Part shown: in pieces, positions 1-64,000 of the stretch
Numbering within the stretch: the stretch's first letter is position 1
Layout of the letters: every line of letters starts with the position of its first letter
Source of the DNA: Candidatus Poribacteria bacterium
GTDB lineage: Bacteria > Poribacteria > WGA-4E > WGA-3G
DNA: 64,000 bases
Assembly: GCA_958295945.1 (NCBI GenBank)
Contig: OY282386.1
Span: forward strand, 3,714,204 to 3,778,203
Direction: 5' to 3'
Program-made: the position numbers and the translations under genes
Notes under the pieces: generated by a model
Told to the model about the DNA's origin: nothing
The model's input: the letters and a program-made list of their open reading frames with translations, nothing else
The model's database searches: none

Positions 1-1
1 A

Positions 2-82
2 TCGTTTCGTGAAGAGATAACGAATTTGTTGGGAAGACTAAAGAAGTGTCAGAGTAGTGGCTTGCGGACCGAGACCGGATAG
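2..82 (+). CDS. 3' end of an unidentified gene (partial)
   Basis: A frame open from the window edge encodes 26 residues (starts SFREEITNLLGR, ends GLRTETG) before a TAG stop. It has no stop or start inside the window and is rich in charged residues, which fits the C-terminus of a protein. I do not recognise the family. It could equally be a chance open frame. It is convergent with the sigma/M16 gene that ends 42 bases further on. Confidence 0.25.
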   Translation, partial: SFREEITNLLGRLKKCQSSGLRTETG

Positions 83-124
83 TGAATTGCTCAAAGCATT
101 CTGCTTATGTCCTTAGTCGAATTA

Positions 125-2311
125 TTATGGCGCACGTGGTGTGAGAACTAAGGTCCTACGATTTTTTTTAGTTAGGTATCGATTGACAACACTCGCAACA
201 TCAACCGCGGAGACATCGCCAGATGCCTCCGCAAGTAGTGGCATGGTTTCACCATATTGGTATTCCAACATTCCCCAAGTTACACCAAGTTGTAGGAGCA
301 TATGAGTTTCTGTTATATTTTTGGGTTTTTGCTGCATGAGCGTTGTTATATCCGGCGGTGCGCTGCGTTCTGTAGAAAGGTACTGGGCAAGGATAGGAGC
401 CTGAGCGTTGTTCTCTGATTGCTTTAAGGGGTTCATTAACTGCCAAATTCGCTGCTTAACTCTTTCTATATCTGTGTTTGGCTTGAGTGAGGCACTGATG
501 TAAAAGTATACTTGCTCAGGCGTGATGAGGTCAACCCCACAAACAACATAACCTGTTAATTCTTTCAATTGGGTATCCTGTATGAATGCTAACCGTAAGA
601 GCACACTCGCTACGTAAAGTGCGGGGTAGTCTTCGTTTTCAGGACGAGGAATCTCGTAAGTTTCCATGTAATGCGTTACGTTGACATCCCAAGTGGCGTT
701 TTGGTCTTTTGCCATGTTTGGAGATGCTGTTGGATTAGGAAACGTCTTCGCTGTTAAGTTGATAGATCCAAGATGTTTTTCCATTGCATCTTTCAACGTT
801 TCGGAGTCAACGCCGCCAACGACACACAAAAGGACGCGATCTGCTTGCACTAAATGTAGGTCACGATATTCCTGTAATTCACCTAACTTTGCTGATTGCA
901 CATCACCACGCATTGATATATCAGTTTCACCATGCCGAAAAACCTGGTTCCACGCTGCGTGTGCTAACTTATGCGTTGTTAAGTTCTTTTCAATATAATC
1001 AAACTCGGCTAAGACATTCGGGAGTGCTTCAGCGAGACTGTCTGCTGAGAACGGAAGTCCAGAAAGCCATTTCGCATGAAGCTCTAAGCCTTGAGTCCAT
1101 GTATCCGTACTTCCCCTGAACTCCAAGCGTATATTGTCAGTCATTATCTCACCACTACTTGTCTTGTAGTCAAGGGGGCCGGTAGTGCGTGCTGATAGGT
1201 GCATTATTAGACTACTCCACTGTGTTTTTGCATTTCCATCATTGACGAGTCCAAGAGGTAAATAACTAAAAATACCGACATCCTTGGAGTTTTCAACATG
1301 GAGATTAACAACTCGGATACCATTGCTTAAAGTAAATCGTGTCACTATAGGCGAACCATTAGAGGCAGTAATTATAGGGAAGTTCTCGGATGCATTAGGT
1401 GGAGAGACTTCCTCAGAAACCCGTGATCCAGTGCTGCTACTTTTGTCGAGAGCAGCCCGTCCAGCTTGACTTCGCACATCCGGTTTTGTGTCAGATTCAA
1501 GTATGGTAAGTGCCTCTATAATTTCAATAGTGGGTTCGGATTGTGCCTCAAAACTATATGGTTTCTGAAATCTGGTAAGATATTGATTACTCACACCGAA
1601 CAGCAATATAATCAAAACCGTGGCTGTACTGAAAGCAACCCATGGGAGAAAAGGTTTTCCAGATGGAGACGGAACCGGGTTTGTGTCAGCAACTTGCTGC
1701 ATGATGTTCTCAAATATGCTATTAGGCAATTGCAAACCGCTAAGCGTATCGTTAATCAAGAGTTCTTCTGATGCTTTTAGACGTTCTCGTGCTCGCTTGA
1801 GTCGACTCGTAATAGTGTTCACTGACACACCCAAGAATTTGCCAATTTCTTTTGCCGTCATTTCACCGAGATAGTAGAGCGTCACCACAGTGCGTTCACT
1901 CTCTGGTAGTTTTTTCAGAAGTCGCTTAACGATTTCTTGACGATATTCAGTCGCTTCTGTCTCACGTTGTTCTAATACATAACGTTCATAAGTTAACTTA
2001 TCTATCGTTTTCATAGATGAGTCTCCCAACGCTTGCGACTCTGGTTTTCGATTTCGTATCCAATCAATGCAAAGCCGATTAGCGATGACATATAGCCATC
2101 CAGCAAATTGATTGTGATCCTTGAGTGTTGAAAGTTTCTTATATGCCTGAAGGAAGGTGTCTTGTGTAATTTCTTCAGCATAATGAAAATCGCCGATCTT
2201 TCGCCATGCAAGGGCGTGAACACTCTTTTGGTATTTTTGAACTAAGGTGCCGAACGCCTCATCATCACCAGACAAGATGTTATGAATCAATTGAACGTCA
2301 TCTTTTTCCAT
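125..2311 (-). CDS. Membrane-tethered ECF sigma factor with degenerate M16 peptidase-like C-terminal domain
   Basis: Predicted 728-residue fusion. Residues about 20-90 form sigma region 2 (YQKSVHALAWRK, then the FAGWLYVIANRL segment). Residues about 130-178 form sigma region 4 (LPESERTVVTLYYLGEM, helix-turn-helix EIGKFLGVSVNTITSR). A single hydrophobic helix lies at about 221-240, then a low-complexity linker, and from about 320 an M16 metallopeptidase-like domain. The M16 zinc motif HxxEH reads SLIMH, so this copy should be catalytically dead and may bind rather than cut peptides. The ATG at 2311 is chosen because GGAGGA sits just upstream; an earlier ATG at 2338 lacks one. It lies 57 bases downstream of the secreted M16 paralogue, probably in one operon. 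Predicted topology is sigma domain inside, M16 outside. That it senses an envelope signal is inference. Confidence 0.85.
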   Translation of the reverse strand: MEKDDVQLIHNILSGDDEAFGTLVQKYQKSVHALAWRKIGDFHYAEEITQDTFLQAYKKLSTLKDHNQFAGWLYVIANRLCIDWIRNRKPESQALGDSSMKTIDKLTYERYVLEQRETEATEYRQEIVKRLLKKLPESERTVVTLYYLGEMTAKEIGKFLGVSVNTITSRLKRARERLKASEELLINDTLSGLQLPNSIFENIMQQVADTNPVPSPSGKPFLPWVAFSTATVLIILLFGVSNQYLTRFQKPYSFEAQSEPTIEIIEALTILESDTKPDVRSQAGRAALDKSSSTGSRVSEEVSPPNASENFPIITASNGSPIVTRFTLSNGIRVVNLHVENSKDVGIFSYLPLGLVNDGNAKTQWSSLIMHLSARTTGPLDYKTSSGEIMTDNIRLEFRGSTDTWTQGLELHAKWLSGLPFSADSLAEALPNVLAEFDYIEKNLTTHKLAHAAWNQVFRHGETDISMRGDVQSAKLGELQEYRDLHLVQADRVLLCVVGGVDSETLKDAMEKHLGSINLTAKTFPNPTASPNMAKDQNATWDVNVTHYMETYEIPRPENEDYPALYVASVLLRLAFIQDTQLKELTGYVVCGVDLITPEQVYFYISASLKPNTDIERVKQRIWQLMNPLKQSENNAQAPILAQYLSTERSAPPDITTLMQQKPKNITETHMLLQLGVTWGMLEYQYGETMPLLAEASGDVSAVDVASVVNRYLTKKNRRTLVLTPRAP

Positions 2312-2368
2312 CAGAATCCTCCGTAATGAGACACACAAACGACTGGATTTCTGTTAATACCTCTTATA

Positions 2369-3673
2369 TCACTTTGACGCGTGCGGCGTGAGAACTAATG
2401 TCATCCGCTCCTCTTCGGTTAGATACCTATTGACAACATCTGCGACATTAGCTGCAGAGACATCTGCAAAAGCACTCGCAAGCTGCGACAAGGTTTCACC
2501 ATATTGGTATTCCACCATGCCCCAACTTACTCCAAGTTGAAGGAGCATGTGAGTCTCTGTGATATTCGCAGGTTTATATTGCTTTAACAGCATTATGTCA
2601 GGCGGTGCGCTGAGTTCTGTAGAAAGGGACTGGGCAAACATAGCAACCTGTGTGTTGTTTTCTGGTTGCTTTAATGGGTTCATCAATTCTTGAATCCGCT
2701 GCTTAACCTTCAATATGTCTGTATTTGGTTTGAGTGAGGCACTGATGTAAAAGTATACTTGCTCAGGCGTGACGAGATCAACCCCACAGTAAACGTGCCC
2801 TGTTAATTTTTTCAATTGTGTATCCTGCATGAGAACTAAGTTCAGGAGCATGTTCGTTATATACAATGCGGGATAGTCCGCGTTTTCAGGACGAGGAATC
2901 TCGTAAGTTTCCATGTAATGCGTTACGTTGACATCCCAAGTCGCGTTTTGGTCTTTTGCTATATCTGGAGATGCTGTCGGTTTAGGAAATGTCTTCGCTG
3001 TTAAGTTGATAGATCCAAGATGTTTTTCCATTGCATCTTTCAACGTTTCGGAGTCAACGCCGCCAACGACACACAAAAGGACGCGATCTGCTTGCACTAA
3101 ATGTAGGTCGCGATATTCCTGTAATTCACCTAACTTTGCTGATTGCACATCACCATGCATTGATATATCGGTTTCACCATGCCGAAAAACCTGGTTCCAC
3201 GCTGCGAAAGCCCATTTATGTGTTGCCAAATTTGCTTCAGTAAATTTAATTTCGGATAGTGCTCGCGGCAGTTCCTCTGCTAAACTTTTCTCTGTAAACG
3301 GTAGTCCAGAAAGCCACTTTGCATGTAGTTCTAATCCCTGCTTCCAATTCTCAGTATTACCCAGAAACTCCAATCGCATATTGTCAGCCATTGTCTCTGC
3401 ACTACTTGTCTTATAATTTATGGGGCCGGTAGTTCGAATTGTAAGGTGCTCAATTAAATGACTCCACTGTGTCTTCGCTTTTCCATCAGCTACGAGTCCA
3501 AGAGGTAAATAACTGAAAATACCGACATCCGTGGATTCTTCAACGTAGAGATTGACAACGCGGATGCCATTACTTAACGTAAAACGAGTTACTTTTGGTG
3601 GTGCGGAAAGTGCCAGAGAAAAATTGCCAAGAACGAGTAATACTACGAATGCATGTTTAATTCTGTTAATCAT
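2369..3673 (-). CDS. Secreted M16-family zinc peptidase-like protein
   Basis: A 434-residue protein with an N-terminal signal peptide (hydrophobic stretch about 8-22, cleavage near ALSA). An M16 (insulinase/pitrilysin-type) domain begins about residue 27. The inverted zinc motif HLIEH (about 72-76) is intact, unlike in the fused paralogue downstream. Length is close to a single M16 half-subunit pair. Long stretches of DNA are nearly identical to the neighbouring gene (about 2880-3230 against 640-990), which indicates recent duplication or gene conversion. An ECF-like promoter motif lies 87 bases upstream. It probably acts in the periplasm or at the outer membrane; its substrate is unknown. 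Confidence 0.8.
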   Translation of the reverse strand: MINRIKHAFVVLLVLGNFSLALSAPPKVTRFTLSNGIRVVNLYVEESTDVGIFSYLPLGLVADGKAKTQWSHLIEHLTIRTTGPINYKTSSAETMADNMRLEFLGNTENWKQGLELHAKWLSGLPFTEKSLAEELPRALSEIKFTEANLATHKWAFAAWNQVFRHGETDISMHGDVQSAKLGELQEYRDLHLVQADRVLLCVVGGVDSETLKDAMEKHLGSINLTAKTFPKPTASPDIAKDQNATWDVNVTHYMETYEIPRPENADYPALYITNMLLNLVLMQDTQLKKLTGHVYCGVDLVTPEQVYFYISASLKPNTDILKVKQRIQELMNPLKQPENNTQVAMFAQSLSTELSAPPDIMLLKQYKPANITETHMLLQLGVSWGMVEYQYGETLSQLASAFADVSAANVADVVNRYLTEEERMTLVLTPHASK

Positions 3674-3759
3674 CTTTTTGCCTCCAAATGTTAGATCTTC
3701 AGATATTGAACGAAAATCGTTAGAACGATACGATTGTTTTTACCATTTGATTATCTAAA

Positions 3760-3787
3760 GACGTAATTTTGGGGCAGAAAACGTGCA
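3760..3787 (-). promoter_or_regulatory. Candidate ECF sigma promoter (TGCAC-N17-TACGTC)
   Basis: On the minus strand TGCAC (3783-3787) is followed after 17 bases by TACGTC (3760-3765). A -10 element containing CGTC is typical of several ECF sigma groups. The same motif, with the same 17-base spacer and flanking AT tracts, occurs upstream of the second sigma fusion at 22602-22629. This suggests autoregulation by one or both fused sigma factors. Inference from two aligned copies only. Confidence 0.5.
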
Positions 3788-3835
3788 TAATTTGAAAAAA
3801 AATGAAATTCATCTATTTTTTTCGTCATTATCCTA

Positions 3836-4019
3836 ACCCAAGTTGCTACAGTATATCTCATAAATCATACATCTGATCTTTTTCAAAATATCACACCTTC
3901 AACGTAGGGGCGAGGTCACCTCGTCCCTATATATAGAAAGGGGCCTTCTAAACGGGCGGGGAGCCCCCGCCCCTACAAGTGATTTATGAGATAGACTCTA
4001 CATAGGTAGCAACTTGGGT
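3836..4019. repeat. MITE-like inverted-repeat element
   Basis: A 184-base non-coding element bounded by a perfect 14-base inverted repeat (ACCCAAGTTGCTAC at 3836-3849 and its complement at 4006-4019). Nested inside is a second 14-base inverted repeat (TATCTCATAAATCA at 3854-3867 and 3980-3993), and between them two GC-rich hairpins (gggcgaggt-cacctcgtccc and gggcggggagcccccgccc). Related ends occur at 45149-45303. It has no open reading frame; mobilisation by a transposase in trans is possible. Confidence 0.6.
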
Positions 4020-4044
4020 GACTTAATAATCGATCTCGCGTTAA

Positions 4045-4128
4045 TCACTTACCCATCGCTTTGAGTGCTTTCAAACACCTTTCTACAGCCTCCAACGGTG
4101 GGAAGGCGTCACTTTCATATTCTACGAC
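4045..4128 (-). pseudogene. 3' remnant of an XRE-type HTH protein cut by the IS
   Basis: The minus strand encodes SVVEYESDAFPPLEAVERCL followed by KALKAMGK and a TGA stop at 4045. The spacing of YES, P-LEAVER and LKALKAMG resembles the end of an XRE/lambda-repressor HTH domain, as found in toxin-antitoxin antitoxins. The reading frame runs straight into the left inverted repeat of the IS1595-type element, so the 5' part has been lost. No matching 5' half is visible on the far side of the element. Family assignment is tentative. Confidence 0.4.
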
Positions 4129-5268
4129 GGAATTAGTCGTTTTGGACTTGAATAGAAATGTTTAAAAGAGTGTAATAAACCCTTGTGTAGACAGAGTTTA
4201 TATAGTATAATATAGATAAGAAGTTAGGGGGTATTTACCCCCTAACTGAACACAAAAAAGCGAGTTGCTTTTCTGATGTTCTTGCTTATCTAATTATCGT
4301 ATCAGAATCCATCAGAAAAAGCAACTCCAAATAAGGAGTATTCTGATGGATCTAATACAGGTCATGGAAATGTTTCCTGATCAAGAGGCGTGTATCGCAC
4401 ATTTAGAGCGTCTTAGATGGAAAGGATCACCACAATGCAATGTCCACATTGTGAGTCTACATCTGTCAAAAGACGTAACGAAAACGCTATGGGGCGTATT
4501 GGACGCTGGAATTGCCACGATTGCCATAGCACCTTCAAGAGGACATCTGGCACAATCTTTCAAGGAACGAAGATCGCACTTCAGAAAGGGTTTCTTGCGA
4601 TCTCGTTGATGACAAACGCAAAGAAAAGTCTGTCAAGTTGTCAACTCGCACGGGATTTAGGAATGAAACAGAAGGCAGCTTGGCGTCCAATGATGCGTAT
4701 ACGTGCTGAAATGGGAAAGGATAATGTCCTTGGACAAGGTATCATTGAGGCAGACGAAACCTATATCGGTGGTAAACGCAGGAAAGACTACGACAAAGAA
4801 AAAGGTGTCCCCCGTAAGCGTGGGCGTGGCACAGCGAAGGATGCTGTTATTGGTGCTGTTGCGCGCGGTGGGAAAGTCGTAGCAGAACTTGTTTCAGATA
4901 TGACTGGTGAGACAATCGCTGATTTCATAAAGAGGGGTGTCAACACCGAAGATGCTAAACTCTATACCGACCAGTTTAAAGGGGACAACGACATCGGTAA
5001 AGAGATGGAACATGAAACAATCAATCGGAGTGAGAAGTGGGAAGCTGATGGGGTACATACCAATACGATAGAAGGTTTCTGGTCTTTCGTTAAACGTGCA
5101 TGGTATGGCTCACATCATCATTATTCAACAGGTTACACGCCACTGTCCCTCGCAGAAGCGTGCTACAAGGACAACTACAGAGGAACGAACATCTTTGACA
5201 AGTTTCGGACAGAGAGTATGGAATAAGGTCAATTTATAAATCTTCTCAAGTCCAAAACGACTTATTCC
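4129..5268 (+). mobile_element. IS1595-type insertion sequence
   Basis: A 1,140-base element with 23-base terminal inverted repeats (4129-4151 and 5246-5268; one mismatch; core AGTCGTTTTGGACTTGA). It contains one transposase reading frame split by a frameshift. I could not find a convincing flanking target duplication, which suggests an old insertion or rearranged flanks. It truncates a small HTH gene on its left. Confidence 0.75.
4346..5226 (+). pseudogene. IS1595-family transposase, split by a 5-base tandem duplication
   Basis: Translation starts at ATG 4346, preceded by AAGGAG. The first frame gives the family N-terminus (FPDQEACIAHLERLRWKGSPQC) and then leaves homology. The rest reads in another frame from about 4440: zinc-ribbon CPHC...CHDC, catalytic EADETYIGG, LYTDQF and the EGFWSFVKR block typical of the ISXO2-like DDE domain. 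At the junction CAATG occurs twice in tandem (4433-4437, 4438-4442). Removing one copy restores SPQCPHCES in a single frame. No slippery heptamer is seen, so this looks like a mutation rather than programmed frameshifting. The element is probably inactive unless helped in trans. Confidence 0.8.
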
Positions 5269-5407
5269 ATACTTTTATATAATTGAATGCGTATAAACCT
5301 GCGACTATAATCTACATTCAAAAAATAACTCTACTGATATTTAATCAGATATTGATGGTTATCAAACTAACTTATACCATCAAAAACAATAAACTGAGAG
5401 GAAAATA

Positions 5408-6661
5408 ATGGATTCAAATGCACAACAACAGAATGAAACTCAGAATGTTGAACATGAAAAAAGAAACATCAACTTATGTACTCAAAACTTGAAAACCATC
5501 GGAAAAGCAGTTCAGTCGTATCTTAACGACAACGATGATTACCCTGAGTGGTTATCCGATCTCCACTCCAAATATCTCCAAGATACAAGCAACCTGATCT
5601 GTCCTGCTGATAAAGAGAATGGACAGGTATTTCATTCATTCAATGAAGATAAAAATAGATCTATCAGTTATGATTACCAGTTTCACCCAGAGTACCGAGA
5701 GGAAAAGTCTGAACAACGTTTGATTTACGGAGATGCTATGCCACTGGTGCGTTGCAGACATCATAAAAATCAAGAGTTTACATGTCTTAACTTGAGTTTT
5801 GCTTTTGAAGTTTTTACTTCATCTGGAAATTGGGAATATACACCAGAGGACATGTATGGAAGTCCTGAAAAAGCCATAGAAGCCTTGGAAGCAGGACTAA
5901 AGCACCAACCAAAAAACCATCTTGTCGCCGAGTTTGCATATACAACATTAGTCGATCTCTATATTGATGCTGGCCGTATGGAGGATGCCAAAAAGTTTGT
6001 GAACCGCTTTAAAATGACAATGAATCAGGACAATCTAAAGACATGGTTTCTCCTCGGTGAATTACTTGAGATGACGAACCAACGTGAAGAGTTTCTGACT
6101 ATTTTTGAACAACTCGAAGAACAATATCCAGAGGACCGGGATTTACTCAAACAACTTGCATTTATCCACGACAAACTTGGAAATTCTGAAGCCGCTGCAG
6201 CCTACGACCGGAAATCCGACCCGAAATATGAACTGTGGGGTAAAGTTGTATCTGATTTTTCTACAACTGACCTTGATGGGAAACCAATTTCACTCCAGCA
6301 GTATCGTGGAAAGGTTGTATTACTTGATTTTTGGGGTGTATGGTGTGGATTCTGCAGTCACGAAATGCCCATTCTCAAAATGGTCTATGACACCTACAAA
6401 GATCAAGGATTTGACATCATCGGAGTCAGTCTTGATGATGAAGAAGCAGTACTACGAGAATATATAAAAGAGAACGACATCCAATGGCGACAAATATCCA
6501 GTGGCAAAAGGTGGGAAGAGGATCCGCTTGCAAAGCAATTTGATATTACCGGTCTTCCAACACAGTGGCTTATTGACAGAGATGGTAAATTAATCTCACA
6601 CAAAGCAAGAGGAGAGGAGTTAGAAAGTTTAGTTAAAGACGCACTCAAGAATGATTCTTAA
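5408..6661 (+). CDS. Pilin-like / TPR / TlpA-type thioredoxin fusion protein
   Basis: A 417-residue protein without a signal peptide or membrane segment. Residues 1-150 resemble the globular part of type II secretion pseudopilin/DUF1559 proteins (NLKTIGKAVQSYLNDNDDYP, LICPAD) but lack the N-terminal prepilin helix. Residues about 150-268 form TPR-like helical pairs. Residues about 276-415 are a TlpA/ResA/AhpC-like thioredoxin domain with WCGFC at 312-316 and a cis-proline region GLPTQW. A GAGAGG ribosome site precedes the ATG. It probably reduces disulfides or reports on thiol state, but the absence of an export signal is odd for a TlpA-like protein. Monocistronic by position. Confidence 0.75.
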   Translation: MDSNAQQQNETQNVEHEKRNINLCTQNLKTIGKAVQSYLNDNDDYPEWLSDLHSKYLQDTSNLICPADKENGQVFHSFNEDKNRSISYDYQFHPEYREEKSEQRLIYGDAMPLVRCRHHKNQEFTCLNLSFAFEVFTSSGNWEYTPEDMYGSPEKAIEALEAGLKHQPKNHLVAEFAYTTLVDLYIDAGRMEDAKKFVNRFKMTMNQDNLKTWFLLGELLEMTNQREEFLTIFEQLEEQYPEDRDLLKQLAFIHDKLGNSEAAAAYDRKSDPKYELWGKVVSDFSTTDLDGKPISLQQYRGKVVLLDFWGVWCGFCSHEMPILKMVYDTYKDQGFDIIGVSLDDEEAVLREYIKENDIQWRQISSGKRWEEDPLAKQFDITGLPTQWLIDRDGKLISHKARGEELESLVKDALKNDS

Positions 6662-6831
6662 AATTGAATAATTCCATAATCAGGTGTAGCTACAATCCTT
6701 TCACTCATTGTAGAACAAAATCTCTATGCCTTAATATTGTTGATGGCTTGAAGGATGGCGGGGCACAGACTTACAATGACAAATGAGATGCTTTACCAAA
6801 GCCTATATACACTCTCACCTATTCATTTCAC

Positions 6832-6860
6832 TTGACTCTACGCCAAAAAACCCGTATAAT
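6832..6860 (+). promoter_or_regulatory. Sigma70-type promoter for nusB
   Basis: TTGACT (6832-6837), a 17-base spacer and a perfect TATAAT (6855-6860). The predicted start of transcription is about 6867, which gives a leader of about 34 bases to the ATG at 6901. Confidence 0.75.
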
Positions 6861-6900
6861 ATAACACGTCTTAATTACATTGCATAAAATTGGAACACTA

Positions 6901-7332
6901 ATGCCCTCTCGTAGAAAATCTCGCATCATAGCGATGCAAATGCTATATCAAATCCATCAAACTGCGGACCCCGTACAACTTGTCATAAAACAATTTTGGT
7001 TGAACCGGGAAATCTCTGTAGATGTGCGTCCCTTTACGCAGCAACTCGTTGTAGGCACAACTTCAAATTTGGACACAATAGATGCTGAACTCCAAGTTAC
7101 CTCCAAAAATTGGAAAATACATCGGATGCCTATTGTTGACCTGTCAATACTCAGACTCGCAACCTATGAAATATTATATTTAGATGAAATTGATGCAGCA
7201 ACATCTATAAATGAAGCCGTGGAAATCGCAAAATCATTCAGCACAACAGATTCCCCAAAGTTTATAAACGGTGTACTTGACAATATACAAAAAAGACATC
7301 TGGATTCACCTCAACAAAATACCAACCAGTGA
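6901..7332 (+). CDS. nusB: Transcription antitermination factor NusB
   Basis: All-helical NusB, 143 residues from ATG 6901 (MPSRRKSRIIAMQML). A TTG at 6880 would add seven residues, but homologues start with the R-RKSR segment. Conserved features include RKSRIIAMQMLYQ at the N-terminus and the C-terminal blocks ILRLATYEILYLDEI, INEAVEIAKSFS and FINGVLDNI. NusB binds boxA RNA with NusE (S10) in antitermination complexes on rRNA operons. A strong promoter precedes it. It is followed by an unrelated NHL gene, so it is probably transcribed alone. Confidence 0.93.
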   Translation: MPSRRKSRIIAMQMLYQIHQTADPVQLVIKQFWLNREISVDVRPFTQQLVVGTTSNLDTIDAELQVTSKNWKIHRMPIVDLSILRLATYEILYLDEIDAATSINEAVEIAKSFSTTDSPKFINGVLDNIQKRHLDSPQQNTNQ

Positions 7333-7384
7333 CATACCCTATCCATCATTTTAAATTAAAATAGGAATCATACATAATAATCAA

Positions 7385-9172
7385 ATGCAATTTCTTAGAA
7401 TCCTATTGCTTACCACTTTGTTGTTAATTTCCATGTCTACCCCCGCAGCGCAAGAGTACAAATTCGTTGGAGAATTCGGTGGTAAAGGAGAGGGAGAAGC
7501 ACAATTTGCACAAACATTGTTCATGGCATTTGGACCTGATGGGAATATCTATGTCACTGATAATGAGAACTTCAAAATTCATAAGTTTTCTGCGACCGGA
7601 GAATTCCTGTTTGATATTGGAGTTACGGATACATCTAAATTCCGATTTCTCAATCCATCAGCAACAGCAATTGGTTCCGACAGTTCAATTTATGTGATGG
7701 ACTGGATTCTGCAACATATAGAGGGGACAAGCAGTCCTAAGATTTTCAACTACGGTCCCTGTGCCCACAAATTTGATGCACAAGGACAATATGTATCCAC
7801 CTTCCCATTACAGGATTACAATAAAAGGATTGACAACCTTGAAGCAGCAGCTCCAGGTTTAGACAGTGATGGGAAATACGCGCTCATCATTCCACAAGGT
7901 GACACCAAGCGCGATTTTCTACTTACTATGGATACAAATGACAATCTCTATGTTTATGACGATGGGTCAATATACAAACTTGATTCCAATGGCAAACCAA
8001 TTCTCCGATTTGAAGTGTCGCAACCAGGGGTCGGACAAGTTTTCCAACCTGCTGATATGACTGTAGACAAATCAGGCAACCTTTACATTGTAGATGAGAA
8101 AGCGCACCGCGTGGTGAAATATAATCCAGATGGGAAGTTTGTTCTCACCTTTGGAGAATACGGAGATGCAGACCGAGAATTTATCGCACCATTTCGAATT
8201 TCAACATTAACAGATGGAACACTCCTCGTTGCAGACAGAGCAAAGTATCTCAAGGATTTCCTCTCTACGCTCCCGAAACGGCTTGATGATCCAACGCGCC
8301 GACTTGACGGACTTACACGGACGTTCCGTTACCGACTCCGCAGAGTCCAACGATTTACAACAGAGGGGAAGTTGACGCAAAGAATACGCATCCCTTTTCA
8401 ACGTGAGACTGAAACTGATACCAATCTTCAACTGAAAGGGATTGACAGAAATGGAAGCCTTTATTATCTCAATCCATCACTGTTAAAGTTTCGCAAGTAT
8501 GCTCCCAAGACATCCTTGTTCTCTACTCTGTTCCAAACAGAACTGAAGTTACGTTTGACAAGAGATATACAGGACATTGAAATAGACAATCAGGACGACC
8601 TTGATGCCGACCTATATACGAAATCCGATTTTGATGAGCAGATAATTCAGGATTCTGCTGACGCATTCCTGACCTTCACTTACGATCTGAATGAGAATTA
8701 TCGTATTGGACTATCCAATCAGCTCACCTATGCGCGAATGACCGACACGAGTTTTTACAGAGCACAGGATTTCGAAGATTTCCGTGGTAGATTCAATCAA
8801 GATGATAGGTCAACTGAATCCTCTTGGGATAACCGGATTCAACTTGATTTCACCTGGATCCGTGACCATGGCATCTATAACTATCGTGAGGCGCGGATAT
8901 ATGCATACCTCAGTACTATCAATCTTGATTTCATCAATGAAGCACTTGATAGGAGTAACTTCAGATTTTTCGATTTCTATGCAAAACTCTCTGATTGGGG
9001 AGGTGGCATCCATTACGATTTAAGTCAAACATTCCGATTGCATTTTGAAGTTACACATTTCTTCGGAAAGAATAACTATACATACATTGATGAAACGGGC
9101 GACCTATATGCGACAGGATTCCAACAAGCGGATACATACCGTGCTATTCTGTATATAAACGGTTTCTTCTAA
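7385..9172 (+). CDS. Secreted NHL-repeat protein with C-terminal outer-membrane barrel-like region
   Basis: A 595-residue protein with a signal peptide (hydrophobic 5-20, cleavage near TPAAQ). From about 28 to 300 NHL-type beta-propeller repeats are visible (FGPDGNIYVTDNENFKIHKF, VDKSGNLYIVDEKAHRVVKY). The last about 200 residues alternate polar and hydrophobic residues with many aromatics (FLTFTYDLNENYRIGLSNQL, IQLDFTWIRD) and end in a terminal Phe, as outer-membrane beta-barrels do. This predicts a barrel with a soluble propeller at its N-terminus. The role is unknown; binding of polymer or protein at the cell surface is a guess. It converges tail to tail (2-base gap) with the LamG gene. 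Confidence 0.75.
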   Translation: MQFLRILLLTTLLLISMSTPAAQEYKFVGEFGGKGEGEAQFAQTLFMAFGPDGNIYVTDNENFKIHKFSATGEFLFDIGVTDTSKFRFLNPSATAIGSDSSIYVMDWILQHIEGTSSPKIFNYGPCAHKFDAQGQYVSTFPLQDYNKRIDNLEAAAPGLDSDGKYALIIPQGDTKRDFLLTMDTNDNLYVYDDGSIYKLDSNGKPILRFEVSQPGVGQVFQPADMTVDKSGNLYIVDEKAHRVVKYNPDGKFVLTFGEYGDADREFIAPFRISTLTDGTLLVADRAKYLKDFLSTLPKRLDDPTRRLDGLTRTFRYRLRRVQRFTTEGKLTQRIRIPFQRETETDTNLQLKGIDRNGSLYYLNPSLLKFRKYAPKTSLFSTLFQTELKLRLTRDIQDIEIDNQDDLDADLYTKSDFDEQIIQDSADAFLTFTYDLNENYRIGLSNQLTYARMTDTSFYRAQDFEDFRGRFNQDDRSTESSWDNRIQLDFTWIRDHGIYNYREARIYAYLSTINLDFINEALDRSNFRFFDFYAKLSDWGGGIHYDLSQTFRLHFEVTHFFGKNNYTYIDETGDLYATGFQQADTYRAILYINGFF

Positions 9173-9174
9173 TT

Positions 9175-9927
9175 TTACTTCCGTTTGAGTGCACCCCATG
9201 TAATAGCCAATTTATCTTTGCTCTCAACAGACAAACCATCGATTGCCAGTTTCTCAATTTCATCCGCACTCAGGGTTCGATCATAAATCATAACTTCGTC
9301 AATGATTCCATCAAAATATCTTGCACCACAGCATTCGTCCCACCCAAATTTTAGGTTCTGCACAGTCTGCTCAATATGTTCAATTTCGTTCTCAGCGGAA
9401 TCAAGCTTACCATCATCCCTATGATAGATATAACTTGTCGCTTTTTCTTTCTCAATAGCAATTGCCACAAGTGCCCATTTGTTTTCTGGTATCGTTGGTG
9501 CACCTTTCCATCCCCATGTAGCGGCATTGTTATTGTTCCAAACATACGTCAAGGTGTTGTTATCAGCGACACCTAACCAGAACGAAGCAGGATCACTTCG
9601 TCCCACAACAATGCCAGACCAGTCAATCGTCTTCCAACCGTTGATACGTGCAGCAACTGTGATTTCAGTTGTTGTCAAACTAAATGCACTATCCACGACT
9701 GCATGTCCACCTTCACCATCAACTTCAATTGCGTCACCTATCCATCCATCGTTGACAAATTTCGCTCCTCCTGTCAACTCGGCATCATGTCCATTTCCTG
9801 ATTCATCCTTACCGTTTCCATCAAGAGGCCAATAGCCGTATAGTCCGTCAGATAGTTTAGCAGCATACACGCTCATAGTACAGAGACTAATAGCAATAAC
9901 CAGAACCAACAGATATCTGTATTTCAT
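9175..9927 (-). CDS. Secreted LamG/concanavalin A-like lectin domain protein
   Basis: A 250-residue protein with a clear signal peptide (hydrophobic 5-20, cleavage after VYA). One LamG (ConA-like jelly-roll) domain follows: YWPLDGNGKDESGNGHDAEL near the start, and near the end FDGIIDEVMIYDRTLSADEI. The C-terminus is KLAITWGALKRK, a tail shared with two other proteins in this window. AAGGAG precedes the ATG. An IS has inserted 19 bases upstream of the start codon, leaving the ribosome site but separating the gene from any older promoter. Probably a surface carbohydrate-binding protein. Confidence 0.85.
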   Translation of the reverse strand: MKYRYLLVLVIAISLCTMSVYAAKLSDGLYGYWPLDGNGKDESGNGHDAELTGGAKFVNDGWIGDAIEVDGEGGHAVVDSAFSLTTTEITVAARINGWKTIDWSGIVVGRSDPASFWLGVADNNTLTYVWNNNNAATWGWKGAPTIPENKWALVAIAIEKEKATSYIYHRDDGKLDSAENEIEHIEQTVQNLKFGWDECCGARYFDGIIDEVMIYDRTLSADEIEKLAIDGLSVESKDKLAITWGALKRK

Positions 9928-9940
9928 TTTATTCTCCTTT

Positions 9941-11040
9941 ATAAGCAGGACTTACGCATTTTTATAAAATGGTGTATACTATTCTATTATGACTACATGG
10001 ACACAATCTAAAAAGAAGGTAAACCTATTTTCCGATTATTGTCAATTTTTGTTATCAAGTTTTACGAACTGGACGCAAACGTACTTTGGTGATCAGTCTG
10101 AGAAATGGAGCCATGATCAACTCAATCGTTTTTTGAGAAATGAGAACATTCCATCAAGCGAACTCTGGCAGTCTGTCCAGGATGACATTGAGTTTGATGA
10201 TCAAGGGCACATTGCTTTTGATGATGTTGTGCTACCTAAACCGCATGCGAAAAAGATTGAAGCTCTCCGTCCTCAGTGGAGTGGTAGCGACAAAAAAGTC
10301 GTTGATGGCATCGGTATTGTAACGTGTCTCTATGTCAACCCAAAGACGCAAGAGTATTGGATCATTGATTATCGCATTTACGACAAAGACCATGATGGAA
10401 AAACCAAAATAGACCATTTATTAGACATGCTGCAAAACGCGGTCTTCAAAAAACAACTCCCGTTTCGGACGGTGCTAATGGATAGTTGGTATGCATCCAT
10501 GCAAGTCATGAAAGCGATTGAAAAACTTTCTAAGATTTATTATGTGCCACTGAAACGCAATCGTCTTGTAAACGATACGGACGGCGTTGAACCACACCAA
10601 CAAGTCCAAAAGTTATCTTGGACACAGACAGAAACGCAACACGGAAAGCACGTGCACATCAAGAAGTTTCCAAAAGGGCATCAAGTGAAGTTGTTCCGGT
10701 TAGTCTCCTCTAACGGACGCACGGAATATATTGCGACAAACGATTTATCTCAATCGGATGCGGATGCGACACGCCAAGAATGTCGCGTGCGTTGGAAGAT
10801 TGAACAACTTCATCGTGAGATCAAACAAGTCACCGGTATTGGTAAATGTCAATGCCGCAAGTTGCGTGCCCAAAGAAATCATATTGCTTGTTGTTTTCAA
10901 GTATGGGTCTGTTTGAAACGTGTTGCGCGCAAACATGGTAAAACAATTTATGAACTAAAACAAAGTTTATTGGATGATTATATGCGATTTCAACTCTCTA
11001 ATCCTTCAATAATTTTTAAAAATGCGTAAGTTCTGATAAG
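9941..11040 (+). mobile_element. IS701/IS4-like insertion sequence with 5-bp target duplication
   Basis: The element spans 9946-11035 with 19-base terminal inverted repeats (CAGGACTTACGCATTTTTA against its complement at the right end, one mismatch). It is flanked by the direct repeat ATAAG (9941-9945 and 11036-11040). Intact ends, an intact transposase and a perfect target duplication indicate a recent insertion. It sits immediately upstream of the LamG gene on the opposite strand. Confidence 0.85.
9989..11029 (+). CDS. DDE transposase (IS701/IS4-like)
   Basis: A 346-residue transposase carried by the IS. The N-terminal helical region (LFSDYCQFLLSSF, SHDQLNRFLR) matches IS701-like transposases. 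The probable acidic triad is D in FDDVVLPK, D in LMDSWYAS and E in WKIEQLHREIKQ, the last followed by the K/R-rich stretch expected in this superfamily. The reading frame is full length and ends inside the right inverted repeat. The exact IS family is uncertain; the 5-base target duplication does not settle it. Confidence 0.85.
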   Translation: MTTWTQSKKKVNLFSDYCQFLLSSFTNWTQTYFGDQSEKWSHDQLNRFLRNENIPSSELWQSVQDDIEFDDQGHIAFDDVVLPKPHAKKIEALRPQWSGSDKKVVDGIGIVTCLYVNPKTQEYWIIDYRIYDKDHDGKTKIDHLLDMLQNAVFKKQLPFRTVLMDSWYASMQVMKAIEKLSKIYYVPLKRNRLVNDTDGVEPHQQVQKLSWTQTETQHGKHVHIKKFPKGHQVKLFRLVSSNGRTEYIATNDLSQSDADATRQECRVRWKIEQLHREIKQVTGIGKCQCRKLRAQRNHIACCFQVWVCLKRVARKHGKTIYELKQSLLDDYMRFQLSNPSIIFKNA

Positions 11041-11470
11041 TAAACTTAGTACATTTCAATTCAAGATATAAGTTTTAGCATTTGGTAATAGACAAGAGTT
11101 ATTAAATGGGTTTAACAGTATCTGTCTATTGCCCGTATAATACAGAAAAGGTAAATAAAGTGCAAGAAAAATCATCCTAAACATCTTTTATTGAAAATCG
11201 TTCAAATTTAACACAAAATATGCTATAAAATAGAAAAATATCTCAATATTTCACGAAAAAACTATATGTACATTGAATTTTAGAATAAAAAAACTTGCAA
11301 ATTGACTCAAAATAACGTATGATAATACTTAACCATTAAACGCTCCGTTTGTAATCTACTCATAAACTCTATATAAATCTACTATCGTTAAAATGAATTC
11401 GGTGTATTCACACCAACAGATTCTGAATTTTTACATTGATAGATAAGACTATATTACCGGGAGATAATAG
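11041..11470 (+). promoter_or_regulatory. AT-rich intergenic region with candidate promoter
   Basis: 430 bases without a credible gene. The best promoter is TTGCAA (11295-11300), a 17-base spacer and TATGAT (11318-11323), pointing to the NHL/Ni-exporter pair with a leader of about 140 bases. The long leader contains no structure that I can assign to a known riboswitch. A GGGAGA ribosome site precedes the ATG at 11471. Confidence 0.4.
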
Positions 11471-12319
11471 ATGGCAACAATTGGCACAGGAGACTACCAA
11501 TATGAGGTAGTTGAAGGTTGGGGGATGATTCCTCAACTTGGTCTCGTTTCTGGTGTGGCATGTGACTCAAATGATCGTGTGTATGTCTATAACCGCAGTC
11601 CACAACCTGCCATGCTCGTATTTGACGCAAACGGAACTTTTGTCACAGAATGGGGTAAAGATATATTCAAGAAACCCCACGGTATCTGGATTAGTCCAGA
11701 TGATGAAATCTGGACGACTGATACTATAGACCACACTGTGCGAAAATTCTCGCTTAATGGAGAACTGTTGCAGACTTATGGAACAGTAAATAAACCGGGT
11801 ACACCGGGTACACCTTTCAACCAACCCACCCGTGCTGTCCTATCATCATCTGGAGAGATGTATGTCTCCGACGGTTACGGTCAATCGCGCGTGCATCGTA
11901 TGACTGCAGATGGTGAAGTTATCGTTTCATGGGGTGCGTCTGGCACTGGTCCTGGTGAATTCAACCTTCCACACGATGTAACTGTTGACCAAAATGACAA
12001 GGTTTATATCCTTGACCGAGGTAACTTAAGGTGTCAGATATTCAATAACAATGGGGAATTCCTATCCGAATGGACCGACCTCGGTTCTCCTAACGATCTT
12101 TTCATTGACTCTGACAATATCATTCACATTGCAGAAGCGCGTCAAAGTATCTGTATCATGACATTGGATGGCGAAATGATCGGACGGTGGGGTGAAAAAG
12201 GGAATGCATCAGGCCAATTTAGTGATTCACCACACGGTATTTGGATAGATTCAAACGGAGATATCTATGTCAGCGAAGTTATCGCTGAAAGACGGCTCCA
12301 AAAGTTTAAGAGGGTTTAA
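11471..12319 (+). CDS. Cytoplasmic six-bladed NHL-repeat propeller
   Basis: 282 residues without a signal peptide, built from six NHL-like repeats. Repeats centre on GVACDSNDRVYVYNR, HGIWISPDDEIWTTDT, VLSSSGEMYVSDGYG, DVTVDQNDKVYILDRG, LFIDSDNIIHIAEA and HGIWIDSNGDIYVSEV. The fold resembles peptidyl-glycine lyase/NHL propellers, but I see no signature that fixes a reaction. A close paralogue lies at 34719. The next gene, a metal exporter, starts 5 bases after its stop, so the two are probably co-translated. A link to metal handling is only contextual. Confidence 0.8.
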   Translation: MATIGTGDYQYEVVEGWGMIPQLGLVSGVACDSNDRVYVYNRSPQPAMLVFDANGTFVTEWGKDIFKKPHGIWISPDDEIWTTDTIDHTVRKFSLNGELLQTYGTVNKPGTPGTPFNQPTRAVLSSSGEMYVSDGYGQSRVHRMTADGEVIVSWGASGTGPGEFNLPHDVTVDQNDKVYILDRGNLRCQIFNNNGEFLSEWTDLGSPNDLFIDSDNIIHIAEARQSICIMTLDGEMIGRWGEKGNASGQFSDSPHGIWIDSNGDIYVSEVIAERRLQKFKRV

Positions 12320-12324
12320 TAGTT

Positions 12325-13230
12325 TTGAAAAAACAATACATTTACACTTTTAGCCTTATATTAATAGCACTTGCTATATGCACTTTCGCTTTTGCTGACG
12401 CTAATCATGAACATTCTGGCGACAAGATAAAAAAGTTGATAACTCAACCCTTGACATTGCAGTTTGCAGTTATTGCATTAGTCATATCATTTGTATTGGG
12501 TGGTCTACATGCGTTGACTCCCGGACACGGAAAAGCAGTCGTTGCAGCATATCTTGTTGGAACAAAAGGCAGGATAATTGATGCAATCTTTCTCGGTCTG
12601 ATTGTCACTTTTACACACACTTTCAGTGTCATTTCAATCGGTATCATCCTGTTGTTTGCTAAAGAACGCATTGCACATGATGATATTGTTCTATGGTTGA
12701 GTCTTATCTCAGGTTTGCTCATTGTTGGTATCGGCGGATGGCTGCTTGCGAAAAATATGAAGCAGTATTATTCTGGTAGAACACACAATCACGGACACGA
12801 TAATCCCCATGACCATTCCCATGATCATGAACATTCCCACGACCATGGAGATGGACATACACATTCACACGGATTTGGTCATGCACATAGTCACGTACCT
12901 ACAGAACGAACAGGATTTTGGAGTTTATTATCCCTCGGCGTTTCTGGTGGAATCGTTCCTTGTGTGGATGCACTCATCGGTCTTCTCTTTGCTATTAGTC
13001 TCAATAAACTAACATGGGGTGTAATCATCCTGTGTGCATTCTCTCTGGGACTCGCGGCCGTATTGGTTGCTATCGGTATCCTGATGGTGATGGCAAAACC
13101 GGTGATTGAACGTTGGACTGGTAGAGGTATTTGGCTTCAACGTCTGCCGATTATCAGTGCTACCGTAGTAATAGTACTTGGTGCGGTGTTAGTATTCAAG
13201 GCTCTCAATGATGTTGGTATTCAGATTTAA
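12325..13230 (+). CDS. Nickel/cobalt efflux permease with His-rich loop (RcnA/NicO type)
   Basis: A 301-residue inner-membrane protein starting at TTG 12325 (MKKQYIYTF), with AGAGGG upstream and only 5 bases after the NHL stop. About six hydrophobic segments follow a cleavable-looking N-terminal helix. HALTPGHGKAVVAAYLVG is the family signature, and a cytoplasmic or periplasmic loop (about 150-193) is packed with His (HDHSHDHEHSHDHGDGHTHS). The NicO/RcnA family exports Ni2+ and Co2+; the His loop probably binds metal. No RcnR/CsoR regulator is adjacent. Specificity cannot be read from sequence. Confidence 0.85.
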   Translation: MKKQYIYTFSLILIALAICTFAFADANHEHSGDKIKKLITQPLTLQFAVIALVISFVLGGLHALTPGHGKAVVAAYLVGTKGRIIDAIFLGLIVTFTHTFSVISIGIILLFAKERIAHDDIVLWLSLISGLLIVGIGGWLLAKNMKQYYSGRTHNHGHDNPHDHSHDHEHSHDHGDGHTHSHGFGHAHSHVPTERTGFWSLLSLGVSGGIVPCVDALIGLLFAISLNKLTWGVIILCAFSLGLAAVLVAIGILMVMAKPVIERWTGRGIWLQRLPIISATVVIVLGAVLVFKALNDVGIQI

Positions 13231-13277
13231 CATCTACTGCTAATCATCAAGATATCATATAGATTGAAAGGAATACT

Positions 13278-14165
13278 ATGCCAAGAACCGTTGGTATTTT
13301 AAGTCCTGGTGATATGGGACACACCGTCGGAGATGTCCTTCGTCAGAACGGATTACGAGTTGTTACCTGCCTTGAGGGGAGAAGTCCACGTACCCGTGAA
13401 CTTGCACGAAAAGCGGGCATCGTCAACTTGCCTACCTACCAAACACTTATAACTGAAGCAGACCTGATCTTGTCAATAATGGTACCAGCACAAGCAACTT
13501 CCGCAGCTGAAACGGTCGCTGAAGCATTGCAGAAGGTTGACACAGATATGACCTATGTTGACTGCAATGCAATTGCACCACAGACGGCACATAGAATCGG
13601 TGAAACGATTACATCCGTAGGAGGTAATTTTGTTGATGCTTCAATCATCGGTCCTCCCCCGCGAACACCGGGTGCAACCCGATTTTATGCATCAGGACCA
13701 GAAATTACTTCATTCTTAGAACTGAAGGAATATGGATTGGATGTGCGTCCACTTGGAGACGAGATTGGACTCGCATCTGCAATTAAGATGTGCTATGCTT
13801 CTTTGACAAAAGGTCTGACAGCACTATGTACTGAACTGCTTACCGCAGCAGAATTGTTAGGTGTATCTGAAGCACTTGCAGAAGAATTTCAATTGAGCCA
13901 GTCCGTCTTATATGAAAGAATGGAAAGAGGTCTACCGGGTATGCCGACTAAAGCGAGACGGTGGATTGGTGAAATGGAAGAAATATCGGACACCTTTGCT
14001 GATGTTGGGTTGACACCAAATATATTAACAGGTGCTGCAGATATGTATCGCCTTGTGAGTAGCACCCACCTTGCTGACCTATCCCCCGAAGCACGAGACC
14101 AATTTCCTACATTGCGTGAATTAATCACAACCTTGGCCGAACATAATAGCAAAAAGAATGGATAG
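13278..14165 (+). CDS. NAD(P)-binding dehydrogenase with DUF1932 domain
   Basis: 295 residues. The N-terminus is a Rossmann fold (GILSPGDMGHTVGDVLRQNG) of the 6-phosphogluconate/3-hydroxyisobutyrate dehydrogenase superfamily. The middle contains VDCNAIAP and the family helix start NFVDASIIG. The C-terminal third matches DUF1932 (SAIKMCYASLTKGLTALCTE). The substrate is unknown. An AAAGGA ribosome site precedes the ATG. It is separated from the exporter by 47 bases and may share its transcript. Confidence 0.8.
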   Translation: MPRTVGILSPGDMGHTVGDVLRQNGLRVVTCLEGRSPRTRELARKAGIVNLPTYQTLITEADLILSIMVPAQATSAAETVAEALQKVDTDMTYVDCNAIAPQTAHRIGETITSVGGNFVDASIIGPPPRTPGATRFYASGPEITSFLELKEYGLDVRPLGDEIGLASAIKMCYASLTKGLTALCTELLTAAELLGVSEALAEEFQLSQSVLYERMERGLPGMPTKARRWIGEMEEISDTFADVGLTPNILTGAADMYRLVSSTHLADLSPEARDQFPTLRELITTLAEHNSKKNG

Positions 14166-14181
14166 ACACATTTAGAACTAA

Positions 14182-14284
14182 TCTCATAAATCATTGTAGT
14201 GTAAGGTCTCTGTGAACCGTTGTTTTTACGTTATATTTGACATGACGAGTACCGAGACCCTGCACTACATAAGATTTATGGAGA
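14182..14284. repeat. Inverted-repeat element downstream of the dehydrogenase
   Basis: TCTCATAAATCATTGTAGTG at 14182 pairs with CACTACATAAGATTTATGGA ending near 14283. The left arm also contains GG-TCTCTGTG-AACC, a weak version of the constant-loop hairpin found at 26000, 34170 and 46372. TCTCATAAATCA is shared with the inner repeat of the 3836-4019 element, so the two are related. It could also stop transcription of the upstream operon. Confidence 0.5.
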
Positions 14285-14339
14285 CATACTCTCTATACAA
14301 TGACGACAGAGGTATTCAATTGTCTAGTGTCGTTGTTGT

Positions 14340-14515
14340 TGGAGGGTTTCTAATACCATTCCTAAAAGATAGGATTTCATTATGAGACTTGTAGGTTCAC
14401 CCTAAAGTAGAGAATGTCCGAGGCACAATTCATTGCGCCTCGGACATTCTCTGTCTCAGTTTGAATTCATAATCTCATAATGAACTATTCTTTATTAGAA
14501 ATGGTATAACCCGAT
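14340..14515. repeat. Nested inverted repeat with a 16-bp perfect hairpin
   Basis: An outer imperfect inverted repeat (left arm 14348-14387 with TAATACCATTCCT, right arm 14473-14512 with AGAAATGGTATAA) encloses a perfect 16-base stem (AGAGAATGTCCGAGGC, 14409-14424, with its complement 14437-14452) and a 12-base loop. TACCATTTCTAA-like ends recur at 57975. No T-run follows the hairpin, so it is not a classical intrinsic terminator. The 14516-14769 stretch holds no gene that I can support. Confidence 0.5.
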
Positions 14516-14769
14516 TTTAGAACTCAGCATGAAAATTCGGAGTTAGAAACACTACAACAAAGACGTTTTTTGACAATTGAATACCTCTGACAAAGACGAA
14601 ATAACTCTTGATTTTTTTTTTGCAAAATGTTATCATATTTTGGAATTAGTAACAAGGTGTGCGATTCAGAGGATCCGGTGCAGTTTGTTTAATTACTTCT
14701 TCTGTAACATCCTCAACCGGCTTGGTGCCACACGCGCACACGTTTATTCTAACACTAAGGAGGTATAAC

Positions 14770-15531
14770 ATGACACGCGACATCATAACTAATAAGTGGA
14801 TACTTGGCGGTATATTGCTGCTAATTATCATTGGCTGTGGGTGTTATTTTTGGTACCAATACACCCTTGCACCGTATAGAGAAGAAGCCGCTAAGACTGA
14901 AGAAGTTGCTCGTAAATGGAAACTCACCCAGGAAGCAAATAGCAACAGTGAGTCGGAACAGGCAGCCAATCAAACCACTACGGATAGCACTGTGCCAACC
15001 GGAGAAAAACCGAGTTCACCTGAACTTCTACAGATCGGTGACATCGTGGATGGGAGAATATACTTAGGAACGGAACCCCCTTCACCAGAACTGCTCGCAG
15101 CATACGGTATTCACCCTCCATCTCAAGATGAGATTATCTCCCCCTACGGGTTCGGACCTTATCCAGAATTACCGGAAGGGTTCGGTCCAATTACTTGGCC
15201 ACGCAAGAGTGCTAATTCAGAATTGAGAATACGTGTTAAGATCAAACTTCTAAAGCAAGGGGTACCTGTCACAGGTTCTATTATGGAAAACGGTTTGGTA
15301 TACCCGATCATAAAAGGTATCCGCTATGTAATCTGGGGTGAGTCCGATGGAAAACAATATTTGCGAAGATCTCTGGGGCATCCTGATGATGGTGATTACA
15401 TGAGGGCTATCAGAAAGGAAAAAAAAGCGCGCGGTGAAAGCATAACCGCAGCCGATTTCCCCGGTATTAAACTGGTCCCTTTTGAAGAGGGCGGTATAGA
15501 TCCCTATACCTTCCTTGATTTACCCAAATAA
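14770..15531 (+). CDS. Single-pass membrane protein of unknown function
   Basis: 253 residues from ATG 14770, chosen because AAGGAGGT lies 5-6 bases upstream; the longer frame from 14659 has no ribosome site and an unlikely N-terminus. One membrane helix at about 10-27 (WILGGILLLIIIGCGCYFW) is followed by a charged, possibly coiled segment (EEAAKTEEVARKW), a Ser/Thr/Pro-rich linker, and a soluble domain with GDIVDGRIYLGTEPPSPELL and YPELPEGFGPITWP. Predicted orientation is N-in with the bulk outside. I do not recognise the family. It is followed after 14 bases by another exported protein, so they probably act together. Confidence 0.7.
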   Translation: MTRDIITNKWILGGILLLIIIGCGCYFWYQYTLAPYREEAAKTEEVARKWKLTQEANSNSESEQAANQTTTDSTVPTGEKPSSPELLQIGDIVDGRIYLGTEPPSPELLAAYGIHPPSQDEIISPYGFGPYPELPEGFGPITWPRKSANSELRIRVKIKLLKQGVPVTGSIMENGLVYPIIKGIRYVIWGESDGKQYLRRSLGHPDDGDYMRAIRKEKKARGESITAADFPGIKLVPFEEGGIDPYTFLDLPK

Positions 15532-15545
15532 GGAGAATTATTATT

Positions 15546-16250
15546 ATGAAACGTATTGTTGTTTTTGCGCTAATTTTTGTGATGCTCGGATATGCCCTTA
15601 TTCTGATCCGGGCTGATGTCCGTTCGATAAATGATGAAAATTTTGATTTCGCGAAATATATCTCATCAGAGTCTGACGGTCCAGTATATGCTGAAGCTCA
15701 TATCATATCAGATGTAGACTGGCCGGGAGAAGGAGACGGTAATTTGGATAAATTGAAAAGCAAACTTGAGACTCTCATATTGGGTTACGGATTAGAATAC
15801 GAAGCGTGGGCAAGATATGAAGGAGATGCACCTAACGATGATTACGAAGGCACGTATGAAGCGTACGCAGGAGTTCCTGGTGATCTTACCGGCGATTACC
15901 ACCCACGCACGGATTGGGATGAAGGAGTGGATGACGAAGTGAAGTCTACGGATAGATACAATCTGCACAATAATCCCGATAAATGGTCTGATTCAGAAAA
16001 AGAGAGATATGGAAATTGGGATGACATACGGGCAGAAACAGATTTATCCTTATGTTCCGCGTGGGCGGACATTGATGGTGGAAGTCCAGCAATACCCGGC
16101 AAGTGGGTCCTTGTGGAGGGACCATCAGAAGTATCGGGGTCCAAAATAGCACATTGGTTACAATGGCAACCTGGACGAGAGGCAGAGTCACATGCTGCTT
16201 ATGGCAATGCATGGAAATTTCCAGATTCTGATCAACATAATCACAATTAA
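15546..16250 (+). CDS. Secreted acidic protein of unknown function
   Basis: 234 residues with a signal peptide or uncleaved anchor (VFALIFVMLGYALILI at about 6-21). The mature part is strongly acidic and rich in Trp, Tyr, Asp and Gly (DWPGEGDGNLDKLK, YEAWARYEGDAPNDD, HNNPDKWSDSEKERYGNWD). It ends in a His-containing tail (DSDQHNHN). No catalytic motif is recognised. AAGGAG precedes the ATG. Tight spacing to the preceding membrane protein suggests an operon of envelope proteins. Confidence 0.7.
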   Translation: MKRIVVFALIFVMLGYALILIRADVRSINDENFDFAKYISSESDGPVYAEAHIISDVDWPGEGDGNLDKLKSKLETLILGYGLEYEAWARYEGDAPNDDYEGTYEAYAGVPGDLTGDYHPRTDWDEGVDDEVKSTDRYNLHNNPDKWSDSEKERYGNWDDIRAETDLSLCSAWADIDGGSPAIPGKWVLVEGPSEVSGSKIAHWLQWQPGREAESHAAYGNAWKFPDSDQHNHN

Positions 16251-16335
16251 GTTTACAACCTTCTAATGCTTCAACCTAACAGATAGGTTTCCATATTGAT
16301 ATCTACCTGTTTTTCTTATGCCAATTCTAATCTGA

Positions 16336-16686
16336 CTATAGTTTGGACAATTCTTGTCTCATGGAAGTTGAGTTTTCAATGGAGCATCCATTTTGGACAA
16401 GTTGGACATATCAATGGAAAACCACGAAAACAAAGCACTCCAGCGGAGTGCTTTGTTTATAGAAAACAGGACGCACACTCTCTTGCACTCCAGCGGAGTG
16501 CTATGTGTTGGAATCACATGCCGCTCCGCTGGAGCAGAAACCTTGGTCCACAATGTGGCTATAAACATATTGCTCCGCTGGAGCAAAGAGAAGTTTCATT
16601 CTGTCCAGTGTGTGCTGATTTGATAACATAAACGGTGATCCAAATGCTTGTCCCAACTTACGCTAGAAAAATTGTCCAAACTATAG
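16336..16686. repeat. MITE-like element, family CTATAGTTTGGACA
   Basis: A 351-base element bounded by the 17-base inverted repeat CTATAGTTTGGACAATT (16336-16352) and its complement (16670-16686). It has no gene. It contains four palindromes: two with the stem GCACTCCAGCGGAGTGC (16437, 16487) and two inverted copies with the core GCTCCGCTGGAGC (16523, 16571), each beside a TTTATAG- or ATGTG-like flank. The same ends bound the element at 33431-33802, and a right end lies at 63770-63790. Confidence 0.7.
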
Positions 16687-16764
16687 TTATCTGAGGTAAC
16701 ATAACTAAAACATGAATGAGATACATTGTAGTCCCTTCATTGACTACAAATACACAGCATTCCT

Positions 16765-17583
16765 CTATTGGTTTTCTGGTTCTACATTTTCTTCCTCTAA
16801 TCCAAACGGTTCTGTTAACCAATTTACAAATGCATCCGCATTTTCAAAAAATGAACGCATCAATGCGAATTCCTCTGGTGTAGTAATTGCCGACATAAGA
16901 TAACCTTCTTGTAATCCGGAACTTTGAATACGATGATGCCATGCTCTGTGAAACACTTCATTGTCTTCTACCATAACCGCAGAAACTATACCCATCTTAA
17001 AGATTTTGGATGTAAATCCGCCTGTGTCAGAACTATTCTCCATTAATGGTTCAACCAAGTGCTTTTGTAATAAGTCATTAAATTCTTTACTGGTATTTGC
17101 TTGGGTTTTGCCATCCCTACCCCATTCACGAAGTCTGTAATAGAAATCTAACCAGATATCTTGGGTTACCTCCCCAATGTCAGTTTCAAGAAACTGCGAA
17201 AGCCTTGACAAAACAATAGCTTTGTGATTTTGTGTTGGCATCATATTGATAAACGCAGTGTAATCTGAATAAACTTCTCCATCTTGTAAATTCAAATATG
17301 TTAGATATGGCTCCGTAGATAACATGTTTTCTAATTCGTCTGGTTTTTCTGTTATAGATATCTCAGCATGTTCCTTTAGTATTATTTCATAGAGTCCTAT
17401 TTGTTCTTCGTTAAGCGGAGTGTTAGCATACTTTCTGATTGAAATTGTATATTTCTCATGCTTTTCTTGCATCTTGCCGAATTCTTGGACTATATCAACA
17501 ATCCAAGGCACTACGATGACTAAGCCAACAATTAGCAACAAGACTCCAATAATAGTTAATATTAAACATGTCGGTTTTTTCAT
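16765..17583 (-). CDS. Single-pass membrane protein of unknown function
   Basis: 272 residues from ATG 17583, which has GGAG seven bases upstream; a TTG at 17595 would add four residues. One membrane helix at about 5-28 (LILTIIGVLLLIVGLVIVVP) is followed by a mostly helical domain with a C-terminal acidic tail (EPFGLEEENVEPENQ). It looks anchored with a periplasmic domain. No family is recognised. It follows the DUF3352-like gene on the same strand after 178 bases. Confidence 0.65.
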   Translation of the reverse strand: MKKPTCLILTIIGVLLLIVGLVIVVPWIVDIVQEFGKMQEKHEKYTISIRKYANTPLNEEQIGLYEIILKEHAEISITEKPDELENMLSTEPYLTYLNLQDGEVYSDYTAFINMMPTQNHKAIVLSRLSQFLETDIGEVTQDIWLDFYYRLREWGRDGKTQANTSKEFNDLLQKHLVEPLMENSSDTGGFTSKIFKMGIVSAVMVEDNEVFHRAWHHRIQSSGLQEGYLMSAITTPEEFALMRSFFENADAFVNWLTEPFGLEEENVEPENQ

Positions 17584-17761
17584 TGGATTCTCCAATTTTG
17601 TTTTATTCTATCGTAGCATCTTTCAGTCCAAATTTCAATGACTATTGTGAAAGGATAGAAATGTGGCAATCACACTATATGATTTGGGACGATAGCACCC
17701 ATGCAAGGCATTACTACCGTCCCAATTGTGTTTACTTAAAATGCATTTTCTTGAGAATACA

Positions 17762-19585
17762 CTATTGCATCTGTCCTCCACCAAAAAACATTCCAAACAT
17801 CTGTACAAGTTGCCTAAAATCACCGAGAGACAGGAGCAATTTAGCGTCAATACCATTGTTCTCTGTTTTTGCGGAAACACCGATGCTGTAATTATCAGGG
17901 AGATTCATAAACAACACCATAAACATTTGCATTACAGCTGCACTGTCTGGATCTATCTTACCTAATATCGGCATAAAGTGTTTTATCGCGATTATTGGAG
18001 ATATAGCCAAAAAAATGTTGTTGTCTGTACCCAAACTTTCTACAAGTCTTTCATAACTTGGATTGCCAGAGAACTTATCCCCTTCATCAGTTCTATTATC
18101 CAAAGCTGCCTTGATGGCTTCGTCACTGATACCTGTTGTAAAATAGAGGTGTCCATCTGTAAACGCATAATTCCAGTGCCATTCAGCTGGAACTAAACCA
18201 GCATCCATGGGAAGATCGTCTTGATTAGGCATTTCAAGTTTAGGAAAGATGAAGCTTTTTATCTCTACACCGTTATGCATTATTGCTTCACCTGCATGAG
18301 CATCGTAATGTGAATGGAGCTTTTCTAAGAACTCGTCATTCATAAATGAATGTGCACTCTCTTCATCTTTCAATTCGTAGACAAAAAGATAATTTGGAAC
18401 AAGATAGTCTTTAAAATCAACAGACATATTCCACCGATCCGCCAATGATTCATAATGGTTTTTGACTTCTTGAAAAAGTGGGTTCAACTCTTTCTGTTGG
18501 CCTGGCGTGTCTTTGGGTAAAACATCAAACCAGAAAGTACTGAATGCAACCAAGATTTGTGGCACACCTTGAAATGCACTGTTCAACATACTCACGTTTG
18601 GGAGTACACCGATGTTAGTCAATTCATTTGATGTTTCATTAATGTTCTTTAGTATAGCACTGTCATCCTTGAATTTCATGAACGGCTTGAATTGAATGTC
18701 AGTATCTTTTACCTGCAGTGAAACACTTATATAATTTAGTTGTTCAAGAAAACCTGCTACACTGCTAATCCCTCTCTCAATTGAAGGAACAATTTCAGCA
18801 GTCATTGGATTGTTTTGTAACTCAAGACTCTCAGTGAACCCGCTCAGTAACACATCAATTGGACCACCGATTTGCGTTGCAATAGCTTCAAGGTTAAAAT
18901 AAATGTTTACTTGATCGGTTCCGTTCAAAATTTCTGCGGGAAGCATATTGCTATCAGCATTCTGTATGATTGATGCTGCTTTGTCGTTATGTGTATCAAT
19001 TACGCTATTACATATATCTGCTTGTTGTGAAAAAATCAGAGTGTCTCCCAATATAAGAAAATTTCCACTACCATCTGGCGTGCTCCAATAGGTTACACCT
19101 TCATATATTATCGGTTCGTTATCTGCAGCTTCAGTTTCTATGACCTGCATAATTGCATCCGTGTCTGTCAAATGTATCGCTGCACTGACATGCAGCGGTT
19201 GGACACCTAAGAAGAAAACGGCAAAATCTCTGTTAATATCCAAGCCAATTTCTTCTAATTCGTCCAAACTTTCAAAACCTGCTCCAAATGATCCCGCCAA
19301 TATTTGTGCAAGCAGATTAGATTGGCCTAATTGTGGCATTAAATCATCAATCATCATCCTAATTCTATTGTCCAACTCATTCAGACTTGGACAGTAAATG
19401 AGTCCTAAAGTGTTCTGTGGGACTAAGTTTAGAACACTCCCATCAGGGACAGCAATTTTTTTCGTATCCACATCTGGGTTTAGTTGTTCAGATTGTGCAA
19501 TTGTTGGGATAGTCAAACCTAAAAAAAGAATTGATGTTAGAGCTATCAAAGTGATGAAGGATTGTCGTGTAATTTTATGAAACAT
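17762..19585 (-). CDS. Secreted DUF3352-like protein
   Basis: A 607-residue protein with a signal peptide (hydrophobic 10-28, cleavage near TIAQS). The sequence pattern resembles the DUF3352/uncharacterised secreted proteins common in planctomycetes and poribacteria: VLNLVPQNTLGLIYCPSLNEL at the start, FLILGDTLIFSQQ, and near the end NNIFLAISP, MNLPDNYSIGVSAKTENNGI. Function is unknown; no catalytic residues stand out. AAGGAG precedes the ATG. The sigma-BNR gene lies 54 bases upstream on the same strand, so this could be its target gene or operon partner. Confidence 0.6.
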   Translation of the reverse strand: MFHKITRQSFITLIALTSILFLGLTIPTIAQSEQLNPDVDTKKIAVPDGSVLNLVPQNTLGLIYCPSLNELDNRIRMMIDDLMPQLGQSNLLAQILAGSFGAGFESLDELEEIGLDINRDFAVFFLGVQPLHVSAAIHLTDTDAIMQVIETEAADNEPIIYEGVTYWSTPDGSGNFLILGDTLIFSQQADICNSVIDTHNDKAASIIQNADSNMLPAEILNGTDQVNIYFNLEAIATQIGGPIDVLLSGFTESLELQNNPMTAEIVPSIERGISSVAGFLEQLNYISVSLQVKDTDIQFKPFMKFKDDSAILKNINETSNELTNIGVLPNVSMLNSAFQGVPQILVAFSTFWFDVLPKDTPGQQKELNPLFQEVKNHYESLADRWNMSVDFKDYLVPNYLFVYELKDEESAHSFMNDEFLEKLHSHYDAHAGEAIMHNGVEIKSFIFPKLEMPNQDDLPMDAGLVPAEWHWNYAFTDGHLYFTTGISDEAIKAALDNRTDEGDKFSGNPSYERLVESLGTDNNIFLAISPIIAIKHFMPILGKIDPDSAAVMQMFMVLFMNLPDNYSIGVSAKTENNGIDAKLLLSLGDFRQLVQMFGMFFGGGQMQ

Positions 19586-19639
19586 AGTTATTGCTCCTTG
19601 ATTGAGTTTATGAGATTATATCATATTTCAGGCATGTAA

Positions 19640-22564
19640 TCATCTGTTTTCCATATCAATAGGAATATGAAATATACCACGATATTTTGTTGCAATGTAA
19701 AAACGATTCTCATGAATAACAAGTTTACTAACTTGATCTGGGACATCTGAGGATATCTTTACCCATACATCCTGTTCATCCAAATAGTATATTCCAGAAT
19801 TGTTGACACCATATATTGTGACTCCCTTGACTGCTAAACTCACAATTTCTATTGTTGAATCTGTCCCATCTGTTAACACATTCCACGTGTCACCGGTTTG
19901 TGTATATAACACACCTTTGTCAGTTACAACATAAACTGCTGTGTCTACAAAGACAATGTCTCTGATGTGTTTATACGTCAGAGGAAGGTGAGTAGTAATA
20001 TCTATCCAATTTTCTCCACCATCATTAGACTGAAATAAATGACCATCATCTTTATTAACAAAAATAGTTTCACCATTAACAGCAAGACCGCCTCTGAAAA
20101 AACTAAAATCTTCACCTGTATTAAATCCAGTATCTATCCATTCAGAATGACCGACGTAACTTTTAAATAGTCTACCATCACGTTCCACGTAGAATGTATT
20201 GCCAGAAACAGCAAGCCCTCCAATTGTAACAACATTAAGCATTGCTTGTAATTTCCGTGCTTGATCTGACAAAGCTACAGTTTCCGTGAGACCATTAGTA
20301 ATGATGGGTTCATCACTGTCTCCAGTATGACTAATATGGTTCTTGTTTGGGATGTAACCACTAATTGGTGGTAATCCTTCAACTGGAACTAACATTTCGT
20401 TGCTTGTGGAGAGACTGGCAATTCTCCACCTATTATCTACATTACGGGATACGGTGTAAAAGGTGTCGTTTGCAACCAATATATAAGGAAATAAGAAAAG
20501 CCGCGTATTACCTGAATCGTCCATAATATTGGTCCATGTTTGACCACCATCAGCGGAATAAATCATCTCAAAACCGGAATGTGCGTATAGACGATCTTTG
20601 TATGACACTAAACGGTTCAGTTGATTGCCTACGATACCTTTCATAAATGGTTGCCACGATTCACCACCATCTGTTGTACGTTGTAGTTTGTAGAAGCTCT
20701 CCTTAATGAAAGTGTCTTCATTTATTGCAAGCAAAGTAGAATATCTTCCACCTGCTGAATCAATACTATATCCAAGATCTGTCCAGGTTTCACCTCTATC
20801 ATGGGAACGGTAACTATTAACCAAACCAAATGCAATTAGTGTCTCTCCTGCTGCCAAGACACTTCCTCCCAATTTATTGCTCCCCGGAAGTAAGTCAACA
20901 ATGCCTCTTTTTTTAGGTGATATTTTTTGCCATGAATCTCCCAAGTTATCTGAACGATATATCTCCCACTTATTTGAAGTTTCCTTACGCATTATCTCCC
21001 GGACTAACTTGGTTTTCAACTCATCTTGTGTTAACTCGGTGTCGTTAGGTGTTGTCACAACATATATCGTCCTCTCAGTAACCACCATTGAACCTATTGT
21101 TCTAAAAGTGCCTACAGGTAACTGTTCCCAAGTATCAGAATTGAGTCGATAGACACCGCGATCTGTACCGACAAAGATAGTATTTCCAATAGCTGCAGCA
21201 GTAGCAATTTCTCTATTCTGTATACCATCGTTTAACAGTCCCCAATTTTTGCCGACATCCGTAGAAATGAAGACCTCATCATCCATCACAAGGTAGAACG
21301 TTTCTCCAATTATGAACAACTCAATTGCTTTTCCACTTGGTCGTGAATCGATAGAATTCCAAGTTATACCACTGTCTTTGGAAGCATAGATTGCTTGCTC
21401 TGATACGAGATATAGCACACCGTTCCATTCAGCCATAGGCGTTTTTGAATATGTTTCAGTTTGCACACTGTTGTTAAGTAGTATCCATTCACTTTCATCA
21501 TCTGCCATTTTATAGATACCTGTGGGAGAAACAACGATGAGATTTCCATCAGAAGTCTGAAAAATCTCATTTACGTTGCCTTCTCCTGGACTTTTTGTCT
21601 GCGTCCAATTGTGGTTGAGAATAGAATCGTTGGACGCATCGCCTTGGTTTTCAGAGGCTAATACGGTTTCAGATTCCTCCTTGTTGGAACCATGGTTGTT
21701 TCCTATAACTATATTAGCATTTCGTTTCTGTATTTCAGGTTTCGGTTGGATTTCAAGTATAATAGGCGAATCAACGATTTCAATGCTGGTTTCTGACTGT
21801 GCATCTAAATCGTAAGGTTTTTGAAAGAGAGTCAGAAGTTGATTACCCACTCCCATCAGCAGAATTGCTATTACAGCAGCGGAACCTATCGCTGCCCATG
21901 GTAGCAGGGGTTTGGAACTTACGGGTGCCGTTACTTCAATGTTGTCAATCTGTTCCATAATGTTCTGAGTAAAGTTGTTTGGAAGTTGTACACTCCCCAA
22001 CGTTTTATGAATCATCAGTTCTTCCTCCTTCAGACGTTTCCGAGCTCGTCGTAGACGACTTTTAATCGTATTTACGGATACACCCAAAAACCTACCAATT
22101 GCTTCTGATGTCATTTCACCGAGATAGTGTAGTGTAACAACTGTCCGTTCACTCTCAGGCAGTTTCTCAAGAAGTTTTCTTACAAGTTCGCGACGATGTT
22201 CAGCAGATGCTTTCTCTCGTTGTTCTACCAAATATCGTTCATAGTCAGTTTTTTCCAATATCGTTGTATCGGTGGCATCTAACGATTGCATAGCAGGTTT
22301 CTTCCTTCTGTGCCAGTCAAGGCAAAGGTTGTTTGTGATTACATATAGCCATCCGGCAAACTGGTTCGGATTCTTTAGTGTCGCAAGTTTCTTGTATGCT
22401 TGGAGGAAGGCATCTTGGGCAATTTCTTCGGCTACCTGAAAATCTTCCACCTTCCGCCACGCGAGTGCATGAACACTCTTTTGATATTTATTAACTAAGT
22501 CACTGAACGCTGAATCATCACCCAACAAGATACTGCGAATCAGTTCAACATCGTTTCTTTCCAT
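19640..22564 (-). CDS. Membrane-tethered ECF sigma factor with BNR/Asp-box propeller sensor domain
   Basis: 974 residues from ATG 22564, which has GGAGG upstream; the ATG 66 bases earlier lacks one. Sigma2 (about 20-90, YQKSVHALAWRK) and sigma4 (about 130-180, LPESERTVVTLHYLGEM, GVSVNTIKSRLRRARKRL) are followed by one membrane helix at about 222-243 (LPWAAIGSAAVIAILLMGVG). The remaining roughly 700 residues contain at least seven Asp-box repeats (SKDSGITW, STDVGKNW, SHDRGETW, TTDGGESW, SADGGQTW, SNDGGENW and a variant DNLGDSW), as in BNR/sialidase-like or Ycf48-like propellers. Sigma, helix and linker are homologous to the 125-2311 protein, whereas the outer domain differs. An ECF-like promoter lies 38 bases upstream. 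Release of the sigma domain by proteolysis is a plausible but untested mechanism. Confidence 0.87.
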   Translation of the reverse strand: MERNDVELIRSILLGDDSAFSDLVNKYQKSVHALAWRKVEDFQVAEEIAQDAFLQAYKKLATLKNPNQFAGWLYVITNNLCLDWHRRKKPAMQSLDATDTTILEKTDYERYLVEQREKASAEHRRELVRKLLEKLPESERTVVTLHYLGEMTSEAIGRFLGVSVNTIKSRLRRARKRLKEEELMIHKTLGSVQLPNNFTQNIMEQIDNIEVTAPVSSKPLLPWAAIGSAAVIAILLMGVGNQLLTLFQKPYDLDAQSETSIEIVDSPIILEIQPKPEIQKRNANIVIGNNHGSNKEESETVLASENQGDASNDSILNHNWTQTKSPGEGNVNEIFQTSDGNLIVVSPTGIYKMADDESEWILLNNSVQTETYSKTPMAEWNGVLYLVSEQAIYASKDSGITWNSIDSRPSGKAIELFIIGETFYLVMDDEVFISTDVGKNWGLLNDGIQNREIATAAAIGNTIFVGTDRGVYRLNSDTWEQLPVGTFRTIGSMVVTERTIYVVTTPNDTELTQDELKTKLVREIMRKETSNKWEIYRSDNLGDSWQKISPKKRGIVDLLPGSNKLGGSVLAAGETLIAFGLVNSYRSHDRGETWTDLGYSIDSAGGRYSTLLAINEDTFIKESFYKLQRTTDGGESWQPFMKGIVGNQLNRLVSYKDRLYAHSGFEMIYSADGGQTWTNIMDDSGNTRLFLFPYILVANDTFYTVSRNVDNRWRIASLSTSNEMLVPVEGLPPISGYIPNKNHISHTGDSDEPIITNGLTETVALSDQARKLQAMLNVVTIGGLAVSGNTFYVERDGRLFKSYVGHSEWIDTGFNTGEDFSFFRGGLAVNGETIFVNKDDGHLFQSNDGGENWIDITTHLPLTYKHIRDIVFVDTAVYVVTDKGVLYTQTGDTWNVLTDGTDSTIEIVSLAVKGVTIYGVNNSGIYYLDEQDVWVKISSDVPDQVSKLVIHENRFYIATKYRGIFHIPIDMENR

Positions 22565-22601
22565 CGGAATCCTCCACCATAAAAAGTCTACGATAATTAG
22601 T

Positions 22602-22629
22602 GACGTAATTTCGTTGGCAAAAAGGTGCA
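22602..22629 (-). promoter_or_regulatory. Candidate ECF sigma promoter (TGCAC-N17-TACGTC)
   Basis: On the minus strand TGCAC (22625-22629), 17 bases, TACGTC (22602-22607). It matches the motif at 3760-3787 in both half-sites, in spacing and in the flanking AT tract (ATTCATTTTT-type). This is consistent with sigma factors that recognise their own promoters. Confidence 0.5.
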
Positions 22630-22744
22630 AAAAATCAATAAAAATGAATTTATCTTTAAAATATCAGATTATTTATTGAATAATAGGTTGTAACCATAAT
22701 ACACTTGGCTTACGACATGGGTTGTATTCTCGATTAAATTACAC

Positions 22745-22773
22745 TTGACACAACCTGAACATACATATATATT
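22745..22773 (+). promoter_or_regulatory. Strong sigma70 promoter giving a near-leaderless MOSC transcript
   Basis: Consensus TTGACA (22745-22750), a 17-base spacer and TATATT (22768-22773). The ATG pair at 22781/22784 begins only 7-10 bases after the -10 element, where transcription should start. No Shine-Dalgarno sequence fits, so the messenger is probably leaderless. Confidence 0.6.
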
Positions 22774-22780
22774 AAACCAC

Positions 22781-23437
22781 ATGATGAATCTCATATCCAT
22801 AAATGTTTCAAAACCGAAACCTATAGAATACAACGGCAAAACCGTATATACAGGTATTTTCAAGGAACCAGTTTCCGGATCCGTAGTGCTTAGAAAAAAC
22901 AATATAGACGGTGATGGTCAGGGGGATTTAAAGGTGCATGGTGGCACCTATAAAGCCATCTACGGATATCCTTATGAGCATTATTCACATTGGCAGCAAG
23001 ACTTGGATAGAGACGATCTATCGTATGGTCAATTCGGAGAAAACCTTACTGTGTCAGGTATGTTGGAAGAAGAAATCCATATCGGTGATGTCTTTCAAAT
23101 AGGATCAGATGTCAAGCTACAGATAACACAACCACGCGTTCCCTGTTTCAAATTGGGGTACAAGATGGGATTACCAGAATTCCCGAAACAGTTTCTTGAA
23201 AGCAGACGTGTTGGGTTCTATTTCCGAGTGTTGGAAGAAGGTTTGATCGCTGCTAATGATCCAATTTCTTGTATAGAAGTTGCATCAGAACAGATGAGCG
23301 TAACTGAAATTCTCAACCTGCGTTTTTTTGATACAAATAACCACGAACAGATAGAAAAAGCCAGAAAACTTCCCGCTCTATCACCGAGTTGGAAAAAGGA
23401 TTTTATTCGCATCTTAGAGACGAGGGATTTACTGTAA
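22781..23437 (+). CDS. MOSC domain protein (YiiM-like)
   Basis: 218 residues from ATG 22781 (MMNLISINVSKPKPIEYNGK). The MOSC (MoCo sulfurase C-terminal) domain covers most of the protein: DGQGDLKVHGGTYKAIYGYP, the conserved FGENLTVSG segment, and the candidate metal/sulfur ligand Cys in PRVPCFKLGYKMG. YiiM-type MOSC proteins bind molybdenum cofactor and reduce N-hydroxylated compounds. A TTG start at 22745 would fall inside the -35 box and is rejected. nagB starts 4 bases after its stop, so the two share a transcript. Confidence 0.88.
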   Translation: MMNLISINVSKPKPIEYNGKTVYTGIFKEPVSGSVVLRKNNIDGDGQGDLKVHGGTYKAIYGYPYEHYSHWQQDLDRDDLSYGQFGENLTVSGMLEEEIHIGDVFQIGSDVKLQITQPRVPCFKLGYKMGLPEFPKQFLESRRVGFYFRVLEEGLIAANDPISCIEVASEQMSVTEILNLRFFDTNNHEQIEKARKLPALSPSWKKDFIRILETRDLL

Positions 23438-23441
23438 GAAG

Positions 23442-24179
23442 ATGAATATTTTCAAAGAAAAAACGAAATTGGAAACAAGTAAAGCGGCGGCTGTCACGGC
23501 AAGCATGAAACTTCGTGAAGCCATTCACACCAACGGACATGCTTCCTTCATTGTCGCTACAGGTGCATCACAATTTGATTTTTTGGGTGCATTAACTGAT
23601 GATAAAGAAATTGACTGGACAAAAACAACGATGTTCCATCTGGACGAATACATCGGTATTTCAAACACACATCCTGCCAGTTTTAGGAAATATCTTCAAG
23701 AACGTTTAGTAGATATAGTTCATCCGGGAACAGTGCATTTCCTTCATGGTGAAGTTGATGATCCTCAAGTAGAATGTGACAGACTGAACCAGATTATATC
23801 ACAATGTCAAATAGATGTGGCATTTGTGGGTATCGGTGAGAATGGACATCTTGCTTTTAACGATCCGCCTGCTGATTTTGAAACAGAAGAACCTTATGTT
23901 CTGGTTGAATTAGATGAAGACTGTCGTATGCAGCAAGTTGGGGAAGGATGGTTCCATGGGTTAGACGATGTACCGACCCATGCCATATCAATGTCTATTC
24001 GCCAGATTATGAAGTCTAAGTCTATTATATGTACTGTACCTGATGAGCGGAAGGCGGTAGCCGTGAAAAATTGTCTACATGGTGAGATAACACCGATGCA
24101 TCCTGCTTCAATTTTGCAGGAACATCCTGATTGTACTGTTTATCTTGATGCGGGATCAGCATCACTACTGAACACATAA
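23442..24179 (+). CDS. nagB: Glucosamine-6-phosphate deaminase
   Basis: 245 residues, a normal NagB length. Visible motifs are the phosphate-binding ATGASQFDFLGAL, MFHLDEYIGIS with the catalytic Asp, the GIGENGHLAFNDPP block, and the HAISMSIRQIM segment. The enzyme converts glucosamine-6-phosphate to fructose-6-phosphate and ammonia, the entry of amino sugars into glycolysis. It follows the MOSC gene by 4 bases and precedes PhyH by 22, forming a likely three-gene operon. No allosteric regulator or nagA is nearby. Confidence 0.92.
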   Translation: MNIFKEKTKLETSKAAAVTASMKLREAIHTNGHASFIVATGASQFDFLGALTDDKEIDWTKTTMFHLDEYIGISNTHPASFRKYLQERLVDIVHPGTVHFLHGEVDDPQVECDRLNQIISQCQIDVAFVGIGENGHLAFNDPPADFETEEPYVLVELDEDCRMQQVGEGWFHGLDDVPTHAISMSIRQIMKSKSIICTVPDERKAVAVKNCLHGEITPMHPASILQEHPDCTVYLDAGSASLLNT

Positions 24180-24201
24180 AGGTTATTTACAGGAGAATTC
24201 G

Positions 24202-25080
24202 ATGGGGACACAACAGCAAAGCGGACTCACAGCACAACAAAAACAACAATTCTACGAAGATGGATTCTTACTTGTGAAAGATCTGTTGCCACAACAAGCA
24301 CTTCAACCCTTGATGGATGAACTTTCTGACAAGGTAGAGGAAGGCACACGGGCAGCCGTCAACGCCGGTGTGCTTGATGCATCAAAAACGTTTGATGATG
24401 AACCGTTTGAAACGCGATTAGGCTTGGTTTCCCTCGCTTGCTCTGATCCAAACTGGATTTGGCGGAATAGTTTCAGTCATCAGAAAATACGGACTGCAGG
24501 CATGTACACGCTGAGAACTGCTCCTGAATTGCTTGATGTCGTTGGATCACTCATTGGACAAGAAATATTAGCACATCCACAGTTCAATTTCCGTGCTAAA
24601 CTACCCAAACAAGATATTACTGTAATTCCATGGCATCAAGACCTTGCGTATCTTATACCTGAAGAGGCAGGGGAGACATTGGTAGTAAATGTATGGCTGC
24701 CGTTGGCAAGGGCGTACAAGGAGAACGGATGCATGCAAGTTATACGCGGTTCTCACCGTTACAATCTCGTTCCACACAACTACAATGATCCGACACCAGG
24801 ACATACGGGTGGCAAAGGTATCAGTGAGCAAGAATTACCTCCCGGAGACATTGTCACTACTGAACTTGATGTCGGTGACATATTACTGACGAGTGAACGG
24901 GTTGTCCACCGTGGATTACCGAATACAGGTAATACGGTCAGATGGAGTGTTGATACTCGGTATAGTCAGATTGGTCTACCGACTGGACGCGCCCATGTGC
25001 CTGGTTTCATAGCGCGCAGTCAGAAAAATCCAGAGAGTGTTGCCAAATCCCATCATGATTGGAATCGTCAGTTTTCATAG
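24202..25080 (+). CDS. Phytanoyl-CoA dioxygenase family protein (PhyH)
   Basis: 292 residues; a PhyH-type Fe(II)/2-oxoglutarate dioxygenase. The N-terminal FYEDGFLLVKDLLP is the usual start of the family. The iron ligands are visible as H-x-D in WHQDLAY and the distal His in ERVVHRGLPN, with an Arg in VRWSVDTRY placed to bind 2-oxoglutarate. AGGAG precedes the ATG. PhyH genes are strongly expanded in Poribacteria; the substrate cannot be told from sequence. Likely the last gene of the MOSC-nagB operon. Confidence 0.9.
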   Translation: MGTQQQSGLTAQQKQQFYEDGFLLVKDLLPQQALQPLMDELSDKVEEGTRAAVNAGVLDASKTFDDEPFETRLGLVSLACSDPNWIWRNSFSHQKIRTAGMYTLRTAPELLDVVGSLIGQEILAHPQFNFRAKLPKQDITVIPWHQDLAYLIPEEAGETLVVNVWLPLARAYKENGCMQVIRGSHRYNLVPHNYNDPTPGHTGGKGISEQELPPGDIVTTELDVGDILLTSERVVHRGLPNTGNTVRWSVDTRYSQIGLPTGRAHVPGFIARSQKNPESVAKSHHDWNRQFS

Positions 25081-25145
25081 GTATCAATGAAACTTGTCAG
25101 ATGCTGTCCTTCCAACGACGCACGTCATTGTTCGAAAAATATTAC

Positions 25146-25174
25146 TTGACATCTCTCTAATTCTCTGATATGTT
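25146..25174 (+). promoter_or_regulatory. Sigma70-type promoter for the LamG gene
   Basis: TTGACA (25146-25151), a 17-base spacer and TATGTT (25169-25174). The leader to ATG 25215 is about 34 bases and carries GGAGGA. Confidence 0.6.
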
Positions 25175-25214
25175 GATTATATCAATAACTAAATTCTTAT
25201 AGGAGGAATAATCA

Positions 25215-25964
25215 ATGTATCGAATGATATTTACGTTAATCATCATTACCACAATGCTGGTGCTACCACACCATACAGATGCGTTTAAACTAAAGGATGA
25301 GGAACTGCTGCTCTATTTTTCCTTTGATAATGACAAAGGGAATACAGTGAAAGACCTTTCTACACATAAAAACGATGGTGAAATTGTTGGTACGGCCGAT
25401 TTTGTTGAAGGCAAAGTCGGGCAGGCAATAAAGTTCACCTCAGCTGGAGAGGTAAAGGCACCACATATCTCTTTAAACGACAAGAGTTTTACAGTAACTT
25501 TGTGGGCAAACCCAATGTTGGTAGGTGGAGATCTGCAATGTGTTTTCACACAGACCCAAGTAAACGGAGCTAATACAAGTCTGCACTATCGGATTTACAA
25601 CAATGGCACTGTCCGTATGGGATTTTATGGTAATGACCTTGATGCAGCTGCAGCAGTAATAGCGAATGAATGGGCACATATCTGTTTCTGGTGTGATGCT
25701 GATTCAAATACCAGAAGAATCTATATCAACGGTGAACAGAAAGCACAAGATCAAGGTAAATCACTCTACAAAGGAACATCAGGGGATACGATGGTCGGTT
25801 CATGGGGGCCGAATGGTCAAAAGTTCAACGGTCTCATTGATGAAGTGATGGTTTGGGATCGCGCCTTAACTGAAAACGAAATTGAATTAAGTATGGATCC
25901 AAGTTCAGCAGATGTTGAGGCAAGTGGTAAATTGACAACGACTTGGGCACGTATTAAGAAGTAG
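25215..25964 (+). CDS. Secreted LamG/concanavalin A-like domain protein
   Basis: 249 residues with a signal peptide (about 1-23, ending THDA-like HHTDA). The LamG domain starts LLLYFSFDNDKGNTVKDLS and ends FNGLIDEVMVWDRALTENEI. The C-terminus is GKLTTTWARIKK, matching the tail of the LamG protein at 9175 and the TolB fragment at 58293. Its own consensus promoter makes it monocistronic. It probably binds glycans outside the cell. Confidence 0.85.
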   Translation: MYRMIFTLIIITTMLVLPHHTDAFKLKDEELLLYFSFDNDKGNTVKDLSTHKNDGEIVGTADFVEGKVGQAIKFTSAGEVKAPHISLNDKSFTVTLWANPMLVGGDLQCVFTQTQVNGANTSLHYRIYNNGTVRMGFYGNDLDAAAAVIANEWAHICFWCDADSNTRRIYINGEQKAQDQGKSLYKGTSGDTMVGSWGPNGQKFNGLIDEVMVWDRALTENEIELSMDPSSADVEASGKLTTTWARIKK

Positions 25965-25999
25965 TATCAGATTTCACACCTTTCTAATAATATTGTAAT

Positions 26000-26019
26000 G
26001 CGGGGACTCTGTGCCCCGC
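26000..26019. terminator. Constant-loop hairpin between convergent genes
   Basis: GCGGGG (26000-26005), loop ACTCTGTG, CCCCGC (26014-26019). It lies between the convergent LamG and Gfo/Idh genes, where it could end transcription, but no T-run follows. It belongs to the hairpin family whose loop CTCTGTG is constant while both stem arms vary. Confidence 0.45.
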
Positions 26020-26043
26020 ATATTACTGTTCGCAATCTTAGCG

Positions 26044-27090
26044 TCAACCGTCTCCAAACTTTTTCCGAAACAGTGCTATCGTGTCGTGATCAGGATGATT
26101 TGGTAGTTCAGCAGGAGCTTCCCAACCTTCATCAACTTCAGTCAGTTTCACAGGTTTCCCATCGTTTTCCAAGATAGATTTCCAACCTGCGAGGAAAACG
26201 TTGGTCTTATGCATAATCTGCCCATAGGTTTGTGGCATTTCATTATGCAGTGCCATATTCTGAAATGACCAGATTGTCGGAATCCATATTTCTGTCTTGT
26301 CAAACGGGAAGCCAGTGCCTGTATGGATTCTAAAGTTCTCTCCACCATAAGCTTCAGATGTGTGTATCTGCACAGTACCCCATGAACCGCTTACCTGATG
26401 AAGTGTTCCATAAAACTTATGTCCCTCACCGTTCACATGTTCTATTGTAATGACACCGGGTGGACTATGCCAACTGTCCGCTTGATATGCGACAGACACA
26501 ACAGGATTTCCTGCCTCAACAATTGCCTTACACACCATATAGACTCCGTGTATACCGTGCGTTGGATAGTCATCAAATGAGTTGGTTGCAGTATAACATA
26601 CAATCTGCTTATCGCTTGCCCATGCCTTTGCCCGTGAAATCGGGTCGTTGTGTTCGTGGCTTGATGGTACAAGTATAGGCGCACCATGTTTTTCACCTAA
26701 AACAACCAATTTTCGTGCTTTTCCCAGAGAATTGGAAAAAGGACGATTGATTAGGTTCGGTAAACCTGCTTCAAGATAAGGTTCATGCAGAATGTGATTC
26801 CACGGATGGTTATAGTATCCACCTGAAATAATACCATCCACTTTACCTAACATATCATCAAAATTTTTGACTGCCTCACAACCGTATTCTTTTGCGATTG
26901 CTTGTGCTTTATCGTCCTCAATGTCCCAACAATGTGTGATACGCATTCCTGTGAATGGGTTATCTTTCTGACCGGCTCTCGGATTTATTGCGGGTGCCCA
27001 CAACGGCATGTGTGAATACGATGAGACATTTAGAAATCCAACACGGAAAGGTTCATATTCCTGTTGATGCGCTTCATTGGGTGCTTGCAT
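26044..27090 (-). CDS. Gfo/Idh/MocA-like oxidoreductase with non-canonical motifs
   Basis: 348 residues. The layout follows the Gfo/Idh/MocA family: an N-terminal Rossmann-like half (RVGFLNVSSYSHMPLWAP; HCWDIEDDKAQAIAKEYG; DGIISGGYYNHPW) and a C-terminal alpha/beta half. The usual glycine-rich dinucleotide loop is not obvious and the family's EKP motif reads NRP (LINRPFSNSLGKA). It may be a divergent or non-NAD member. GGAG lies upstream of the ATG. It is followed on the other side by a solo TnpB element. Confidence 0.75.
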   Translation of the reverse strand: MQAPNEAHQQEYEPFRVGFLNVSSYSHMPLWAPAINPRAGQKDNPFTGMRITHCWDIEDDKAQAIAKEYGCEAVKNFDDMLGKVDGIISGGYYNHPWNHILHEPYLEAGLPNLINRPFSNSLGKARKLVVLGEKHGAPILVPSSHEHNDPISRAKAWASDKQIVCYTATNSFDDYPTHGIHGVYMVCKAIVEAGNPVVSVAYQADSWHSPPGVITIEHVNGEGHKFYGTLHQVSGSWGTVQIHTSEAYGGENFRIHTGTGFPFDKTEIWIPTIWSFQNMALHNEMPQTYGQIMHKTNVFLAGWKSILENDGKPVKLTEVDEGWEAPAELPNHPDHDTIALFRKKFGDG

Positions 27091-27159
27091 ATTTATCTCC
27101 TTTGGGTGAATGTCAACTTAAGTTTCTCCTCAAATCCGTAAAAAGAAAGTGCAAAATGA

Positions 27160-27270
27160 CCGTCATAGTGACCCACAACCTAAAGGTTGGGGCTTGTGCT
27201 TCCTTGACAACAGCGTTTCTCCAAAAGGATCACCCGTCTCACGTCATCTCCACTTTAGGCAGCTAAGCCT
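27160..27270 (-). ncRNA. Candidate omega RNA (reRNA) at the TnpB right end
   Basis: In IS200/IS605 elements the guide RNA of TnpB starts in the 3' part of tnpB and runs through the right-end hairpin, with the guide just outside. The minus strand here continues from the tnpB stop through an approximately 60-base structured region into the hairpin at 27172-27192. The boundaries are inferred from element architecture, not from a model match. Confidence 0.4.
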
Positions 27271-28391
27271 GCCTGTTTGATATTGATAGCTGCATTGATG
27301 TCTCTATCATGTTCAGTCTTGCACGTAGGACATGTCCAGTGTCTATCTGAAAGTGTTAGTTTATCGTTTGTGTGTCCGCAGTTGCTACAGGGTTTTGTTG
27401 TAGTTGTCCATTGTCCGATTTTGAGGAAAGTTTTATCGTGTTTAGCACACTTGAATGCCAACACTTGAATGAACTGGTAGCAAGCGAGATCACTGACTTT
27501 ACGCCCCCAGAGGCGTTTCATGCCGTCTATATTGAGGGTTTCAAAGCACAAGGTGTCAAAACGCCTGCAAAGGTCTGTAGCAAGTTTCCACTGCCAGTCA
27601 AGACGTTGTCGTGCTATCTTCCTATACTGCCGCAACAACGCACGGATAGCACGATACCAATTGCCTGACCCCTTGACTTTACGACTCACGCTCTTATTCA
27701 GTGTTCTCAACTTGTTCAAGGACTTTTTCAAAAACTGCGGAGACACAATCTTATTACCATTAGAAGTTGTGAGAAAGGTTGTCAATCCGAAATCAAAGCC
27801 AGCACTTTCACCTGTCTTCGCAAAAGATTTCGGTGTGTCAACGTTATCACAAGAAAAGCAGACCCAGTAATCACCACACCTGTCACGCTTGAGGGTTATT
27901 GTTTTGATCATGCTGAATGCCATACGTGCATTCAGCCCTGTTATTTCACGATGTTTATGAAAGGAGAACCACGTATCTATACAGTTGATCTTGATACGGT
28001 TCCCTTCAAACTTATAGCCTGCCTGTGTAAAGGTCATAGAGTTGTATTTGTGATGGGGTTTGATCTTTGGTCTACCGATTTTCTTTGCTGTTTTACCTTC
28101 TTTGCGGTCTTTTATATTCCTAAAAAACGCGTCGTAGGCTTTACCCATACGCAGCACAACATCTTGAATAACTTGACTCGGCAAGTCTGTCCAATGAGGC
28201 TTTGTCCGCTTTTTCAACTTCGTAATATGACGATTCATAGTATAGGCAGATATGTTTTTCTTATATCTGCGATAATACCTCTTCTGCAATCGCATAATAT
28301 GCACATGGATCTGATGCATATCGTCAAGCAGATTACCAAGTCTTAGCGTGTTCTTTTGATGTTGTCCCTTGTATTTATAGGTTTTTCTCAT
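27255..28391 (-). CDS. tnpB: TnpB, RNA-guided RuvC-like nuclease
   Basis: 378 residues, a typical TnpB length. The RuvC acidic residues are visible as D in GFDFGLTTF, E in CFETLNIDGM and D in HDRDINAAINI. The zinc ribbon CSNCG...CPTC is intact. The N-terminal OrfB_IS605 helical region is present (YNSMTFTQAGYKFEG in the middle). All catalytic residues are present, so it could be an active omega-RNA-guided DNase. It is a solo TnpB, divergent from hisF/murJ only by position; element ends lie on both sides. Confidence 0.92.
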   Translation of the reverse strand: MRKTYKYKGQHQKNTLRLGNLLDDMHQIHVHIMRLQKRYYRRYKKNISAYTMNRHITKLKKRTKPHWTDLPSQVIQDVVLRMGKAYDAFFRNIKDRKEGKTAKKIGRPKIKPHHKYNSMTFTQAGYKFEGNRIKINCIDTWFSFHKHREITGLNARMAFSMIKTITLKRDRCGDYWVCFSCDNVDTPKSFAKTGESAGFDFGLTTFLTTSNGNKIVSPQFLKKSLNKLRTLNKSVSRKVKGSGNWYRAIRALLRQYRKIARQRLDWQWKLATDLCRRFDTLCFETLNIDGMKRLWGRKVSDLACYQFIQVLAFKCAKHDKTFLKIGQWTTTTKPCSNCGHTNDKLTLSDRHWTCPTCKTEHDRDINAAINIKQAGLAA

Positions 28392-28634
28392 GGTATGCCT
28401 TCTCGGTGAAGAACCCCTTTTGCATCGTTAGTAGTGTGGCAGATGCTAACGACATCCACTACTGAAAAGGTATTTGTATTATAGTGTGTTTCTTTCTCAA
28501 AATCAACCTTTTTGACCGTCTACATCCCGCAAGCTAAAGCATGGGGATTTGACGGGAAGAGTGTTAAAGATTGCGTATACTTTATAGCACTGGATTGCAA
28601 ATGTCAATAATAATCATCTTTAGAATGTGCATTC

Positions 28635-29414
28635 CTACCATGTATCTCGCACGCTCACGCCTTCATCTGCGAGATAGTCTTTGATGCCTTCAATCGTGAA
28701 TTCACCGTAATGTGTGATAGAAGCAACGATGGCAGCATCCGCATTGCTCTCAACAAAAACATCTCGTAAGTGTTGTGGATTACCCGCGCCTCCAGAAGCG
28801 ATAACCGGCACAGGTACAAGATCAGCAATTGCACCTGTCAGTTCCAATTCATATCCCATCTTTGTACCATCAGCATCAATACTATTGACGACAATCTCAC
28901 CTGCACCTAAATGGACACCACGGGAAGACCATGCCAGTGCATCCCATCCGACAGGCTTTCGTCCACCATCAATATAGATTTCATATCCGCTTGGAATCTG
29001 ATCACTTATCGGAACTTTTTTCACTTGCATACTCAATACAACACATTGACTACCAAATGCCTTAGCACCCTCAGAAATTATATCAGGATTTCGGACGGCA
29101 CCAGAATCTATACTGACCTTTTCTGCCCCCGCAAGGAGCACGCGACGCATATCCTCAAGTGTTCGTAACCCCCCACCTACAGAAAATGGAATGAATATCT
29201 CTGAAGCGACTGCAGAAACAACTTCAATCATAATATCGCGCCGTTCATTGCTTGCGGTGATGTCATAAAAGACGAGTTCATCTGCACCACCTTCGTAATA
29301 AAAACGCGCCATTTCCACAGGATCACCAACATCAATATTACCTTGAAAAGCAATGCCTTTGGTAACCTTTCCATCACGCACATCTAAACATGGTATAATC
29401 CGTTTTGTAAGCAT
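28635..29414 (-). CDS. hisF: Imidazole glycerol phosphate synthase cyclase subunit
   Basis: 259 residues, full-length (beta/alpha)8 barrel. The start [20 protein letters not shown] and the blocks [32 protein letters not shown] and [14 protein letters not shown] are all diagnostic; catalytic Asp residues in CLDVRDG and SIDADGT are present. With HisH it makes IGP and AICAR in histidine synthesis. No other his gene is nearby, so the pathway is scattered. It follows murJ on the same strand with a 21-base gap. Confidence 0.95.
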
Positions 29415-29435
29415 ATTCTCCTCTAATCCAGTATT

Positions 29436-31085
29436 CTATTGATTTTGAAATCTCCGTTTGAATATATTTAAGATATCATCAAATTCTGCTACTTTCAACA
29501 ATTTATACATCGCAGCCAATGCCAACACACTAAAGCCAATCGGTACGAATACGTTGACACTACGCGGAATTATCCCCTCAGTTCCAAGTAAGTCTTGCTC
29601 AATAACCCCATTTGTTAACCAACACACAATCCCCATCACCACTGAAGCAATTATTATTTTAAATGCCAATAAGATTATCGGTTTTAGACCTAACCGACCA
29701 ACTTTTCGACGGAGCAGTAGTAATAAAACACCACTATTGATAGTCACTGTCAGCACGGTTGAGAAGACTACGGCGCGTGGATCTAAAATAAGTTCACGGA
29801 AGATGAACATATAATTGAGGAATATATTGAGTGCCACACCGCATAAACTGACTATTACGGGGGCACGGATGTCCTTGTAAGCATAAAAACCATCCGTAAC
29901 AATTTTAAGTGCAGAAAACCCACACAAACCGAAAGCATAAACAAACAAAATGCCTCCTGTAGCGATTGTATCAGATTCTACATAAGCACCTCGTTCATAA
30001 AGCAAACGACAGATGGGAGTTGACAACACCATCAAACCGATTGATGCAGGGACAATCACAGTCAACATCAGGCGGATAGCATAAGAGAGGGCATTACGGA
30101 ATTGTTCAGTTTCACCTATGTTAGCGTATTTAGCTAATTGCGGAAGTGCTACTGTAGAGATTGCAACCCCGAAAATGCCAAGAGGCAGATGCATGATGCG
30201 ATATGCTCCCTGCATCCACGGCAGCCATTCATCCCCAGAGGTGATAAACCATGTATTGACCAGCTGATTTATCGGAACAGCAGCAACACCTAAGATAGCA
30301 GGACCAATCAATCGCAGGACTTCACGGACCCGCGTATCTTTCAAACTCAACAGCGGTTTATACTTAAATCCAACCCGGTACATAGACGGTACTTGTATAA
30401 GGAATTGCGCGATTCCTCCCACAACGACACCGACTGCCATGCCTGTGGTCGGATGCATACCAAGTGACTGACACAGGTAGTAACCACTGATACCGATGAC
30501 AAGCGAACTGAAATTAAAAAAAGTGGATGCACTGGCAGATATTCCAAATTTCCCTTTACTGTTTAGCAACCCCATCGCTATTGCAGCAAGAGAAACAAAA
30601 AGCAGGTATGGGAACATCAGTTGTGTCAAATATATGGTTAATTCTACCTTTGTATCAAACCCGAAATGTTTGCTACTATCTAAAATCTCGTCAAAATCCT
30701 CACGTGCTAATACCTCAACAATAGTAGGCGCGAATGCAATACCTGCGAACACGATACATATTAAGACAACAGATGTCAGATTAAATATTCGGTTTGCAAG
30801 ATTCCACGCTGCCTCTTCTCCATCTTCGGCTTCTGTAGTGATAAATGTGGTGATAAATGCCTTGCTTAAAATGCCCTCGCCGAACATATCACGAAGGAAA
30901 TTGGGTATACGGAAGGCGAGGTGAAAAGCACTCGCGCCAAGTTTCGTAGGAAAATAGTTGAATATCACTATCTCCCGCGCAAGTCCAAGTAACCTTGATC
31001 CCATCACTGCAAGACTTACTATTCCTGCAGCACGGGTAACATTTTGATTCTGATCCTCAGTGGTTTGCGTCGCGATTTCTTCCAT
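29436..31085 (-). CDS. murJ: Lipid II flippase MurJ (MviN)
   Basis: 549 residues with about 14 hydrophobic segments, the MurJ/MviN topology. SLAVMGSRLLGLAREIVIFNYF, DAFHLAFRIPNFLRDMFGEG-like LAFRIPNFLRDMFGEGILSK, and the central RIMHLPLGIFGVAISTVALPQ are family hallmarks. It flips lipid II across the inner membrane for peptidoglycan synthesis. A consensus promoter lies upstream (31154-31182, minus). hisF follows in the same operon. Confidence 0.93.
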   Translation of the reverse strand: MEEIATQTTEDQNQNVTRAAGIVSLAVMGSRLLGLAREIVIFNYFPTKLGASAFHLAFRIPNFLRDMFGEGILSKAFITTFITTEAEDGEEAAWNLANRIFNLTSVVLICIVFAGIAFAPTIVEVLAREDFDEILDSSKHFGFDTKVELTIYLTQLMFPYLLFVSLAAIAMGLLNSKGKFGISASASTFFNFSSLVIGISGYYLCQSLGMHPTTGMAVGVVVGGIAQFLIQVPSMYRVGFKYKPLLSLKDTRVREVLRLIGPAILGVAAVPINQLVNTWFITSGDEWLPWMQGAYRIMHLPLGIFGVAISTVALPQLAKYANIGETEQFRNALSYAIRLMLTVIVPASIGLMVLSTPICRLLYERGAYVESDTIATGGILFVYAFGLCGFSALKIVTDGFYAYKDIRAPVIVSLCGVALNIFLNYMFIFRELILDPRAVVFSTVLTVTINSGVLLLLLRRKVGRLGLKPIILLAFKIIIASVVMGIVCWLTNGVIEQDLLGTEGIIPRSVNVFVPIGFSVLALAAMYKLLKVAEFDDILNIFKRRFQNQ

Positions 31086-31153
31086 ATATGGATGTCATTT
31101 TCTTAAGTTTCTGTTTTAAAGGTAAAGATAACGAATCACAGTAAATGTTGAAA

Positions 31154-31182
31154 TTAATAGGTCTTTTTTGTTGGACAGTCAA
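31154..31182 (-). promoter_or_regulatory. Sigma70-type promoter for murJ-hisF
   Basis: Minus-strand TTGACT (31177-31182), a 17-base spacer and TATTAA (31154-31159). It is divergent from the DUF2203 promoter, whose TTGACA begins at 31199, so the two promoters are back to back with only 16 bases between their -35 boxes. Confidence 0.6.
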
Positions 31183-31198
31183 ATTTGATTTTAGATGC

Positions 31199-31226
31199 TT
31201 GACATCAACTCTAAATTCGTATAAAT
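31199..31226 (+). promoter_or_regulatory. Sigma70-type promoter for the DUF2203 gene
   Basis: TTGACA (31199-31204) with TATAAA/ATAAAT at 31220-31226, spacer 15-16 bases. The leader is short and carries AAAGGAG before ATG 31252. Confidence 0.5.
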
Positions 31227-31251
31227 TAATGAGAAACAAAGGAGCACAATA

Positions 31252-31632
31252 ATGCAAGAGACAAAATATTTTACGGTTGAAGAAGCAAACGCATGTATTC
31301 CAGATTTGAATATAGATATCACTGAACTGCTTGAATTGAAGGACCAACTAGAGGAACTTCACGCAGAACTTACACCTTTCTTAGAAGTAATTCCTCACAA
31401 CGGAGGCAATAAAAACGCACTTTTACTTATGCGGACAGGAAACAAACTCAGGGAAATTGTCAGACGAATTGAACGCCTCGGTTGCCATATCAAAGGACTT
31501 GACCCCGCATTAATTGACTTTCCGCACATCCGTGATGGTAAAGAAGTTTATCTCTGTTGGCGTTATGGTGAAAAGGAGATTGGGTATTGGCATGAAATTG
31601 ATGACGGTTTTACTGGACGAAAACCTTTGTAA
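31252..31632 (+). CDS. DUF2203 family protein
   Basis: 126 residues, start fixed by AAAGGAGC upstream. The N-terminal KYFTVEEANACIPDL and the C-terminal block VYLCWRYGEKEIGYWHEIDDG-like (WRYGE, YWHE, GFTGRKPL) identify DUF2203. The family is short, helical at the N-terminus and of unknown function. It is convergent with thiD, whose stop lies next to its own. Confidence 0.9.
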   Translation: MQETKYFTVEEANACIPDLNIDITELLELKDQLEELHAELTPFLEVIPHNGGNKNALLLMRTGNKLREIVRRIERLGCHIKGLDPALIDFPHIRDGKEVYLCWRYGEKEIGYWHEIDDGFTGRKPL

Positions 31633-32418
31633 TTAGGTCAAAAAATAGAAATGGTTGGTCGGACCTTGTCCTTTTCCAATTTCCAATGCATGCTTTATTG
31701 CATTCGTAATATAAGTTTTTGACGCTTGAATTGCCTCAATTAGTTCCTTCCCAAGTGCCAGATGTGTAGCAATAGCAGCAGAGTAAGTGCATCCTGTGCC
31801 GTGTGTGTTTTCAGTTGCAATACGTTCTGCTTCAAAATATGACCAATCACTGTCTGCATAAAGCACATCTATTGCCTTTTCATCATCAAGATGTCCACCC
31901 TTAACAAGCACCGCATTACATCCCAATTTGGCAATAGTTTTCGCTGCAGATTTTGCATCATCAGTCGTCCGTATTTCCTGTTCAGCAAGGAGTTCTGCTT
32001 CATAGATATTCGGTGTGATTACTGTAGCAAGAGGTATTAACGAGAGCCTGAGGCTGTTGATTGCTTCCGCTTTTAGTAGCGTGAACTTACTTTTGGAAAT
32101 CATCACAGGGTCCACTACTAATGTCTGAGGTGTATATTGTCGTAACTTCTGTGCTACTGTTTCAACAATTCCTGATGATGAGAGCATTCCTGTTTTGACG
32201 CTGGCAATATTAAAATCGGAAAATACTGCGTCCAGTTGTGCCTCTATCAATTGGATAGGTAAATCGAACGCATCTGTGACTGCAACCGTGTTCTGTGCTG
32301 TTACGGATGTAATTGCAGACATAGCATACCCACCATTTGCCGAAATTGCTTTGATATCTGCTTGTATCCCCGCACCACCCCCTGAATCTGAACCTGCAAT
32401 AGTTAAAATCTGTTTCAT
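31633..32418 (-). CDS. thiD: Hydroxymethylpyrimidine/phosphomethylpyrimidine kinase
   Basis: 261 residues, PfkB-like ribokinase fold. ILTIAGSDSGGGAGIQADIK at the start and TENTHGTGCTYSAAIATHLA near the end (catalytic Asp replaced in the family by Cys of GTGC) are diagnostic, as is VVDPVMISKS. It phosphorylates HMP and HMP-P for thiamine synthesis. No TPP riboswitch is evident in the short upstream region, and no other thi gene is adjacent. Confidence 0.94.
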   Translation of the reverse strand: MKQILTIAGSDSGGGAGIQADIKAISANGGYAMSAITSVTAQNTVAVTDAFDLPIQLIEAQLDAVFSDFNIASVKTGMLSSSGIVETVAQKLRQYTPQTLVVDPVMISKSKFTLLKAEAINSLRLSLIPLATVITPNIYEAELLAEQEIRTTDDAKSAAKTIAKLGCNAVLVKGGHLDDEKAIDVLYADSDWSYFEAERIATENTHGTGCTYSAAIATHLALGKELIEAIQASKTYITNAIKHALEIGKGQGPTNHFYFLT

Positions 32419-32758
32419 AACTCCCCTTTATTAATTCTATGTTCAATAGGTAATATCTAATCTATCATATTACACTTTGCGCATCTTCACAAATTATATC
32501 ATTGATTATTGACTCTATGCAAGTGTGTTAAGTTCATGCATTGTAAGTTTTACTATAAATTGAATCTTTTGGAATAGAACGTACCTTTCCGAACTCCCAT
32601 CCGTGCAATCTACGACAATCCGTAATTCTGAAACAACGAAAACACATCAATTCAGGATAACAAAATGCTCAAAAATGCAACATCCAGAGAAATATATACA
32701 ATTGTTCTAAGAAAATACACAAAAGAATGAAAATGTGCCAAATATATTGCTTTTTTAC

Positions 32759-32788
32759 TTGACTTATGTTAGTTACTTACGTTATACT
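32759..32788 (+). promoter_or_regulatory. Candidate promoter in a 410-base gene-poor gap
   Basis: TTGACT (32759-32764), an 18-base spacer and TATACT (32783-32788). It is the only structured signal I see between thiD and the small frame at 32829; the rest of 32419-32758 shows nothing recognisable. Confidence 0.4.
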
Positions 32789-32828
32789 ATATGTCACATA
32801 AATAGTTTTGAAATGTAGGTTATCAAAT

Positions 32829-33143
32829 ATGTATACAGATCAGGTTAAACATGTCACAGCAAATGTCCAGCAAATGTTCACGTCATTCCATAGAGTGACA
32901 GCTCAAAATTGTGGCAGATCAGAAACAAAACCGGTCATAGACGCACAATTAAGTGCACCTCCTGACATTTTGGAAATGATATTCTTAACTATTGAATTAT
33001 CATATCAGATTATGCGGGGAAGGTTTCCATCTCCGATTTCTTACACACCGAAACTGAATCTGGATGACGTACAATTTAAAAAAATTTTTATTTTTGAGAA
33101 AACCTTTCTTAACCCTTATGTAGACAATGCTATCAACAACTAA
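32829..33143 (+). CDS. Small hypothetical protein
   Basis: 104 residues from ATG 32829 (MYTDQVKHVTANVQQMFTSF). A promoter-like sequence lies 40 bases upstream, but the ribosome site is weak (TAGGT). No signal peptide, membrane helix or known motif is seen. It ends just before a cluster of short palindromes built on GTAC (33147-33192). It may be real or a decayed fragment in a repeat-rich zone. Confidence 0.3.
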   Translation: MYTDQVKHVTANVQQMFTSFHRVTAQNCGRSETKPVIDAQLSAPPDILEMIFLTIELSYQIMRGRFPSPISYTPKLNLDDVQFKKIFIFEKTFLNPYVDNAINN

Positions 33144-33206
33144 AACAACGTACAGTTGTACGGACTATTGTACGTCAATTGTACGTCGTTGTGGAGAAAA
33201 ATTACA

Positions 33207-33407
33207 ATGATATTTGAAGAAAGACATAAAGAATTCGCTGTTAAATGTTTCGCAAGATTCTTGACCATTTCAGCCATCGAAATCTATAATTACTTGAACA
33301 CAATTGTAGCGCAAACTGCAAGTTTGCGTACACAACTGCACAAACTAGCAGTTTGTGCTACGGCACAGTCCATTAGTTTAGGTCTCACGTACCAAGAGTG
33401 TGAATAA
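33207..33407 (+). pseudogene. Truncated small HTH-like frame running into repeats
   Basis: Starting at ATG 33207 the frame gives MIFEERHKEFAVKCFARFLT followed by ISAIEIYNYLN, a pattern of basic and hydrophobic residues that vaguely recalls DUF2280/terminase-small-subunit N-termini. From about 33305 the sequence turns into two palindromes (GCAAACTGCAAGTTTGC and CACAAACTAGCAGTTTGTG), so the rest of the protein is repeat-derived. Probably a gene start cut off by repeat insertion. Confidence 0.25.
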
Positions 33408-33430
33408 ATCTTTGTATTTCACTATAATTA

Positions 33431-33802
33431 CTATAGTTTGGACAATTTCTTTTGGTTACATACTGAGATTTCAAGCATTTACAAAATATAGTGAATTATG
33501 AATATAAGTTGACACTTTCGTCCCACGGTAGGCGAGGTTTCCTAACCTCGCCGATGCCGGGTGTTCAAGTAATTTCAAAATCTACTATAATGTGAGTTTT
33601 CAATAGGATAATAACTTGACGAAAATGTGTTAGAATATCAAAATGGGCAGCCCCAGCGGGGCGAAATGTGTCCAGCACATCGTGAACATACAATCTATAG
33701 CCCCAGCGGGGCGAAATGTGCATTGAAGAAATAGGTATCATGACTGTGATGCTCTTTGTCTAGACTATTATTCAAGACTACAAAAAACTGTCCAAACTAT
33801 AG
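33431..33802. repeat. MITE-like element, family CTATAGTTTGGACA
   Basis: A 372-base element with ends CTATAGTTTGGACA (33431) and its complement ending at 33802. Inside are an unrelated-looking GGCGAGG-TTTCCTAA-CCTCGCC hairpin (33532-33553) and two copies of AGCCCCAGCGGGGCGAAATG (33648, 33699). Its right 95 bases are about 80% identical to 63709-63790, and its ends match the element at 16336-16686. No gene is seen. Confidence 0.7.
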
Positions 33803-33967
33803 TAACGTGAGTTTGATAATTAACAGGACGAGCGCAAATTGAACAGAGAACGGGCATATTTACTTAAAAAATCGTTATTTTGATGTTTTTAACCCCCTAA
33901 ATCCCCCTTATCAAGGGGACTTTAAGAGGAATTTTGAAAGTCCTAACTATTTATCAAACTCACGTTA
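33803..33967. repeat. MITE-like element, family TAACGTGAGTTTGATAA
   Basis: A 165-base element abutting the previous one. It has perfect 17-base inverted ends (TAACGTGAGTTTGATAA at 33803-33819, complement at 33951-33967) and an internal palindrome CCCCCTTATCAAGGGGAC at 33903-33920. Non-coding. The direct junction with the neighbouring element suggests insertion of one beside the other. Confidence 0.65.
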
Positions 33968-33993
33968 TAGTATAATTAAACAATCGTCATATT

Positions 33994-34078
33994 AGATTGT
34001 AGGTCGGGTAGAGTTTACGAAACCCAAAAAGGCACTATAAGAAGTCGGATTTCCTATGGATTCTACCCGACCTACAAA
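33994..34078. repeat. Inverted repeat TGTAGGTCGGGTAGA
   Basis: TGTAGGTCGGGTAGA near 33995 pairs with TCTACCCGACCTACA near 34063-34077, enclosing about 50 bases without a gene. It is another member of the repeat cluster between 33.4 and 34.6 kb. Confidence 0.55.
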
Positions 34079-34125
34079 ATAATGTCATATTATCACATAA
34101 TTGAATGCCTATATGCAACTATACG

Positions 34126-34215
34126 GGTGTGTAAAGATTTTGTCACTAACTTCTTACCATGAATTGTAGGGGCGGGTCTCTGTGCCCGCCCGTTGCCTTA
34201 CAGGACAAGGAATGG
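34126..34215. repeat. Partial element, family GGTGTGTAAAG, with constant-loop hairpin
   Basis: GGTGTGTAAAG at 34126 is followed by TTGTCACTAACTTCT and a hairpin GGGCGGG (34170-34176), loop TCTCTGTG, CCCGCCC (34185-34191). The whole unit is the reverse complement of the right half of the element at 46308-46480, so this is the same family in the opposite direction with its other end replaced by the tandem array that follows. Confidence 0.65.
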
Positions 34216-34605
34216 TGGACACAGAGACCCGGGGAATACCAAACGCGTATTCGTCTAAGCGCATTCATACCCGACAAATGCCACACGGGGAATCATGGCG
34301 AATACCACACGCGTATTCGTCCAATGGCATTCATACCGTTGATTTGGCGCATTTGGCGTTGATTTGGACAAATGCCACACGGGGAATGCCTCAATGGCAT
34401 TCATACCGTTGATTTGGCGCATTTGGCGTTGATTTGGACAAATGCCACACGGGGAATCATGGTGAATACCAAACGCGTATTCGTCCAATGGCATTCATAC
34501 CCGGGGAACGCCAAAAGGCGTTCATACCGTTGATTTCTTGATTTGGCGCATTTGGCGTTGATTTGGGGGAACGCCTACAGGCGTTCATACCGTTGATTTG
34601 GCACT
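34216..34605. repeat. Tandem array of palindromic units with compensatory stem changes
   Basis: Units of about 60-80 bases combine a spacer (GTTGATTTGGCGCATTTGGC, then ACAAATGCCACACGGGG) with a small hairpin that ends CATACC or CGTCC. Hairpin stems differ between units but stay paired: GAATACC/CGTATTC (34226, 34299, 34463), GAATGCC/GGCATTC (34385) and GAACGCC/GGCGTTC (34505, 34568). No long frame with protein character is present. It is not a CRISPR: repeats and spacers do not alternate at constant length and the spacers are repeated. Confidence 0.7.
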
Positions 34606-34718
34606 GCAATGGTTCATGTGATATTTTTCCAAATACTTTACACTCCCAAATTCATCTTGATATATGGTAATCTATCTGATAAAATACACACAATTCATAT
34701 AAAGAATAGGAGTTCTTA

Positions 34719-35579
34719 ATGATATTTGGACAAGGAACACATCAGTATACAGTGGAAGAAAATTGGTGGTCATTACCAGATGGTTGGGAATTCGGTTGGA
34801 TTCCTGCAGTCGCAGTGGATTCTCAGGATCGCGTATATGTCTACAGTCGTAGTGAACATCCGATGGTAGTGTTTGACCGGGATGGCAATTTCTTAACTTC
34901 ATGGGGAGATGACATCCTCAAAGACGCACACGGTATCTTCATAGATGAGGAGGATAATGTTTTCTGCGTAGAACGTGAAACGCACGTGATGCATAAGTTC
35001 ACAATGGATGGTGAACTACAGATGACTCTCGGAACAATGGATCAACCCGGTGCAGAAGGTGAACCATTCAATTTACCGACAGATTTAGCACTCGGTCCGG
35101 ATGGAGAAATGTTTATCAGTGACGGTTATGGTAATGCACGTATTCACAAGTTTTCTCCTGATGGTGAGTTGATTAAATCTTGGGGAAAGCAGGGAACAGG
35201 ACCAGGTGAATTTGACTTGCCTCATTGTGTTCGTGTTGACCCGCGTAATAGAGTGATGGTGGCAGATCGTGAAAACAACCGCATTCAGTTCTTCACGCTG
35301 GATGGAGAATATATTGAAGAGTGGGGAGACCTTCTTGAACCTGATACTATTTATATTCACGAAGACGAACTTGTGTATGTGGCTGAACTTGGACAACGTG
35401 TATCAATAATGACGTTAGATGGGGAAGTAGTATCTCAATGGGGTAGTGAACGTGGTAGCTCTGTACCTGGAGAGTTTCTTGCATGTCCACACGGTATCTG
35501 GGTAGACTCTCACGGCGATATATATGTTGGCGAAGTTCAAGCTGATGCAAGGTTACAAAAATATATTCGTCAGAAATAA
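34719..35579 (+). CDS. Cytoplasmic six-bladed NHL-repeat propeller (paralogue)
   Basis: 286 residues without a signal peptide. Six NHL repeats line up with those of the 11471 gene: AVDSQDRVYVYSR, IFIDEEDNVFCVER, ALGPDGEMFISDGYG, VRVDPRNRVMVADREN, IYIHEDELVYVAELG, IWVDSHGDIYVGEV. TAGGAG precedes the ATG. Unlike its paralogue it is not linked to a metal exporter; gdhA follows after 94 bases. The reaction, if any, is unknown. Confidence 0.82.
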   Translation: MIFGQGTHQYTVEENWWSLPDGWEFGWIPAVAVDSQDRVYVYSRSEHPMVVFDRDGNFLTSWGDDILKDAHGIFIDEEDNVFCVERETHVMHKFTMDGELQMTLGTMDQPGAEGEPFNLPTDLALGPDGEMFISDGYGNARIHKFSPDGELIKSWGKQGTGPGEFDLPHCVRVDPRNRVMVADRENNRIQFFTLDGEYIEEWGDLLEPDTIYIHEDELVYVAELGQRVSIMTLDGEVVSQWGSERGSSVPGEFLACPHGIWVDSHGDIYVGEVQADARLQKYIRQK

Positions 35580-35673
35580 GGAATAGAAGTTTTATTTTAG
35601 AAGCATTAGCATAGGTTTATCTTGATATTTGCCAGATAAGAGTCGTAATAAATACTCCTGAAAGGTTAAACAG

Positions 35674-37089
35674 ATGACTGAGAACCTATCATTTTTTCAA
35701 AGAATTAATGACTCCTTTGATAAAGCAGCAAAGTTCACAGACTATCCGCAAGGACTGCTGAAGCAAATAAAGATCTGCAACAGTTCATGCCATTTCACAT
35801 TTCCAATAAAACGAGACGATGGTACGATTCAGACGATCCACGGATGGCGTGCTGAACATAGTCACCACAAACTGCCTACGAAGGGTGGAATCCGTTATAG
35901 TACATTGGTTAACGAAGATGAGATTATGGCACTTGCTGCCTTAATGACTTACAAATGTGCACTGGTGGATCTACCTTTTGGTGGTGCTAAGGGAGGAATA
36001 CAACTCGATCGGAAGGAGTATTCCGAAAGTGAATTGGAACGAATCACCCGTCGCTATACTTATGAGTTGATACAAAAGAACTATATCGGTCCGGGTATTG
36101 ATGTGCCTGCCCCTGACTATGGCACAGGTGAAAACGAGATGTCGTGGATTCTTGATACATATCTGTCAATGTCACCTGATAAGCTTGATGCCATCGCTTG
36201 CGTAACAGGGAAACCGATTGAACAAAACGGTATACGAGGACGAAAAGAGGCGACTGGTCGTGGTGTTGTGTTTGGTTTGGAAGAGGTATGCAGCTATGCA
36301 GATGATATGAAAGAGGTAGGAATTCAGCCGGGACTGCGTGGAAAAACTGTTGTCATTCAAGGATTTGGAAAAGTTGGTTATCCCGCTGCAATCTATCTCA
36401 ATGAAGCAGAAGCAAAAGTTGTTGCAATTGCTGAAGCAGATGGTGCTATCTATAATCAACAAGGTTTGGATATTGAAGGCATTTCTGAGTTTAGAGATGA
36501 AACCGGCTCAATTCGGAATTTTCCGGACGCAGCATTTGTTGAAAATCCGCATGACATACTTGAGTTTGAATGTGATATTTTAGTGCCAGCAGCCCTTGAG
36601 AACCAGATTACCGCGCAGAATGCACCGCGTGTTAAAGCACGTATCATTGCAGAAGCAGCAAACGGACCTACAACATCAAAAGCCCATGAAATCCTAAAGG
36701 ATCGCGGGGCAATGATCGTTCCAGACACTTTTCTCAATGCAGGTGGTGTTACCGTCTCCTATTTTGAATGGCTAAGAAATCTATCGCACGTCGGTTTTGG
36801 TAGATTGGCAAGACGATATGAAGAAAGTGCATACACGGCAATGGTACACTTTATTGAACAAGCTACAGGTTACCAATTTTCCGCTGATGAACGTCAAACG
36901 GTTCATGGAGCAGATGAAACCGATTTGGTGAATTCTGGACTTCAGGATACAATGATCAATGCTTATGAAGAGATTCGAGAAACTCGATTTAAGTACGGAA
37001 AAGATGTTGTTGATCGCAGAACAGCTGCGTATATTAATGCGATTCATAAGATTGCCCAATCTTATATGCAGCTTGGTATTTTTCCTTAG
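35674..37089 (+). CDS. Glutamate dehydrogenase (Glu/Leu/Phe/Val family)
   Basis: 471 residues. The dimerisation half has KGGIRYS, the catalytic Lys region LPFGGAKGGIQLD and APDYGTGENEMSWI. The NAD-binding half has VVIQGFGKVGYPAA and NAGGVTVSYFEWLRNLSH. It interconverts glutamate with 2-oxoglutarate and ammonia. The longer sequence and C-terminal 'NAGGV-SYFEW' region resemble the animal/archaeal NAD(P) type. AAAGGT lies upstream. pdxJ follows 39 bases later; a PLP-synthesis partner in amino-acid metabolism is plausible. Confidence 0.92.
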   Translation: MTENLSFFQRINDSFDKAAKFTDYPQGLLKQIKICNSSCHFTFPIKRDDGTIQTIHGWRAEHSHHKLPTKGGIRYSTLVNEDEIMALAALMTYKCALVDLPFGGAKGGIQLDRKEYSESELERITRRYTYELIQKNYIGPGIDVPAPDYGTGENEMSWILDTYLSMSPDKLDAIACVTGKPIEQNGIRGRKEATGRGVVFGLEEVCSYADDMKEVGIQPGLRGKTVVIQGFGKVGYPAAIYLNEAEAKVVAIAEADGAIYNQQGLDIEGISEFRDETGSIRNFPDAAFVENPHDILEFECDILVPAALENQITAQNAPRVKARIIAEAANGPTTSKAHEILKDRGAMIVPDTFLNAGGVTVSYFEWLRNLSHVGFGRLARRYEESAYTAMVHFIEQATGYQFSADERQTVHGADETDLVNSGLQDTMINAYEEIRETRFKYGKDVVDRRTAAYINAIHKIAQSYMQLGIFP

Positions 37090-37128
37090 TTCAACAAAGT
37101 AAAATATCAATAAACAGAAGGAGTAAAA

Positions 37129-37881
37129 ATGATCTGTCTCAGTGTCAATGTGAACAAAGTCGCAACATTACGAAATTCAAGAGGTGGTGATATACCCAAT
37201 GTCATAACTGCCGTTAACACCTGTATTGATGCGGGGGCACAAGGGATAACCGTGCATCCACGGGGAGATCAACGGCATATCAGACCATCAGATGTCTATG
37301 AGATTGCCAAACATTTAAAAGAGATCAATTCAGAGAATAATGCCAACATTGAATATAATATTGAAGGTGATCCGCGGCCGGAGTTGATTGAAATGGTATT
37401 AGATGTGCAACCGACACAATGCACCCTCGTTCCTGTTGTCAGCGGTGAAATCACAAGCCATACCGTTTGGGATATCAAGAAAGATGGAGAGATGTTAAAA
37501 CCTGTTATTACATCACTGAAGAATGCTGGTATCCGTGTCAGCCTGTTTAGTGGAACAGATCTTGAACAGATAGAGCGGACGGTAGACATTGGTGCGGATA
37601 GAATTGAACTCTATACTGAACCTTATGCTATGGCAAAAACCGATGCAGATATTGCCCACGAGTTTTCGCTTTTGAAAAAGGCTGGAGAGAAGGCACTGGC
37701 AGTGGGTCTTGGGACGAATGCAGGACATGATCTCAATCTTGACAATCTCCCTTTGATGCAACAACTACCGGGATTGCTTGAAGTGTCAATCGGACATCAT
37801 CTGATGGCAGATGCACTCTATATTGGAATGACAGCAGCGGTCAAAGCTTACCGAACCGCGTTAGGACAGGAATTAAAATGA
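37129..37881 (+). CDS. pdxJ: Pyridoxine 5'-phosphate synthase
   Basis: 250 residues, TIM barrel of normal length. SVNVNKVATLRNSRGG, the GAQGITVHPRGDQRHI block with the catalytic His, and the C-terminal EVSIGHHLMADALYIGM are diagnostic. It condenses 1-deoxyxylulose-5-phosphate with 3-amino-2-oxopropyl phosphate to PNP. AAGGAG precedes the ATG. Its stop overlaps the start of the HAD gene (ATGA), so the two are translationally coupled. Confidence 0.94.
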   Translation: MICLSVNVNKVATLRNSRGGDIPNVITAVNTCIDAGAQGITVHPRGDQRHIRPSDVYEIAKHLKEINSENNANIEYNIEGDPRPELIEMVLDVQPTQCTLVPVVSGEITSHTVWDIKKDGEMLKPVITSLKNAGIRVSLFSGTDLEQIERTVDIGADRIELYTEPYAMAKTDADIAHEFSLLKKAGEKALAVGLGTNAGHDLNLDNLPLMQQLPGLLEVSIGHHLMADALYIGMTAAVKAYRTALGQELK

Positions 37882-38513
37882 AGAAATCATGTGCAGTTTT
37901 CGATCTCGATGGGACGCTAATCAGTAAATCTTCAGAGAAGGTTTTTCTCAAACACCTGATAAGTAATGGGGAAATGCCAATATCCAATTTACTTGCGTGG
38001 ACTTCCAAGTTTCTGAAAGTCAGATCATATACTGAAGCAAAATCATACAAAATCCATCTACGCGGTTTAGATAAACAAAACCTTTGTGGACTTGCTCAGG
38101 AATGTTTTGACACAACTCTTCGTTATAGTATAGCACCAAGTATTTCAACCCTCATTCACACCCATCGCAATGAAGGGCGGACGGTTATTATAATGTCAGG
38201 TTCACTCTCATTCTTGGTGAAATTATTTCATGAACATCTTCAGACTGACATTATGGTTGCTGATCAACTTGAAGTGGAAGATGGCAAATTCACAGGAAAT
38301 CGTGTTGGTTTGCGTCCGTATGCAGAAAATAAAGCAGCACTTGCCAAAGAACTTGCTACAGAACACGGTTTTGATCTCAGTTCTTCTTATGCTTATGGAA
38401 ATCACCATTCGGATGTCTACAAACTGGAACTGTTTGGACACCCTGTCGCTGTGAATCCTGATCGGGAACTCAGACGCATTGCAGCAGAAAGAAATTGGCA
38501 AGTCGAATTGTAG
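37878..38513 (+). CDS. HAD-IB family phosphatase (SerB-like)
   Basis: 211 residues. HAD motif I FDLDGTL (residues 8-14), motif II SGS, motif III Lys in ENKAAL, and motif IV YGNHHSDVYKL are all present, with an alpha-helical cap between I and II as in subfamily IB. Members hydrolyse small phosphates such as phosphoserine. Coupling to pdxJ (4-base overlap) hints at a substrate in B6 or serine metabolism, but this is only context. Confidence 0.87.
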   Translation: MKKSCAVFDLDGTLISKSSEKVFLKHLISNGEMPISNLLAWTSKFLKVRSYTEAKSYKIHLRGLDKQNLCGLAQECFDTTLRYSIAPSISTLIHTHRNEGRTVIIMSGSLSFLVKLFHEHLQTDIMVADQLEVEDGKFTGNRVGLRPYAENKAALAKELATEHGFDLSSSYAYGNHHSDVYKLELFGHPVAVNPDRELRRIAAERNWQVEL

Positions 38514-38531
38514 TTATGATAGGGGACGAAA

Positions 38532-39278
38532 GTGCGGCTTGAAAAATATATATCCGATTCAGGTGTCGCATCCCGCCGTGCAGTTAAGCGAGCTATTCGT
38601 GATGGACATGTTACTGTTAACGGCACAATGATAACTATTCCTGGACATCCGATTGATGCAGAAAGTGATGATATTGAATATCGTGGAGATAAGGTTGAAC
38701 CGATAACAGAGTACATCTATCTTATGTTGAATAAACCACCAGGTTATTTGACAACTCGAAATGATGAGCGTGGCAGACCTACCGTTATGGATTTGCTAAC
38801 CGACCTACCTAAGTCGATATACCCCGTTGGACGCTTAGATTTAGATACGGAAGGATTACTGTTATTTACAAATGATGGAGATTTTGCTTATCGGATGATG
38901 CATCCCAGTCATGAGATTGACAAGACTTATCTTGTATGGGTAAGTGGTGTTCTGAGTAATCGTGCCCTTGAACGTCTACGGAACGGCGTTGCTATCACCG
39001 GCGGTAAAACTGCACCTGCCAAGATTGAAGAACTGAAGGTGACTGGAACACCTAAGTTAACAGAAAATAGAAAAACAGGCAACACTGCAGGAGTTGCAAA
39101 ATATAGAGTAGTGATTCACGAGGGTAAGAAAAGGCAAGTTCGTTTAATGTTTAAAGCGGTAGGACATAAGGTAATCCGTTTGAAACGGGTACGGGTAGGT
39201 ACAATAAGGTTAGGTAATCTTCCACAAGGGAAGTATCGTTTTCTTACCCCTGCGGAAGTTACCTTGTTACGATCTTAA
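38532..39278 (+). CDS. Pseudouridine synthase, RsuA/RluB family
   Basis: 248 residues starting at GTG 38532, supported by AGGGGA. An N-terminal S4 RNA-binding domain (MRLEKYISDSGVASRRAVKR) is followed by the catalytic domain: YLMLNKPPGYLTT, PVGRLDLDTEGLLLFTNDG with the catalytic Asp, and EGKKRQVRLMFKAVGH. It isomerises a uridine in rRNA; the RluB type acts on 23S. It closes the gdh-pdxJ-HAD group. Confidence 0.93.
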   Translation: MRLEKYISDSGVASRRAVKRAIRDGHVTVNGTMITIPGHPIDAESDDIEYRGDKVEPITEYIYLMLNKPPGYLTTRNDERGRPTVMDLLTDLPKSIYPVGRLDLDTEGLLLFTNDGDFAYRMMHPSHEIDKTYLVWVSGVLSNRALERLRNGVAITGGKTAPAKIEELKVTGTPKLTENRKTGNTAGVAKYRVVIHEGKKRQVRLMFKAVGHKVIRLKRVRVGTIRLGNLPQGKYRFLTPAEVTLLRS

Positions 39279-39289
39279 TTTCTGAAATC

Positions 39290-40336
39290 TCACTGATCCT
39301 TTGGAGTTGCCTCTAAGGAATCCTGAGCGCGTTTCAACATCATCTCAGCTTGCCGTAGCAGATTTTCATTCTTGCCGTGATTGAGCAACTTCTCAAACAC
39401 AACAATTGCCTTATCAAACTGCTTGAGGATATGATAGGTGACTCCCAAATAGTATTGAGCAGATTCAATCTCATTACTTTTTGGATAATTCTCAATGACT
39501 TTTTGGAAGTGCATTACAGTTTTTTCTGCTAAATCTTCGTCACTCGGTTTTCTCTGTAGTTGCATCGCATAAGCAAGACCAATTTGTGTATGCAATTTAG
39601 ATACATTCCCTGATTCATTTTTCGTATCTTTTGCAAATACTTTTTCACTGAATGAGAGTGCTTTGTCAAATTGTTGAATCTTCAAATAGGCTAAAGCAAA
39701 TTGACTGTTTAGTTCGAGATCATCTGGGAGTTTTGCACTGATCGGCAAAGCTTTATCAATTTGTTGACGATCTATAAAAAGAATTGCAATTTCCCGATTA
39801 AGTTTGAGATCTTCAGGATTTTCCTTGTATTCCGCCAATTTTGCTTTGAATTCCACCTCTTTTTTCAGTGCCGTTTCCATTACTGGAGCGAATTTATCGG
39901 GAGGAAGATAACCACCTTGATTCGTAATTACCCCTCCATCTGGACTAATGAACAAAATTGCTGGGAAACCTCTTACACCGTACTTTTCTCGTGTTTCCTC
40001 GTTTATGGGACGTTCCTCAATCTCTGGATTGACTTTGATGTTGATGAATTTATCTGAAAGTGAGATGACTTTCGCATCGGTGAAGGTGTCGGCATCCAGC
40101 CGTTTACACCAACCTCACCAATCTGTATAGAAGTCCATCATAATCGGTTTACCAGTCTCGGTGGATTGTTTTATAGCTTCTTCTACTGTATCCACCCATT
40201 GGATTTGTGCTTCAGTGGTTTCTTCCGTGGTAGCATCTTGACTATCAGCAAAGACAGGGATTGAAACTGCCATCAGCAAGAGAACAGAGAGTGCAGCAAA
40301 GTAACTGAGATGTTTTGGGACAACAGAATTAAACAT
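39290..40336 (-). CDS. Predicted selenoprotein: secreted thioredoxin-like domain (UxxC) with TPR repeats
   Basis: One continuous 349-codon frame broken only by an in-frame TGA (40115-40117, codon 74). Signal peptide about 1-31 (FAALSVLLLMAVSIPVFADS). A thioredoxin-7/DUF255-like domain follows: the text reads MMDFYTDW-[UGA]-GWCKRLD, where the family has DWCGWCK, so UGA stands exactly at the first catalytic Cys. After it the frame keeps thioredoxin features (GVRGFPAILFISPDGG) and then about 160 residues of TPR-like helices, with no decay over 274 codons. A stem-loop right after the UGA fits the bacterial SECIS rules. Sec at the resolving/attacking Cys is known in bacterial thioredoxin-like selenoproteins. 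TGA is an ordinary stop elsewhere in the window. The alternative is a very recent nonsense mutation. No sel genes are in the window. Confidence 0.75.
40085..40110 (-). promoter_or_regulatory. Candidate bacterial SECIS element
   Basis: Starting 4 bases after the UGA, the messenger folds as GGUGU-AAA-CGGC-UGGAU-GCCG-ACACC: a 5-bp lower stem, a 3-base one-sided bulge, a 4-bp GC upper stem and a 5-base apical loop. The loop starts 17 bases after the UGA and has G as its second base. Known bacterial SECIS rules ask for an apical loop about 16-37 bases after the UGA with a G in its first two positions, so all are met. All nine pairs are Watson-Crick. Confidence 0.65.
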
Positions 40337-40569
40337 TAATTCTCTCCTAATTTTAATTTACGACAAATATTAGGTCTTGCTAGATATACTAACAATACCT
40401 ACCTAATCTCGTATCTTTTTACATATTATAGCAGCTATAATGACGGCTGTCCAGAAAAATGATAGACTTATGATTCCAGACGCTTTGTCGGTTATGCACA
40501 CATTGTATTAATAAAGGTTGCATCTGTTTACTAAACTAATACGGAAAACGACATTCTGTTAGGAATTGT

Positions 40570-41958
40570 TTACTTGCCAACACAGAACTGTGAGAAGATA
40601 CGATCCAGTATATCTTCTGTGGTCGTTTTTCCTACGATGTCACCAAGTGCATCCAGACTTATCCGCAAATCAACAGATACAAGGTCTGGTGGCATCTCGT
40701 TTTCTAAGCTTGTGATGACATCATCAAGTGCTTCTTGAGAACGTCGTAGTGCGTCTTGATGACGCGTGTTAGTAATAATCGGCGATTCTCCGACGACAAA
40801 ATCTCCACCCAACAACACATCAAGGATAGTATTCTTCAACATGTCTATACCTATATCTTCAGTAATTGCAGTCTCAACGATACTGACATTTGGACAATGG
40901 TCTGATAAGTTTTGTGGATGTGTATATATGGGTAGATCCGTTTTATTTAGGATTAGGATTGCACGATTGCATTTTGCGATCTCCAATAATTCAATATCCG
41001 ACTCATCCAACGGTTGTGATGCATCAAACATTAAGAGTAGCAATTCTACTTTATCAAGAACATCTCTACTCCGTTGAACTCCTTGCTGTTCAACGATATT
41101 ATCGGTTTCTCTGATTCCTGCTGTATCAACGAGATTGATTGGAATTCCACCGATATTAATTGTCTCCTCAATTGTGTCTCTGGTTGTTCCTGGTATGTCT
41201 GTGACAATGGCACGTGCAGTGGTAAGAAGTGCATTGAACAGACTTGATTTTCCAACATTCGGTTTTCCTAATATGCCAACGTTGACACCTTCCTTGATAA
41301 TTCGTCCTTCTGATGCAGTTGCTATCAAATGCGTTATATCCGCTTGCACTTCGCGTGAGGTCTGAAGTTGTGTGTCTACTTTCATAAAATCAAGGTCTTC
41401 ATCAGGAAAGTCAATTGACGCTTCTATTTCTGCCAATAACTCTGCAAGTCGATCACTTAGTCGATTGACATTTTCAGATAGTTTCCCAGAAAGTGTATCA
41501 ACCGCTATTTTTCTGCTGAGTTCTGTTTTTGAACCGATGAGTTCTGCTACCGCCTCAGCCTGTGCAAGGTCTAGTCTCCCGTTGAGGAAAGCACGTTTTG
41601 TAAATTCACCCGGTTCTGCAACTCTTGCTCCAGCTTCTACTACCAATTCAAGCACAGACGTTAGTGGAATAGAACCACCGTGGCAGTTGAATTCCACAAT
41701 GTCTTCAGTTGTATATGTATTTGGTGTACGCATTACGCCAAGCAATACTTCGTCAATGATTTCGCCAGAAGCAGATGTATCAATGACATACCCGTGTGTT
41801 AGCGTGTGTGATGGTATTTCGTGGAGTAAAACAGCGCGGGAAGGACGAAACAGTTTGTTAGCAATTGGGATTGCATGCGAACCACTGACTCGTACTATCC
41901 CAATGCCGCCTTCCCCTTTAGGCGTGGCGATGGCAGCGATGGTATCGTCAAATTTCAT
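40570..41958 (-). CDS. mnmE: tRNA modification GTPase MnmE
   Basis: 462 residues from ATG 41958 (MKFDDTIAAIATPKGEGGIG), the family's standard start; the frame's earlier ATG adds an unrelated 11 residues. The N-terminal folate-binding domain, a helical domain, and an inserted G domain (GKPNVGKSSLFNALL, DIPGTTRDTI, DTAGIRET, NKTDLP) are present. The C-terminus FCVGK carries the essential Cys. With MnmG it makes the xm5 group of wobble U34. It ends the conserved yidC cluster. Confidence 0.94.
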   Translation of the reverse strand: MKFDDTIAAIATPKGEGGIGIVRVSGSHAIPIANKLFRPSRAVLLHEIPSHTLTHGYVIDTSASGEIIDEVLLGVMRTPNTYTTEDIVEFNCHGGSIPLTSVLELVVEAGARVAEPGEFTKRAFLNGRLDLAQAEAVAELIGSKTELSRKIAVDTLSGKLSENVNRLSDRLAELLAEIEASIDFPDEDLDFMKVDTQLQTSREVQADITHLIATASEGRIIKEGVNVGILGKPNVGKSSLFNALLTTARAIVTDIPGTTRDTIEETINIGGIPINLVDTAGIRETDNIVEQQGVQRSRDVLDKVELLLLMFDASQPLDESDIELLEIAKCNRAILILNKTDLPIYTHPQNLSDHCPNVSIVETAITEDIGIDMLKNTILDVLLGGDFVVGESPIITNTRHQDALRRSQEALDDVITSLENEMPPDLVSVDLRISLDALGDIVGKTTTEDILDRIFSQFCVGK

Positions 41959-42050
41959 AATGCAATCCCGACATATAGATGTTCTGGACAAGGGTGCAAG
42001 GGATCAGTGAAATAGGTTTTGTATTTGACAAGGTTACTGAATATATCTGT

Positions 42051-42677
42051 TCAATAGTCATCCTGCCTTGCAATAACAACCCTCCGCATATCACCTTCTC
42101 CTTGGCTAAAGGTAGAGACATCGTCATCAGATTGTAAGGCGAGATGAATGACGCGTCGATCCTTGGCGGACATTGGTGAAAGCACAACATCTTGTCGTGT
42201 CCGTTTGACTTTTGCAGCGACTTGATGTGCAAGGTCAACAAGAGATTGTTCTCTCCGTTCACGGTAACCTTCAGTATCAACAAACACCTTTTTCTTTGCG
42301 AGCGCATTTTTATTGATTATACAGTTGAGGATCCTTTCAATAGCGTCAAGTGTTTGTCCATGTTTCCCTATTAGAAGTGCTGGGGAGTCTGTTGACATGT
42401 CAAGGTGTAAACTACCATCAATATGCTCGGAATTAACCACACCATCAATTCCAATGTGCGTGAGTATTTCTTTCAAAACGGTTTCAGGTGCAGTCGTTAC
42501 ATCTTCTTTGAGAGTTGCACGGACTTTTGCGGGTTTTGCTCCAAAACTTAAAATACCTTTTGTTGGTTCATTAATTATGATGATGTTGACGTGTTCGCGA
42601 GTTGTATCAAGTTCAGTGAGTGCGAGATCAATAGCCTCTTCAACAGTTTCTGCTTCAGTTTCAATATAGTTTTGCAA
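42051..42677 (-). CDS. khpB: RNA-binding protein KhpB/Jag (Jag-N, KH, R3H)
   Basis: 208 residues. Jag-N domain at 1-55 (AETVEEAIDLALTELDTTRE, KGILSFGAKPAKVRA), KH-type domain with LLIGKHGQTLDAIERILNCI, and an R3H domain at the C-terminus (LSPMSAKDRRVIHLALQSDD). The family binds RNA and in firmicutes affects cell elongation and sRNA use. Its position between yidC and mnmE is the conserved bacterial order. GGAG precedes the ATG. Confidence 0.92.
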   Translation of the reverse strand: MQNYIETEAETVEEAIDLALTELDTTREHVNIIIINEPTKGILSFGAKPAKVRATLKEDVTTAPETVLKEILTHIGIDGVVNSEHIDGSLHLDMSTDSPALLIGKHGQTLDAIERILNCIINKNALAKKKVFVDTEGYRERREQSLVDLAHQVAAKVKRTRQDVVLSPMSAKDRRVIHLALQSDDDVSTFSQGEGDMRRVVIARQDDY

Positions 42678-42751
42678 GTGGCAACTCTCCTTTCTTCATT
42701 GAAGATTGATGTATATATGGTAAATTATTGAATTAATTTTATACATTGCTT

Positions 42752-42783
42752 AGGTGAGGTTAGGAAACCACGCCTACCGTGGA
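42752..42783. repeat. Palindrome family GGTTAGGAAACC
   Basis: GGTGAGGTTAGGAAACCACG followed by CCTACCGTGG, an imperfect palindrome between yidC and khpB. Related copies are at 33526-33553, 56973-57002 and 60711-60737, always in gaps between genes. Stem arms differ (GGTGAGG, GGCGAGG, GGTTCGG) while the TTAGGAAACC/TTTCCTAA centre is kept. Confidence 0.55.
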
Positions 42784-42869
42784 TAAAAGTGTAGATATAA
42801 TTTTATACTTCACCATAAATGCGAAATATTCTGTATAGAAACAATCAGAAGATCTATAAAACATCTATG

Positions 42870-44711
42870 TTAATCCTGTTTTCGTTTCGGTAGATTATCT
42901 TGTGTATCGGGTTCACCGTCATGGAAATATTTCGTTTGTATATATTGTTGTGCGACAGTAAAGACGTTATTACATAGCCAGTATAACACAAAACCGGAAG
43001 CCCAGTTGTAAAATAGGAATACAAATATTAGCGGCATAAACTGCATGATTTTTGCCTGTGTATTTGTCGTTGCTGGCGTGGCAGACATTCCCCCGACAAA
43101 TTTCTGTTGAAGCCATGTGGTTAATCCATTCAGGATTGGTAAGAATCGTATGGCATCTATCTGTGTGAAAATCAATGGTATGGTAAATGGAAGATCTATT
43201 AAGACATCGGGTGCAGATAGGTCATCAATCCAGAAGAAGAAAGGCGCGCCTCTCAATTCAACCGCGCTACCGAGTAGAGAAAAGAGAGCCCAAAAAATAG
43301 GTAATTGTGGTAACCATGGGATACACCCACTTAATGGATTCACACCATTTTCCTTGTAAATCCGCATTGTTGCTTTGTTTAGTCTTTGTGGGTCATCCCG
43401 ATATTTTTCCTTTAGTTCTACCAATTGTGGTTGAAGTTGCTGCATTTTTTTCATAGAAACATGCGCTTTACGTGTGAGTGGAAAAGAGAGGATTTTCACT
43501 AATGCTGTTAAGATAATGATAGATAACCCGTAGTTCTGAAAAACACTGTACAATTGCTTGACTAACCAGAGCATCGCCCATGCGACAGGACCGAAGAAAC
43601 CGAAATCAATGACTTTAGACAGACCAAGCTGGATTTCCGGTTCGTTTGGTGGGGTGATCTCTTTTAGCATTGCATCATCTTTGGGACCGACATATAGGCG
43701 AAATGTATGTGTTAGTATGTTATGATTTGACAGTTGAAAACTCGGGATTCTCAAGACAGCGGTTTCGGTAGACGCAGTAACAAGAACATTCTTTTCACCA
43801 TTGGCTTTTGGGTTATCAAGTTTATATGTTGCCTCAAGTTGCGGATCTGGAATCATAATTGCGCTAAAATAATTGCTATTAATGCCTGCCCAGAGAACTG
43901 TTGCATATACGAGTTCATTTTTCAGTTCGCGCTTAGGTTTTCCAGTACCGACATACGCCCTTGCGCCTTCAGCACCACGACGTCCAGGTTTTCCTGCCTT
44001 TTTTTCGTGTATAAGCAAGTCAGCATTGATGCCAGGTCCCCATCGTAATTCGTAACCATTTGCAGGTTCAATTCCACCGATATGCAATGGTGTAGAATCA
44101 TCTTTCAAGTTTTGAAACATCACGTCTAAATCTACTGTATAACTGTTGTTATAAAAAGTAAATCTTTTTGATATTTTCAATTGTTCTTGGACTGTAGTTG
44201 TGAATGTAAGAGTGTCTTCATTTATTGTTTCATTGAGTTCAATGCTTTTCTTGTCTGCTGTCCACTCAGTTCGTCGCAAATTCAAATCAAATTGTAGGTC
44301 TTTATTGCCCAACCGTAATTCGAGACAATTTAAAGCAGTCTCGGGAATAAGGTTCAAAGGAACATCAGTTGTGTCGGTTGATCTGTCCGGGAAGCGTAGA
44401 TTCCCACTTTCCTTCTTTTCCACCAAATCCCACCGGTTGGCAATCGCCAATTTCTCGTTAAATGTAATAGCATAAGTATTCGTTTTGACATTGACAATTG
44501 GATCATCAGGATTAACCTGAAAGGTGAGTGGTTGTCCAGATCCCTCTGAATTCACTTCATTGGGGTCAACTCCAGGGGTATCGTCTTGTAGTGTCTGTTC
44601 AGTTGGTGGTATTTCTTCTTGTTCTGGTGCGAAGCGATTGCCAAATATTATTGTCCATGCAATCATGACTACAAGCATTAGAACAACTGCGAGAATATAT
44701 CGTGATCCCAT
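42870..44711 (-). CDS. yidC: Membrane protein insertase YidC
   Basis: 613 residues, the long proteobacterial/diderm type. One N-terminal membrane helix (YILAVVLMLVVMIAWTIIFG), a large periplasmic P1 domain (about 60-370), and the conserved core of five helices from about 375 (SIIILTALVKILSFPLTRKA, INGVNPLSGC-like ENGVNPLSGCIPWLPQLPIF) are present. The presence of a P1 domain supports a Gram-negative envelope. It lies between yidD and khpB on the same strand, with a palindrome (GGTTAGGAAACC type) in the 192-base gap to khpB. Confidence 0.94.
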   Translation of the reverse strand: MGSRYILAVVLMLVVMIAWTIIFGNRFAPEQEEIPPTEQTLQDDTPGVDPNEVNSEGSGQPLTFQVNPDDPIVNVKTNTYAITFNEKLAIANRWDLVEKKESGNLRFPDRSTDTTDVPLNLIPETALNCLELRLGNKDLQFDLNLRRTEWTADKKSIELNETINEDTLTFTTTVQEQLKISKRFTFYNNSYTVDLDVMFQNLKDDSTPLHIGGIEPANGYELRWGPGINADLLIHEKKAGKPGRRGAEGARAYVGTGKPKRELKNELVYATVLWAGINSNYFSAIMIPDPQLEATYKLDNPKANGEKNVLVTASTETAVLRIPSFQLSNHNILTHTFRLYVGPKDDAMLKEITPPNEPEIQLGLSKVIDFGFFGPVAWAMLWLVKQLYSVFQNYGLSIIILTALVKILSFPLTRKAHVSMKKMQQLQPQLVELKEKYRDDPQRLNKATMRIYKENGVNPLSGCIPWLPQLPIFWALFSLLGSAVELRGAPFFFWIDDLSAPDVLIDLPFTIPLIFTQIDAIRFLPILNGLTTWLQQKFVGGMSATPATTNTQAKIMQFMPLIFVFLFYNWASGFVLYWLCNNVFTVAQQYIQTKYFHDGEPDTQDNLPKRKQD

Positions 44712-44792
44712 TTAAATTTAGATGCTCCTATTTCTATTAATTTTCGAAATTCGTGCTATTCATTATTCTAATTGGAAAAAGTCCGTATATAG

Positions 44793-45035
44793 TTACTTGA
44801 GCGGATCAAAACCCCCTGGATGATAAGGATGGCATTTTATCAAACGTTTTATTGTTAACCAACTACCTTTAAAGGTACCGTACTTTTCAAAGGCTTGTAA
44901 TGCATAGTGTGAACAGGTCGGATGAAAGCGGCACGATGGTGGTAATAATGGGGAGATGAAGCGGCGATACCCGCGTATAACGTAGAGAACGAAGCGGCTC
45001 ATTATAATTATTTTATTTCGCACGCTTGAGGACAT
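44793..45035 (-). CDS. yidD: Membrane protein insertion efficiency factor YidD
   Basis: 80 residues from ATG 45035, or 69 from ATG 45002 ([20 protein letters not shown]), which better matches the family's start; neither has a clear ribosome site. The hallmark Cys-rich block [20 protein letters not shown] and the C-terminal [17 protein letters not shown] are intact. YidD is a small amphipathic partner of YidC. It lies between rnpA and yidC as usual. Confidence 0.93.
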
Positions 45036-45148
45036 TGTTTCTGACCTAACAACCTTTATATAATTTCCTCAAGTCAATTAATTCTAAACTACATTCACCA
45101 CAGAACTTCTTTATGACAAGTGTACTATATTCTTTTTTCTGCCTTTCT

Positions 45149-45303
45149 TATGATAACCTAAGTTACTGCCTACTGAATATTAATCATGAATTACTTTATC
45201 AAATGAAGAAACAAAGGAATTCTACATATTTTGGTTTCACTACTTATAAATCGGGGTTACAAACCCCTCCAACAAATGATAGGTGGCAACTTAGGTTATG
45301 ATA
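45149..45303. repeat. MITE-like element overlapping the end of rnpA
   Basis: A 155-base element with imperfect 23-base inverted ends (about 18 matches): TATGATAACCTAAGTTACTG at 45149 and its counterpart ending at 45303. A GGGGTTACAAACCCC hairpin (45253-45267) lies inside. The ends resemble those of the 3836-4019 element (AACC-AAGTTGC-AC core). The right arm supplies the stop codon of rnpA (45291-45293) and separates rnpA from yidD. Confidence 0.6.
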
Positions 45304-45635
45304 GATGCTCTATGGAATAACTTGTTCAAACTGTCCTGGACTTGATGCATCGAAAGCCTACAAGCGGCTGTTCTGCCAACAACTACAATATCGTAGTGCG
45401 GTAGGAGTTCTGACTTAAGTATGTGAAATGCTTCACGAATTAGCCGTTTGACACGATTCCTCTGTACACTTTTTCCTACTTTTTTGCTGACAGTTATTCC
45501 TAAGCGCGGTCGCCTTAATTGTGTATGGTAGACATAAATGACAAAGTATGTATCCCAGTATTTTTTACCTTTCTTATATGCTCTCTGAAATTCCCAAGAC
45601 TTTTTCAGTCTATCGGGGTGAGGTTGATAGGACAT
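45291..45635 (-). CDS. rnpA: Ribonuclease P protein component
   Basis: 114 residues. KSWEFQRAYKKGKKYWDTYF, the core RLGITVSKKVGKSVQRNRVK and RLIREAFH are diagnostic for RnpA, which binds the catalytic RNA of RNase P and processes tRNA 5' ends. The stop codon lies inside a repeat element. The gene normally upstream, rpmH, is absent: only 78 bases separate it from the HNH gene and they do not encode L34. Confidence 0.94.
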   Translation of the reverse strand: MSYQPHPDRLKKSWEFQRAYKKGKKYWDTYFVIYVYHTQLRRPRLGITVSKKVGKSVQRNRVKRLIREAFHILKSELLPHYDIVVVGRTAACRLSMHQVQDSLNKLFHRASIIT

Positions 45636-45701
45636 ATTGCCAATGTATATTCAAATTGACTTTTACCACTTCTTCGCATACTGCTGCACACTTTACATTG
45701 T

Positions 45702-46214
45702 TCAGTTAATGTAAAGATACTTTTTCCATGAAGGATGATATCCGCGAAAATGACGGTTGAGTTGCAAATAGGTCAAAATTGAAGGTGTTTTCGGTGCACG
45801 TTTCAACTTGAACTGGGTCTCATGAAGCATCTGATTGCCTTTCTTATTATTACATCGTTTGCATGCGGTCACTACATTTTCCCATGTCGTTTTTCCACCC
45901 TTCGAAATAGGGATGACATGATCAAGTGTCAGCATGGATGCAGAAAGTTCACGATGACAGTACTGGCAAACATGTTGGTCGCGTGCGAGAACGTTTTTCC
46001 GTGAAAACTTAACGACGCTGCGCGGTACATGCACGTAATTTACCAAACGTATAACGTGTGGCACTTTGACTGCAGTAGATGGTGATTGTATTTCTGTATC
46101 AGACACTTCTTCTGTCTGTGCTGTTCCCTTGAATACCATTTTCAAGGCGCGTCTGAGATTGCAAACATTGATAGCTTCATAGCTTGCGTTTAGTACCAAA
46201 ACGGTGACTTCCAC
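45702..46214 (-). CDS. HNH endonuclease family protein
   Basis: 170 residues from GTG 46214, chosen because GAGGAGG sits 9 bases before it; a TTG at 46238 would place that site inside the gene. The HNH core is LTLDHVIPISKGGKTTWENV with ACKRCNNKKGNQ, and two CxxC pairs (CQYC, CKRC) bind structural zinc. The N-terminal VLVLNASYEAINVCNLRRAL is typical of the cyanobacterial/planctomycete stand-alone HNH family. Not obviously linked to a mobile element. It heads the rnpA-yidD-yidC cluster. Confidence 0.88.
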   Translation of the reverse strand: MEVTVLVLNASYEAINVCNLRRALKMVFKGTAQTEEVSDTEIQSPSTAVKVPHVIRLVNYVHVPRSVVKFSRKNVLARDQHVCQYCHRELSASMLTLDHVIPISKGGKTTWENVVTACKRCNNKKGNQMLHETQFKLKRAPKTPSILTYLQLNRHFRGYHPSWKKYLYIN

Positions 46215-46262
46215 TCGCCTGTCCTCCTCTACAAGCAAGGCGTTCAGACTTTACGCAATGTA

Positions 46263-46291
46263 ATTGTACCACATCTAAACGGGAATTGCAA
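46263..46291 (-). promoter_or_regulatory. Sigma70-type promoter for the HNH-rnpA-yidD-yidC cluster
   Basis: Minus-strand TTGCAA (46286-46291), a 17-base spacer and TACAAT (46263-46268), about 50 bases upstream of the GTG start of the HNH gene. Confidence 0.6.
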
Positions 46292-46307
46292 CTATAAATT
46301 CAGTCAA

Positions 46308-46480
46308 GGTGTGTAAAGTGTTTGTCACCGTAGGCGTCAATTCAAGTGAAAAACCTGTAACCTATTGTAATGCGGGGTCTCTGTGTCCCGCAATTCCTTG
46401 TCCTATAAGGCAACGGGCGGGCACAGAGACCCGCCCCTACAATTCATGGTGAGAAGTTAGTGACAAAACCTTTACACACC
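46308..46480. repeat. MITE-like element, family GGTGTGTAAAG
   Basis: A 173-base element with inverted ends of about 20 bases (GGTGTGTAAAGTGTTTGTCA and the complement of its counterpart ending 46480). It holds two constant-loop hairpins in opposite directions: GCGGG-GTCTCTGTGT-CCCGC (46372-46391) and GGGCGGG-CACAGAGA-CCCGCCC (46415-46436). Related ends occur at 34126, 51168 and 60655. Confidence 0.7.
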
Positions 46481-46632
46481 CTTACATTCCTCGGAGACCT
46501 CGCACTACAAATCGGGTTATTTTGGTATAAGGTGTTTTATGTTAAGAAACTGGTTTTAGGTGAGAGACATGTAGTGGAAATGGTAGATATAATTTATATT
46601 TCACCATAGATGTCTACTTAATGTCGGTGAGG

Positions 46633-47409
46633 CTATCTTCGTCTTGCTCTAACTGCGTACATAGGCCACGAAAAATAGAAATCATCATCTGTGTGTTCAA
46701 CGGTATAATGCTCTCTTGCGTCATCAGGAGACAGCATTGCAAAGGCATCTCGAATTTCTTGAACGATTTCTGTTGGGTTTTTCTGTGGACGCACCCACCA
46801 CAAGAATGACATCTGTGCATTACGGGTGTGTGCGGTTTTTTCAATTTCAAATCCTGCATCTTCAATCATTTTATCCCATTGAGATGGTGGATAACCAAAT
46901 ACATGTGAATCGTCGCGTAATTTCTCCACGCGGTTCTGCCACGTGATTAGCTCTTGTGATTCAGGAGAGACAGAATCAACAAGACAAAAAAGACCTTCTT
47001 TTCGAAGGACGCGGTGGACCTCGCTCAAGAATTTGGGGACATCTTGAAAGTGATGGGGTGCAAGTCGGCAGGTAACTAAATCAAAAGAAGCAGTAGCAAA
47101 CGGTAGTGATTCCGCTGCGGCGACTGAAAACATAACATTTATTATGTCTTGTTCCTGTGCTAATTCGGCTGCTTTAGCTACCATTTCAGGTGTGAGATCT
47201 GTTGCAACAACATCAGACACTTTTGGTGCGAGTGCAAATGCAGTAAAACCTGTACCTGTCGCGATATCAAGCGTTTTATCTGTGCTTTTTGGATCTGCAA
47301 ATTCAAGGATTACCTCAAGGGTATCCCCTTGTGCGTGTGCACTACTTTGTGCATAATACTCTGCATGTTGGCTAAATTGCTCACGGACAGATGTGTGTAC
47401 CGATTTCAT
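46633..47409 (-). CDS. SAM-dependent class I methyltransferase
   Basis: 258 residues. Motif I DIATGTGFTAFALAPKV, the acidic residue after beta-2 in VVATDLTPEM, and motif IV LVTCRLAPHHFQD place it with UbiE/Methyltransf_11 enzymes. The C-terminal part (MSFLWWVRPQKNPTE) is family-specific. The methyl acceptor is unknown; UbiE-like quinone methylation is possible but no quinone genes are adjacent. No strong ribosome site. Confidence 0.87.
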   Translation of the reverse strand: MKSVHTSVREQFSQHAEYYAQSSAHAQGDTLEVILEFADPKSTDKTLDIATGTGFTAFALAPKVSDVVATDLTPEMVAKAAELAQEQDIINVMFSVAAAESLPFATASFDLVTCRLAPHHFQDVPKFLSEVHRVLRKEGLFCLVDSVSPESQELITWQNRVEKLRDDSHVFGYPPSQWDKMIEDAGFEIEKTAHTRNAQMSFLWWVRPQKNPTEIVQEIRDAFAMLSPDDAREHYTVEHTDDDFYFSWPMYAVRARRR

Positions 47410-47446
47410 TTGATGTGTTCACTTTTTTTACGAAATAGGAAGGTAA

Positions 47447-48553
47447 TCAATTAAAGAGGATAACACCGCGGGCATTTTCACCGGCTTCCATATCAGCGAA
47501 TGCTTCATTAATCTGCTCAAGTCTATAATGGCGTGTAATCAACTCGTCCAATTTTAACTTGCCTTCGGTGTATAAATTGAGGAGTTTCGGCATATCCACT
47601 CGTGGCTGACATGAACCGTAGAATGAACCGATGATCTGTTTTTCAGATGTAACGAAGTGTTGTGCGGGGATGCTGAATTCCTTTTCATGATGCGTTATTC
47701 CAACAATCACTGCCGTTCCTGCTGCGCGTACCATGCGATATGCCTGTACAATAGTATCTGGGTTTCCGATTACCTCAAAAGCATAATCTACACCTCGTCC
47801 ATCAGTCAACTCACGCACCGCATCAATTGTATCAACATCAGAGGCATTGACGACATCTGTTGCCCCAAAGTTCTTTGCAAAGTCAAGTTTCTTTTGAGTT
47901 AAGTCAACTGCAATTATCTTTTCAGCTTGTGCGAGAACAGCCCCTTGAATGGCATTCAAACCCACACCACCTGTACCGATAACTGCGACTGAACTACCAG
48001 GTTCTACCTTCGCAGTGTTGAGGACAGCACCTACACCTGTTGTCACACCACATCCTACAAGTGCTGCTTTCTCCAACGAAAAATGTGGATCTATTTTGAC
48101 GAGGTTTTGATGTGGTACGACCATGTATTCTGACATCGTTGCGATGCGTGCCATCTGAAGAATGCCGTCACCAGATTTGTTATAGAGACGATAAGTGCCG
48201 TCTAATTGAAACCCGCGTGGAACATTATAACTTTCACAGAGACAGACCTTTTCCATTTGGCACATGAGACAAGTGCCGCAATAAGTGACAAATGATAGAA
48301 TCACATGGTCTCCAACATGAAAGTCAGTTACATCGTTGCCGACGCGTTCTACAACTCCTGCACCTTCATGTCCAAGAACAACTGCTGCATCGTAGTAGAT
48401 TGCACCTGTAACAACGGATAGGTCTGAATGACATACCCCACTTGCGGCGGTTCGGACAAGAACTTCGTTTGCTTTCGGTTCTTCTAACTCTAATTCCTCA
48501 ACAACCACAGGTTGATTATGTTCATACATTACAGCGGCACGGGTTTTCATCAT
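47447..48553 (-). CDS. Zinc-dependent alcohol dehydrogenase (class III/NDMA-type MDR)
   Basis: 368 residues. Catalytic zinc ligands C in SGVCHSDL and H in GHEGAGVVERVG; four structural Cys in YCGTCLMCQMEKVCLC; NAD site VIGTGGVGLNAIQGA with an acidic residue in AVDLTQ. The overall layout matches class III alcohol/formaldehyde dehydrogenases and mycothiol/NDMA-type enzymes. The substrate is unknown. GGAAATGATG leads to two in-line ATG codons; the second (48550) could also be used. The sugar isomerase gene lies 11 bases upstream, so they form an operon. Confidence 0.88.
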   Translation of the reverse strand: MMKTRAAVMYEHNQPVVVEELELEEPKANEVLVRTAASGVCHSDLSVVTGAIYYDAAVVLGHEGAGVVERVGNDVTDFHVGDHVILSFVTYCGTCLMCQMEKVCLCESYNVPRGFQLDGTYRLYNKSGDGILQMARIATMSEYMVVPHQNLVKIDPHFSLEKAALVGCGVTTGVGAVLNTAKVEPGSSVAVIGTGGVGLNAIQGAVLAQAEKIIAVDLTQKKLDFAKNFGATDVVNASDVDTIDAVRELTDGRGVDYAFEVIGNPDTIVQAYRMVRAAGTAVIVGITHHEKEFSIPAQHFVTSEKQIIGSFYGSCQPRVDMPKLLNLYTEGKLKLDELITRHYRLEQINEAFADMEAGENARGVILFN

Positions 48554-48564
48554 TTCCTCTATAC

Positions 48565-49374
48565 TTATTGATTATGTAGTAATGACTCAAGATAATTTCT
48601 TGCTTTTCGCATGGACTCAATCGGATCTGATTCTCCTTCATAAACAACAGAAAGACAACCGTTATATCCAACGCCTCGTAGTATATTTAAAATGCGTGGA
48701 TAATCTAACCATTCTTCAACACCGCTATCCACTTGGTAAAACTTTGTTCGGACATAAACAGCATGTGGAGCGGTTTGTTCAATACTTGCATAGCAGTCGT
48801 AATCTGGATGTGATGAACCGCGATGTCCACTTGCCCCGGGAGAACCTGCATACTGTCCTGTATCTAAGATATGTGTAAAATAGGGGTGATCGGTTTCATT
48901 TAACGCCCTTAATACAGCATCCCCATCACGTGTGACATTGTTGTGGTTGTGGTTCTGAAGACCGACAAGAATTCCAGATTCATAACCGTATTCAGCGACC
49001 TCTTTGAAACCTTCAATCATTGGGGACCACAACGTTTCTTCATCCTCACAATCAGCTGGCACATAAGCAGCGAAGACTCGTACTATTGGACAACTCATAA
49101 ATGCAGCAACGTCAATCCATTTCTTGATTAGAGCAATCTCTTCTGGATGTTCTGCAACTGGTTTACCAAAGTTATTACTGATGCCGATGTAACCTAATGG
49201 TAAACCTTTTCGCATAAGGTCTTTCTTCAGATCACGTAGATAGTTAACATCTGTAGATTCAAAGGCTCTATAATGTAATTCTATAACATCATAGCCGAGG
49301 TCGTATACGATCTGTGCAAAATCTGTTGCTTTAGCACCTTTGACATTCAAAGACATAGTGCCAATCTTCATCAT
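48565..49374 (-). CDS. TIM-barrel sugar phosphate isomerase/epimerase
   Basis: 269 residues of the AP-endonuclease-2/xylose-isomerase-like barrel. DVIELHYRAF holds the first metal-side Glu; PIVRVFAAYVPADCEDEE, GLQNHNHNNVTRDGD, HILDTGQYAGSPG and CLSVVYEGESDP supply the expected His, Asp and Glu. Family members isomerise or epimerise ketoses and inositols. It is operonic with the alcohol dehydrogenase downstream. The family is strongly expanded in Poribacteria. Confidence 0.87.
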   Translation of the reverse strand: MMKIGTMSLNVKGAKATDFAQIVYDLGYDVIELHYRAFESTDVNYLRDLKKDLMRKGLPLGYIGISNNFGKPVAEHPEEIALIKKWIDVAAFMSCPIVRVFAAYVPADCEDEETLWSPMIEGFKEVAEYGYESGILVGLQNHNHNNVTRDGDAVLRALNETDHPYFTHILDTGQYAGSPGASGHRGSSHPDYDCYASIEQTAPHAVYVRTKFYQVDSGVEEWLDYPRILNILRGVGYNGCLSVVYEGESDPIESMRKARNYLESLLHNQ

Positions 49375-49416
49375 GAAAGGACACTCCTTCCAACATTAAG
49401 CTATGTTGTAATTGGG

Positions 49417-50319
49417 TTAATTATCTGAGTTGAAATCATCCGCATCATCATTGACATCATTTAGCAAAGCTTGAGTCTGTCGGTTTGATGTTTTAAAATA
49501 AGTTGCCAAAGTTTGTTGCAGCTTGTCAAGTTTATGACGGTTAGATTCAAGAGAGTTAATGCGTTTGTCAAAGTTTTCTAAGATATTAAGCTGATCAAAG
49601 ATATCCTGTAGTAGTTTATCTTGTTCTCGATATCTTTGTTGTTCTTCCTCTAAGGATTGTATTTTCTCAGTAATTAAAGCAAGGTTATCAGTTGTCTCTT
49701 TCAATTCAGTTTGCAATGATCGAGTAAATGTTATTAATTTTTCCAATGTATTCGTTGTTTTATAAACCGGTATATCAGGATTTGTAGTAGCGAAGTTTGT
49801 GGGGATTGAAGGTTTATCATCTATGGTCGGTGTATCTTGTATATTTTCATCGGGGGTATCATCAGATTCAATTTCTTCAGAAATCTCAGTATCTAAATCT
49901 GGAGTATCGGATGATTGTATAGGTGAAATACCCAGTAGCTTGATATTATAGGAAGCGGGAATATAACTCTCTTTTCGTTCGGTATAGGTAATCTGAACTC
50001 GGAGTTCCTGATCTACGAGTAGAGAATTGAGGTGTGTATGTATGTTTCGTATGGCAACTTCATTGTACCCGAATGCTTGATTTGACTTTGGATTTAACTG
50101 ACGTAGATAGCGGTAGAGTTCCATAACATCAGTGCTTTCTCGCGATATCCCTTCTTTTGTCAATACCCCAATTATGTCGTTATCTTCAGAATCCGAAACT
50201 TGCATATTTGGTAAGACAATATCTAATGGCACTTCTCCTTGAATTGCTTTCATTCCAAGCGTCCATTTATTTTCTGCAAGCCTACCACTAAATGCAATGA
50301 AGTCATAAGTAATTGTCAT
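49417..50319 (-). CDS. Hypothetical protein with coiled coil
   Basis: 300 residues, no signal peptide or membrane segment. Residues 1-130 form a soluble domain with DFIAFSGRLAENKWTLGM and YIPASYNIKLLGIS. An acidic disordered linker follows (about 135-185, rich in Asp, Thr and Pro). From about 195 to 285 there is a clear heptad coiled coil (ELKETTDNLALITEKIQSLE, ILENFDKRINSLESNRHKLD). It ends in an acidic tail. I do not recognise the N-terminal domain. Confidence 0.7.
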   Translation of the reverse strand: MTITYDFIAFSGRLAENKWTLGMKAIQGEVPLDIVLPNMQVSDSEDNDIIGVLTKEGISRESTDVMELYRYLRQLNPKSNQAFGYNEVAIRNIHTHLNSLLVDQELRVQITYTERKESYIPASYNIKLLGISPIQSSDTPDLDTEISEEIESDDTPDENIQDTPTIDDKPSIPTNFATTNPDIPVYKTTNTLEKLITFTRSLQTELKETTDNLALITEKIQSLEEEQQRYREQDKLLQDIFDQLNILENFDKRINSLESNRHKLDKLQQTLATYFKTSNRQTQALLNDVNDDADDFNSDN

Positions 50320-50352
50320 TGTTTATACCATTTTAATAATATTTCAACAGAT

Positions 50353-50685
50353 CTATAATTCAAACACAGGTTCCATCTGTGCCCACCATTCATCCGGTTT
50401 TGCTTCTTCAACAGGTTCTTGGAATGTCCGCATTAATTCATCCCATTCTCTGCACTTCGGATGTTCTTCAAGATAACGAGGAAAATCGCGTTCTATATCA
50501 AAAGTATCAACGGTTTCCATCGCCATAAATAACTGTCTTCCTAACAGGTAGATATTCATTTTCGTGATACCGACAGCCTTTAGACCTGTTAACGTCTCTT
50601 TCCAAGCATCCCGGTGGTACGCTTTATATTGTTCAATTAATTCGGGGTCGTCTTTTAGGTTTATTGTTAAACCAAAGTGTTTCAT
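50353..50685 (-). CDS. rhaM: L-rhamnose mutarotase
   Basis: 110 residues, family DUF718. GLTINLKDDPELIEQYKAYH with the conserved catalytic His, the VGITKMNIYLLGRQLFMAME block, and the C-terminal PDEWWAQMEPVFEL are diagnostic. It interconverts anomers of L-rhamnose. The start overlaps the stop of the Nudix gene by 4 bases (ATGA), which implies coupling. No rhaA/B/D genes are adjacent. Confidence 0.92.
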   Translation of the reverse strand: MKHFGLTINLKDDPELIEQYKAYHRDAWKETLTGLKAVGITKMNIYLLGRQLFMAMETVDTFDIERDFPRYLEEHPKCREWDELMRTFQEPVEEAKPDEWWAQMEPVFEL

Positions 50686-51110
50686 TTTATTTCTTCTAAC
50701 GCCTTTACAATGATATCATTATGGTCAAAAGCTAACTGAGGCAAATCAGCAGTAGAAAACCAAGCGACTTCCGATGCATCGGAACCTGCGACTGCTGCCT
50801 GTTGTTCAGATTTAACTATCCCGATATAAGCGATAGTGATTACCCTTCCTCGTGGGTCACGGTTTGGTTCTCCATAGGCACCAATCTGTTTCAATTGTAC
50901 GTCTGATATACCTGTTTCTTCGTGTAACTCCCTGAGTGCACTCTCTTGTAATGATTCATCCATTTCCAAAAAACCACCCGGAAGTGCCCACAAGTTTTTG
51001 AATGGTGGATTCTTACGACGAATCAATAATACTTCTGAATGTGGTAACGTCTTCGTCAAGAGCACAATATCAACAGTAACTGAGGGGCGTGGATAATCGT
51101 AGCAATACAC
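50682..51110 (-). CDS. Nudix hydrolase
   Basis: 142 residues. The Nudix box is complete: GGFLEMDESLQESALRELHE followed by ETGI, matching G-x5-E-x7-RE-x2-EE-x-G(I). The start YPRPSVTVDIVLLTK and the FKNLWALPGGFLE stretch resemble ADP-ribose/NAD-type Nudix enzymes. It hydrolyses nucleoside diphosphate derivatives; substrate not determinable. Coupled to rhaM downstream. Confidence 0.92.
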   Translation of the reverse strand: MYCYDYPRPSVTVDIVLLTKTLPHSEVLLIRRKNPPFKNLWALPGGFLEMDESLQESALRELHEETGISDVQLKQIGAYGEPNRDPRGRVITIAYIGIVKSEQQAAVAGSDASEVAWFSTADLPQLAFDHNDIIVKALEEIK

Positions 51111-51167
51111 TTTATTAGTATAGTATCAGATTTCAATAAAATTTGTCAATTTATTTTTTCTAAAGAA

Positions 51168-51375
51168 GGTGTGTAAAGTTTTGACACAGAGATACAAACT
51201 TCTGTTTTCTTTAGTCCCGTAGGGACGGAATGTTTATAGAAACCGAGTAGCATACAGTTCTTTAGTCCCATAGGGACATTATGTTTATCTTTCTATGCTG
51301 TTCCTACGAAACTCAAGAGGGTGGTCCACATTTTTTCTATAAACATATCGTCCCTACTGGACTGAAGAACGTATT
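51168..51375. repeat. Palindromic repeat cluster (GTCCC-GTA-GGGAC type)
   Basis: A GGTGTGTAAAG end (51168) leads into three palindromes: GTCCCGTAGGGACG (51214), GTCCCATAGGGACA (51267) and, inverted, CGTCCCTACTGGAC (51348), each next to ATGTTTAT or its complement. The same unit recurs at 61235-61325. The region 51376-51602 to the VWA gene shows no further structure I can support. Confidence 0.6.
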
Positions 51376-51602
51376 AAAAAGTTAAAGTGCATAAGACACA
51401 CCAAAGTATGAACAGTAAGACATCCGACAATATCAGCTTTTCAGATATTTCAATAATTGAGTATTTTAAGACAAAAAACGTTCTGTAGATACATTTTAAC
51501 TTGAAATTACTCAATGGAATGTGAGATAATTGACATTACAAGAATCTTAGTTCGGTTGAAATTCCTACCAAGTTCTGTATACATATCTATCTGAATAATT
51601 GG

Positions 51603-52664
51603 ATGTGTGAGATGAAACGAAAATTTTCAAAAACCATAAGTATTGCCCTCATTCTTTCAGTATGTATACATGCGATACTGATTCTTGTTATGATCGGATT
51701 ATATCAACATGAACCCAATTCTATTAGAGAGGTAACGCATCTTAGAATAACAGAGGTGCCAACGGAACGGGTTCCACGACGTATAAAACGCGAGCAATAT
51801 ATCCCTGTAAAGATCACTCCAACAAAACAGACGCAAATTGAAGTAACCGTCAATACTCCCGAGGTAACCTTACCATTAGTACAGCCATTTTCAGATCAGA
51901 CACCCGTTGTTCCAATCTCGGGAATATCGCTACCGAACCTAAGTTTATCAGGAATAGGTGCATCCTATCAACTATCTGATGCTCCGATAGGAGATCAGAA
52001 CATAGGAAACCATCAGAAGTTAGGTAAAAAGGAATCTTCAGGTGTGTCAAAAGTCACCAAACCGCAGTCATCTAAACCCTCTATAGATAATACATTACCA
52101 CATGTTAGTGATCTGAAAATGCCAAGTGCAATTATGGCGCGAATTGGGCATCACATCGTAGAAAATCGCAGTACTGATAATGTAGATATTGTCTTTGTTA
52201 TTGATGGCAGTGGTAGTATGAAAGATAATATCAATGCAGTCCGAAACCATCTGAACCGTATGACTAAATTTTTCAATGATGCCGATCTGGATTTTACTAT
52301 TGGTGTAGTCATTTTTCGAGAAAAAATGTTGGGTTTGGATTTTGAGATTTTCCCACAAACACGTTCTGTTCCTCACATCAAAAGACGGCTTGCACAAGTA
52401 AAGTGTAGTGGTGGTGAAAAGGCATTAGATGCTCTTATACGTGCTGCAGACGATGTTGAATATAGGGAAAATGCAGATGTACACTTTATCTTAATTACTG
52501 ATGAATTTGTTAGTGGAAACTATTCCGCAAGTGATGTTTTTAGGAAAATGCGTCAACAAAATATCAAGGTGGATGTAGTTGGACGCGATGAACCGTTTCA
52601 GAAATTCATCACACGAATCACTGGCGGCTTGTGGTTGCCTATTACAAGTTTAGGAGTACAGTAG
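51603..52664 (+). CDS. Membrane-anchored VWA domain protein with TonB-like N-terminus
   Basis: 353 residues from ATG 51603; ATG 51612 is an equal alternative. One N-terminal membrane helix (ISIALILSVCIHAILILVMI), as in TonB/energy-transduction proteins, is followed by a Pro/Thr/Val-rich linker and a von Willebrand A domain from about 195. The MIDAS motif is DGSGSM with downstream Thr/Asp (LITDEF). VWA domains bind metal and protein partners. The glycosyltransferase-like gene begins 9 bases after its stop, so both are co-transcribed. Confidence 0.8.
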   Translation: MCEMKRKFSKTISIALILSVCIHAILILVMIGLYQHEPNSIREVTHLRITEVPTERVPRRIKREQYIPVKITPTKQTQIEVTVNTPEVTLPLVQPFSDQTPVVPISGISLPNLSLSGIGASYQLSDAPIGDQNIGNHQKLGKKESSGVSKVTKPQSSKPSIDNTLPHVSDLKMPSAIMARIGHHIVENRSTDNVDIVFVIDGSGSMKDNINAVRNHLNRMTKFFNDADLDFTIGVVIFREKMLGLDFEIFPQTRSVPHIKRRLAQVKCSGGEKALDALIRAADDVEYRENADVHFILITDEFVSGNYSASDVFRKMRQQNIKVDVVGRDEPFQKFITRITGGLWLPITSLGVQ

Positions 52665-52673
52665 AGGGACTCA

Positions 52674-54257
52674 ATGTTTCTCCAGCAAAACAGTGAATCT
52701 ACACCTAATCCATCCTTAAAATCTCCAAACTCTCCCTATATCCTATCTAAAGATACTTATTATGCATTAGGTATAACTTCCGCTTTTCTTCTTGCTGGTG
52801 GTTTGGCAGCACTGCATCATGAAATGTGGCGAGACGAAATACAGGCATGGCTTCTTGCCAGGGATAGTGCATCCATCCTGGAACTCTTTGCAAACATGAA
52901 ATATGAGGGACATCCCGCCTTCTGGCATCTATGTCTAATGCCTCTCAGTAGAATCACTGCATCACCTATCATGATGCAAGTCTTCCATCTTCTGATTGCT
53001 GCTACTACTGTTTTCCTATTTACACGATTTGCACCGTTCAATAAGATTCAGAAATTTCTTTTCTCGTTTGGATATTTCGCACTCTACGAATATGCTATCG
53101 TTGCAAGAAATTATGCCATAGGTGTACTACTTATTACAATCTTCTGCGTTCTATATAAGTATCGTCATAGACGACACGTGTGGATAGGTGTTGTCCTGTT
53201 TCTACTCGCACATACAAGTGTGCATGCCTTAATAGTTACTATTGCAATTGGATTTGCCCTTTTATGTGAGTTTCTCTATTTCTACTGTTGTAAGGAAAAG
53301 GAATTACCTGAGAATGATCAACATATCTGGATAGGTTTTGTCCTCATCGGTATAGGTATACTGACTGCTGTGTTACAACTCAATCCACCATCGGATACGG
53401 GTTTCGCTGTCGGATGGCACTTTAAGTTTGATATGCAACGTGTCAACAACATCACAAAACTCATCACACAAGCAATGTTTCCACTGCCGAGAGCAAGTAT
53501 GGGTTTTTGGGGAAGTCATCTGCTCAATCAGAATACATTGTTCCAATTTATTCGTTTGCCTTTATGTTATCTAATAGTGTTGTGGTGTATACTTCGTTTC
53601 ATTAAACGTCCCACTGCCCTTTTCATCTATTTGATTGCTACCGTAGGACTGCTTGCTTTTTTCTATGTCAAATATGGTGGTAGTATACGCCACCACGGAT
53701 TCCTGTTTTTTACATTCGTTCTGACGAGCTGGATTTATCACGACTCTCCAGAGATTAACCTGCCAATTAAAACGTTATGTGGGTTAGCACAATGGTGTTT
53801 TAGTTTTGTTTTTACGTGCATCCTAATTTTTCACTTTCTTGGAGGAATAACGGCAATTGCTATGGACTATCGTTATATTTTCTCTAATGGCAAAAGAACT
53901 GCTGAATATATTAAACAGCATGAGATGCAAGAAATGTTTATGGTTGGGGATACAGATTTCGCTGTCAGTACTGTCGTTGGATACTTGGGCAAAAAGGAGG
54001 TCTACTACCCGAAAGGTAGCAGATTCGGTTCTTTTGTCAGATGGGATAAAGACAGAACACACGGTGTTTCAAATGCAAAGATAGTGGAGGCAAGTGAATT
54101 GCTAAGTACACAATATAATCAAGATGTGTTGATTATCATGAACCGTAAATTTGAGGATGCATTAATTGAACAGTATCAACTTACGCTATTGAAATCGTTT
54201 ACAGGTTCAACGATTGGTAGTGAAGGTTTTCATTTATATCTTATCAGGGTTAATTAG
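52674..54257 (+). CDS. GT39/ArnT-like membrane glycosyltransferase
   Basis: 527 residues with about ten hydrophobic segments. The first luminal loop contains EMWRDEIQAWLLARDS, where the DE pair corresponds to the catalytic acidic residue of dolichyl-phosphate-mannose/undecaprenyl-phosphate-sugar transferases. GHPAFWHL is another conserved block. The C-terminal about 120 residues are soluble. It probably transfers a sugar from a lipid carrier at the outer side of the inner membrane. The acceptor is unknown. Co-transcribed with the VWA gene. Confidence 0.75.
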   Translation: MFLQQNSESTPNPSLKSPNSPYILSKDTYYALGITSAFLLAGGLAALHHEMWRDEIQAWLLARDSASILELFANMKYEGHPAFWHLCLMPLSRITASPIMMQVFHLLIAATTVFLFTRFAPFNKIQKFLFSFGYFALYEYAIVARNYAIGVLLITIFCVLYKYRHRRHVWIGVVLFLLAHTSVHALIVTIAIGFALLCEFLYFYCCKEKELPENDQHIWIGFVLIGIGILTAVLQLNPPSDTGFAVGWHFKFDMQRVNNITKLITQAMFPLPRASMGFWGSHLLNQNTLFQFIRLPLCYLIVLWCILRFIKRPTALFIYLIATVGLLAFFYVKYGGSIRHHGFLFFTFVLTSWIYHDSPEINLPIKTLCGLAQWCFSFVFTCILIFHFLGGITAIAMDYRYIFSNGKRTAEYIKQHEMQEMFMVGDTDFAVSTVVGYLGKKEVYYPKGSRFGSFVRWDKDRTHGVSNAKIVEASELLSTQYNQDVLIIMNRKFEDALIEQYQLTLLKSFTGSTIGSEGFHLYLIRVN

Positions 54258-54541
54258 TCTTAACATTGTTTGGACAGTTTCATCATGTTTGGGTTTCCAA
54301 ACATGTGAAAACTATGATTTGTAAACACTTTTGTTGTGATCTGTGTCGAAAAGAAGTTGTCATCAATCCGCGTGTTATGTATTGTAAGAGAGATATTTCG
54401 GCAGTGGCCAATATGTCACGGTTTGTTCTGTCTTAATAACAAGCAAAACTAAAAACCAAAGAAGATGTTGAAAAAAGTTAATAGATTTGATACTCTGATA
54501 TACAGTTGAATTTAATCATTCTTACATTGAGGACATACGTT

Positions 54542-55615
54542 ATGAGTGAAAAGATCTATCGTGCTGCAGCTATCGGACATACGGGTGCTGGCAACTACGG
54601 ACACGGACTGCATACAGCATACAATAAAATTGATAATGTTGAGTTTATCGCTATCTCTGACCCAGACGAAGCGGGAAGGAAAAAAGCGGTTGAAGAAACC
54701 GGCGCGCAACGCAGTTACCCTGATTATCGTGACATGTTAGAAAAAGAGGAATTAGACATTGTAAGTGTCTGTCCCCGATGGGTGACAGAGCACGTTGACA
54801 TGGTAACCGCTTGCCTTGAAGCTAAATGCAGTGTCTATTGCGAAAAACCGATGACAGGTTCCCTTGAAGAGGGAGACAAAATCGTTGAAACTGCTAAAGC
54901 AAATGGACAGAAGGTTGCGATTGCACATCAAGCGGTTTATCTTCCCGCAACGCATACCATTAAACAGTTGCTTCATGAAGGTAAGATTGGCACTGTGCAA
55001 GCCATATATGCCAGTGGAAAACAGGACAGACGTGGGGGTGGTGAGGATATGATTGTCCTTGGCACACACCTGTTCAATATGATGCGTTTTTATGTAGGAG
55101 ATGTTGATTGGATGCAGGCACACGTTACCAAAGATGGTCAAGAGGTAGTGTCCGGTGGTCATCATGAACCCACTGAACCTGTCGGACCAGTAGCGGGGGA
55201 TTGTATAAATAGTTACTTTGCTTTCAAGAGTGGTGTTGCCGGTTTCTTCCAGTCGCGTAAAGATCAGGCAGGATCAGGACGATACGGTATGGAGATTGTT
55301 GGGAGTGAAGGTGTTTTTTCTCTTCGTGGAGATGTGGCAAACAGACTGATGGTTTATCCCTATCCAGTTTTAGTGCCTTCAAATCCTGATCAGGCATGGG
55401 AAGCGATTGATCTGGATGACACTCCTTTCTCCAACGGAAACGAACTTGCTATACTGGATCTGATTGATGCGATGGAGAACGATCGCAAACCGATATCCGC
55501 AGCGGAAGATGCAGTCGCAGCATTGGAGATGATTTTAGGTGCTTACGAATCTCAACTCACAGGACAACGCGTGCAGTTTCCAATTGCTAATCGGGAACAT
55601 CCATTGAGTCGTTGA
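54542..55615 (+). CDS. Gfo/Idh/MocA family oxidoreductase
   Basis: 357 residues from ATG 54542 (MSEKIYRAAAIGHTGAGNYG), preceded by GAGG; the longer frame from 54506 adds an improbable 12 residues. The Rossmann glycine-rich loop is GHTGAGNYG. The catalytic EKP motif is intact (VYCEKPMTGSLEEGDKIV) and the C-terminal domain is of full length. It is an NAD(P)-dependent sugar or inositol dehydrogenase of unknown substrate. A 284-base gap precedes it, with one palindrome CATGTTTGGGTTTCCAAACA near 54285. Confidence 0.88.
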   Translation: MSEKIYRAAAIGHTGAGNYGHGLHTAYNKIDNVEFIAISDPDEAGRKKAVEETGAQRSYPDYRDMLEKEELDIVSVCPRWVTEHVDMVTACLEAKCSVYCEKPMTGSLEEGDKIVETAKANGQKVAIAHQAVYLPATHTIKQLLHEGKIGTVQAIYASGKQDRRGGGEDMIVLGTHLFNMMRFYVGDVDWMQAHVTKDGQEVVSGGHHEPTEPVGPVAGDCINSYFAFKSGVAGFFQSRKDQAGSGRYGMEIVGSEGVFSLRGDVANRLMVYPYPVLVPSNPDQAWEAIDLDDTPFSNGNELAILDLIDAMENDRKPISAAEDAVAALEMILGAYESQLTGQRVQFPIANREHPLSR

Positions 55616-55660
55616 GGATATGAATTCTAAACTATGTTGAAATACGTATGAGTAACCATG

Positions 55661-56851
55661 TCAGCGACGCGGAAAGAATGTATCAATACCTGCTTCAACG
55701 TCTTCAATAGGGTGTCCATACTGTTGCTCATAATTCTCGTGTGTGCCGCGTTCCGTTTCGGTTAGTTCTGTCAATGGGAACAGGATAGTCTCACGGCTGC
55801 GTTTACCAGATTCATTCATTGCAATGTTCATCTCTTGGTCTTGCCGTGCAAGTGCAGCACCGTATTCGGGATCGGTATCATTGTTGATAGCATTAGCAAT
55901 ACTAAGTAGTTCATCTGCAACAGCGATTTGTCCTTCAGAAAGCAGGTAGTTTTTGAGAGGATTTTCCCAAGTCACCGTCTGTTCTGGTAGTTCAAGTTCA
56001 ATTTTCTCAATAACATCAACACCATCAACATCAATGGTTGTACGTTTGGCTCTATGAGCAACACCTTTTGCACCAGATTGCAGGTCGGCGGCAGGTGTAA
56101 CATAGATGTCTTCTCCTACGATTGTTCCTTTACTTCCATCAATTTGAGAGATACCTGTTTGTCCACGTCCAAGTGAACGTGCATGGATGACATTGGAGTA
56201 GACCATCAGAGCAGTTGCATTATTGTCAAATTCAATAAAACCGAGACTCCATTTTTCACTGGTATGGTTTCTTTTCATTCTATCAATTATAGGGATAACT
56301 GAACTTGTTTGCGTAATACCGAGAGCAGATTGTGGTTCGCCTCCAGCACGCAAGCGGAGCATACTCATGCCGTGATAGCCGCCTTCATAGAAAATACGGT
56401 AAATTCTGGCGACTTCACCAATTACATCTGCTTCAATGACTTTGGATAGAAATCGTTCGCGGGGAGCGCGGTAGTAGTTTTCTGCTACCTCAAGTTTGAC
56501 ATTATTTGCTTTTGCACTTTCAATCATCATATCTGATGTAGGGAGTGTAACTGCAATCGGGGTTTCGCATAAGATATGAATACCTGCATCCGCCAGAAAA
56601 CAAGCAATGGAATGGTGTGCGACACCTGGCACCGTAATGTCAACGACATCAAGGTCTTCATGTGCCACTAAATCTCGGACGTTAGTATAAGGATTGGCAC
56701 CGTATTGTTCTGCATATCGTGTGGCAGTTTCTTCTTCAATGTCGCAAATTGCAACCAAATTGTAGACATCTTTGAGTTTAGCAATGACAGGTAGGTGAGA
56801 ACCACCACCACGTCTGCCAGCACCGATAAGTGCAATATTAAGTTTTGACAT
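55661..56851 (-). CDS. Gfo/Idh/MocA family oxidoreductase (ETP variant)
   Basis: 396 residues. Rossmann loop ALIGAGRRGGGSHLPVI at the N-terminus; the EKP motif reads ETP (ILCETPIAVTLPTSDMMI), so the usual catalytic Lys is replaced by Thr. The C-terminal domain is present. AGGAGT precedes the ATG. It is convergent with the 54542 gene. The changed motif suggests a different or lost redox function. Confidence 0.85.
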   Translation of the reverse strand: MSKLNIALIGAGRRGGGSHLPVIAKLKDVYNLVAICDIEEETATRYAEQYGANPYTNVRDLVAHEDLDVVDITVPGVAHHSIACFLADAGIHILCETPIAVTLPTSDMMIESAKANNVKLEVAENYYRAPRERFLSKVIEADVIGEVARIYRIFYEGGYHGMSMLRLRAGGEPQSALGITQTSSVIPIIDRMKRNHTSEKWSLGFIEFDNNATALMVYSNVIHARSLGRGQTGISQIDGSKGTIVGEDIYVTPAADLQSGAKGVAHRAKRTTIDVDGVDVIEKIELELPEQTVTWENPLKNYLLSEGQIAVADELLSIANAINNDTDPEYGAALARQDQEMNIAMNESGKRSRETILFPLTELTETERGTHENYEQQYGHPIEDVEAGIDTFFPRR

Positions 56852-56972
56852 AGAATAACTCCTTTATCGTGCATACTATCCAATTTCTGTGTGTTATAGT
56901 GAAATGTAAAAACACGTGCACATTTCCCGGCAGATGCTGTTTACTAACCGCATCTATGAGACTGAACAAACA

Positions 56973-57002
56973 CCGGTTCGGTTAGGAAACCGAACCTACC
57001 GT
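56973..57002. repeat. Palindrome family GGTTAGGAAACC
   Basis: GGTTCGGTTAGGAAACCGAA followed by CCTACCG, in the gap between two divergent genes. Both arms of the stem (GGTTCGG / CCGAACC) are perfectly matched; copies with other arms lie at 33526, 42752 and 60711. Confidence 0.6.
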
Positions 57003-57088
57003 AGTGTGTAAATAATTATGGTTTTGACTATAAAATAACATCAATGTTGTTATACGTCAATGAAATTTGGATATAGATAGATAAAAAT

Positions 57089-57868
57089 ATGTTAGCCATA
57101 ATACTCAAAGATCTTCGTATATATGCCAATACTCGTAAATATTTGATTGTTCAGTTTGTTGTTATATCAGTTCTAATTCTTGTGCTATTTATCGGAACAA
57201 TGGAGTTTTATGCACAAGGAATTGATACAAATAAGATTGGGAGTCTGATTGATGTTGGCAAACAAACGTATATTATATTCATTCTGTGTATATTCTTCGC
57301 ACAATTTGTGGTACCAAGACATGCAGTAGAGGCGATACGTTTAGAACATACAGAGAACAATTTCAAAGATAATCTAGCGAGCGACAACAGCAATTGGACA
57401 TTCTTAAGATTAACTCCGATAGGAAATTGGCGTATAATAGGTGGAAAACTAACTGCGGTTGTCGTATGGTCATTCTGCGTGATATGGTTCTCAATTCCAC
57501 TGTTTGCTCTATCAGGCTTTTTGGGAGGCGTGACATTAGGGCAGTATCTGCAAAGCAGCGTAGTGATATTTGCAAGTTGCCTGTTGTTCGCTCTGATTGG
57601 AATTGGATTTGCGTTATGGTTATCCCCGCTCAATGCCAAAGGCATTAGTTATGGGATTGTACTAATGACAACTTTCTTGCCACTCTTGCCAATATCACCA
57701 TTTACAGAAATACCAATGATAGAAATATTAAGTCCGTTGGCTGCCCTATTATCAATCTTACAATCTGACGCAGGACTTATGTGGATGTGGCATGTTGGAT
57801 TATATTGTGTGCTTTGTCTTGTTTTATTTCCCGTTGTGGTGTGGGGAATGTCCAGAATTGAAGTATGA
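57089..57868 (+). CDS. ABC-2 type transporter permease (CcmB-like)
   Basis: 259 residues with six hydrophobic segments. The N-terminal ILKDLRIYANTRKYLIVQF before the first membrane helix and the LTPIGNWRIIGGKLTAVVVW block are typical of CcmB/ABC-2 permeases. No ATPase gene is adjacent in the window, so the partner is encoded elsewhere. AT-rich upstream region with a weak promoter candidate (TTGACT at 57024). The cargo is unknown. Confidence 0.75.
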   Translation: MLAIILKDLRIYANTRKYLIVQFVVISVLILVLFIGTMEFYAQGIDTNKIGSLIDVGKQTYIIFILCIFFAQFVVPRHAVEAIRLEHTENNFKDNLASDNSNWTFLRLTPIGNWRIIGGKLTAVVVWSFCVIWFSIPLFALSGFLGGVTLGQYLQSSVVIFASCLLFALIGIGFALWLSPLNAKGISYGIVLMTTFLPLLPISPFTEIPMIEILSPLAALLSILQSDAGLMWMWHVGLYCVLCLVLFPVVVWGMSRIEV

Positions 57869-58236
57869 GTAACATTAGCGTGTTTTGTTGAGACCTCTTC
57901 TGAATGTCAATTGACAACAAAGTGCCGTATCACACAATGCATAACAACACGGACATTTACACAGAAAGAGGTAATACCATTTCTAATTGATTGTGTGCCA
58001 TTATATATCACCTTCTTCTGTCCGAGCGATCTCCGAATCGCGATCTTTCTGGACAACGGTTTTTGTCGTAATTATTTATAGAAATCGTATAACCACCAAC
58101 GTGTCAATCACCAAAAGCAAGTGGAAACCGAACCGCACTGCAGACAACGGACAAAGCAAGCATGCAGCAGGTCTCCCAAAAAGACCGCGCCGCAGCGGAA
58201 CATAAGCAATAGATGCAGGGGGTGCGACAATATACA
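57869..58236. other. Gene-poor gap with repeat traces
   Basis: No gene is supported here. ATACCATTTCTAATTG (57972) resembles the ends of the 14340-14515 repeat, and GCGATCTCCGAATCGCGATC (58024-58043) is a palindrome related to the one at 63550. Confidence 0.5.
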
Positions 58237-58277
58237 AAGCACAGGCAGATACCCAAAATGGATACCTGCCTGTGCTT
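58237..58277. terminator. Strong hairpin at the end of the TolB-like fragment
   Basis: AAGCACAGGCAGATACCC pairs almost perfectly with GGATACCTGCCTGTGCTT across a 5-base loop (58237-58277). It sits 16 bases after the stop of the minus-strand gene ending at 58293. On the minus strand it is followed by GTATATTGTCG, not a T-run, so it could be an RNA-stabilising or rho-assisted end. Confidence 0.5.
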
Positions 58278-58292
58278 ACTGTGCTTTTGATT

Positions 58293-58811
58293 TTATCTGC
58301 TGGACTGCTTGAGTGTTCCCCACGTTACTTTTTTTTTGCCTTGTGGAGATACCGGTAGCACATCATCGCTGATCCAGTCTATTGTTTGATCCCAGCCCGG
58401 ATCGTCTGTGAGCTGCGTGATTTTTTCTGTTTCGATATGATACTTATAGATGTAACAAGGTGGCCACTCAAAACCGCGTGGCAAGGGTCCATCCACAGGT
58501 ATACCTTCACGCGCACTGAAAACGACTGATTCACCGTCATCCATCCAGTCAATGCCGTAGCATATCCAATCTTTCGGTATTTTGAGTTGTTTTATGTTTG
58601 TGCCGTTGCGATCACAAATCATATACCGAAACGCGCCGAAGAACCGTGAGTTGCCAACATTTGGTACGAACTCCCATTTTTGCGCCACTTCTCTAAATAC
58701 TATCTTTTGACTATCGGGTGACCAACGCGGCCAGTTTCGGTGAATAGCGAAATTGTCTTTTTGCAAACCGGGAGTGGGTATGAGTTTGCGCGGGTTCTGT
58801 CCACCTGACCC
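58293..58811 (-). pseudogene. 5'-truncated TolB/PD40-repeat protein interrupted by an IS
   Basis: The frame encodes about 170 residues of TolB-like propeller (NPRKLIPTPGLQ, WPRWSPDSQKIVFREV, YGIDWMDDGESVVFSA) and is open up to the IS end at 58810. On the far side of the IS the same frame can be joined (GESEAKPIGSG) but meets a TAG after nine codons, so the 5' part was already missing. The only internal start is a TTG at 58766. The C-terminus GKKKVTWGTLKQSSR matches the tail of the two LamG proteins. The intact ancestor was probably secreted. Confidence 0.6.
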
Positions 58812-60258
58812 TATAGGTGTAAAGTTAAGGGCTGATATACGTCATTTTCAGTGACGAAAAGTGTTGCAAAATAGATATACCTCTTACATAATGAAGAAAT
58901 AACTATTCCCATAAGAGGTATATCTAATGTCTATACTAACACAAGTGACCGATAAAATGCAAAAAGTTGGACAACACGCTGCTGATGAAGCAGCTATCAC
59001 CTGTGGTGCTATTCAAAGACACCGTAAGTTCACGGGGAGCACCTTGGTTCAAACACTCACATTCGGGTTGCTACAAGAACCGGATGCGAGTTATACGGAC
59101 ATTGCCCAAACGGCTCGTGCTTTAGGCGTTGATGTCACCCGTCAAGCGATTGTCCATCGGATGACACATGAAACTGCTGAAACTTTGAAAATGACACTTG
59201 AAACAGCGGCGGCACAATGTATCACGCCATCTCCACAAACACTTCCATTGCTGAGCCAGTTCACAGGCGTTTATGTGCAAGACAGCACTTGGATCTCACT
59301 GCCTAACGAACTCAGTTCCGAATGGAAAGGCTCAGGTTGTAGAACGACAGATAACAAAGCTGCGATAAAACTTCAAGTCCGTTTTGATGTGTTGACAGGT
59401 GCTTTTGACCACTTCCGTCTGACAGATGGTATCACTACCGATCAGAAAGCGGAACAGGATTTTGACCCGTTGCCTGCCGGGAGTTTACGGTTAGCAGACC
59501 TCGGTTATTTCTCGCTTGATGCGTTTGAAAAACTGACACAAACCGGTGTTTTCTGGATAAATAGATTGAAAGTCCAGTGTCCACTCTTTGATGAAAACAA
59601 AGAAACCTTTTGTTTACATAAGTATCTAAGAGCAACAAACGCACACATAATAGACCTTAGTTGTTTTGTAGGTGCAACGAAACATCTTCCCGCACGTCTT
59701 GTTGCGTTGCGATGTTCTGAACAAGCGGCAAACAAGCGTCGCAGACAAATCATCAGCGATGCGAAACGAAGAGGGACACTCCCAAGCAAAGAAAAACTCC
59801 AACTCGCAGGTTGGAACATCTATATTACAAACACAGATAAAACGCAACTTACCCCGATACAAGTTGCCACCGTTTTCCGTGTCCGATGGCAAGTTGAGTT
59901 GATGTTTAAATCCTTCAAAAGTGTTGGAAAAGTGGATTCCTCGCGTAGCACGAAACCTGATCGTATTCTATGTGAAGTGTCCGCCAAACTTCTTACTCAA
60001 CTGATAAGACACTGGATTATGTTGTCAACTGGATGGCGATGTATACAACACAATATCATCAAAACAGCAGAACTTATCACACACCATGCCCGGATACTTA
60101 TGATAAGTTTTCATAAATCAAAAACTGCTTTTTTGAAGACACTTAGAAACATTAAACAAGATTTGCTAAATAGCGACTGCGGAGAACATAGAGCGGGAAA
60201 GTGGACAACTTACAGATGCTTAAAAGAGGCAGAAAATCCTTAACTTTACACCTATAGG
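58810..60258 (+). mobile_element. IS4-type insertion sequence
   Basis: A 1,449-base unit with perfect 21-base inverted ends (CCTATAGGTGTAAAGTTAAGG at 58810-58830 and its complement at 60238-60258, written here as one 21-base arm split CCTATAGG + TGTAAAGTTAAGG). Because CCTATAGG is itself palindromic it may be an 8-base target duplication, leaving true ends TGTAAAGTTAAGG. It carries one intact transposase. It split the remnant of a TolB-like gene. Confidence 0.8.
58927..60243 (+). CDS. IS4-family DDE transposase
   Basis: 438 residues, full length. The acidic triad is D in VYVQDSTWISLP, D in LRLADLGYFSLDAF and E in RVRWQVELMFKSFKS; the last block is the YREK-like signature of IS4 elements (here F-R-V-R...E...K). 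An N-terminal helical domain (DIAQTARALGVDVTRQAIVH) binds the ends. The gene stops inside the right inverted repeat, as is common. Likely active. Confidence 0.88.
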   Translation: MSILTQVTDKMQKVGQHAADEAAITCGAIQRHRKFTGSTLVQTLTFGLLQEPDASYTDIAQTARALGVDVTRQAIVHRMTHETAETLKMTLETAAAQCITPSPQTLPLLSQFTGVYVQDSTWISLPNELSSEWKGSGCRTTDNKAAIKLQVRFDVLTGAFDHFRLTDGITTDQKAEQDFDPLPAGSLRLADLGYFSLDAFEKLTQTGVFWINRLKVQCPLFDENKETFCLHKYLRATNAHIIDLSCFVGATKHLPARLVALRCSEQAANKRRRQIISDAKRRGTLPSKEKLQLAGWNIYITNTDKTQLTPIQVATVFRVRWQVELMFKSFKSVGKVDSSRSTKPDRILCEVSAKLLTQLIRHWIMLSTGWRCIQHNIIKTAELITHHARILMISFHKSKTAFLKTLRNIKQDLLNSDCGEHRAGKWTTYRCLKEAENP

Positions 60259-60279
60259 TTTTGCTTCGCTCTCCCCACC

Positions 60280-60546
60280 CTACGAATCACTTTCGGTAAG
60301 TCTATATTTTGGTTGATGTTTAGAACCATCAGGTTCAACAAGGTTCTCCTTCTCAAGCTTATTGAGGATGCCTCTGACTATAGGATATGATCGGTCAAGA
60401 TAACTGTAATCTTCATTTTCAATGCCAAGCCGTTTACCAATTTCTGAGGGTTTCAAACCCGTGGGTTCATGACATAAAGTTGCGAGTACAACTTCTTCAA
60501 TTAGAGCCAAACCGATTTCCGCCAGTCGTTTGGTATTTATCATCAT
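60280..60546 (-). CDS. Small winged-helix DNA-binding protein
   Basis: 88 residues from ATG 60546 (MMINTKRLAEIGLALIEE; ATG 60543 is equivalent), with AAGGAG just upstream. The longer frame to 60687 reads through a repeat and is rejected. A winged helix-turn-helix is visible: VVLATLCHEPTGLKPSEIGK, RLGIENEDYSYLDRSYPIV, ILNKLEKENLVEPDG. It resembles stand-alone replication/partition or TA-type wHTH proteins. The target is unknown. Confidence 0.65.
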   Translation of the reverse strand: MMINTKRLAEIGLALIEEVVLATLCHEPTGLKPSEIGKRLGIENEDYSYLDRSYPIVRGILNKLEKENLVEPDGSKHQPKYRLTESDS

Positions 60547-60619
60547 ATCTCCTTTATAAGTGCGGGGGTTTCGCGTCTCCCCGCAGGACGCGTCATCATT
60601 TACTTCCAAACAACCACCT

Positions 60620-60740
60620 TCGTAGGCGCGCTTTGCAAGTGCGCAAGATTGCTGGGTGTGTAAAGTTTTTGTCACCGTAGTCATCAATTTAGCGTCCTTC
60701 CAGTGCCGTTAGGTTCGGTTAGGAAACCGCACCTAACCAG
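60620..60740. repeat. Repeat cluster upstream of the winged-helix gene
   Basis: Contains CGTAGGCGCGCTTTGCAAGT (imperfect palindrome, compare GGCGCGC/GCGCGC at 63497), a GGTGTGTAAAG end followed by GTCACCGTAG (60655-60684, matching the start of the 46308 element), and a GGTTAGGAAACC palindrome (60711-60737). From 60741 to 61214 the DNA is AT-rich and holds CTGTAAGA repeats (60839, 60862, 60878, 60949) but no gene I can support. Confidence 0.55.
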
Positions 60741-61214
60741 GACTATGAGAGTAGTAATTTTTGTGTAGTATCTGACGGCAAATTCATTGTGTTTATCTTG
60801 CAATTTCATGGTCTGTCTCCTTCTTGAAAAGTTACGAAACTGTAAGAAATCTCTTACATACTGTAAGACTGGTAAATTGCCTATAATGCCAGTCTCTGTA
60901 TGGGTTTATAGCAAATAATTTGATGGTAGTAAAATTTGAATTTTGTAAACTGTAAGATTCTTCTGAGATGCTGACATTTGTCCGTTATTTTTGTATAGAA
61001 ATGTGTGATAAATTGTCTGAATATTGTGTTCTATATTCGTCATAGTATCCATTATTTTGCTCTTATATATTTCTTGAATCTGTTATATTATATATAACAT
61101 AGCATGTTAAAATAAATAATAAATATATATTAACACATAAATGGACTTGTGTCAAGTTATTTTTTGGCAATGGACATATTTTTCATTGTTCAACACACAT
61201 TTTTTAGGCCTGTA

Positions 61215-61335
61215 AGGACGATATGGTTATGAGCGCTGGTTAGTACAGACATATCGTCCCTACGGGACTAAGAGCTGTGATGACGGCGTTTAGCTATAAA
61301 CATCCCGTCCCTACGGGACTAAAGAACGTTATCGC
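61215..61335. repeat. Palindromic repeat cluster (CGTCCCTACGGGAC type)
   Basis: Two inverted-orientation copies of CGTCCCTACGGGACTA (61255, 61307) and one degraded forward copy (CCTGTAAGGACGATATGG, 61219), with flanks ATATGG and TATAAACAT as in the cluster at 51214-51365. 61336-61561 shows no gene; the frame at 61405 overlaps the next gene and lacks a ribosome site. Confidence 0.6.
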
Positions 61336-61561
61336 CATGCCAATAAATCCTTAAATTGACACCTATGCCCAAACCATTACCCTCTCCCATGCATAGTAGT
61401 AAGCATGCTCCGCGTGCCGTTCTTACATTCTCGGCGTAATCCGAGACATCCGCGCAAATCCTCGATTCAGAAAACCCTCCCGAAACCTATTATAAATCCA
61501 TTGTTCCTACCTCCACAAAAACTACAAATCAATATTACCTCAAGTTATAATATTCAGTATT

Positions 61562-63487
61562 ATGAAAAACAAAAACCAAAACGTACTCCAAAAAAAGAAT
61601 GAGAACGGTAATATTTTTGATGAGTTGATTAAACATCAGATGGAGATGTTTTCAGTCCTCAAAGAAGACTTTCAGATAATCAAAAATAACAAAGATCATC
61701 CTGAAAGGTCTGAAGAAATCACAAAATGTGTCAGAAATACCGAAACTCTTGTTCGTTCCTTGAATTCGACTTATAGACGTAAGAACATTGAAGAACGTGG
61801 ATACGACACCCATTCAGGAATTGCTAAATCGGAATACGATAAAGCTGAGGAAGCGAAGAAAAATGCTGAAAAGGAGGCACAGCAAAAAAGCAATAACGAT
61901 TCGCAACCCGAAGATTCCGTGAAAGATCTCCAATCAGATGATGTTGAAATGCCTGACGAAACTGAACAACCCGATGAAAATCCACCTGAAATGACACATC
62001 TACATTCTGATATAAAGGAAATTGAGGAGAATCTACCCGTTCACGACGAACCAAAGAAACTCATCAGTAACATAACAGTAGTCGCACCAACACCCATCAT
62101 CAAATACAACGATGATGATGGATTTCGTCCGCATGCCAAAATGTGCGATTTCTTCAAATCTCATGCCCCCATCAAAATCGCAGGCGGCACCTATGACGCA
62201 GGCAAAACCTATGGCTGCGTCGCCTACATTGACATGTTAGCAAGAAAGTATCCAGGCGCAAGACTCACATTTATCCACAAAGTACTCAACCGAATCTATA
62301 AAAACATCATTCCAACGTATGTAAAGTATCTCGGATTCCATCCAACCAGTAAGAGAGATAAAAACCCAACCCCAATAGTCAAATACGGCGGTCAACAACC
62401 GCTCTATTTTGAATATTGGAACGGTTCACAAATCTACATGAACGGATTAGACAATCCGAGTAACCTACTATCTGATCAATTTGATGCAGCATTCGTCAAT
62501 CAAGCAGAATTAGTTACTTTTGACAGTTGGTTAGAAGTCACCGCTCGCGTCTCAGAACGTGCAGGCACATTGCCAATCGCATTTCTTATCGCAGATTGTA
62601 ACCCCAGCAATCCAAACCATTGGATACGCCATCAAACAAAAAGCGGAAAAGTGGAATATTTTGAGTTGTCCTTCAAAGATAATCCTGAAATCTACAATCA
62701 AGAGACAGGAGAGATAACAGAAATCGGCCAACGACGCGTTTCAAGACTACAAAACCTTGAGGGGTTGCGATACAAACGCGGTTACGAAGGCAAATGGGAA
62801 TCCGCGGAAGGTCTCGTATTTGATACTTTTACACCAGATATACATATCATAGATGGCATTGATCTTGACGAAAATTGGAATCGTTATCTCAGCATTGATT
62901 GGGGGTACCGCAATCCATCAAGTTGTATCTGGTGGGCAGAATCTCCCGACGACCGTCTTTATGCATACAAAGAGATCTACAAGACAGGTCTCACAAGAAC
63001 CGACCTGATTGAGATGATAGAGGAAAATACTGAAGATGAAGACTACATTCGGTATGCAGCCGTAGACAGTGCAGATCAGGATGGTGTTGAGCATCTCAGA
63101 CGTGCCCGATTTACCGTCAAGGAGCCAAAAAAATCAAGAATTGCCCAAATTGATGCGATCAAACAACGTTTGAAGGTAGACAAAACAGGAGAACCTGCAA
63201 TCTTCTTCTTTCGGAACAGACTTGTGCATTCACCCGACGAGAATTTGCGGCAAGAATTCCGTCCCTTAGATGTCACAGATGAGTTATTGAGTTGTGTCTA
63301 CGATGATAACGTAACATACACCGACAAGGATGACGAAGCCATCAAAGGCGATCATCACGGCATTGACAGCACTGCCTATCTATTACTCAGTCTTGAACAG
63401 TTTGCCACCATCGGAACAGGTGCCGTACTCCATGCAACAGGCAGAACAGATGCCCCCGCAGGCATCGGTCCCTCACGCAAAAAATAA
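61562..63487 (+). CDS. Phage terminase large subunit-like protein with N-terminal extension
   Basis: 641 residues. The ATPase half begins about 195: a Walker A variant GGTYDAGKTYG (208-218), YLGFHPTS and the Walker B-like FDAAFVNQAE. The nuclease half has YLSIDWGYRNPSSCIWW, AVDSADQDG and a late GDHHGIDSTAYLLLS, the expected RNase H-like acidic residues. Residues 1-180 are an additional charged, helical, acidic region (EEAKKNAEKEAQQKSN, DETEQPDENPPE) not found in ordinary TerL; it could replace a small subunit. No portal, capsid or small terminase lies within the window. A TATAAT (61546-61551) ends 10 bases before the ATG and no ribosome site is seen, so the transcript may be nearly leaderless. 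Confidence 0.8.
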   Translation: MKNKNQNVLQKKNENGNIFDELIKHQMEMFSVLKEDFQIIKNNKDHPERSEEITKCVRNTETLVRSLNSTYRRKNIEERGYDTHSGIAKSEYDKAEEAKKNAEKEAQQKSNNDSQPEDSVKDLQSDDVEMPDETEQPDENPPEMTHLHSDIKEIEENLPVHDEPKKLISNITVVAPTPIIKYNDDDGFRPHAKMCDFFKSHAPIKIAGGTYDAGKTYGCVAYIDMLARKYPGARLTFIHKVLNRIYKNIIPTYVKYLGFHPTSKRDKNPTPIVKYGGQQPLYFEYWNGSQIYMNGLDNPSNLLSDQFDAAFVNQAELVTFDSWLEVTARVSERAGTLPIAFLIADCNPSNPNHWIRHQTKSGKVEYFELSFKDNPEIYNQETGEITEIGQRRVSRLQNLEGLRYKRGYEGKWESAEGLVFDTFTPDIHIIDGIDLDENWNRYLSIDWGYRNPSSCIWWAESPDDRLYAYKEIYKTGLTRTDLIEMIEENTEDEDYIRYAAVDSADQDGVEHLRRARFTVKEPKKSRIAQIDAIKQRLKVDKTGEPAIFFFRNRLVHSPDENLRQEFRPLDVTDELLSCVYDDNVTYTDKDDEAIKGDHHGIDSTAYLLLSLEQFATIGTGAVLHATGRTDAPAGIGPSRKK

Positions 63488-63494
63488 AATCATT

Positions 63495-63790
63495 CGTAGG
63501 CGCGCTTTGGAAGCGCGCAGTCTCACATTGTTGAAGCGGTTTCTCTCACATTGTAAGAGCGATCTCCGAAACGCGATTTCTTCAGCACCAGCGGTGCGAA
63601 AGGTGTATAGCATCAGATACCCCAGAACGACCAAGCCCCAGCGGGGCGGAATGTGTCCAGAAAAATGTGCCCCGACCAATGCAAGCCCCAGCGGGGCGAC
63701 AGGTGTCCCATTGAAGAAATAGGTCCGATGACTGTGATGCTCCTTGTCCAGCGCACTGTTCAAGTCCTCAAAAAACTGTCCAAACTATAG
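63495..63790. repeat. Repeat mosaic ending in a CTATAGTTTGGACA-family end
   Basis: Successive palindromes: GGCGCGC-TTTGGAA-GCGCGC (63497), GCGATCTCCGAAACGCGA (63550), GCACCAGCGGTGC (63584), AGCCCCAGCGGGGCGGAATG (63634) and AGCCCCAGCGGGGCGACAGG (63683). The right end AAACTGTCCAAACTATAG closes at 63790 and the last 80 bases match 33709-33802. The left end of this element was not found. Confidence 0.65.
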
Positions 63791-63886
63791 TAAAATAACA
63801 AGAATTAAGAGAATACCAAATACGTCCAATTACTTAAATTCAACTTTACGGGGTTGAGCACGGATAGCAAGATCAAATTTAAGTGA

Positions 63887-63915
63887 TTGACTTATTTTGT
63901 GTTCTTTAGTAGAAT
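63887..63915 (+). promoter_or_regulatory. Sigma70-type promoter near the window end
   Basis: TTGACT (63887-63892), a 17-base spacer and TAGAAT (63910-63915), followed by AGAAGG and ATG 63934. Good spacing and a ribosome site suggest that a real gene starts here. Confidence 0.6.
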
Positions 63916-63933
63916 CAAAAGAAGGTGTTTGAA

Positions 63934-64000
63934 ATGCACGAGGACGCGTGTATGACACCGGGGCAAGCAACCCCCTTGTGGGGGCGCGCCGACAGTGCTA
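63934..64000 (+). CDS. 5' end of an unidentified gene (partial)
   Basis: ATG 63934 (MHEDACMTPGQATPLWGRAD) lies 6 bases after AGAAGGTG and 18 bases after a good -10 box. The frame is open to the window edge (22 codons). It is richer in GC than its neighbours. No family can be assigned from so short a stretch. Confidence 0.35.
   Translation, partial: MHEDACMTPGQATPLWGRADSA

Follow-up and report, generated by a model that had tools for sequence, protein, structure and literature searches.

A predicted exported thioredoxin-TPR selenoprotein conserved across an order of Candidatus Poribacteria

Do two neighboring open frames separated by a single TGA encode two proteins, or one protein that contains selenocysteine? 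The question was raised by an initial annotation of the stretch of DNA analyzed here (64,000 nt; the window), which belongs to a poribacterial genome of 5.34 Mb assembled as a single contig. On the minus strand, positions 40336 to 39290 form a single frame of 348 codons, and its sole interruption is the TGA at 40117 to 40115. Before the TGA there are 73 codons from the ATG (80 open codons), and after it there are 274. Thus, as the annotation had claimed, the two apparent genes are one frame broken by that TGA alone. Its further claims that the missing residue is the first Cys position of DW-C-GWCK, giving UxxC, and that the downstream frame has thioredoxin and TPR character were also upheld: the TGA coincides with the opening residue of the motif in DFYTDW-U-GWCK, and both domains are matched by Pfam models. 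The window has 31 TGAs flanked on both sides by at least 40 open codons, of which only this one combines a SECIS-like hairpin with a Cys-containing redox motif. The two frames almost certainly belong to a single gene, whose product is an exported redox protein predicted to use selenocysteine (Table 1).

Table 1. Features of the predicted selenoprotein gene and its surroundings, in window positions. Names of neighboring genes are those that we presume from sequence knowledge.
Feature	Position	Strand	Basis or remark
Whole gene, predicted exported thioredoxin-TPR selenoprotein	39290..40336	-	348 residues; own stop TGA 39292-39290
Signal-peptide-like N-terminal segment, residues 1-30, ending VFA	40247..40336	-	read by eye; low-pLDDT tail, one helix in model
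Thioredoxin-like domain, residues 44-158, closest to DsbD-gamma/DsbH	39863..40207	-	Pfam and structure matches
In-frame UGA for the predicted selenocysteine 74, which opens UxxC	40115..40117	-	frame and homologues
Cys 77, resolving residue of UxxC	40106..40108	-	invariant, 74/74
Conserved SECIS core CGGC-UGGAU-GCCG, 4 bp, 5-nt loop 40098-40094	40090..40102	-	codon and pairing conservation
Longer hairpin of this genome, outer 5 bp not conserved in relatives	40085..40110	-	folding and alignment
Pro 125, placed like, and presumably acting as, the cis-proline of thioredoxin folds	39962..39964	-	invariant in 40-member alignment
Helical TPR domain, residues 159-343	39308..39862	-	TPR Pfam matches; structure match
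mnmE, conserved upstream neighbor	40570..41991	-	recurs across loci
jag, upstream	42051-42677	-	same-strand neighbor group with mnmE
yidC, upstream	42870-44711	-	same-strand neighbor group with mnmE
Pseudouridine synthase (RluB-like), conserved convergent neighbor	38532..39278	+	recurs across loci

The relatives found in a named collection belong to Candidatus Poribacteria. In the order, 72 of the 73 genomes have a homologue whose match contains a single TGA, and one further genome of the class, outside the order, also has a single-TGA homologue. After removal of one truncated record from 75, there were 74 distinct aligned poribacterial sequences with full context. In all 74, this codon is TGA and the third codon after it encodes Cys; none has Cys in place of the predicted selenocysteine. 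TGC or TGT in close relatives had been named as evidence that would count against selenocysteine; only TGA was found throughout the order. Sense codons occur at the position only in L101 (TGC), which is a different protein of 800 codons, and in an Aminicenantes homologue (TGT). Homologues from the Acidobacteriota/Aminicenantes group have Cys, and the in-frame UGA thus occupies a redox position at which other proteins use Cys. Some loci found by tblastn have D instead of K after UxxC. In a tree of the thioredoxin region, which has few columns and does not resolve the deep forks, the 73 selenocysteine rows of the order group together as a single clade (support, 99/95), and no reversion to Cys was found within it. 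One 95%-complete genome of the genus (G041) has selB and no clear orthologue of the gene (best E value, 3e-15), reflecting either loss or an assembly gap. Two homologues (L065 and L069) contain an in-frame TAG that we considered as a second recoding event and rejected, since it is their terminal stop.

The first possible internal start lies 54 codons downstream of the UGA. Over codons +1 to +51, pN/pS was 0.03 to 0.29 in nine pairs of relatives. By this measure, purifying selection acts on the stretch from the UGA to the first possible internal start, and the part after the UGA is, judging from the sequences, translated as protein. These data bear on the possibility that the UGA is a real stop, created by a nonsense mutation or a sequencing error, and that the locus is a pseudogene or two genes, one for a 73-residue peptide and one for a TPR protein. 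The standard code does split the frame in this way, and annotation that follows it would lose the active site. Against this reading stand the recurrence of this TGA in 74 distinct sequences, drawn from many assemblies; selection that begins directly after the UGA and ahead of any start codon; and a structural model (described below) in which the two halves form, with high confidence, a single thioredoxin domain. Given the conserved TGA and the purifying selection, we rejected sequencing error, nonsense mutation, and the two-gene arrangement; a real stop at this codon is extremely improbable.

A hairpin of nine pairs with its loop 17 nt after the UGA had also been described. The hairpin exists in the window gene, but only part of it is conserved. 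It has five plus four pairs, a 3-nt AAA bulge, and the loop UGGAU, which begins 17 nt past the UGA and has G at position 2; its energy, −15.5 kcal/mol, was reached in 0.2% of 1,000 synonymous recodings. Among 67 distinct sequences, the inner CGGC-UGGAU-GCCG was paired in 97% of cells versus 62% for the outer five pairs. Therefore, we rejected the full nine-pair hairpin as the conserved element and retained the inner four pairs with their 5-nt loop. This core was matched in 0 of 500 shuffles. In seven sequences (six distinct), both sides of its second pair have changed, turning G-C into A-U; because all of these belong to one clade, they represent one event. Codon usage over the core is also constrained. 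The Leu codon is CTG in 74/74 sequences, versus 13% elsewhere in these genes, and the Ala codon is GCC or GCT in 73/74, with GCT exactly where CAG stands upstream. The codons for LDA are frozen as CTG-GAT/C-GCC/GCT, whereas Cys homologues with the same residues (L161 and L165) write CTT-GAT-GCA; conservation of the hairpin and its codons is confined to UGA forms.

Published rules for the bacterial SECIS require a loop of 3 to 9 nt, an upper stem of 4 to 16 bp, G in the first two loop positions, a distance of 16 to 37 nt from the UGA, and a minimum free energy (MFE) of at most −7.5 (PMC13188914). The window gene conforms to all of these; the predicted MFE fold does so in only 53 of the 74 sequences, versus 12% of codon-preserving recodings. 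In the deepest family member (L095), the core is degraded. When the genome was searched with a covariance model of this SECIS, the element turned up only once (best other match, E about 6).

We searched the genome for the selenocysteine machinery, whose absence from a complete genome had been given as a further ground for doubt. All four components that define a bacterial selenoprotein system are present in the single contig: selA (537 bits), selB (362 bits; cutoff, 242), selD (361 bits), and the tRNA-Sec gene selC (78 bits; gathering score, 47; anticodon TCA), which adjoins selB. The selD gene carries its own in-frame TGA, in the motif KCAGUASK, and so itself needs UGA to be read as selenocysteine; the SelD of this genome is thus also a predicted selenoprotein (L011:1483-2529, in G000:C1 near 1975000, with the TGA at L011:1531-1533). 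In the phylum, selB is above the cutoff in 76 of 85 genomes; the only assemblies of the order that lack it are six with a completeness of 73 to 83%. Poribacteria are largely sponge-associated. One paper retrieved for Poribacteria and selenocysteine reports that selA and selB are enriched in sponge symbionts.

A selenium-free reading of the UGA, in which a near-cognate tRNA or a reassigned code supplies Trp or Cys, would agree with the Cys found in homologues from other phyla. However, UGA is also the gene's own stop, and for this reason global reassignment was rejected. The complete selenocysteine system and the restriction of the conserved hairpin and its codons to UGA forms argue in the same direction, and without selenium a fixed UGA would offer no obvious advantage over UGC. 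We consider such read-through very unlikely, and selenocysteine insertion is the reading that we follow below.

The thioredoxin domain matches PF13098 (E = 7.8e-15; 55.5 bits against a cutoff of 27), PF13899 (E = 6e-13), and PF03190. A PF13098 domain and, within it, an invariant UxxC are features that the protein shares with PF13098 selenoproteins. In the C-terminal part, TPR_19 was matched in 37 of 40 family members; PF14561, the YbbN-type TPR, did not match the window protein and matched 12 of 40 relatives weakly, and other TPR models matched more. An AlphaFold2 model made with 40 family members has a pLDDT of 91. Its best full-length Foldseek match is E. coli YbbN/CnoX (PDB 3qou; E = 3e-7), with a whole-chain TM of only 0.25 to 0.30, and hence the domains are packed differently. 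The next match is DsbD-gamma (TM, 0.78 of the target). In VIA-align, the thioredoxin part aligned with the exported Bacteroides domain 3f9u (Z, 16.6; rmsd, 1.8; 124 aligned) and with DsbD-gamma 1uc7 (Z, 15.6; rmsd, 2.6; 118 aligned), and the TPR part aligned with YbgF 2xev (Z, 16.8; rmsd, 2.0; 122 aligned). 3qou is not among the best 50 VIA-align rows, which is no evidence against the likeness. The signal-peptide-like N terminus, judged by eye, suggests that the protein is exported.

These comparisons leave two views of what the selenoprotein mainly does. Like YbbN/CnoX, it has an N-terminal thioredoxin fold followed by TPRs, and YbbN is the top Foldseek match; it might therefore be chiefly a holdase for oxidized clients (a chaperedoxin) rather than a disulfide reductase. 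However, both family models and structure place the thioredoxin domain nearest to DsbD-gamma/DsbH, and the invariant UxxC argues for redox chemistry. YbbN/CnoX has no selenocysteine; its motif in E. coli is SxxC, and it lacks insulin reductase activity (PMC8129009). Its reported partner is GroEL, whereas the poribacterial protein has the signal-peptide-like N terminus, which speaks against a GroEL/ES-linked holdase. A primarily holdase function thus seems unlikely. So does the broader idea of a family of exported selenium-based chaperedoxins fixed across the order, in which the TPRs would hold damaged envelope proteins, UxxC would repair oxidized thiols, and selenocysteine would never be lost to Cys; we regard it as a tentative proposal.

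Very probably, the protein is an exported thiol-disulfide oxidoreductase with a Sec74-xx-Cys77 active site, a DsbD-gamma/DsbH-like domain, and TPRs, which receives selenocysteine through SelA, SelD, SelB, and the hairpin. SelA would make selenocysteinyl-tRNA(Sec), using selenophosphate supplied by SelD; SelB would bind the small hairpin that closely follows the UGA and deliver this tRNA, so that selenocysteine is inserted. After export, the reaction would begin with attack of the selenolate on a client disulfide (or an oxidized thiol), and Cys77 would resolve the intermediate. The enzyme would then be rereduced, most simply by the one DsbD-type (DsbD_TM) transporter encoded in the genome, which is of the Cys type with a WCAAC motif. 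The TPRs may hold the client or a partner.

The surroundings of the gene are also conserved. The upstream group yidC-jag-mnmE recurs in most loci of the family, as do the convergent RluB-like gene and, beyond it, HAD, pdxJ-like, and dehydrogenase genes; mnmE lies beside the gene across much of the order. The recurrence of these neighbors indicates that the gene has been vertically inherited at a fixed position rather than inserted as a mobile element. In several genomes of the genus there is a second copy, a paralogue that also contains UGA but is longer, at ∼420 to 440 codons (L086-L090 and L068); in G034 it is in tandem with the first. A divergent copy that lies away from mnmE (L116/L048, in G027:C50) has a second TGA that closes the frame 69 codons past the UGA; it is possibly a decaying copy or a thioredoxin without TPRs. 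In the phylum of the Aminicenantes match, the longer homologues sampled use Cys. The same phylum has short thioredoxin-like frames of ∼190 to 215 codons (L157-L160) in which TGA occupies the UxxC position and a similar hairpin, CUCGGC-UGGAA-GCCGAG, is present. L166 and L167 are further, more divergent UGA-containing cases.

How new is such a protein? A thiol:disulfide interchange selenoprotein with PF13098 and UxxC has already been cataloged (PMC13188914 and PMC9312934). It shares with the poribacterial protein the Pfam family, UxxC, and the bacterial SECIS class; its description (representative, WP_011366075.1) includes no TPR and no mention of Poribacteria. DsbD-gamma and DsbH, the closest thioredoxin domains by sequence and structure, differ in having Cys instead of selenocysteine and no TPR, and DsbD-gamma is part of a membrane protein. 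No NCBIfam model reached its cutoff with the window protein. The best match was to the TsoB rhodanese/DsbD fusion-like selenoprotein (NF045694; E = 1.5e-21) over the DsbD-like thioredoxin part, with 76.1 bits against a cutoff of 805 and 125 of 572 positions matched, all C-terminal; the selenocysteine motif of TsoB is listed as UxxxxU. The Trx7/PDZ selenoprotein (NF041199) likewise contains selenocysteine and joins an interaction domain to a domain of the Thioredoxin_7 type. However, it has CxxU rather than UxxC and PDZ rather than TPR, and it scored 26.4 bits against a cutoff of 300. In the open-license literature, reviews from 2022 and 2026 that list several fusions include neither a thioredoxin-TPR selenoprotein nor Poribacteria, and we found no papers joining Poribacteria with a selenoprotein. 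The initial suggestion of novelty thus stands for the domain combination and not for selenocysteine in the PF13098 family; because the latter is already cataloged, what is new is the architecture and its distribution. The thioredoxin-TPR architecture and its order-wide fixation appear to be undescribed in that literature.

In 2026, 119 prokaryotic selenoprotein families and subfamilies were listed, and the thioredoxin-TPR protein adds to these an apparently uncataloged domain architecture. It also reveals a whole uncultured order that keeps selenocysteine in one vertically inherited, position-conserved gene, with no replacement by Cys observed. With this order-wide retention, the question of why selenocysteine is kept becomes testable in Poribacteria.
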